Source: a virus. Taken from it: a DNA stretch of 29,562 bases. Numbering within the stretch: the stretch's first letter is position 1; every line of letters begins with the position of its first letter. The position numbers and the translations under genes are program-made. The notes beneath the pieces are model-generated. The model made no database searches and was not told the origin of the DNA. It worked only from the letters and a program-made list of their open reading frames with translations. This document shows positions 1 through 29,562 of this stretch, piece by piece. Location of the stretch: positions 1 through 29,562 of IMG/VR virus record IMGVR_UViG_3300043570_001162. One strand, 5' to 3'.

Positions 1-1280
1 TGATCCAACCAACTACCGTGTTCATTTGCGTGATCCACGAACATTGTATAAATACGACCAGTTTCAAGACGCTCTTTAGCAAGTAGACCCATCAATTCAC
101 GTGCAGGTACTTTCTTCTTGAACTTGAGATTCTTGTTAGCTTCAGCCTTTTCATATTTTTCTTTGAATCCTTCTAATCCAAATGTATTCCACAGTGAAGG
201 GCATTCGTGATAACTAAATAGTGTAACGTCTTGATTCTTCAAGAAACGTTCAAAAATTAGTTTATCGAGACCCACACAATAATCTAACTTACGAACTCGA
301 TTATCATCTGTGCCTTGATTATTCTTCAATACAAGAATATCTAGAATATCATAATGGAACCAAGCGAAATTTACAGTTGCGCTCCCACCACGAATGCCAT
401 TCTGGTGACAACTCTTTACTGTAGCTTCAAATGATTTAGCAAACGGAATTGGACCTGTATGCATTACTTCGCCATTACGAATTGGCGCGTTTGTAGCACG
501 TAGTCTTGATAAATTCAATCCAATACCATAACGACTAGCTGTAGCAAACCCAACCGCACTATTGTTGCTGAAAATACTACGTAGATCATCATCGACTGTG
601 AACAGTGAACAACTGGCATAACTCTTCATTGGAGTTCTTACGCCTGCCATAATTGGTGTGGGTAAATTAATCTTATGTTTACTAAAGTAATTATAAGCTT
701 TCTTTACATACTCAAGTCGATTTTCTTTATAATCTTTAAAGAATGTCATTGCGATAAGCATATAAGCAAACTGAGGACTTTCATAAATTACCTTAGTAGC
801 CCTATTTTGAACCAAGTACTTATCACACAGCTGTTTGATACCGGCATACGTGAAATTAAAATCACGATCATGTCGTAGAAACTCATCTAGCTTATCAAAT
901 TCTTGTTTAGAATACCAATTTAAAATATCCGAGTCATAAACCAACGCATCAATATTAGTTTTAACTAGATCGTGTAACTTTGGGGGATTTTTACCACCCC
1001 AAACATTCTTTCGTAGTTGATAATTTAATAAACGTGATGCTACAAATTGATAATTAGGTTTATCTTCTGTAATTAAATTAGATGCGGCTTCAATCAACAT
1101 CACGTGGATATCTTTTGATGTCATTCCATCAAAGAACGACAAATGGGCATTCATTGCTACTTCTTCAAATCCAACACCTTTTATATCTTCAGTAGCCCAT
1201 TGTAAAATCTTATTGATTTTATCTGCATTAAACTTCTCAGTGAGACCATTTCTTTTCTTTATAAAAATTTCTTTATTCAT
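1..1280 (-). CDS. nrdA: Ribonucleotide reductase class I, large (alpha) subunit, 3' end outside window
   Basis: Reduces ribonucleoside diphosphates to deoxyribonucleotides for phage DNA synthesis, with a small NrdB subunit expected outside the window. An open frame of 426 codons runs from ATG at 1280 to the left edge without a stop, so the C-terminal part is missing. Residues about 4-90 look like an ATP-cone regulatory domain (FIKKRNG...EKFNADKI). Cys224 in YASCSLF aligns with E. coli Cys225, one of the redox cysteines. RYGIGLNLSRLRA, GGEVMHTG-type (here NGEVMHTG), SCHQNGIRGGSATVNF and ETGRIYTMFVDHAN match E. coli NrdA in the same order. The radical-site loop (N-x-C-x-E) should lie just beyond the edge and cannot be checked. 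No Shine-Dalgarno is visible; upstream is A/T-rich sequence and then the helicase gene. Identity is secure from motif order. Confidence 0.95.
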   Translation of the reverse strand, partial: MNKEIFIKKRNGLTEKFNADKINKILQWATEDIKGVGFEEVAMNAHLSFFDGMTSKDIHVMLIEAASNLITEDKPNYQFVASRLLNYQLRKNVWGGKNPPKLHDLVKTNIDALVYDSDILNWYSKQEFDKLDEFLRHDRDFNFTYAGIKQLCDKYLVQNRATKVIYESPQFAYMLIAMTFFKDYKENRLEYVKKAYNYFSKHKINLPTPIMAGVRTPMKSYASCSLFTVDDDLRSIFSNNSAVGFATASRYGIGLNLSRLRATNAPIRNGEVMHTGPIPFAKSFEATVKSCHQNGIRGGSATVNFAWFHYDILDILVLKNNQGTDDNRVRKLDYCVGLDKLIFERFLKNQDVTLFSYHECPSLWNTFGLEGFKEKYEKAEANKNLKFKKKVPARELMGLLAKERLETGRIYTMFVDHANEHGSWLD

Positions 1281-1381
1281 ACGGGTAAAAAATAACTATC
1301 TAAATAAGATTCAAATTTGTGTTTAGAGTGTAAATTTTTTATTATTTTTTTATGCGTTTTTCTATCTGTAGATACTATAAA

Positions 1382-2764
1382 TTATTCATTATCTTCTACG
1401 TTATGAACGTTCCATTTGGATTTTAGAGCTTTCTTAACTTGATTTTCGCCATCCATCATTTCATTCATGATACCCATTCCTTCACGACTATTCTCTCCAT
1501 AGATCTCAATATGACCACAACTAGCGTTCATCTTACTTGGGAATGTCAAACCATCCGGGCCAAAACGATTCTTAATTACGTGGAATCTTGCTGTATTTGC
1601 TTGTTTATCGTTAACTTTACGACTTAGACTAAGAACAAAGTCAGCGGTCATAATTTTACGATAACTATCAGCGATGTTGTTAGCCTGAATAATATCTTCA
1701 TCCATAGCAGCACGATTACTCTGTGAAGCGCTCCAAATAGGAACTTGTAACTCACCAGCTACACCACGTAGTTCTTCATAAATACCCCCAGCTTCACTAT
1801 AACTGTTACTATTGCGTTCACTCTGTGATGGACGTAGAATATCAGCGTAGTCAACAATAATCATATCAACTTTGGTACCAAGTACTGCCAATCTTTCACA
1901 ATGTGACTTAAGACTATAAGCACTTACAGTTTTAATTGGGAAGTATTTGATCTTCAACTTGCCAGGTACATCAGCGATCTTCTTCTTTACGATATCTACA
2001 TTGTTACGAATGTTCTGGAAATCGATTCCTGTAAAACAGGCATCGTAACGTAGTCCAACATAATTTTCATTCAACTCAAGAGTAAAATGAACTACATTTT
2101 TACCTTGTTTCATCGCTTCAACGCCTAGTTTGGATAGTACCCAACTCTTACCACTACCAGCACAAGCTGTAATAATACCCAATTCACCTGCGGCTAATCC
2201 ACCATCCATAATAGTGTCAATTTCAGTCCAATTTGTCTTAATACAATTACGACTCATTACACTCATTCGTTGTTCTACATCTTCAGTATAATCATGACCA
2301 ATATTACGTTCCATACCAGCTTTCATCGCATGATCAACTACACTTTTAATCTTATCGTATTGACCGAGTGACAATAAATCTGCACTTTCAATAATAGCAT
2401 TCTTTAGTTTCTGATTTTTACAAAACTCTAAGAACTGTTCTTTTACAAACTTTAGATCACTATCACTTACCTTTTGATAAACCAACTTTAGATTGTCTAC
2501 GATACTCCGCTTGAGAAGTTCATCACCTACGTCATCAACTTTAATCTTGAATACAGTTAAAGTTGGCAGATCTTTATATTCGTTGAAATATTTAATACTT
2601 TCTTTTACAACCCACTTGTTTGCATCACTTTCAAAGAAGTCTACTTCGATAATATCATTAATACGTTCAATAAACGAACGATCAGATATTAAGCATGAAA
2701 TACACTTGATTTGGAAGTCACGGCCGTATTTTGTTAATGAATCAATTGCTTTTTTGTTTTCCAT
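1382..2764 (-). CDS. Replicative DNA helicase, DnaB/T4 gp41-like
   Basis: Hexameric 5'-3' helicase expected to unwind the phage fork together with a primase. The protein has 460 residues. Residues 1-165 form a helical N-terminal region. The RecA-like motor follows, with Walker A ACAGSGKS at 200-207, the HFTLEL glutamate motif near 230, Walker B MIIVDYADIL at 301-310 (Asp305), a SASQSNRAA segment near 360, and a KNRFGPDG segment near 400 typical of the DnaB arginine-finger/basic region. Length agrees with T4 gp41 and DnaB (about 460-475). It is the last replication gene before nrdA. A sigma70-like promoter with a palindromic spacer lies immediately upstream; its predicted start is only a few bases before the ATG, so the message may be nearly leaderless. 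No DnaG-type primase is seen in this window. Confidence 0.93.
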   Translation of the reverse strand: MENKKAIDSLTKYGRDFQIKCISCLISDRSFIERINDIIEVDFFESDANKWVVKESIKYFNEYKDLPTLTVFKIKVDDVGDELLKRSIVDNLKLVYQKVSDSDLKFVKEQFLEFCKNQKLKNAIIESADLLSLGQYDKIKSVVDHAMKAGMERNIGHDYTEDVEQRMSVMSRNCIKTNWTEIDTIMDGGLAAGELGIITACAGSGKSWVLSKLGVEAMKQGKNVVHFTLELNENYVGLRYDACFTGIDFQNIRNNVDIVKKKIADVPGKLKIKYFPIKTVSAYSLKSHCERLAVLGTKVDMIIVDYADILRPSQSERNSNSYSEAGGIYEELRGVAGELQVPIWSASQSNRAAMDEDIIQANNIADSYRKIMTADFVLSLSRKVNDKQANTARFHVIKNRFGPDGLTFPSKMNASCGHIEIYGENSREGMGIMNEMMDGENQVKKALKSKWNVHNVEDNE

Positions 2765-2775
2765 AAGATAACTCT

Positions 2776-2804
2776 ACTATATCACTGAATTCAGTGATTT
2801 TCAA
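2776..2804 (-). promoter_or_regulatory. Sigma70-like promoter with palindromic spacer, upstream of helicase
   Basis: On the minus strand, TTGAAA (2804-2799) is followed by exactly 17 bases and TATAGT (2781-2776). The spacer plus one base is the perfect 18-bp palindrome ATCACTGAATTCAGTGAT (2781-2798). Such a site between -35 and -10 is a classic operator position, though the palindrome could instead form a hairpin. The predicted transcription start near 2769 is about five bases from the helicase ATG. The motif match is seen; function is inferred. Confidence 0.5.
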
Positions 2805-2824
2805 CTTTTATTAACCGACATTTT

Positions 2825-3892
2825 TTATTCCACGAAACTATTTAATTTGCCAAAACATTCTTGTAACCAAATGTGATAATTGGGGATATTATTCCACATT
2901 TTGTCTTCTGTAATTAACTTAGAAAAGCTAATTTTATCAATTTTCTTGACGGGGGTATTGATAATTTCTTCTACACGTAATTGTGTAAATGATTGAATCT
3001 GCGTATTATGTAACTGCATCAATTCATAGTTACGACCAAGCAATAACTTATTGTCTAATACAGTATCATAAATTTTATATTTACCACGATTATTTTCAGA
3101 GTAATTATAAATTTGTTGTAAACAAGACTGATCTTCGTTAGCAAGAAATGGAAATGCTTTAACAACTCTTTTCAAACCAACTCCATCCAATCCTGGAATA
3201 TTATCACTTACATCACCTTCCATCGTTCTATAAAGAATAAAGTTATTACAGGTAATACCATATTCATCCAATATTTCTTTACAACCAAAAATTTTCTTTT
3301 TTGTTGGACTCCAGATTTTAATCTTATCACTTGCTAGTTGTAAGAAATCTTTGTCTGTAGACATAATGGTTACATTACTGTCTTTGAATGTATCTTTAGC
3401 TAAATAAGCAATTGTATCATCCGCTTCTATTTGATCAATTGCCATAATTGTTACAGGCAAGGTATCTAAATAATTTACAGTACGAACCAACTCTTTTCTA
3501 AAATTTACAGATTCGATTTGTGAGGAAGATAATTCTTCATAATTACGGTTAAGACGAATGTCTGTCTTTCTGCCATTTTTGTAATCCGGATAAATCTTTC
3601 TACGTTTCTGACTACCACCTTTACCGTCAAATACGATAATAACTCGGGTAGGAGAAAGTAATTTAATTGCATACCCAATACTCTTCAAAAAACCAGCAAT
3701 ACCACCGGTATGTAATCCGTCTTCGTTGAGTGAAGGAATGGCCATAAAACTTCTAATGTAAGTATTAAGGCCGTCAACAAGGAGGATGTCGGAGTTGATA
3801 GACTTTTTAAGACCTTCAGTTCCAACACCCTCATTGATATTTTCAAACAAGGAGAACAGTTTTTTCTTTTCAGATGAACTGAATCCACTCAT
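2825..3892 (-). CDS. rnh: T4 RNase H-like 5'-3' exonuclease/flap endonuclease (PIN/FEN family)
   Basis: Probably removes RNA primers and 5' flaps during lagging-strand synthesis. The protein has 355 residues. The acidic active-site set of the FEN/5' nuclease family is present: Asp40 (ILLVDGLN), Asp89 (IIVFDGKGG) followed by the basic KRRKIYPDYK segment, Glu156-x-Asp158-Asp159 (IEADDT), Asp180 and Asp182 (STDKDF), then GDVSDNIPGLDGVGLKR (226-242), the helix-hairpin-helix/H3TH DNA-binding signature including Asp227 and Asp230. Length is close to T4 RNase H (305) with an extended C-terminus. The ATG lies 4 bp after the uvsX stop codon, so the two genes should be co-translated. A stand-alone nuclease fits with the neighbouring family A polymerase, which lacks a 5' nuclease domain. 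Confidence 0.9.
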   Translation of the reverse strand: MSGFSSSEKKKLFSLFENINEGVGTEGLKKSINSDILLVDGLNTYIRSFMAIPSLNEDGLHTGGIAGFLKSIGYAIKLLSPTRVIIVFDGKGGSQKRRKIYPDYKNGRKTDIRLNRNYEELSSSQIESVNFRKELVRTVNYLDTLPVTIMAIDQIEADDTIAYLAKDTFKDSNVTIMSTDKDFLQLASDKIKIWSPTKKKIFGCKEILDEYGITCNNFILYRTMEGDVSDNIPGLDGVGLKRVVKAFPFLANEDQSCLQQIYNYSENNRGKYKIYDTVLDNKLLLGRNYELMQLHNTQIQSFTQLRVEEIINTPVKKIDKISFSKLITEDKMWNNIPNYHIWLQECFGKLNSFVE

Positions 3893-3896
3893 ATTA

Positions 3897-5039
3897 TTAT
3901 TCTTCTGACGTAGTAGTTTCTTCGTCTGACTCTACAACAGCATCGTCAATGATCTGACTATTAAAGTCTTTGTACTTCATAATTACAGCATCACAAATCT
4001 TCATGTAAATTTCTTCTCCCAACACTTTGTCTGTTTTCATTACAGTCACAAAATCTTTGGATTGAAACTTCCATTCGGATCCATCATCCTTCTTGTATGT
4101 GTAATAAGCACCACCCTGTTTAATCAGATTTTGATCTTTTAGAACTTTAATCCAACTACCATAGTCAGCAATTCCACTATCAAAATAGATATCAAAATTT
4201 GCTTGACGTTGTGGCGGACCCATACGATTCTTCACAACAATCGCTTTACATACGTTACCAACAACCTCGTCGCCCTTCTTGAGTTTACCTGTGTTGTTCA
4301 AACGAACTCGGACACTGCAATGATAAGCAAGTGACTTACCACCTGATACTACATACTTATCACCAAATGCCATAGCATTTAAATTCTGACGCAACTGATT
4401 AGTAAATACAGTAAGTACCTTCTGACGACCAATCATTGTAGTAATCTTGCGCATTGCTTTACTGATAATAATACTCTTACCAGTTGCATAACCATCCTTA
4501 CCATGATCACTTTCCAATTCCGCCTTTGTTGATGCGGCTGCAACAGAGTCAACAATAATTGTAAGAATACGATCTTTGTTAGACTTTCTTACAATTGCAA
4601 TCATCTTCTCCATCTGTTCAAAGATATCTTCAACAGTTTCACATTGAACATATAGAAGTTTTGATAAATCTACACCGAGACTTTTCCAGAATTCTGGGGC
4701 TGCTGAATTTTCTGTATCAATTACTACAGCAACACCACCTTTCTTTTGAGTGTCAGCAACAACATGTGCTGAAACTAGACTTTTTCCAGTTCCTTCCAAT
4801 CCATTAAATTCAATCATCTTACCCACAGGTAGACCACCGTGTGGACGATTACTAATGGCTAGATCCAGAATAGAAGAACCCGTACTAATCCAATCACTAA
4901 TTTCAGCAGGATTTTCCTGTTCATCTAAAAAATAAGCAATTTTACCACCGTCTTTGTTTGCTTTGTTTAACTCATTTGCCAACAATTCGATTAATTCGTC
5001 TCGTTGACCCGACTCTTTAATAACACTTTTTTTTGCCAT
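3897..5039 (-). CDS. uvsX: RecA/UvsX-like recombinase
   Basis: Strand-exchange ATPase for recombination-dependent replication and repair. Using the MAKKSVIKES start (ATG at 5039) the protein has 380 residues. Walker A is GLEGTGKS at 80-87, the catalytic glutamate of the RecA fold is Glu110 in VVIDTEN, and Walker B is TIIVDSVAA at 160-168. A segment around VFTNQLRQNL is the RecA motif with a Q/R switch, followed by GGKSLAYHCSVRVRL typical of UvsX/RecA. The C-terminus is acidic (VVESDEETTTSEE), as in RecA and UvsX. An in-frame ATG at 5081 would add 14 hydrophobic residues, but it overlaps the hairpin downstream of the SSB gene and is not RecA-like, so the inner start was chosen. Neighbours are the SSB upstream and the RNase H-like nuclease downstream, as expected for a recombination/replication cluster. 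Confidence 0.95.
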   Translation of the reverse strand: MAKKSVIKESGQRDELIELLANELNKANKDGGKIAYFLDEQENPAEISDWISTGSSILDLAISNRPHGGLPVGKMIEFNGLEGTGKSLVSAHVVADTQKKGGVAVVIDTENSAAPEFWKSLGVDLSKLLYVQCETVEDIFEQMEKMIAIVRKSNKDRILTIIVDSVAAASTKAELESDHGKDGYATGKSIIISKAMRKITTMIGRQKVLTVFTNQLRQNLNAMAFGDKYVVSGGKSLAYHCSVRVRLNNTGKLKKGDEVVGNVCKAIVVKNRMGPPQRQANFDIYFDSGIADYGSWIKVLKDQNLIKQGGAYYTYKKDDGSEWKFQSKDFVTVMKTDKVLGEEIYMKICDAVIMKYKDFNSQIIDDAVVESDEETTTSEE

Positions 5040-5055
5040 AACGTATATAACTAGA

Positions 5056-5087
5056 AAGCCGATGGGGTATAAAAACTCCACCGGCTT
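5056..5087 (-). terminator. Hairpin between SSB and uvsX, probable (partial) terminator
   Basis: Inverted repeat with outer arms AAGCCG (5056-5061) and CGGCTT (5082-5087), one mismatch, then inner arms TGGGG (5063-5067) and CTCCA (5076-5080, one G-T pair) and an 8-base A/T loop. In the minus direction it follows the SSB stop and is trailed only by TTTCT. In the plus direction it is followed by a better T tract, but no plus-strand gene is present. It may attenuate transcription so that SSB is made in excess over UvsX. Confidence 0.55.
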
Positions 5088-5098
5088 ATTTTTATTTT

Positions 5099-5947
5099 TT
5101 AGGAGTTAAACAAGTCATCAAATGCTTGTTCTACACTGTCTTTACCTTTAGCTTTAACCGTACTTGGCGACTGTACTGCTTTAACTGAGGGTGTAACCAT
5201 TGATGGAGTGGTTGGTGCTGTGAATGGAACGTCGTCATCATCTGTGGGTGATGTAGCTGATGTAGTTGGTACAACAGTTTCAGCTGATTCTGCATCAGGA
5301 TTCAACCACTTATCCATAACTTCTTTGAGCTCTTCATAAGAAAATTCCGGGAAAAGATCCAAGATGTTAACTTGTGACTTTAGAGCGTCAAGCAACTGTG
5401 CGTTTTTTGGATCAATCGCTACACTAACATTTGGCTTAACACGAATACTTGTTTCTGGGAAACTAGCTCCTCCTTCAGCAGTCTTAAATTCCACGACAAT
5501 ATCACGTCCACCGGTTAGATCAGTAATATCACCAAAGTCAGGATCACTAATGATTGATAGAAGTTCTTGATAAACTTGCTTACCAAATCCCCAGAACTTA
5601 ACTCCTTCACCTTCTTCGCCACGGACAATTACGGGAGCAAATGTACGCATCTTGGGTTCCATCTTACGACCCATCTGCCAATCTTCTTTAGAACCAGTCT
5701 TCTTCAAGCGGTTACTAAACTCAACAATCGGATCTGGACGACCAAAACTATCAGGAGATAGATACGTCTTGTTGTTGATGTTGTAATGAAACTTTAGTTC
5801 GATAAACGGATTATCAGGTTCATACTTGTATGGAACAATACGAACTACTTGTTTACCTGGCTTTGGTTTCCAAATCAAGTTGGATTTTTGATTTGTGTTT
5901 GAAAGGGAGTTCAAACGACTCTTCAGCTTACTAATATCTAATGCCAT
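5099..5947 (-). CDS. 32: Single-stranded DNA-binding protein, T4 gp32-like
   Basis: Coats single-stranded DNA and coordinates replication and recombination proteins. The protein has 282 residues (T4 gp32 has 301). The N-terminus (DISKLKSRLNSLSN) is a short basic helix like the gp32 cooperativity region. Residues about 25-200 form the OB-fold core, with IWKPKPGKQVVRIVPYKYEPDNPFIELKFHY and WGFGKQVYQEL segments typical of gp32-type SSBs. A Pro/Thr/Ser-rich linker (215-265) leads to an acidic tail AFDDLFNS, as in gp32. No cysteine occurs, so the structural zinc site of T4 gp32 is absent. It is followed by a hairpin and uvsX. Upstream is a 123-base gap with candidate regulatory elements, so it probably heads its own transcript. 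Confidence 0.85.
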   Translation of the reverse strand: MALDISKLKSRLNSLSNTNQKSNLIWKPKPGKQVVRIVPYKYEPDNPFIELKFHYNINNKTYLSPDSFGRPDPIVEFSNRLKKTGSKEDWQMGRKMEPKMRTFAPVIVRGEEGEGVKFWGFGKQVYQELLSIISDPDFGDITDLTGGRDIVVEFKTAEGGASFPETSIRVKPNVSVAIDPKNAQLLDALKSQVNILDLFPEFSYEELKEVMDKWLNPDAESAETVVPTTSATSPTDDDDVPFTAPTTPSMVTPSVKAVQSPSTVKAKGKDSVEQAFDDLFNS

Positions 5948-6022
5948 AATTTATTTAATTATTTAATTGTTTAATTGTTAATTATTTAACCGAATCACTC
6001 GACTCAGTTTATAACCAACCTA

Positions 6023-6061
6023 AATTCAGTGTACACTAGGTACACACCGAAATCAAGTCAA
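6023..6061 (-). promoter_or_regulatory. Candidate promoter/operator region upstream of SSB
   Basis: A TTGACT -35-like box (6061-6056) is followed 17 bases later by a poor -10 (TAGTGT). A 6-bp inverted repeat GTGTAC/GTACAC (6029-6034 and 6040-6045, 5-base loop) overlaps the -10 position. The plus-strand words AATTCAGTG (6023-6031) and TGTACACTA (6030-6038) recur at the helicase promoter and the polymerase promoter, respectively. The words are seen directly; promoter activity is inferred. Confidence 0.35.
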
Positions 6062-6070
6062 AAATAAATA

Positions 6071-6463
6071 TTAAATTTCGTGGATAGAGAACAATTTTAA
6101 TGGAACTATTTTTACACCGATATCGTTAGTTAAAATTATGCTGTTTTTATATAGTTCCCAACTTAACTGAAAGTTCTTGTCATACACTCCATTATTTTCG
6201 TCAGCGATCAACTTATTCATTGCGTTGAGTGTATATAGTGTATTTGTTTGCTTTTTACGATGAATGCTAATTGTACCTTTAAATCGATTATTAAGATCAT
6301 TCTTTTCTACATTAAATGTAAGATATAGTTCTCGTAAATTATTCTCATTCGCAAATATAAAGATCTTATTGTCGATTAATTTATATTGTCGTGGTATTTC
6401 TTTCAGTGCATCTGTGTATTGAATGCTATTTGAGAATGTACAGAGTAATTGTTTTTGTGTCAT
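6071..6463 (-). CDS. Hypothetical protein, 130 residues
   Basis: Not recognised. The 130-residue product has alternating hydrophobic/polar stretches (FKGTISIHRKK, KNSIILTNDIGVKIVPLKLF) suggesting a mostly beta-strand soluble protein. There is no signal peptide, membrane segment or cysteine pair. Its ATG overlaps the stop of the 721-residue gene upstream by 4 bp (ATGA), so the two are translationally coupled and may act together. It is followed by the gap that carries the SSB regulatory elements. The ORF is convincing from the overlap and codon pattern; no function is offered. Confidence 0.75.
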   Translation of the reverse strand: MTQKQLLCTFSNSIQYTDALKEIPRQYKLIDNKIFIFANENNLRELYLTFNVEKNDLNNRFKGTISIHRKKQTNTLYTLNAMNKLIADENNGVYDKNFQLSWELYKNSIILTNDIGVKIVPLKLFSIHEI

Positions 6464-8625
6464 GGTATTTCAAATTCGAATTTACCGTTAATTTCCGCAT
6501 CCATATCAAAGTAATCAGCAAAATATTCAAATCCTTTATCGACGATTTGTTTGACTGTAATTGATATTTTTATAACCATTCGTTTGAAAAATTCTTTCAT
6601 TTTAACATAAAATACATTCAATGCGTTCTTGGCAGACGCTGATAAATTTTTTACAAACTCTAAACTATTTTGTACTACATTTTTAAATTCAACTCCTAAA
6701 TTATTAATAAATGACATCAAACTTTCTTCAATTATTTGATTCTCCAATAAAAGATAGTCAGTTTCGTCACATTCTTCTTTTAGAATGCCAATTCTAAGTG
6801 ATCCGCCACGTGCATTTCCTCTATCACGTACACCGAATTTAATTTTATTATAGTTATCGTCGATGAATTCATCCACTGTGTAAATCAAACAATCTCCTTG
6901 GCAATCCCATGTCATAATGTGATCCGCTACACATTTTTCCCCAGCAGAAAATCTTTTTTCGCCGGTAGAGAATTCTCTCAACAATGCTTTTTTGTATTTA
7001 TCTTCGGTAAAAATCTTATTTAATTCAGCCAACATCTGATGCATTTCTTTTTCTTCTATTTTAATTTCAGTAACTGCATCTGGACTTTTAATTAACGATA
7101 TTAAGTTATTTACAGCTTCTTTGGTTTTCTTTTGATCACTAGTGGTTGATAACGTAGTCAAATTTTTATTAATAACAGCTGCATGATTATAGTAAAATGA
7201 TTTCTCCATCAACTGAGCAAGTGTTTGTGTAATATTTGCAACTATCTTGTTTTTGATATCGGGGAAATCTTTTAATACCGCAGAAATTACGGTGGTTAGT
7301 TCTTTATGTTGTGAAGATGCAATTTGTGATCCACCAGCTTTCTTCGCACTACATTTTATGTTACCATTGATGATTAAATCCGTTTTAGATATCTTTGATA
7401 TACCCGCAAACTCTTCGGATAATTTACATCCAGATGATCCCAATATTTCAACAGAAGTAACTGGATTACTAATTTCTTTATATTTACCTGTTTTTAACTT
7501 ATCCGCTATTTTTTTAGCAACTGCGTTTTTTGATCCTTGTGGAGTATTAAATTCTTCTCCTATATAATTTTCCATTTCGCGCGCAGGACACGATTTATCC
7601 ATGTCACTGTTTGCTTTAGATACAAACTTGTTTTTATATTTTTTGTACAGTGTGGATAATACAACAATAGTTTGTATATCTGTCTTATTATATTGAATCA
7701 AACGTTCATCTGACAAACTTCTAACTTTTACATATGTAGAAGCTGGTACTAAATTAACGTTATTGGTAGTTAGATATTTTTCAAAATCATTGAATGTAAA
7801 CTGTATATCTCTACCTCTTGGAAATTTGAATGCGTCAAAGTTAGTAGTTTCAAAAACTTTTTGGAAATAAAGTTCAGGTGGTATTGTTTTACCAGCATCA
7901 TCTGTTCCAGCTATAGGTTCGTAAAACAAATTATCTTTCGCAATTTTAAAAAAATCACTACTATATTTTGGCGCTGCTGCTTCTTTTATAGATCCTCTGA
8001 TTATAGTAGTTTTTATTGATTCATCATATATTTGTTCACCAATAAAACCACCTTCGGTATCATACCAATTAAAACCTTTTTTATAGAATCCAAATTTCAC
8101 AGCTTCATCTACACTGTAATTTACAAGTGGACTTTGACCCAACAAAACTGATTGCACTGCAATTGCATCCAATTGTTTTTCTCTAGGAGTTCTTATATCT
8201 TTGTCGGTGTCAATTATTTTTTTATCCAATGATGCATCTATAGAAACATCTATATCTTTTTCCTGCGCCGGAGCAACATTGGCATCTTCACCTGATTTAA
8301 TTCCGGCATTTGGTTCTGTAAAAATATTTGTCTGAGCTTTTTTGGGATTTTCCGCAAAATGTGTACCTTTAGTTACAGCTCTGTCTCTATATTGTTTATT
8401 TGGAAACGTTACAAGTATACCGTCTTTATTGTATGCTTGTCTTTCTGGAAATCTACCAGCTTCAAATAATTTAGCTGTCTTTTCTACAATTTTATTAATA
8501 TCATAACCAGCGTTCTCCAAGTACTCCTGCAATATAATTACGTGATCTTCATTTTTAAGATCCAATGTTCCGTTTTTGATACGACTATCACAACCAATTT
8601 CGTTTACTAATGATTTAAAGTTCAT
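6460..8625 (-). CDS. Large hypothetical protein, 721 residues, possible nuclease-like core
   Basis: Function not recognised. The 721-residue protein begins with a helical region (1-70), then a Lys/Asp-rich linker with AYNKDGILVTFPNKQYRDRAV. A central region around residues 400-440 reads ISKTDLIINGN followed by IKCSAKKAGGSQIASSQ. The Asp, then hydrophobic-K-x-S-x-K-K layout resembles a degenerate PD-(D/E)XK-type core, but this is only a pattern resemblance. A region near 560-620 contains several Cys, His and Asp (GEKCVADHIMTWDCQGDC), possibly metal-binding. The C-terminal 100 residues are predicted helical and amphipathic (SLMSFINNLGVEF, FYVKMKEFFKRM). It lies between the polymerase and SSB genes and is coupled to the 130-residue gene downstream, so a DNA-processing or packaging role is possible. 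A structural protein cannot be excluded. Confidence 0.75.
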   Translation of the reverse strand: MNFKSLVNEIGCDSRIKNGTLDLKNEDHVIILQEYLENAGYDINKIVEKTAKLFEAGRFPERQAYNKDGILVTFPNKQYRDRAVTKGTHFAENPKKAQTNIFTEPNAGIKSGEDANVAPAQEKDIDVSIDASLDKKIIDTDKDIRTPREKQLDAIAVQSVLLGQSPLVNYSVDEAVKFGFYKKGFNWYDTEGGFIGEQIYDESIKTTIIRGSIKEAAAPKYSSDFFKIAKDNLFYEPIAGTDDAGKTIPPELYFQKVFETTNFDAFKFPRGRDIQFTFNDFEKYLTTNNVNLVPASTYVKVRSLSDERLIQYNKTDIQTIVVLSTLYKKYKNKFVSKANSDMDKSCPAREMENYIGEEFNTPQGSKNAVAKKIADKLKTGKYKEISNPVTSVEILGSSGCKLSEEFAGISKISKTDLIINGNIKCSAKKAGGSQIASSQHKELTTVISAVLKDFPDIKNKIVANITQTLAQLMEKSFYYNHAAVINKNLTTLSTTSDQKKTKEAVNNLISLIKSPDAVTEIKIEEKEMHQMLAELNKIFTEDKYKKALLREFSTGEKRFSAGEKCVADHIMTWDCQGDCLIYTVDEFIDDNYNKIKFGVRDRGNARGGSLRIGILKEECDETDYLLLENQIIEESLMSFINNLGVEFKNVVQNSLEFVKNLSASAKNALNVFYVKMKEFFKRMVIKISITVKQIVDKGFEYFADYFDMDAEINGKFEFEIP

Positions 8626-8649
8626 CTATTATAAATATACATATAAATA

Positions 8650-8657
8650 TATTTATA
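8650..8657 (-). promoter_or_regulatory. Possible T4-type late promoter TATAAATA
   Basis: The minus strand carries an exact TATAAATA (8657-8650), the T4 late promoter consensus. It overlaps the polymerase stop codon and ends 25 bases before the ATG of the 721-residue gene, a distance giving a short leader. In such A/T-rich DNA the match could be chance. Confidence 0.3.
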
Positions 8658-9951
8658 TTTGGACTAATTTCAAATCATTGTAATTATTTCCCAGATAAGT
8701 CTTAACTTTAAATCTTTTGTTCTTAAATATTTCAATTAAATCTAAAATATCCTGTCTGTCCGAGTCATTATGAATATCAAACACAATCGAATCATATACA
8801 TACAAAATAGGTACGATTTTTTTGTTGCTAACAAACTTTAGACATTTACTTAGACTATCAATTCCGTATTCAGTTTCTGCTGCCTGAATGATATAAGCAA
8901 ATAACTTATTCTTATTTGCGTCCGATATATGTTTATTTGTAATCTTACGTTTATAAACAGGAGTAGTTACATATCCTTTACTAATAAATCGTTCCCAATA
9001 TTTTTCTTTAAGTTGTTCTGTCTTTTTAAAATATTCTATGTCTATATATGCATCGCCTATCTGACCGTATAAATTGACCATAGTAAGTTTCTTCGCTTTA
9101 CCAAGCAACTCAGGCGCAACGCAATCGACATTGTAATACTGTTTTGCCAGATGTTCGTATATAGTTTCTTCGGCTGGTACTTTATAATCCACTAAATTAG
9201 CTACAATATATGGATGAAATCCAGTAAAGTCAATCATCATCATATGACCGTCACTGCCATATCTTGATACAAAACTAGCTCTACAACCATCGTCTTTCTT
9301 CAGAGCTACATAGTTTATACTGTCATACGAATTGCTGGGTCTTCCAGTTGGATTGTATATGTTGTAGTTGGTATATACAAAACCATCATATGTACGAGTT
9401 TTAAAGTGTTTTTTAAACTCACCAACATCGACTTTTAATCCATTTTTTTCTACCTCATACAAAGTATCAGTAATAATATCATTGAAAAATTTGAAACAGT
9501 ATGTGTCTATTTGACGTTCATGTACATCACATATTAGTTCCACTTCATCATCAAAACATTCTTGGTGATTTACATATGGAACTATTAAATTAAACGAGTT
9601 TATGTTACGATGGTTCCTAACCAAAAAATCTTTAGTTGTAGATGAACATTCTTCTAAAGTCTCATTATTTTCTATAAAGCCAAATAAACCCACATCAATC
9701 AGTTTGCAATTTAACCAATATTTATAGGTCTTCTTATTATTTACGTAAACGATATAGTTTCCGGACTCTATTTCTTTTTTAAAAGTTTCGAATGTAGTAT
9801 CAGCAATTATATCTCCGTGTGAAAAATTGTAATAATATTTAGAATGGGATTCAAAATCATAAATAAATGCCGCGATAATTGAATTGTATTTATTATGACA
9901 ATTATTATCTTTAACAATTAATTTTAAATATATTTTCGAATTATACTTCAC
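8653..9951 (-). CDS. Compact, divergent family A DNA polymerase
   Basis: Probably the phage DNA polymerase or an auxiliary one. The 432 residues carry family A palm/fingers motifs in order: TGRPSNSYDSINYVAL (202-217, the conserved TGR segment), motif A IDFTGFHPY (Asp241), motif B/O-helix KKLTMVNLYG (Lys287, Tyr295, Gly296) and motif C YVYDSIVFDI (Asp387). Both metal-binding Asp residues are kept. The motif A Glu (E. coli Glu710, steric gate) is His246, and the HDE of motif C is Tyr-Asp-Ser. The first 150 residues may be a degenerate 3'-5' exonuclease; there is no 5' nuclease domain. The start is GTG at 9951: an in-frame stop lies just upstream and the first internal Met is at residue 237. T4-like phages normally use a family B polymerase. 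Rhodothermus phage RM378 is a known exception with a separate family A polymerase. Confidence 0.85.
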   Translation of the reverse strand: MKYNSKIYLKLIVKDNNCHNKYNSIIAAFIYDFESHSKYYYNFSHGDIIADTTFETFKKEIESGNYIVYVNNKKTYKYWLNCKLIDVGLFGFIENNETLEECSSTTKDFLVRNHRNINSFNLIVPYVNHQECFDDEVELICDVHERQIDTYCFKFFNDIITDTLYEVEKNGLKVDVGEFKKHFKTRTYDGFVYTNYNIYNPTGRPSNSYDSINYVALKKDDGCRASFVSRYGSDGHMMMIDFTGFHPYIVANLVDYKVPAEETIYEHLAKQYYNVDCVAPELLGKAKKLTMVNLYGQIGDAYIDIEYFKKTEQLKEKYWERFISKGYVTTPVYKRKITNKHISDANKNKLFAYIIQAAETEYGIDSLSKCLKFVSNKKIVPILYVYDSIVFDIHNDSDRQDILDLIEIFKNKRFKVKTYLGNNYNDLKLVQI

Positions 9952-9957
9952 AAATCT

Positions 9958-9986
9958 TACTGTACACTATAACTGTATAAAGTCAA
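9958..9986 (-). promoter_or_regulatory. Candidate promoter upstream of the polymerase gene
   Basis: TTGACT (9986-9981) is followed 16 bases later by TACAGT (9964-9959), a 4/6 match to TATAAT. The predicted transcription start would be near 9952, so the GTG start would be at or near the 5' end of the message. The plus-strand word TGTACACTA (9961-9969) also occurs at 6030-6038. The signal is weak and the assignment tentative. Confidence 0.3.
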
Positions 9987-9988
9987 GA

Positions 9989-10375
9989 TTAAAATCCTCG
10001 CCAAAATTGCTTTGGGTTATTCAATATAATATTAATGTTCGGCATGTATGATTGAATGTTGCGAATTGTAAGATTATTATAGTTTACTACACCGGTTGTT
10101 TGTAGTGTTTTGTCAATGTATATATTAAATTCAGGCCCAGTTATTTTCCAATCTATCTTTATTTTTTTAAAATAATTAATATTAGTTGTATTATAATCCT
10201 TATAATTTGTTTCAATAATATCAAAATAATTAATTCTAGAAATAAAAAATCGATCTATATATCCATTATCATAATCATCCACAGTTATAGTAGGTGTATA
10301 AGTAGATGGAGTTACAAAACTATAACTTCCTAATCCTACTATTGTTTTAACGTTATTTGGAGTATCGTATATCAT
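9989..10375 (-). CDS. Hypothetical protein, 128 residues, last gene of the baseplate cluster
   Basis: Not recognised. The 128-residue product is rich in Asn, Tyr, Thr and Ile with repeated beta-type stretches (YSFVTPSTYTPTITVDDYDNGYIDRFFISRI is split by polar turns) and ends KQFWRGF. No Cys, signal peptide or membrane segment is seen. Its ATG overlaps the stop of the 1045-residue hub gene by 4 bp (ATGA), so it is co-translated with a baseplate component and is probably a small structural or baseplate accessory protein. The pattern is reminiscent of small beta-rich T4 baseplate wedge proteins, but no specific homology is visible. Confidence 0.7.
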   Translation of the reverse strand: MIYDTPNNVKTIVGLGSYSFVTPSTYTPTITVDDYDNGYIDRFFISRINYFDIIETNYKDYNTTNINYFKKIKIDWKITGPEFNIYIDKTLQTTGVVNYNNLTIRNIQSYMPNINIILNNPKQFWRGF

Positions 10376-13300
10376 ACAATGAAATATTCCAATTTAGATC
10401 CGCCTATACATCTGACCAGTGCGTTGACGCTGGTTTCCCATTTGCCATTACTTATTTCATGGTCCACTTCTAATATTTGAAATATAATATTTCCTGGTAC
10501 ATATGGTTTAGGAAGATTACTAATTGCAAACACTTGCATGTTTCTAAATGAAAAAATACCATCAAATTTTATAGTTACCGCAAAGTTATCAGCCACTCCA
10601 CTATACTTTGCACCATTATTTTTAAAATCATTGTCATTAAGCATTTGTGTCAATTTACCTTTCATGTCGGAAGGCAAACATAAAAACTTATGATTTTTTA
10701 GATTTCTCGTATCATCTACTAATTCCTTGAATTTTACCGACTCAGGGCCCGATTTATATCCGCCGACGTAATTTTCAGATACCTGTTTTGTAGTTATACA
10801 TAACACTCCACTTTTTTCTTTACTACCATAAGATTGCAAATCTGCAATTGCAGTATTGTCATCTTCTATTCCTGACGTTGCACCAGGTACCAATGTATTA
10901 GCTGCGGCGATAGATCCACTCTGTTGTGATATCATTAATCCCAGTTGAAATTTATCCATTCTATCGACAAATCGTAAAAATGGCAAATTCTTTAAATCGT
11001 TCAATGTGGCATTTAATTGATCTTTATTCTGTATATTGGTTATTTGCTCGGTTAATTTAGTTTTTAAGTTTTCTGAGTTTTGTCCACCAAACTGCACTTG
11101 AATAGCTTGTTCGTTTGTTAAACTAACATCAAAATTTATACTTTTTACGACATTGTTTGTTCTACCCAACTCAAACATATACACTTTACGCAATTCATCA
11201 AAATTAGAAGTATTTTTGTCAATTATCGATAATATAGATTTGCCATTTTCATCTTTACCCTCAACGATGTCAAATTTCCAAAAATCATCAACCGACTCAT
11301 TTACAGTGTTTAAAATCGCATTAATAAACTGTTTGTAATTTTTTGTTTCATTAGATTGAACTATTTCAATTAATTTAGTTTTACTTATATAAATGTGTTT
11401 TAAATACCCATAATAATATTTTTTATATACTATTTTATTTGGTTGACCAAATGTATTCTTTCTTATAATTGTCATATCTTCAGCAAATGGAAAAGATGCT
11501 GTGTTTCCTTTAAAGTTTGCACTGTGATAGTATAGGTAATTAATTATTACATCTAGGTTATCTCTATATCGACCACTTGTTTTAAATGCTTTTTTTGCAG
11601 CATTTGAGGCGAAATAAAAACTATCTTCAGGTGTAAGAGAATGATAAAAATCAACGAGATCTCCGCTGTCTACAGCTTTTTTGTATCGTGATTCTAATAG
11701 AGTATTACGGGGCACTGTAATATCTTGTAGTTGACTTAAAAATGAATTTCCATCCGGAGATTGGTTGTCATTTTTCAAAAATCCACTGTTTGAACTGCCT
11801 TGTTTATATGGAGATCCTCTGTTTATTTTTGGTGAAACTGGATTTGGTATTAAAACGTTTTTATCACATGATATTAAATTTGGATGTGCGCTTATTACTA
11901 CATCACTAATATCTATTAAAAACTGTTTTGTGTTTGCATTTGCCATAAATAAATTAGCCAATTCAAATACAAAATCTAACTGCATCCAAACCTCAGATGC
12001 TCCATCTTTTGAATCAAAGTCAGTTGTATCATCAACAAATGATAACTGTGTGTACGTTTGCTTGTCCGGTTTTACCGATCCATAATTAATGACATCGGAT
12101 TTTCCATCCGGTTTCTTTTTGAGTCTATAATATTCTTCTGATCTACCAACAAAAACTCTATCTTCACTTTTTCCCCCATAAAACAATGTTTTGTTATTTT
12201 TTATAACATTATTAACATTTATTTTATTACTGTTAACAGATAATGAAGCTGCAGCTGCTGATGCTGCATCAGCTCTTGATGGAGGAGCGGGAATATTTGG
12301 ATTTAAAGGAGTAGTTACTCTTGGTCCGACAGCTGCTGCGGCTGCTGCCCGAGTTCCTGATCTATTTGGATCTAAATTTGTAGTTTGTTGTCCTCTACTA
12401 GCAGGATTGGCTAAAGTTTGTGCATTAGCATTAGCATCTTTTTGCGATTTATCCTCTTTAAAAACGCCAATTTTATCTTGGATATATTTTAAAAAATTAA
12501 CTTTATCAATTATGACTTGATTTATTGATGGTAGATAATTTTTAATAAATGTTCTTAAATCTAGAAACTCAATATCATTTTGATCAGCGACCTTATTATC
12601 AGTTGTTGATATTTTAACGCTATTATCGGTTCTCATTCCAGCAAACATTCCTTGTCTTGATATCAAGTCAACATTACAATCATATGTAAAACCGTCAGTT
12701 GTTGTAAATGAATACTTCGATATAATTCCACTAACACATCCATAATTACCATTTGATTTATTTGCACGATCTAAAGCTGTCTGTGGTTTGTATACAACTT
12801 CCCAACATTGTTTCAAATCGGCAAGATTAAGAAGAGATTTCTGATTAAAAAGATTCCATCCAAATTCTAAGAAAACGTTTATACCAGCTGTAAAAAAGAA
12901 AGGCGTTAAATATTCAAGTTGAGCAACACCATAACATTTAAATTTAAAACTTGCATAAGTTAAAAGATCTTTACTTTGTTTTACACTTACGCTTATTATT
13001 CCAGGAGGAGGAACTACCGAAGCAATTTCATTATTTTGCGGAAATGCTGCATTTTGTCTGGTTGAATAAGATGTTTGAGTTCTATATAAACCGTCTATAT
13101 AATGTGGTCGCCCATCTGCTTGATATCCTATTATAGCATTTGTTTGTTTAAAACCAATTGCAGCGTCATAACCAAATGCGTCAAAAAATCCATCACCGCC
13201 TTTTAATATAAAACCATCATAATCTACAGGTACATAAAACTTATCTAAATAATCACTTCGGGGTACCATTCCATTTATAGACTTTCCAGTTCCATTACTA

Positions 13301-13509
13301 AATACTCTGACCCATGGAGACATTGGTCCTTTATAGTTTTTAAAATTATTTTCAAAATCAAAAGTTGTGTTGGTAAATGGAGTTGGAATGTTCATACCAA
13401 TATTGTTGGTATTGCTTCTTCTTCTCAATTCTCTTACAACTTCAGTTGGGATATTTTGTATTTCCCACCATAAAGGAGCTGTATCTGTAATTTCTCCATT
13501 TTGTACCAT
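10372..13509 (-). CDS. Large baseplate/tail hub protein, gp27/late-control-D-like
   Basis: Probable central baseplate hub component of a contractile tail. It has 1045 residues, far larger than T4 gp27 (391). Residues about 165-235 contain GIISVSVKQSKDLLTYASFKFKC and AGINVFLEFGWNLF split by the segment QLEYLTPFFF; this layout (beta strands and a conserved EFGW) is one I associate with hub proteins of T4-like tails. Residues 355-430 are a low-complexity Ala/Pro/Ser linker containing RAAAAAAVGPR. The C-terminus (about 960-1045) has VTIKFDGIFSFRNMQVFAI and VDHEISNGKWETSVNALV, resembling the last domain of gp27/gpD/VgrG-type hubs. It begins 4 bp after the LysM-like gene and overlaps the 128-residue gene by 4 bp. 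Assignment rests on recall of motifs and gene order, so moderate certainty. Confidence 0.65.
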   Translation of the reverse strand: MVQNGEITDTAPLWWEIQNIPTEVVRELRRRSNTNNIGMNIPTPFTNTTFDFENNFKNYKGPMSPWVRVFSNGTGKSINGMVPRSDYLDKFYVPVDYDGFILKGGDGFFDAFGYDAAIGFKQTNAIIGYQADGRPHYIDGLYRTQTSYSTRQNAAFPQNNEIASVVPPPGIISVSVKQSKDLLTYASFKFKCYGVAQLEYLTPFFFTAGINVFLEFGWNLFNQKSLLNLADLKQCWEVVYKPQTALDRANKSNGNYGCVSGIISKYSFTTTDGFTYDCNVDLISRQGMFAGMRTDNSVKISTTDNKVADQNDIEFLDLRTFIKNYLPSINQVIIDKVNFLKYIQDKIGVFKEDKSQKDANANAQTLANPASRGQQTTNLDPNRSGTRAAAAAAVGPRVTTPLNPNIPAPPSRADAASAAAASLSVNSNKINVNNVIKNNKTLFYGGKSEDRVFVGRSEEYYRLKKKPDGKSDVINYGSVKPDKQTYTQLSFVDDTTDFDSKDGASEVWMQLDFVFELANLFMANANTKQFLIDISDVVISAHPNLISCDKNVLIPNPVSPKINRGSPYKQGSSNSGFLKNDNQSPDGNSFLSQLQDITVPRNTLLESRYKKAVDSGDLVDFYHSLTPEDSFYFASNAAKKAFKTSGRYRDNLDVIINYLYYHSANFKGNTASFPFAEDMTIIRKNTFGQPNKIVYKKYYYGYLKHIYISKTKLIEIVQSNETKNYKQFINAILNTVNESVDDFWKFDIVEGKDENGKSILSIIDKNTSNFDELRKVYMFELGRTNNVVKSINFDVSLTNEQAIQVQFGGQNSENLKTKLTEQITNIQNKDQLNATLNDLKNLPFLRFVDRMDKFQLGLMISQQSGSIAAANTLVPGATSGIEDDNTAIADLQSYGSKEKSGVLCITTKQVSENYVGGYKSGPESVKFKELVDDTRNLKNHKFLCLPSDMKGKLTQMLNDNDFKNNGAKYSGVADNFAVTIKFDGIFSFRNMQVFAISNLPKPYVPGNIIFQILEVDHEISNGKWETSVNALVRCIGGSKLEYFIV

Positions 13510-13513
13510 AACA

Positions 13514-13804
13514 TTAATTTAAGTTCTTCAATTGATTTAGTATACCAGCAACATTAGCTGGTATGCGCAACTGTCTGTTAACTCCTACTGATAGTTGATA
13601 ACCAGACAATTTATTTGCTTTAGCAATTATCCACCACAAATTTTCATCACCGTAGTATTTCTTTGCTATACTATCTAAATAGTCAGTTTCACTCGCTGTA
13701 ATGTAAAAATCGTCGTATGATTCTGGTATAGACGGATAATATGTTGTTTTGTAAACATTTTTACCATCCCATCTTTTTTCGGTTGGCGTAAATTGATATC
13801 TCAT
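13514..13804 (-). CDS. LysM-domain baseplate protein, T4 gp53-like
   Basis: The 96-residue protein carries one LysM-like domain (about residues 27-82): ITASETDYLDSIAKKYYGDENLWWIIAKANK split across the helix-loop, ending GVNRQLRIPAN. The YGDxNLWWIIAxAN signature is characteristic of tail proteins of the gp53/gpX type, where LysM-like folds bind baseplate or tube partners rather than act as lysins. No catalytic domain or signal peptide is present, so a cell-wall hydrolase role is unlikely. Its ATG overlaps the stop of the 875-residue baseplate gene by 4 bp and its stop lies 4 bp before the hub gene, placing it inside the baseplate operon. Confidence 0.8.
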   Translation of the reverse strand: MRYQFTPTEKRWDGKNVYKTTYYPSIPESYDDFYITASETDYLDSIAKKYYGDENLWWIIAKANKLSGYQLSVGVNRQLRIPANVAGILNQLKNLN

Positions 13805-16428
13805 GGGGTATTTAAAATTCCTCTATTTTGTGGGGATAATTTAGCTGCGGCTGCAAATGCTTCTAAATCAGTATCAGCTCTAATATTTGTAGAAAAATTA
13901 AAATCTCTATACAATGTGATATTGCCCGGACCGTTACTGGTTCCGTAAAAATCGGTACCAATTAAACTCACGTCTTTAATCTGTAGATCATCTAGTCGTT
14001 TTTTATCTACAATTGGTACCGGCGAATTTCCCCACGCAGATCTGCCAGCTTTTGGTCTGTCTTTTTCAAGAATAGACATTTGCACGCTAATATCAGCTGT
14101 TCTAGGAAATTGAGCAAATCTACCTTTGGAATTACTTTTAGTTCCTCTGGTACTTAATAAATTGTCATCACCACCCCATTCATAAGCTCGATTAGACCCC
14201 CAACTCCAAACATCGTTTGGCGAACTCATATTCTCTGGAATGGTCTCCCAAGAAGCATCGTCTGGTATACTCACATTACAACTTTTAATCACAACAAAAT
14301 GATTTTTATAAAAATCGCCAAGTGTTAATTGTACCATCGGCGGAATTATAAATCCACCAGCCGCCATTTGCGTATAATTCGATGGTTTTGTTAAACTGGT
14401 CAAGTAGTTAATTCTTTGCCACATTGGCAATAGTTCTTTAATACTATGTGCATTAACCACAAAATTAAAACTCACTTCTCTGGTAAATCCTTTGTAACTA
14501 TATAATTTATCAGGTCTACCTAAATATTCTATTGTTTCCCATTCAGCTGTATTAGTATCTTGTATTCCTTTTACAGTTGCACTAAATGGTATATATGTTT
14601 CATTAACCATATCGTAAAAGTAAAATTTAATAATATCAGGCCCAAACCCTTTGTAATCTGATCCATTTCCATATTGAGCATCAAATTGATCTTTATTTAA
14701 TACGTCCAACGAATTTACATAATCAACATTGTGGGTTGGTTGTATAAATCTATCTTTACCAGCTTTTCTACCAAGTCTCGTTGGAAAGTTTAATTGATTC
14801 ACATCAGTACTAAATTTATCTGTATATTTTGTTTTTATATCTTTTAGATAATCCATACCAACATTATTAGTATTATCGTATTTAGCGAATTGTAATGGTT
14901 TAGCATTCTTCTTGCTATCGTATGTAGATGCGTCGTATAATTTATTAGCAGGAGTACCAGCAATATTTTCAATTGCTTTATTTAAGTTATCTAATACTAA
15001 CTTAGTAGGAGTCTTTGTTTCATCGCTAAATGTATCAGTTAAATTCTTGGAATTTTCAATTAATACTTTATAGTTTAATAATTGATCGCTTCCTTCTACA
15101 AATGTACCTGTAGATCTATCAGCATTAACTAAATCTGTATATTTAAGTTGAGTTGTATTTTTCCCATTAACTTGTATCGTATTACCATATTTGTCTTTAG
15201 ATGGACGTATAAAATCCGTACTAACTACAGCTCTTACTTGATCAGAAGTAACGTTTCCTGAAAAAACCACTACACCCACAGAATCTTGTTGATTTTCCAT
15301 TCCGTAAGTTTTGATGTATTTATCATTTCTAAGAGTTGATGATGGATTGACACTACCATGATAAAATCTTTGATTTGCTCTTAATCCTGTAAATTTTCGG
15401 TTTGTTCCTATGCCAAGTGCGTTTTTTAAACCACTCAAAATACCACCACTTTTAGTTGGAGTAACATTTGAATCGTCAAATAATTTACCAGCGTTTAAAT
15501 ACAAATCATATGTCTGTTCGTCCGCACGATAATTTGCTTTCCATGGTTGTTTAGGTGGTACAATACCACCCAATAAAGTATTGTTTTGTAAAAAGTTACC
15601 TACACCACCCAATAACTTGCTAAAAAACCCTCCCCCTCCAGATGCTACTAACTTGCTATATCTGGGAGCATTATATGCGTTTGTAGCGGTCTGTCCTCTT
15701 AATAAATCTCTTACATCTGGTCTTGCTAGAGGAGCTACTACTCTATCCGAGTTATCCGCTCCGCCTAATAAAGATGTAAATGTGGATAAACCAAATCCAC
15801 CACTAGCCCCACTAGCAACGCTACTTCTAGGAGGAGATGGTACAGCTGGGCCGCCACCGCCAAACAATCCACCAACCGTTCTAACAATACTACCCAATCC
15901 ACTCGCCCCTAATAATCCACCAACTATGTTACTTGTATCTAAATGTCTGGTTGGTCTGTCCGCCAATCCAAATGAAGCAAGTCTTAATGCAGCGATAACT
16001 GGAGAAGCTGGATTATATACTTTGGTCTCATCAAATGGTTGAAATCCCTGTAATACAAGTTGTTTTAATATAAAACGAGTACCAGCGGAACTTCCTAAAA
16101 ATTTTCTTATCCTAGTACCGTCTTGACTTGATGCTTGAAATGCAGTAGTAATTTTACTCCGCTGACCCTCTTCAATGTTTTTATATACAAACATTTGACT
16201 TGCTACTGGTCCTTTTAAATACAAGTCTTGTGGCTTATTTTTAGTATATAACACCTTAGAATTACCCGCAGTGGCAAATAGTCTTTCAATTTTGCCTGGG
16301 GATCTAATGTTAATAAACTCTTGCGTTGGAACTGGTAATTTTAATCCAGCGCCTTGAATGTTGTCATATGTGGTGAGCTGAGTACCACTATTACCATATC
16401 CTTCAGCGTATGTATTACTATTTGCCAT
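13801..16428 (-). CDS. Large tail/baseplate structural protein, 875 residues
   Basis: Probable tail-tube cap or baseplate protein. The N-terminus (1-160) has LPVPTQEFINIRSPGKIE and YTKNKPQDLYLKGP segments. Residues 165-330 hold Gly/Ser/Pro-rich stretches (GGLFGGGGPAVPSPP, GGGGFFSKLLGG) resembling flexible linkers. The region about 590-720 (IIKFYFYDMVNE, EWETIEYLGRPDKLYSYKGF, MWQRINYLTSLTKPSNY, MVQLTLGDFYKNHFVVIKSC) looks like a beta-rich domain of the kind found in tube-like baseplate proteins next to LysM proteins. It lies directly downstream of the tape measure gene (15-bp gap) and upstream of the LysM gene (4-bp overlap), the usual place of tube-initiator/baseplate proteins such as T4 gp48 and gp54. 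The specific homologue is not established. Confidence 0.65.
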   Translation of the reverse strand: MANSNTYAEGYGNSGTQLTTYDNIQGAGLKLPVPTQEFINIRSPGKIERLFATAGNSKVLYTKNKPQDLYLKGPVASQMFVYKNIEEGQRSKITTAFQASSQDGTRIRKFLGSSAGTRFILKQLVLQGFQPFDETKVYNPASPVIAALRLASFGLADRPTRHLDTSNIVGGLLGASGLGSIVRTVGGLFGGGGPAVPSPPRSSVASGASGGFGLSTFTSLLGGADNSDRVVAPLARPDVRDLLRGQTATNAYNAPRYSKLVASGGGGFFSKLLGGVGNFLQNNTLLGGIVPPKQPWKANYRADEQTYDLYLNAGKLFDDSNVTPTKSGGILSGLKNALGIGTNRKFTGLRANQRFYHGSVNPSSTLRNDKYIKTYGMENQQDSVGVVVFSGNVTSDQVRAVVSTDFIRPSKDKYGNTIQVNGKNTTQLKYTDLVNADRSTGTFVEGSDQLLNYKVLIENSKNLTDTFSDETKTPTKLVLDNLNKAIENIAGTPANKLYDASTYDSKKNAKPLQFAKYDNTNNVGMDYLKDIKTKYTDKFSTDVNQLNFPTRLGRKAGKDRFIQPTHNVDYVNSLDVLNKDQFDAQYGNGSDYKGFGPDIIKFYFYDMVNETYIPFSATVKGIQDTNTAEWETIEYLGRPDKLYSYKGFTREVSFNFVVNAHSIKELLPMWQRINYLTSLTKPSNYTQMAAGGFIIPPMVQLTLGDFYKNHFVVIKSCNVSIPDDASWETIPENMSSPNDVWSWGSNRAYEWGGDDNLLSTRGTKSNSKGRFAQFPRTADISVQMSILEKDRPKAGRSAWGNSPVPIVDKKRLDDLQIKDVSLIGTDFYGTSNGPGNITLYRDFNFSTNIRADTDLEAFAAAAKLSPQNRGILNTP

Positions 16429-16443
16429 TTATTATAAATAGTA

Positions 16444-19101
16444 TTAACCTCTAGTTGTTGCTTGTCCAAATCCACCAGATTTTAATATTGTTGTAGATAA
16501 AGCAGCATTAATTCTTTGACCATCCAGATTTACAGCTATACCACCATTTGCCATCATCGTCATTAATTGATCTATTTTAGCTACGAGTTGTTGGTTGCCA
16601 GACTGAATCACGTTGTTCAAATTATCGTTATTTAATGATTTAGATGCATTTCCGGTTTTCTTTGTGTCTTCAGTTATATCAGATAATGTTTGATTAGGCA
16701 TTTTCATCTCCGACATGCCTGGTATGTATTTAGATATAAAATTATAACCTTTTATAAATGGACCTATCAACGCATCAAGTATCATACCGCCCACAGATTT
16801 GAGTCCGGTAACAATCATTAATCCTATTTCAGATGGAGAATTACCTAAGAACGGCGATATCAATTTTTTAAAAGATTCAATTGGGTGCGCCAAAGCATCA
16901 AAAATTGCTTCCGATACACTTTTAAACCCGTTTTTTAGACTTTCGCCCAATCCATCTGCTCCAAATATAGAAAGTATGTCAGCTACTATATCTACTGCCA
17001 TGCCTAAAATCAATCGTGGTAGAAATGTTACAATTTTTAATAAACCTTTTGCCCAATTGCCGTCTTTGAAGTCTTGGAATATTTCTTTACCCATCTCAAA
17101 TGCTTTGAATAATCCTTGAATAGCGGTCATTACCCATCCAATTGGACCTAGAAATTTAGCTATAGTTCCAAATATTCTCATCAATGGTCCAAGTTTTCCC
17201 AAAGTTGGTATCATCTTTGCAAATATATTTCCAATCATGGATGTTTTTGAAATACCCGTACTAATCATGCCAAAGATATTTTGAATAAATTTAATAGGAT
17301 TCATCAAACCCTGCAAAGCAGTTCGTGATGTTAATATTTTTAAAGATATACCTTCAAAGACTTTTTCCATCAATCTTAATGCGCCTACCAACAGAGGCAT
17401 AACTGTTACAGCCAAGTCTAATAACGGCTCAACAATATCCATAACTGGTTTTGATAATTCATTCATCAACTTATTAAATTGATTTTGAATTTGAGTCATT
17501 CTTTCTTGATTTGCTTTTCTTATAATTTCTTGTTCAGCTATTTCTCCTTCTTTTTTAGCTTCACCGTCTTTCATCTGCATCAATCTTTCATAGTCAGCTA
17601 ATGCAGCTTTTGCTTCTTTATTGGTACCATTTTTAACAAGTTGAATATTCTTTTCTTGTTGAAGCATTGATTGCAACTCACCCACACTCTTACCAGCAGC
17701 ATCAGCATATGCTTTTTGTTGAATTGGATTTAATTGATTAAAATTAACTTGTTTAGTTATCTTTAATATTTCTTTATTAGCGCCAATGATATTTTTATTA
17801 AACGCTAATTGTCGGGCATAATTAAAATTTACACTTTGACCCAACAAAGCACTTGCTTTTAATTCAGCGGAAATACTACTTTCAAATTGTAGTAGTTTAT
17901 CTGCTGACGCGGCTGCTTTGTTCAAATCTATACCCATCATTCTCGCAGCAGCTGCGGCTTTAATCATAGATACAGCCGAACCACCTACATAAATTCTAAC
18001 TTCATCGCTAGCATTAGCTACATCCTCCATTATTTTGCCAAGTGGTACACCAGCAGCAACTGCCATTTTTTGAGCAAATCCAGTCATAGCTAACTGAGAT
18101 TTTGCAGACTTTCCAGAGATTCCACCCAATGTTTCTAAAAATTTAGCAGATGTATCACCGGTTATACCAAATTGTTTACTTAAAGCAGTTGTTGTAGTTA
18201 ACAACTGTTTATCTCTTGCAACTAACGAACCAAATGAATCTGTTAAAGATTTAGCGGATGCAGCTACATCGTCAAATGTAGCACCAATTCCAGATAAATC
18301 TAAAGCTACTGTTTTGATGTTCTTTTCTAAAGTGTTTACTTGGCCAGGTAACGCACCTAGATTCATTCTAGCAGCAGTAGCAGCTTTATCAAATGCTAAA
18401 AAGTTTTTGTAACCATGTTCTATTATATTAGTTAATAAACTTGCAGCTGTAAGAGTTTTGCCACTTATTATTTTCTCGCCCAACGGACCCATGTCACCTA
18501 ATACCTTTTTACCCAACTGCATGAATCCACTTTGAGCTTTTAATTTAGCTAATCTTGCGTCTTCTGTGCCCAACAAACCTTTTGTATTTACCAATTGCTG
18601 ACTCAATCTATTGACCGATAACAATTCTTTACTGTACGTTTCACTTGTTAGTTTATATTTTTTTTGTAAAAATTGTAAAGCAGCCGCATGTTGTAGTGAT
18701 TCTATTTCACCAGTTGCAAGTTTAGCATCTAAATTTGCTTTTTCAAGTCTGAGTTCAGCATTTCTTTCTTTTTGTGTTAAACTGTTTACTCTAGCTAATT
18801 CCGCAACTAATTTATCTTGTCGAACCGTTTCTCTCATTAACGATAATAAGCTATTTTGCAATGACGATCTATCAAATGTAGACTGTTTTAATTTTTCTTC
18901 CAATTCTAGTCCGAGTTCTAAATTTTCCGTAGATTTACCTATGTTTTTTGTTATATCATTAAATTCTAATTTGATCGCTTTTGCTAAAGAAGAAACCTCT
19001 TTCAAAAGATTACGTTCTCTTTGAATTTCATCGGCAGTTCTTCTCGTAGCGTCTTGAGCTGCTTGGTAAGCTTTTAATTGGTCTAAAATAGAATCGGCCA
19101 T
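16444..19101 (-). CDS. Tail tape measure protein
   Basis: Sets tail length and is ejected before the DNA. The 885-residue protein has a long helical/coiled-coil N-terminus (1-230, rich in Lys/Glu/Ala/Leu), a central Ala/Gly/Lys-rich helical region with TALSKQFGITG and GGISGKSAKSQLAMTGFAQK, then a hydrophobic section with likely membrane-active helices near 550-580 (LLDLAVTVMPLLVGALRL), 645-665 (FLGPIGWVMTAIQGLF) and 685-702 (FLPRLILGMAVDIVADIL). The C-terminus is Asn/Gly-rich. By the usual ratio of about 0.15 nm per residue the tail would be near 130 nm (inference), longer than T4. Placement right after the gp26-like gene and its frameshift extension matches tail chaperone-tape measure order. 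Confidence 0.88.
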   Translation of the reverse strand: MADSILDQLKAYQAAQDATRRTADEIQRERNLLKEVSSLAKAIKLEFNDITKNIGKSTENLELGLELEEKLKQSTFDRSSLQNSLLSLMRETVRQDKLVAELARVNSLTQKERNAELRLEKANLDAKLATGEIESLQHAAALQFLQKKYKLTSETYSKELLSVNRLSQQLVNTKGLLGTEDARLAKLKAQSGFMQLGKKVLGDMGPLGEKIISGKTLTAASLLTNIIEHGYKNFLAFDKAATAARMNLGALPGQVNTLEKNIKTVALDLSGIGATFDDVAASAKSLTDSFGSLVARDKQLLTTTTALSKQFGITGDTSAKFLETLGGISGKSAKSQLAMTGFAQKMAVAAGVPLGKIMEDVANASDEVRIYVGGSAVSMIKAAAAARMMGIDLNKAAASADKLLQFESSISAELKASALLGQSVNFNYARQLAFNKNIIGANKEILKITKQVNFNQLNPIQQKAYADAAGKSVGELQSMLQQEKNIQLVKNGTNKEAKAALADYERLMQMKDGEAKKEGEIAEQEIIRKANQERMTQIQNQFNKLMNELSKPVMDIVEPLLDLAVTVMPLLVGALRLMEKVFEGISLKILTSRTALQGLMNPIKFIQNIFGMISTGISKTSMIGNIFAKMIPTLGKLGPLMRIFGTIAKFLGPIGWVMTAIQGLFKAFEMGKEIFQDFKDGNWAKGLLKIVTFLPRLILGMAVDIVADILSIFGADGLGESLKNGFKSVSEAIFDALAHPIESFKKLISPFLGNSPSEIGLMIVTGLKSVGGMILDALIGPFIKGYNFISKYIPGMSEMKMPNQTLSDITEDTKKTGNASKSLNNDNLNNVIQSGNQQLVAKIDQLMTMMANGGIAVNLDGQRINAALSTTILKSGGFGQATTRG

Positions 19102-19135
19102 AAGTTATATAATATAAATATAAATGTATTATATT

Positions 19136-19357
19136 TTAGAACGGTTTATCTACTTTGGACTTGGAAGGCGGTTTTGATGAACTTTGATCGTAATGCTTGT
19201 TTTCTTGTTCTTTTAACTTGACAAGTTGACTGTAATAAAAATTGCGTAAATGTACCGGTAAATTATACGCAATATTTACATTTACTGCTCCGTTGGAAAA
19301 GTAACTTAACTGAAATATTTGTTCGTGGAGATGCAATCTATACTCATGACTCAGGCC
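19136..19357 (-). CDS. Frameshift extension of the gp26-like protein (tail assembly chaperone-type second frame)
   Basis: An open frame of 73 codons with no ATG anywhere lies in the +1 (equivalently -2) frame relative to the gene ending at 19344. It is open only from 19372 downward, because an in-frame TGA sits at 19375-19373. A run of seven T (19364-19358) lies inside the 26-base window between that stop and the zero-frame stop. Slippage of tRNA-Phe on TTT by +1 or -2 would join residues 1-266 of the gp26-like protein to these 73 residues, giving about 340 residues. The extension has HLHEQIFQLSYF and ends in a Lys/Ser/Pro-rich tail. Position just upstream of the tape measure is where tail chaperone frameshifts occur in many phages. 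The alternative is independent initiation at TTG 19336, with a weak GAG six bases upstream. Confidence 0.7.
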   Translation of the reverse strand, partial: GLSHEYRLHLHEQIFQLSYFSNGAVNVNIAYNLPVHLRNFYYSQLVKLKEQENKHYDQSSSKPPSKSKVDKPF

Positions 19358-20156
19358 AAAAAAACTGGACCGTCATCGGCACATCCATCCTTTCTTCATG
19401 ACTGCAACTTGAACACGCAAAGTTAAAAGTCATATCCAATTCAGGAGTTATTTCACGAGCATATGCTCTTAAAGCCATACTATCTTTAGATAACAATTCA
19501 TTATCAACAAATTTGTTAATAGTAGCTCTATCAGTCTTACCATCGATACCGATTATCAGTTTTTTTAAACGTGTAGTAATTTCACTACTACCACCAGATT
19601 TTACAAATTTTGCAGTCGCTTTTAATTCAGCATCTATATCGGTTTCATCTTTTGAATTTAAAAGTCTGAAAGCTATCACTTTCTTGGAGTATGGTAGTTC
19701 AAATTCAAAATGGTTATGACCTTTTTGTACTTTTTCAAACGTATATGGTTTTTCATTTAGTTCGCCTAAATTAACCACATTTTTAGATTCTTCATAACAC
19801 TTCTGACATCTAATTTGTACAGGACCATAATTATCACCGTAAGCCAATCGTCTTGCAGCAACAAACAAAGCGTTTTTATCACACAATAACAAACTATCTA
19901 CGTTTATGTTGGGAGTTACAATCAAACTTTCGAGTAGCTTGTCCAATACAACACCCTTCTTAATTAAATTCTGACTGGTAAGAATATCTTCTTCTTTTGC
20001 AGTCATCATTTTCATATCAATATAACCCAAACTTAGTGGATCATTATCAGAATAAAAATAACCTTTGCTTGGTAAATCAATTCGTTCCGATGGATATGAA
20101 GTAGATTGTGATTCTTTTTGTACAGCACTACGCGTAATTATAATTTCGTCATTCAT
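19344..20156 (-). CDS. T4 gp26-like baseplate protein with two CxxC pairs
   Basis: Resembles the T4 gp26 baseplate-hub family. The protein has 270 residues, longer than T4 gp26 (208). Residues 21-60 (YPSERIDLPSKGYFYSDNDP, LGYIDMKMMTAKEEDIL) match the typical start of this family: a short 'LPSKG' segment, then a 'MTAKEEDIL' helix. Two Cys pairs, C117-x-x-C120 and C248-x-x-C251, could form one zinc site. The C-terminus ends MTVQFFWPES, and the QFF codons are the slippery T7 run that may lead ribosomes into the next frame. Upstream, 48 bases before the ATG, is a 12-mer shared with the tail-tube gene. The tape measure gene follows. Family call is from recall of the N-terminal signature and gene order. 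Confidence 0.8.
   Translation of the reverse strand: MNDEIIITRSAVQKESQSTSYPSERIDLPSKGYFYSDNDPLSLGYIDMKMMTAKEEDILTSQNLIKKGVVLDKLLESLIVTPNINVDSLLLCDKNALFVAARRLAYGDNYGPVQIRCQKCYEESKNVVNLGELNEKPYTFEKVQKGHNHFEFELPYSKKVIAFRLLNSKDETDIDAELKATAKFVKSGGSSEITTRLKKLIIGIDGKTDRATINKFVDNELLSKDSMALRAYAREITPELDMTFNFACSSCSHEERMDVPMTVQFFWPES
19358..19364 (-). promoter_or_regulatory. Slippery T7 run, candidate programmed frameshift site
   Basis: In the zero frame the codons are CAG TTT TTT TGG. A -1 shift fails at once (TTG GCC TGA). A +1 or -2 shift of the P-site tRNA re-pairs perfectly with TTT and continues TTT GGC CTG into the downstream 73-codon frame. Transcriptional slippage on T7 is an alternative mechanism. 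Confidence 0.6.
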
Positions 20157-20203
20157 AACTTTATAACAATATATAGAACTTTATATAACTTTTTAGTAAT
20201 TAT

Positions 20204-20215
20204 ATTTTATACAAA
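20204..20215 (-). promoter_or_regulatory. Candidate late promoter, 12-mer TTTGTATAAAAT (copy 1)
   Basis: The minus-strand 12-mer TTTGTATAAAAT ends 48 bases before the ATG of the gp26-like gene. The same 12-mer ends 46 bases before the tail-tube ATG (21729-21740). TATAAAAT resembles the T4 late consensus TATAAATA. Recurrence at matching distance upstream of two structural genes supports a shared promoter element. Confidence 0.45.
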
Positions 20216-20220
20216 ATCAA

Positions 20221-21132
20221 CTATACATTTTTCAGTGAATCTTTTTTACCAATTACCATATTTTTCTTTACTTGTACATTTAATTTGGCTTGATCTTTTT
20301 CTTCCGGAGACTGTGCTGAATTGGCTACCGATTCAGCGTTTTTAAGTTCTTCTTCCGCAGCTACAAGTTCTGCATTTTTAAGATCTAATGTTGCATTTTT
20401 AAGATCCGCTGTTAATTTATCTACTTTTTCTTTGGCGGAATTTATTTTAGCTTCATCTTCTTTTAAGATACTCACAATCAATTTCTTTAATAGCTTCTTT
20501 TGCGTTTCTGTCAATCCAGTAGCGGAAACACCTAATTTGTTATTCATAATATTATATACAGTATCATCGTATTTACCAAACAAATCTTTAACAAAAGACT
20601 TTTTTAGCTGTGGAGTTAAATTAACATATTGAGATCGCAATTGACTAGCACTTCTAGCAGGCATTCCCAATACCGTAAAATCAGTGGTTGGTACAGTGTC
20701 AATATATCCGTGAGTTATAGCTGGTTGTAGTTTAGCTAAATTCTTAGGAATTGGCTGTAAATAAGCTGGCGATCCATCTTTTTTAGTAAATCTACTAAAT
20801 CTCGGATCCTCAGTCATATCTTTTTCACTAACCGCAAAAATAATACTATCACGATTAATATCAATAGGAATTTGCGCAACCAAACTCTGTAGGTTATAAT
20901 TGTTTTTTACTTTAATTATTTTGTTAACAGGTACCCCAGTTAAAGTCATCATTTTGACTTTTTCATCAAAACTAAATGGCGACTTAGGCAGTTCAACTAC
21001 ATCAGTTGTTGTTATATAAACATCGTTACCACCGTATTTACTGCTTAAATAATTGTAAACTGCTTTATGTCCTTTATGAAAAGGATGAAATCTACCTGGG
21101 TATATTACAAATATTTTCTTGCCTAGTTCCAT
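20221..21132 (-). CDS. HxGH-family nucleotidyltransferase (NMN adenylyltransferase/cytidylyltransferase-like) with coiled-coil tail
   Basis: Likely transfers AMP or CMP from a nucleoside triphosphate to a small phosphorylated substrate. Residues 6-170 form the nucleotidyltransferase fold: the first strand and loop is FVIYPGRFHPFHKGH (8-22; His16, His19, His22), and a second basic motif, SASQLR at 161-166, corresponds to the ISxTxxR motif. The GRFHPFHKGH form is closest to archaeal NadM-type NMN adenylyltransferases, but the substrate cannot be read from sequence. Residues about 205-300 are a Lys/Glu/Ala-rich predicted coiled coil (VDKLTADLKNATLDLKN...), not part of the enzyme fold. It sits between the tail-tube and gp26-like genes, with a terminator-like hairpin just upstream, an odd place for a metabolic enzyme. 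Confidence 0.8.
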   Translation of the reverse strand: MELGKKIFVIYPGRFHPFHKGHKAVYNYLSSKYGGNDVYITTTDVVELPKSPFSFDEKVKMMTLTGVPVNKIIKVKNNYNLQSLVAQIPIDINRDSIIFAVSEKDMTEDPRFSRFTKKDGSPAYLQPIPKNLAKLQPAITHGYIDTVPTTDFTVLGMPARSASQLRSQYVNLTPQLKKSFVKDLFGKYDDTVYNIMNNKLGVSATGLTETQKKLLKKLIVSILKEDEAKINSAKEKVDKLTADLKNATLDLKNAELVAAEEELKNAESVANSAQSPEEKDQAKLNVQVKKNMVIGKKDSLKNV

Positions 21133-21149
21133 ATAATAATAAATAGAAA

Positions 21150-21173
21150 AACCCCAGCATTTCTACTGGGGTT
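21150..21173 (-). terminator. Rho-independent terminator after the tail tube gene
   Basis: Perfect 8-bp stem AACCCCAG (21150-21157) / CTGGGGTT (21166-21173) with an 8-base loop. In the minus direction it follows the tail-tube stop and is trailed by TTTTTCT. In the plus direction it is followed by TTCTTTTTA, so it could work both ways. It should raise tail-tube expression relative to the downstream nucleotidyltransferase. Confidence 0.8.
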
Positions 21174-21191
21174 CTTTTTAATAAAGTTAAA

Positions 21192-21683
21192 TCAATACTG
21201 TAAAATGCAATAATCCATCTGTACAGTCAAGCTGATTGTAACAGCTTCACCATCATTACTCCAATCCATATCTCCAAAAGAAGCTTCAGTAATAAAGCAT
21301 CCACGTAGACTCCATTCTTCAACTTTATCGCCCACTGGACCAAGAACGTTGATAGTAAGATCTTTTTTATAGAAATCTTGATAACCATCACGTCCCGTAA
21401 CGGATTCATGATGCAAACGTACCCACTCCATTACTGCTTGCGCTCCGCTTGGTACAATTGGATCATACAATTCCATTGTAATTGATTGCCAGACACTCTT
21501 TCCTTTATAGAATGTCTTGATATTGATATGATCAAGTTCTTTTGATGATTGACTTAGTTTTGGTCTATCAGTCTTCTTGATGATAAAAGATGGAATGCCG
21601 TCAACGTACAAGATAAACCTATTTTTAACCTTTGGTTCAAATGCCGTTGCAAAAATTTCGTTTGGATTTAGTAGTTCTGCCAT
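21192..21683 (-). CDS. 19: Tail tube protein, T4 gp19-like
   Basis: Major subunit of the inner tail tube. The 163-residue length equals T4 gp19 (163). The sequence has the family pattern: an N-terminal NEIFATAFEPKVKNRFILYVDGIPSF, then a loop (DRPKLSQSSKELDHINIKTFYKG), VWQSITMELYDPI, a helix (AQAVMEWVRLHHESVTGRDGYQ), and C-terminal strands EEWSLRGCFITEASFGDMDWSNDGEAVTIS split over two sheets, closing with LTVQMDYCILQY. A rare AAGG Shine-Dalgarno-like sequence lies 8 bases before the ATG, consistent with high expression. A strong hairpin follows the stop and a 12-mer shared with the gp26-like gene lies upstream. No sheath gene is in the window; in T4 it would be the gene before gp19, and here its place is taken by a HAD-nucleotidyltransferase gene. 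Confidence 0.92.
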   Translation of the reverse strand: MAELLNPNEIFATAFEPKVKNRFILYVDGIPSFIIKKTDRPKLSQSSKELDHINIKTFYKGKSVWQSITMELYDPIVPSGAQAVMEWVRLHHESVTGRDGYQDFYKKDLTINVLGPVGDKVEEWSLRGCFITEASFGDMDWSNDGEAVTISLTVQMDYCILQY

Positions 21684-21728
21684 AAATTATACCTTATTAC
21701 GTTATAGATATAAATATTAAAAAAATTG

Positions 21729-21740
21729 ATTTTATACAAA
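21729..21740 (-). promoter_or_regulatory. Candidate late promoter, 12-mer TTTGTATAAAAT (copy 2)
   Basis: Second copy of the 12-mer found at 20204-20215, just after the stop of the HAD-nucleotidyltransferase gene and 46 bases before the tail-tube ATG. It would give a leader of about 40 bases. Confidence 0.45.
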
Positions 21741-21745
21741 GTTTT

Positions 21746-22915
21746 TTATATTTTAGATAATTCTTTATCAGTTAATTGTGTAACTGTATCTCTTAATTTG
21801 TTTATATACCCAGTTGACCGCAACAGTTTGAATGCTAAATTTTCGCTGCTAAATTCCCCACTCTTATCTAAACCAGCTTGACGCATATCGTATATACGTT
21901 TAGTTAACTTCTTTATTTTATTGATATCTTGTTGTTGTATAGCCACATTAATTGATTGTACTAATTGTTTATACTTCTTTTTAATAGCATCTTTGTCAAC
22001 TTTTATATCTTCATGCTTTGGTTTTTTTACCCAAGTAGATTTCATTAAACTATATACAGATTGACTGTTGTTAATCTCAGACTTGTCTTGAATATAAACT
22101 TCAACTGGATGGTTTCCTATCTTGATATCATGCGATTGATTCCATTTGCTTTTTAAGCCGTCAACATAATTTTTAACTAACTCTTCATCATCGCCTATTT
22201 TTGAAAAATCTACAACCAAGTGCAAATCTATATCGCTGGTCTGAGTCCAATTATATCCGGCAGTACTACCAAGAAAATATATGTCTTCCAATGGTACGGT
22301 CAATTCAGTGTCCTTATAAAATGTATTAGCAACTTTTAAAAGCATATTTAATACATCCGGTTTGATATCATCTTCAGTTGCCCATATTGCTGGATTTAAT
22401 ATACTATTATAAATTCTATGCTTTTCTTTGATTCCAAGTATTTCTTTTAATTGATTTATAGTATCAATTGAATCTTTATGAAGAATTGCTTTACCACCAG
22501 CATTTATAAAATCATTCACAACATCTTCACGGTCATCTATTAATACACTATCAGCAGTTGCAAATTTAGATTTATCTTTTCTATTAGGCACTAAGTTCGC
22601 TTCAAATGTTATGCCTTTATCTTTAAGCCATTGTTGTTTGCCAATCTTTGATTTAGCATCAGCTGCATGACTTAGTATTTGTACATTAGGAAAGCTATTT
22701 ACAAAATTATAAAGCAATTTACCATCTTTCATCCATGGCATATTAGCATAATATTCAGGACTATTTTTATTTACCAACTTAAAACTATTCTGCTTGCCAT
22801 GTAAACTATCATAAGTATCTACAGGTATTCCACCACTATAGCGCTTAAATTGAGCTTCCCAATCACTAAGCACTCCATCCATATCTACATATATTTTGTA
22901 ATCATTACTAATCAT
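21746..22915 (-). CDS. HAD phosphatase (5'-nucleotidase-like) fused to a Pol-beta-type nucleotidyltransferase
   Basis: Two enzymes in one 389-residue chain. Residues 7-160 are a HAD hydrolase: motif I VDMDGVLSDWE (nucleophile Asp11, Asp13), motif II ILSHAA (Ser82), a Lys-rich stretch near 88-101 and motif IV VLIDDRED (Asp127, Asp128); the DMDGVLxDWE form is typical of deoxyribonucleotidase-like phage proteins. Residues 200-280 are a minimal nucleotidyltransferase: FLGSTAGYNWTQTSDIDLHL (Gly216-Ser217, Asp228, Asp230) and HPVEVYI (Glu272) supply the three metal carboxylates. The C-terminal 100 residues are helical and basic, possibly for nucleic-acid binding. Both active sites look intact. Substrates are unknown; nucleotide salvage, RNA end processing and counter-defence are all possible. 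The gene has its own promoter candidate with an operator-like dyad and lies directly upstream of the tail tube. Confidence 0.85.
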   Translation of the reverse strand: MISNDYKIYVDMDGVLSDWEAQFKRYSGGIPVDTYDSLHGKQNSFKLVNKNSPEYYANMPWMKDGKLLYNFVNSFPNVQILSHAADAKSKIGKQQWLKDKGITFEANLVPNRKDKSKFATADSVLIDDREDVVNDFINAGGKAILHKDSIDTINQLKEILGIKEKHRIYNSILNPAIWATEDDIKPDVLNMLLKVANTFYKDTELTVPLEDIYFLGSTAGYNWTQTSDIDLHLVVDFSKIGDDEELVKNYVDGLKSKWNQSHDIKIGNHPVEVYIQDKSEINNSQSVYSLMKSTWVKKPKHEDIKVDKDAIKKKYKQLVQSINVAIQQQDINKIKKLTKRIYDMRQAGLDKSGEFSSENLAFKLLRSTGYINKLRDTVTQLTDKELSKI

Positions 22916-22980
22916 TTATAATAAATATAAGCATATACAAGCACTATACTATATAACTTTATATAAGTATTTTAAGTTCA

Positions 22981-23010
22981 ATAAGCAATCAAAGCGCTTA
23001 CTATGCTTAT
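22981..23010. promoter_or_regulatory. Operator-like nested dyad ATAAGCA...AAGCGCTT...TGCTTAT
   Basis: Outer arms ATAAGCA (22981-22987) and TGCTTAT (23004-23010) and the inner palindrome AAGCGCTT (22992-22999) share one centre, so 22 of 30 bases are symmetric. A third ATAAGCA occurs at 22927-22933. The dyad overlaps the -10 box of the promoter candidate at 23006-23034, a typical repressor position. Function is inferred. Confidence 0.45.
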
Positions 23011-23034
23011 ACTTTATATAATAGAGTAAGTCAA
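23006..23034 (-). promoter_or_regulatory. Sigma70-like promoter upstream of the HAD-nucleotidyltransferase gene
   Basis: TTGACT (23034-23029), a 17-base spacer and TATAAG (23011-23006) on the minus strand. The predicted start near 22999 gives a leader of about 84 bases to the ATG at 22915. It is the best-spaced host-type promoter in the right half of the window. Confidence 0.5.
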
Positions 23035-23050
23035 GTTATAATAATAAAAT

Positions 23051-23251
23051 TTATTTAATCATGTCTGACAACTGTTGTTCACTTACAGTTGCAACTACAC
23101 GTGAATGTATTCGTCGATTTAATTCAGTTCTTATTAAATCTAGATCAATCTGATAATTTCTTATAGTTTCATGATAATCAAACGCAATTGCTTTAAGTTC
23201 GATGTCACTAAATTCAAATAACGGTTTTGTAGACATTATATTTTTTTCCAT
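23051..23251 (-). CDS. Small hypothetical protein, up to 66 residues
   Basis: Not recognised. Predicted mostly helical and charged (DIELKAIAFDYHETIRNYQIDLDL continues into LIRTELNRRIHSR), without Cys, signal peptide or membrane segment. Two starts are possible: MEKNIM at 23251 or MSTKPLF at 23236. It lies 5 bp after the glycosyltransferase stop, so it belongs to the same transcript, and it is followed by the 135-base gap with the promoter and dyad. A small regulator is possible, but nothing in the sequence proves it. Confidence 0.55.
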   Translation of the reverse strand: MEKNIMSTKPLFEFSDIELKAIAFDYHETIRNYQIDLDLIRTELNRRIHSRVVATVSEQQLSDMIK

Positions 23252-23256
23252 AACAA

Positions 23257-24279
23257 TTATACATATTGATTTAATATAATAGATATATTTTTTATAAACA
23301 AATTTTTATTGTATTTACTAGCCGTTACAGCAGCTTTTTTTCCTTTACTAATAACTTCTTCTCGGTTATTATAACAATATAACATTTTTTCAATCATATC
23401 ATCTTCATTAAATTCAGACCACTTTCCACCATAATTACCCCAACAACCGGTACTATACACTTCGTCATAATTTACCTCAAAACTAATATCGTTATTAACA
23501 AATTCTTTTAATCCCCCATAATTTGTATATATAATAGGCCGTCCACAACACAGACTTTCTTGTTGCATCATTCCCCATCCTTCACATGTTACACCACTCA
23601 CATACACATCTAAATTATGATACCAGTTTTTTAATTCTTCTTTTGTATATTTAGTACCGATATATTTTAATCGGGGATCAAATATTTTTTCAGTAATAGA
23701 TGAACAAGTTTTTATTTGCAATTCTACATTTTTTATACCATTAAAAGCTTTAAGAAAACATTTAATAGATTTGCTTAAATTTTTACGTGGATCTTCATTG
23801 GATATACCGAATACAAATTTATCTCTAATAAAATGTTCTTTATAAACATAGTTATCCGTATCACAAAATAAAGGCACTACATCAATCTTCGTATTCAATC
23901 CTTGATTAATAAAATTGTCACGGTTATAATTATTTGGAACAATAATGTGATTGAATTTACTTAATATTTCAATTATAATATCATTAACTCTAGTACACTC
24001 CCACATTGTTAACAATATCCGAGGTCTATCAAAATTAATATGCGTCAATACATTCTGATTGGAAATTTCATTAGATATACTCAAAACGGATAAGTCTAAT
24101 AAAGATGAATCAAATGTATGTGATTTATCAAAGTACTTAATATACCTATCAGATATTTCACTATAGGCCCTCGGTATAACATTATATCCAACCGAATTAA
24201 GATCGTTTAATAAAACATTCAATAATTCACCATACCCAGAAACAAAATTATACTTAGAACTTAAAGTTATGTTTTTCAA
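23257..24279 (-). CDS. Glycosyltransferase, GT4-like (GT-B fold)
   Basis: Transfers a sugar from an activated donor to an unknown acceptor. The 340-residue protein shows the GT-B layout: N-terminal acceptor domain with a Gly-rich loop (VSGYGELL, 13-20), an MWEC segment (92-95), a linker HIIVPNNYNRDNF (111-123), then the C-terminal donor domain with FVFGISNEDPRKN (156-167) and the retaining-GT EX7E motif, Glu233...Glu241 (CEGWGMMQQESLCCGRPII), followed by TNYGG. No signal peptide or membrane anchor is present, so it acts in the cytoplasm. The overlap by 4 bp with the 94-residue gene and nearness to Ser/Thr-rich fibre genes suggest it may modify virion fibre proteins, or alternatively host surface or phage DNA (inference). 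Confidence 0.88.
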   Translation of the reverse strand: MKNITLSSKYNFVSGYGELLNVLLNDLNSVGYNVIPRAYSEISDRYIKYFDKSHTFDSSLLDLSVLSISNEISNQNVLTHINFDRPRILLTMWECTRVNDIIIEILSKFNHIIVPNNYNRDNFINQGLNTKIDVVPLFCDTDNYVYKEHFIRDKFVFGISNEDPRKNLSKSIKCFLKAFNGIKNVELQIKTCSSITEKIFDPRLKYIGTKYTKEELKNWYHNLDVYVSGVTCEGWGMMQQESLCCGRPIIYTNYGGLKEFVNNDISFEVNYDEVYSTGCWGNYGGKWSEFNEDDMIEKMLYCYNNREEVISKGKKAAVTASKYNKNLFIKNISIILNQYV

Positions 24280-24560
24280 TTTGGTATATAATAACTGCCT
24301 ATAACACTTTCGTGTTTTGCTAATTTTGTAGCAGACCGTGATATAGATCCACTTAATAAAGAAAAAGCTAAGTCGATAACCTCTTCAGTTGTTTTTCCAA
24401 TAAATTGTGAACCTGAGACAGATGATGTTAAAATGATTTCATGATATGCTGATAAAGATACGTCATCAGCCCGTTCAACGCTAAAACCAACAATTTTACC
24501 TGGTTCAACAGAATGTGTATAATCTGTGTATCTCATAATTTTAATATTAATGTTATTCAT
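24276..24560 (-). CDS. Hypothetical protein, 94 residues
   Basis: Not recognised. The 94-residue product has an N-terminal beta-type region (PGKIVGFSVERADDVSLSAY continues to HEIILTSS) and a helix (TTEEVIDLAFSLLSG), ending with SVIGSYYIPN. An alternative start at Met9 (MRYTDYT) is possible. Its stop overlaps the glycosyltransferase ATG by 4 bp (ATGA), so it is translationally coupled to that enzyme. It lies just downstream of the three fibre-like paralogues. A minor virion protein or partner of the glycosyltransferase would fit the context; neither is demonstrated. Confidence 0.65.
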   Translation of the reverse strand: MNNINIKIMRYTDYTHSVEPGKIVGFSVERADDVSLSAYHEIILTSSVSGSQFIGKTTEEVIDLAFSLLSGSISRSATKLAKHESVIGSYYIPN

Positions 24561-24589
24561 ATGTAGTTATTTATGTGTTACTGTCATTG

Positions 24590-25069
24590 TTAGTTCCATA
24601 GTTCTATATAGTACGTTCCTATCGATGGACCAACATTTGCTCCAATATTTATAGCTAAAAATCCTGCTTTAGTAGGATATAGAGATTGATTCGCTGAGCT
24701 GGCGCCATTACAGTTTGTAACTGTTAAAAACGGTATCGTGGACGAACCACCATAAACATATACTTTTGCACTTCCAGCTGCCGCTCCAATTCCAAGTGAC
24801 CCATCAATTTGAGTGGTCGTCGTAAAAAATGTAGTTGTAGATGTATTAGTAGAAAACATAATATTGGCGGAATTAGCTACAGGATCTTGATAAAATTTTA
24901 AAGTGTCTGACGTTACCTGTAATGCTGGACCTCCTCCTCCTTGCCAAGAACCATTATAATATGCATCACGGCCAAAATTAGATCTATCAGATCCTCCTGA
25001 ACTGATATAAGCATTACCAACTCTATAATACCCATTATCGGGGACAGTTGTATTTTGTAACGTTGCCAT
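24590..25069 (-). CDS. Small fibre-like protein, paralogue 3 of 3
   Basis: One of three tandem paralogues. The 159-residue product starts MATLQNTTVPDNGYYRVG, continues with an ISSGG turn and a YYNGSW segment, and ends with IGTYYIELWN, matching the other two. The body is rich in Ser, Thr, Gly, Asn and aromatic residues with no Cys pairs or catalytic motif, as in beta-structured tip or fibre proteins. A role in receptor binding or virion decoration is inferred from composition and from the neighbouring repeat fibre. It is the most distal copy in transcription order, 20 bp after copy 2. Confidence 0.7.
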   Translation of the reverse strand: MATLQNTTVPDNGYYRVGNAYISSGGSDRSNFGRDAYYNGSWQGGGGPALQVTSDTLKFYQDPVANSANIMFSTNTSTTTFFTTTTQIDGSLGIGAAAGSAKVYVYGGSSTIPFLTVTNCNGASSANQSLYPTKAGFLAINIGANVGPSIGTYYIELWN

Positions 25070-25089
25070 ATATCAATTTAAATTTGTTA

Positions 25090-25569
25090 TTATGTCCATA
25101 ATTTTATATAATATGTTCCGGCACTCATTGAGCCAACAGACGATATATATATACCTAAAAATCCTCCAAAAGTTGCATATGTAGCTGTGCTGGTACTGCC
25201 ATCACCTTCACAATTCGCTACTTCTAAAAACGGTTGAGATCCGCCGGATCCCTGTATACGCATTTGCGCATTTGAATTTGCTCCGCCAACTCCCAAAGTA
25301 CCGTTAATATTAATTGTGGGTGAATCTATATAAGTACTTGATGGCGAAGTATTAAAAGGATTAGTAAATGTGGTTGAATTAGCATAAAAATAGAAAGTTG
25401 TGTAGTATAATTGTATAAATGGACCGCCTCCAATCCACGACCCATTGTAATAAGCATTGGTACCAAGATGTGCGAATTGTCCACCACTACTAATGTAAGT
25501 TACATCGGTACTAGTTCCAACTCTGTAAATGCCGTTCTGAGCAATAGTTGTATTTTTTAACGTTGCCAT
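25090..25569 (-). CDS. Small fibre-like protein, paralogue 2 of 3
   Basis: Second of the tandem paralogues, 159 residues. It shares the N-terminal MATLxNTTIAxNGxYRVG block, the YYNGSWIGGG segment in the middle and the C-terminal GTYYIKLW end with its neighbours, while the centre diverges strongly (FYFYANSTTFTNPF versus LKFYQDPVANSANIMF in copy 3). Conserved ends with a variable middle are what is expected of fibre-like proteins under receptor-driven selection, although that is inference. The ATG lies 3 bp after the stop of copy 1. Confidence 0.7.
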   Translation of the reverse strand: MATLKNTTIAQNGIYRVGTSTDVTYISSGGQFAHLGTNAYYNGSWIGGGPFIQLYYTTFYFYANSTTFTNPFNTSPSSTYIDSPTININGTLGVGGANSNAQMRIQGSGGSQPFLEVANCEGDGSTSTATYATFGGFLGIYISSVGSMSAGTYYIKLWT

Positions 25570-25572
25570 ATA

Positions 25573-26115
25573 TTACGGTGTTCCCCACAGTCTTATATAA
25601 TACTGTCCTGCCGCTGGACCAACAGATGATCCAATTGTTATACCTAAAAAACCATAAAAAGCAGTAATACTTGCAAATTGAGCGTCAGCACTACCAAATC
25701 CAGCACAGTTATTAACCGCTAAAAAGTTGTTGCTTGTACTGTTACCATCTATACGAATTTTTGAGAATCCACTGTGTGCTGCGCCAACCCCCAGATATTT
25801 ACTGGTACCTGGACTCAGCTGAGTTGTTGTTGAAGAAATTACTGCACTCGATGGTTGAACGGAAAAACAAACAGTTCCAAATGTTGATCCATCGTTTGAA
25901 ATAACATCAATAGTTGTGGGGCCTATTTGTATATTCATTCGATCAATAGCAGATCCAGACAGTATATACTGCGTACCATTCCAATAAGTGTTAAGACCAA
26001 ACATAGCATATTCATTGCCCCCACTTGATCCTCCACTAAAATATACAGCATTGGTATCATCTCCAACTCTATAGTAACCACCACCAGCTATGGTTGTATT
26101 TTGTAACGTTGCCAT
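25573..26115 (-). CDS. Small fibre-like protein, paralogue 1 of 3
   Basis: First and longest (180 residues) of the three paralogues. It begins MATLQNTTIAGGGYYRVG, has a YFSGGSSGGNEYAMFG insertion relative to copies 2 and 3, a TYWNGTQYI segment matching their YYNGSW, and ends GQYYIRLWGTP. No enzyme motif, signal peptide or membrane segment is visible. It begins 15 bp after the stop of the repeat fibre gene, suggesting co-expression and possibly assembly on the same fibre. The first 20 coding bases are nearly identical in all three genes, offering homology for exchange between copies. Confidence 0.7.
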   Translation of the reverse strand: MATLQNTTIAGGGYYRVGDDTNAVYFSGGSSGGNEYAMFGLNTYWNGTQYILSGSAIDRMNIQIGPTTIDVISNDGSTFGTVCFSVQPSSAVISSTTTQLSPGTSKYLGVGAAHSGFSKIRIDGNSTSNNFLAVNNCAGFGSADAQFASITAFYGFLGITIGSSVGPAAGQYYIRLWGTP

Positions 26116-26130
26116 ACATCAATAAATATA

Positions 26131-28995
26131 TTATAACCCCAATTTATTATTTATTATATCAATTTGATTTTGTTGTTTATCCAAAATTGTTTTCAATTCT
26201 TTAATGCCTTGAATCAACAAAGCAGTAAGTTTTGTGTAATTAATACCACTAATTTTTCCAAATTGATCGTAACTAACAAATTCAGGATACAATTTAGCAA
26301 TTTCTTCTGCAATCAAACCAATATGTAATTCAGATGGACCATTTTTATATCTAAAATATACTGGTACCAATTGAATTATTTTTTCCAAATGTGGAGGCAC
26401 CAATGGACAAATGTCTATCTTAGAATCTTGCGTTGAAGTTTCAACCAAAGTACCAGCTACAGTTAATGTAGTGCCGGATACAGAAAGAAAACTTACACTA
26501 GCAATTGTTGTACTTGGATCAGACCCAGTAGTCTTTACTAAGAAATTTGGTACATTAGTAAATACTCCAGTACTAGCTCCACTTGTACCTGAAACAGATC
26601 CGGTATAAGAAACACCGCTTCCGCCTGCGGTACCACTAGTACCACTTGATCCACTAGTACCACTACTTCCACTTGCACCACTTGTACCACTGCTACCGCC
26701 TGATCCGTTACTTCCACTTGTACCGCTAGTTCCGCCTGTACTGATGCTGGATCCACTAGTTCCAGCCGAACCAGTAGCACCACTTGTACCACTACTACCG
26801 CCTGATCCGTTACTTCCACTTGTACCGCTAGTTCCGCCTGTACTGATGCTGGATCCACTAGTTCCGGCTGAACCAGCAAAACCACTTGTACCACTGCTAC
26901 CGCCTGATCCGTTACTTCCACTTGTACCGCTAGTTCCGCCTGTACTTCTGCTGGTACCACTACTTCCAGCCGAACCAGTAGCACCACTTGTACCACTACT
27001 ACCGCCTGATCCGTTACTTCCACTTGTACCGCTAGTTCCGCCTGTACTGATGCTGGATCCACTAGTTCCGGCTGAACCAGCAAAACCACTTGTACCACTG
27101 CTACCGCCTGATCCGTTACTTCCACTTGTACCGCTAGTTCCGCCTGTACTGATGCTGGATCCACTAGTTCCGGCTGAACCAGCAAAACCACTTGTACCAC
27201 TACTTCCGCCTGATCCGTTACTTCCACTTGTGCCACTAGATCCACTAGATCCACTAGATCCACTTGTGCCACTAGATCCACTTGTGCCACTTGATCCATT
27301 TGTGCCACTAAATCCATTTGTGCCACTACTTCCACTTGTGCCACTGGATCCACTTGTGCCACTAAATCCACTTGTGCCACTACTTCCACTTGTGCCACTG
27401 GATCCACTTGTGCCACTAAATCCACTTGTGCCACTACTTCCACTTGTGCCACTGGATCCACTTGTGCCACTAAATCCACTTGTGTCACTACTTCCACTTG
27501 TGCCACTGGATCCACTTGTGCCACTACTTCCACTTGTGCCACTGGATCCACTTGTGCCACTTGTACCACTAGATCCGTTTGTACCGCTACTTCCACTTGT
27601 GCCACTACTTCCACTTGTGCCACTGGATCCACTTGTGCCACTACTTCCACTTGTGCCACTGGATCCACTTGTGCCACTAGATCCACTTGTGCCACTGGAT
27701 CCACTTGTGCCACTAGATCCACTTGTGCCACTAGATCCACTTGTGCCACTAGATCCACTTGTGCCACTAGATCCACTTGTACCACTTGTACCACTAGATC
27801 CGTTTGTACCACTTGATCCGTTTGTACCGCTACTCCCACTGTCTCCACTTGTACCACTTAATCCACTTGTACCACTAGATCCACTTGTGCCACTAGATCC
27901 ACTTGTGCCACTAGATCCACTTGTGCCACTAGATCCACTTGTACCACTAGATCCACTTGTGCCACTAGATCCACTTGTGCCACTAGATCCACTTGTGCCA
28001 CTAGATCCGCTTGTACCAGCACTTCCGCTACTTCCATATATTATAAGTTGAATTATATAATTGCCATATTGATCAAGTACATAATTGCCATATTGATCAA
28101 GCACATAAATTGTTTCTGATCCACCACTTGTACCGCTTGTACCACTTGATCCACTTGATCCACTTGTACCGCTTGATCCACTTGTACCACTTGATCCTCT
28201 TGTACCACTTGATCCTCTTGTACCACTTGATCCGCTACTTCCACTTGTACCACTTGATCCACTACTTCCACTTGTACCACTTGATCCACTACTTCCATTT
28301 GTACCACTTGATCCGCTTGTGCCGCTACTTCCACTAAATCCACTAGATCCACTAGATCCACTTGTACCACTAGATCCGCTTGTACCGGTACTACCACTAG
28401 ATCCATTTGTACCACTAGATCCACTTGATCCATGACTACCACTTAAACCACTTAAACCACTTGATCCAATTTCGCCATTTGTACCACTAGATCCACTGGA
28501 TCCACTTGTGCCGCTACTCCCACTACTTCCGTTTGTACCACTACTTCCACTTGTGCCACTAGATCCGCTTGTACCGGCTGTACCACTTGTACCACTTGGA
28601 GGATTTATAGAAGTACTGTTAGCTACAGCGTAACCACATTGCGGTGTAGAAAATGTAATTAAAGCTGTATTTTTATTTAAAAGTTCGACATTTTCAGGTA
28701 TTATTAAATTAAAATTTGAATCAAATGTTTGTACGACAACTAGTTGACTATCTAGATTATGATTAAATGTCCACGTGAGAGATGGATTATCACATGTAAA
28801 TGCTTGAGCTGTAGAGAATGTATTACTTCCTCCGGTACCTTTACAATCAATTTCAGCTTGTAGAGCGTCTATTATTTTAAGAAACGGTTTTAAACTAGTG
28901 TCATTAACGCTGGATCTAGCTTTTTTATAATCCTTAATTGCGTTGTTTAAAACACACGCACTTGGAGGACACGTACTATGATTACAACTTGCCAT
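26131..28995 (-). CDS. Collagen-like Gly-X-Y repeat tail fibre with C-terminal S74-type chaperone
   Basis: Probable long tail fibre or virion-surface fibre of 954 residues. Residues 1-130 form a non-repetitive head with several Cys (HSTCPPSACVL). Residues about 132-792 are Gly-X-Y triplets, mostly GTS and GSS, with almost no proline, giving a collagen-like rod. At about 292-320 the rod is interrupted by a twice-repeated YVLDQYGN. The C-terminal 100 residues match the peptidase S74 intramolecular chaperone: Ser854-x4-Lys859 (STQDSK) fits the Ser/Lys self-cleavage spacing of endosialidase-type chaperones, followed by IGLIAEEIAKLYPEFV, ISGINYTKLTALLIQGIKEL and a terminal coiled coil. The chaperone trimerises the fibre and is then cleaved off. 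The usual Asp after the Ser is Thr here. Long ORFs on other frames across the repeats are by-products of periodicity. Confidence 0.88.
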   Translation of the reverse strand: MASCNHSTCPPSACVLNNAIKDYKKARSSVNDTSLKPFLKIIDALQAEIDCKGTGGSNTFSTAQAFTCDNPSLTWTFNHNLDSQLVVVQTFDSNFNLIIPENVELLNKNTALITFSTPQCGYAVANSTSINPPSGTSGTAGTSGSSGTSGSSGTNGSSGSSGTSGSSGSSGTNGEIGSSGLSGLSGSHGSSGSSGTNGSSGSTGTSGSSGTSGSSGSSGFSGSSGTSGSSGTNGSSGSSGTSGSSGSSGTSGSSGSSGTRGSSGTRGSSGTSGSSGTSGSSGSSGTSGTSGGSETIYVLDQYGNYVLDQYGNYIIQLIIYGSSGSAGTSGSSGTSGSSGTSGSSGTSGSSGTSGSSGTSGSSGTSGSSGTSGSSGTSGLSGTSGDSGSSGTNGSSGTNGSSGTSGTSGSSGTSGSSGTSGSSGTSGSSGTSGSSGTSGSSGTSGSSGTSGSSGTSGSSGTSGSSGTSGSSGTNGSSGTSGTSGSSGTSGSSGTSGSSGTSGSSDTSGFSGTSGSSGTSGSSGTSGFSGTSGSSGTSGSSGTSGFSGTSGSSGTSGSSGTNGFSGTNGSSGTSGSSGTSGSSGSSGSSGTSGSNGSGGSSGTSGFAGSAGTSGSSISTGGTSGTSGSNGSGGSSGTSGFAGSAGTSGSSISTGGTSGTSGSNGSGGSSGTSGATGSAGSSGTSRSTGGTSGTSGSNGSGGSSGTSGFAGSAGTSGSSISTGGTSGTSGSNGSGGSSGTSGATGSAGTSGSSISTGGTSGTSGSNGSGGSSGTSGASGSSGTSGSSGTSGTAGGSGVSYTGSVSGTSGASTGVFTNVPNFLVKTTGSDPSTTIASVSFLSVSGTTLTVAGTLVETSTQDSKIDICPLVPPHLEKIIQLVPVYFRYKNGPSELHIGLIAEEIAKLYPEFVSYDQFGKISGINYTKLTALLIQGIKELKTILDKQQNQIDIINNKLGL
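26680..27235 (-). repeat. 102-bp tandem repeats inside the fibre gene (six copies)
   Basis: The word TGATCCGTTACTTCC (plus strand) recurs at 26701, 26803, 26905, 27007, 27109 and 27211, an exact 102-bp period. Each unit encodes 34 residues built on GTSGSNGSGGSSGTSG followed by a variable FAGSAG, ATGSAG or ASGSSG block. The last copy diverges after about 20 bases. Confidence 0.95.
27310..27525 (-). repeat. 54-bp tandem repeats inside the fibre gene (four copies)
   Basis: The plus-strand word AAATCC recurs at 27310, 27364, 27418 and 27472, an exact 54-bp period. Each unit encodes the 18 residues GSSGTSGFSGTSGSSGTS or a close variant. One copy has GTGTCACTAC in place of GTGCCACTAC (encoding Asp). 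Confidence 0.9.
27640..28015 (-). repeat. 18-bp tandem repeats inside the fibre gene
   Basis: Near-perfect 18-bp units (plus strand CCACTTGTGCCACTAGAT) encode GTSGSS repeats. They fill 27640-27785 and 27845-28015, separated by a short divergent stretch encoding GTNGSS-type and GLSGTSGDSG triplets. Confidence 0.9.
28057..28104 (-). repeat. Two tandem 24-bp repeats interrupting the Gly-X-Y rod
   Basis: Copies 28057-28080 and 28081-28104 differ at one base and encode an 8-residue unit (YVLDQYGN). They form a non-collagenous, aromatic insert in the rod, possibly a hinge or docking point. Confidence 0.9.
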
Positions 28996-29006
28996 TTGTT
29001 ATAAAT

Positions 29007-29026
29007 ATAAGATAATATAAGATAAT
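29007..29026. repeat. Tandem 10-mer in the intergenic gap
   Basis: ATAAGATAAT occurs twice head-to-tail (29007-29016 and 29017-29026) in the 99-base gap upstream of the fibre gene. The rest of the gap is A/T-rich. A TATAAATT late-promoter-like word lies at 29093-29086 on the minus strand, directly after the upstream stop codon. Confidence 0.6.
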
Positions 29027-29094
29027 GAATGATTAGAAAAACATTATATTTTTTATATATAAATAAACTAATGTATCGATATTACAATTTATAG

Positions 29095-29553
29095 TTATGG
29101 ATTGAACAAACTTATTGGTATCCGTCTCCACTCGTTTTGACTATATATATAAAAATAACTACCGTCATAACTTAACCATCCATCTTGTCCATAATCAGAT
29201 GACTGATATGGCACTTGATGATAGAATTTATCAGGAAATCTTTGAAATATTCTGAAAGCTGTATTTATGGGTCTTTTATTAGCTGTAGTGGATATGGGAT
29301 TACCATTACAGTCATATCCACTAATATAAGTTTGGCTACTATAATCATAATCAAATGTAGCAATTTCTCTTTTTAACCACCCCGCAGGATATTGGTATAC
29401 ATAGATATAGTTAGAATCGTAAGCCAACCAACCGTTTTCTCCATAATCCGTAATAGATTTAGGTGCTGGATGAAACATTGTTTTAATAATATTACCAGAT
29501 TCAATTTTGTTATAACCACTTGAGTTTGTAACAACATTTGGTTTAACTTCCAT
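29095..29553 (-). CDS. Small fibre-like protein with duplicated GWLxYDxxYxYxY motif
   Basis: Probable virion-surface or fibre accessory protein. The 152 residues (from ATG 29553) contain two copies of one motif: YGENGWLAYDSNYIYVYQ...GWLKREIATF (about 38-67) and YGQDGWLSYDGSYFYIYSQNEWRRIPISLF (about 121-150, split by polar turns). The pattern, a Gly-x-x-Gly followed by Ala/Ser-Tyr-Asp, Tyr-x-Tyr and Trp-x-Arg, is common near the ends of phage fibre proteins. An AAGG lies five bases before the ATG. The frame has no stop between the ATG and the right edge of the window (only nine bases), so a longer N-terminus cannot be excluded. It precedes the repeat fibre gene by 99 bases. Confidence 0.65.
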   Translation of the reverse strand: MEVKPNVVTNSSGYNKIESGNIIKTMFHPAPKSITDYGENGWLAYDSNYIYVYQYPAGWLKREIATFDYDYSSQTYISGYDCNGNPISTTANKRPINTAFRIFQRFPDKFYHQVPYQSSDYGQDGWLSYDGSYFYIYSQNEWRRIPISLFNP

Positions 29554-29562
29554 TGTGCCTTG

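Follow-up and report, generated by a model that had tools for sequence, protein, structure and literature searches.

The window, by which we mean the whole 29,562-base virus record analyzed here, carries a gene of the T4 gp26 type that is continued past its stop codon by an off-frame extension devoid of ATG (Table 1). The protein encoded by this gene matches Pfam T4_baseplate with an E-value of 2.9e-12 and 47.2 bits (curated cut-off 24.5) and PHROG 150 with an E-value of 4.8e-13; the latter profile is matched by 33/33 aligned family members. The 3' end of the gene reads GTC CAG TTT TTT TGG CCT GAG TCA TGA, and the +1 frame, which is open from 19372, begins GGC CTG AGT CAT GAG when entered at the GGC at 19357 and runs from there for 73 codons, so that the predicted fused product of gp26 and the extension comprises 339 aa. 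The extension of the window contains a single internal TTG (at 19336, codon 8 of the extension) and zero ATG. Among the 23 genes of the window, only the gp26-type gene is followed beyond its stop by 30 or more off-frame codons that lack an ATG, the other long off-frame continuations being ordinary downstream ATG genes or ORFs. The sequence-only reading had placed the feature at 19136-19375, with an overlap of 26 bases before the stop, no ATG in the 73-codon frame and a -1 frame blocked by TGA; these particulars, coordinates included, are borne out, and -1 reading meets TGA at once in the window. The presence of an ATG-less off-frame extension at the end of the gp26-type gene is confirmed as a real observation.

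Table 1. Features of the gp26-type locus and its flanking tail genes in the window.
Feature	Position	Strand	Basis or remark
Tail tube protein, gp19 type	21192..21683	(-)	PHROG 4542 tail tube E 4e-28; Pfam gp19 E 1e-5
gp26-type gene, short form, 270 aa, G-like chaperone (putative)	19344..20156	(-)	Pfam T4_baseplate PF12322, PHROG 150 'baseplate hub'
A7/T7 run	19358-19364		inside end of gp26-type gene
Slip site TTT TTT TGG CCT	19353..19364	(-)	P-site TTT re-pairs on TTT at +1; A-site TGG replaced by GGC
+1-frame extension, 73 codons without ATG, T-like domain (putative)	19139..19357	(-)	translation; kept in 44/44 representatives
Stop codon of +1 frame	19136-19138	(-)	34 bases before tape measure ATG
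Tape measure protein candidate, 885 aa	16444..19101	(-)	PHROG 58 tape measure E 8e-4; position

The order of genes in the window is tail tube, the pair formed by gp26 and the extension (20156-19136) and the tape measure candidate, that is, the pair lies downstream of the tail tube gene and ahead of the tape measure gene, as is typical of tail assembly chaperone pairs. The same succession of tail tube, gp26, extension and tape measure is seen in Flavobacterium phage immuto, Mel-JY01 and KVP40, and an annotated tape measure gene is found at the matching place in immuto and in Listeria phage LIS04. No gene intervenes between tail tube and gp26 in immuto, KVP40 and LIS04; in the window, these two genes are separated by a cytidylyltransferase-like gene (20221-21132, minus strand). 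Several other genes of the window, all on the minus strand, deserve mention. The gene at 21746-22915 encodes a 389-aa protein that combines a 5'-3' deoxyribonucleotidase-like N-terminus (PHROG 2643) with a domain of unknown function (PHROG 36119). The 432-aa protein encoded at 8653-9951 matches only the C-terminal part of the phage DNA polymerase profile (PHROG 17, positions 954-1231 of 1445), and given this partial coverage, the polymerase gene of the window may be split. The gene at 26131-28995 encodes a collagen-like repetitive tail fibre, and the 435-aa ATG-started ORF on the opposite strand (26744-28051, plus strand) is probably a by-product of the tail fibre repeats.

Relatives of the locus were collected in two IMG/VR scans, of which the first yielded 74 relatives and the second, seeded with immuto, 80 of at least 599. 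The alignment with relatives that had been proposed as a check of the sequence-only reading finds the slip site and the extension kept together in 146/146 loci with a usable end examined in this clade (hereafter, the +1 clade): the first gene ends in a conserved slippery site that joins it to an off-frame extension. Given this conservation of the site and the extension across relatives, a chance origin of the extension is excluded. From the 146 loci, 44 representatives that are less than 85% identical were drawn; they share kinship, and the counts given for them are not independent trials. The slip-site types among these representatives are TTTTTTTGGCCT (n=27), TTTCTTTGGCCT (n=14) and TTCTTTTGGCCT, TTTCTATGGCCT and TTTCTTTACCCT (n=1 each); by codons, TTT_TTT_TGG is present in 27/44, TTT_CTT_TGG in 14/44 and TTC_TTT_TGG, TTT_CTA_TGG and TTT_CTT_TAC in 1/44 each. 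The first slip codon is TTT in 43/44, and CCT is found in 44/44. When the amino acid is the same, the frequency of the same codon is 0.95-1.0 at the two slip codons and the Pro codon vs a background of 0.51 upstream, a comparison in which the Phe/Leu codons are the informative ones and the Pro codon and GG are also constrained by dual coding.

The extension ranges from 68 to 104 codons across the 44 representatives and shows 1955, 1217 and 4872 substitutions at positions 1, 2 and 3, respectively, of the +1-frame codons; this third-position excess indicates that selection acts on the protein encoded by the extension in the +1 frame. A rival reading is that the extension is a separate small gene, translated from a non-ATG start by re-initiation after the gp26 stop, without any frameshift. 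Such a gene could start at the TTG at codon 8 of the window extension, and an ATG does occur just past the stop in cyanophages, KVP40 and Cr30, phages of the -1 class described below (in P-SSM2, the extension is annotated as a separate gene, 'gp51'), and remains in two contigs, L208 and L209, that lack the slip run. However, the 44 representatives of the +1 clade share no conserved start codon in the extension, and in most of them, codons 1 to 32 include no ATG, GTG or TTG; conservation of the extension sets in at the first post-slip codon (GL), upstream of any start; and the slip codons are fixed at synonymous sites. Re-initiation appears very unlikely, and for the +1 clade we reject it on the lack of a conserved start; this rejection does not extend to all phages of the -1 class. 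A clear ATG for the small frame in relatives, or loss of the T run with the frame intact, had been named as findings that would speak against frameshifting: neither a conserved start nor loss of the site is seen in the +1 clade, an ATG just past the stop is present in the cyanophages, KVP40 and Cr30, which use the -1 frame, and the site is lost in L208 and L209, where the extension has an ATG.

With respect to the direction of the frame change, re-pairing at +1 is possible in 44/44 representatives (TTT to TTT, CTT to TTT or TTT to TTC), so that the P-site tRNA could re-pair on the +1 codon at a conserved site, as expected of programmed +1 frameshifting. The T7 run of the window also allows re-pairing at -2, and seven T could permit some slippage of the transcript, which raises the alternative of a -2 ribosomal shift or RNA polymerase slippage on this run. 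The slip-site variants TTT CTT TGG (14 representatives), TTT CTA TGG and TTC TTT TGG contain no run of more than four T and allow no -2 re-pairing, but the frame relation is kept. Because variants without the T run keep the frame relation, both the -2 shift and transcript slippage are rejected as highly improbable, and +1 ribosomal frameshifting is what the site variants leave. Hence the frameshift proposed in the sequence-only reading, which had allowed for either +1 or -2, gains support from the conservation of the slip site and extension and from the fit of the variants to +1; its -2 option falls. In TTT_CTA_TGG and in the TTT_TTT_AGT of LIS04, the slip has to occur at the first Phe codon, so the exact slip codon varies. 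In Gram-positive phages that share this architecture, the sites are TTC TTT CGT, TTT TTT CGT, TTT TTT CAC and TTT TTT AGT, of which TTC_TTT_CGT and TTT_TTT_CGT fit +1 re-pairing. No RNA structure was detected downstream of the site in the +1 class (mean z -0.2, control -0.5, with mononucleotide shuffles), and base conservation among the representatives reveals no conserved Shine-Dalgarno-like element upstream of the slip.

Under the +1 frameshifting scenario, most ribosomes would stop at the gp26 TGA to give the 270-aa short form, and a fraction would pause when the P site holds tRNA-Phe on TTT and the A site the Trp codon TGG, and would slip forward by one base, from TTT_TGG to TTT_GGC, to produce the 339-aa long form with a C-terminal domain of approximately 70 aa. 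The site, its conservation, the coding selection, the homologies and the copy numbers are read from the sequences; we infer the occurrence of the +1 shift, its rate and the role of the Trp codon as the pausing A-site codon. Similar sites are known in prfB (CUU_UGA) and influenza PA-X (UUU_CGU), where the ribosome slips +1 on CUU or UUU in the P site while the A-site codon is read slowly or stays unfilled, and the TTT_CGT sites of the Gram-positive phages match the PA-X type. Unlike prfB and PA-X, the A-site codon here is mostly the sense codon TGG (Trp), there is no stop at the site, and no Shine-Dalgarno-like element is conserved. A tail chaperone pair with a very likely +1 frameshift has been described in a myovirus, HSTV-2 (PMC5009743); HSTV-2 is an archaeal virus, and the likeness is in the +1 direction.

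At the same C-terminal Phe-Phe of gp26, a second class of phages carries an off-frame extension in the -1 frame (S-PM2, P-SSM2, HTVC008M, KVP40 and Cr30, as well as Aeromonas phage Ahp1, Stenotrophomonas phage RAS14, Agrobacterium phage Atu_ph07, Xanthomonas phage XacN1 and L167). All of these have T TTT TTC or T TTT TTT, the canonical U_UUU_UUC/U, at the homologous Phe-Phe, and in several, a stable hairpin is located just downstream (z -4.7 in S-PM2, -4.0 in XacN1, -3.6 in KVP40 and -3.5 in P-SSM2). A slippery site combined with a downstream hairpin is the known arrangement for -1 frameshifting. In several of the -1 phages, an ATG is located just after the gp26 stop, and judging from these starts, separate translation of the extension is possible or likely in these phages and in L208 and L209. 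The latter two, both cyanophage-like contigs, have no slip run left, and their extension has an ATG that overlaps the gp26 stop; in them, the pair is naturally split. In the P-SSM2 and HTVC008M annotations, the extension appears as a short gene of its own, named 'gp51' or 'base plate hub assembly catalyst', and no frameshift is annotated; therefore, the likeness of the extension to gp51 had already been noticed by the annotators of these genomes. Comparison of the extension profiles of the +1 and -1 classes using hhalign gave 94% (E 1.4e-7, score 39), and the full-length fused forms of the two classes align end to end (99.6%).

The same family includes two T4 proteins, gp26 (208 aa) and gp51 (249 aa), both of which match PF12322 (E-values of 9e-64 and 4e-52, respectively). 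PHROG 634 is matched both by the C-terminus of gp51 and by the -1-frame ORF of Ahp1 (E 3e-14), the profile of the -1 extensions matches that of the gp51 C-termini (97%, E 3e-11, score 54), and the full-length fused forms of the -1 class align with gp51 end to end (99.5%). In control comparisons, 100 column-shuffled profiles for each pair scored at most 14.5, vs 39 and 54 for the actual +1/-1 and -1/gp51 extension pairs, and reversed profiles scored below 10. Direct comparison of the +1 extension profile with gp51 was not significant (1.6%), and because this direct match is below 2%, the link between the +1 extension and gp51 is transitive, via the -1 class. PF12322 is present in two copies in T4 and RB43 and in one copy in every other phage with a match; in T4 and RB43, gp26 is short and gp51 is long, with the extension fused in frame. 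The T4 genes are adjacent and divergently transcribed and those of RB43 are in tandem, and unlike the window locus, the two are separate genes without a frameshift. In the family tree, the T4 and RB43 genes form one group (97/91), next to the -1 phages; branches are long, and one of the joins has weak support. On this tree, the +1 state requires at least 2 label changes and the -1 state at least 4. T4 gp26 also weakly matches the gp28 profile PHROG 1140 (E 9e-4), so gp28 (L081:5849-6382), which in T4 is encoded just upstream of the tape measure gp29, may be another distant relative. The gp26-type identity of the first gene recognized in the sequence-only reading stands; the correspondence of the extension to the C-terminal part of T4 gp51, and the membership of both gp26 and gp51 in the family, had not been seen.

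According to a 2016 review, lambda gpG binds to the tape measure protein and the T part of gpGT recruits the tube protein, both forms being absent from the virion; the review names T4 as the exception to G/GT frameshifting (PMC5009743). As in lambda and other long-tailed phages, the window locus combines a short form with a (here predicted) frameshifted long form, with the site near the end of the first gene, and lies between the tail (tube) protein and tape measure protein genes. It differs from lambda gpG/gpGT in the direction of the shift (+1 vs -1), in belonging to phages with T4-type contractile tails and in sequence, with no match found to the lambda gpG / HK97 gp13 family. In the search with VIA-align, the top-ranked PDB structure for the AlphaFold2 model of gp26 (pLDDT 86.5) was the HK97 tail assembly chaperone 2ob9_B, with rmsd 3.9 over 95/104 residues and a Z-score of 4.9, in the ambiguous range (Z <8); this likeness of the model is at most suggestive. 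For the gp51 model, 2ob9 was not retrieved, the VIA list being led by unrelated p32-type proteins with Z <5, and Foldseek found no match in the PDB.

Should the fusion be a structural component of the baseplate hub and not a chaperone of the tape measure, the names given to the family in Pfam, PHROGs and genome annotations would be apt, as would the older T4 genetics that place gp26 in the hub (PMC3004832). The same source, however, lists gp26 and gp51 as hub assembly chaperones, with gp51 needed yet absent from the final particle (PMC3004832), and a short and a long form paired at a place between the genes for tail tube and tape measure constitute the G/GT arrangement; a structural role thus seems unlikely. 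The position, the pairing and T4 genetics argue for the chaperone role, in line with the lambda G/GT-like function suggested earlier, and the locus very probably encodes a two-form tail assembly chaperone, with a short form and a frameshifted long form. By analogy with lambda gpG/gpGT, the short form would coat the tape measure protein encoded just downstream, the C-terminal domain of the long form would recruit the tail tube or hub, and both forms would probably leave before completion of the virion.

It appears likely that T4 fits the G/GT rule after all, with gp26 and gp51 representing the short and long forms split by duplication, and that across the T4-type and jumbo myophages, the Phe-Phe site has switched among -1 shifting, +1 shifting, an ATG-started split and duplication, with the pair kept throughout. 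Under this scenario, the pair would be made in T4 and RB43 without a frameshift, by the paralogous genes gp26 (short) and gp51 (long); slipping by -1 on U_UUU_UUC/U would yield it in the cyanophages, KVP40, Ahp1 and several jumbo phages. Frameshifted tail chaperones are already known, likely +1 cases included. We found no published report of a gp26/gp51 frameshift in the open-access literature, and earlier reports in subscription papers are possible; as far as searched, what is new is a +1 pair within the gp26 family, a single site that serves for both +1 and -1 shifts, and the interpretation of gp26/gp51 as two genes derived from a frameshift pair.

The current annotation of the compared phages misses the extension or splits it off. 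The sequences point to a large uncultured phage clade with +1 shifting at UUU_UGG and CUU_UGG, which would be added to the known cases. The series of loci is a natural one for the study of a recoding site that changes direction or is replaced by gene duplication. If gp26 and gp51 are indeed separate-gene versions of a frameshift pair, the status of T4 as an exception in the 2016 review would be explained, and the two proteins would acquire a testable role in the assembly of the tape measure and hub.
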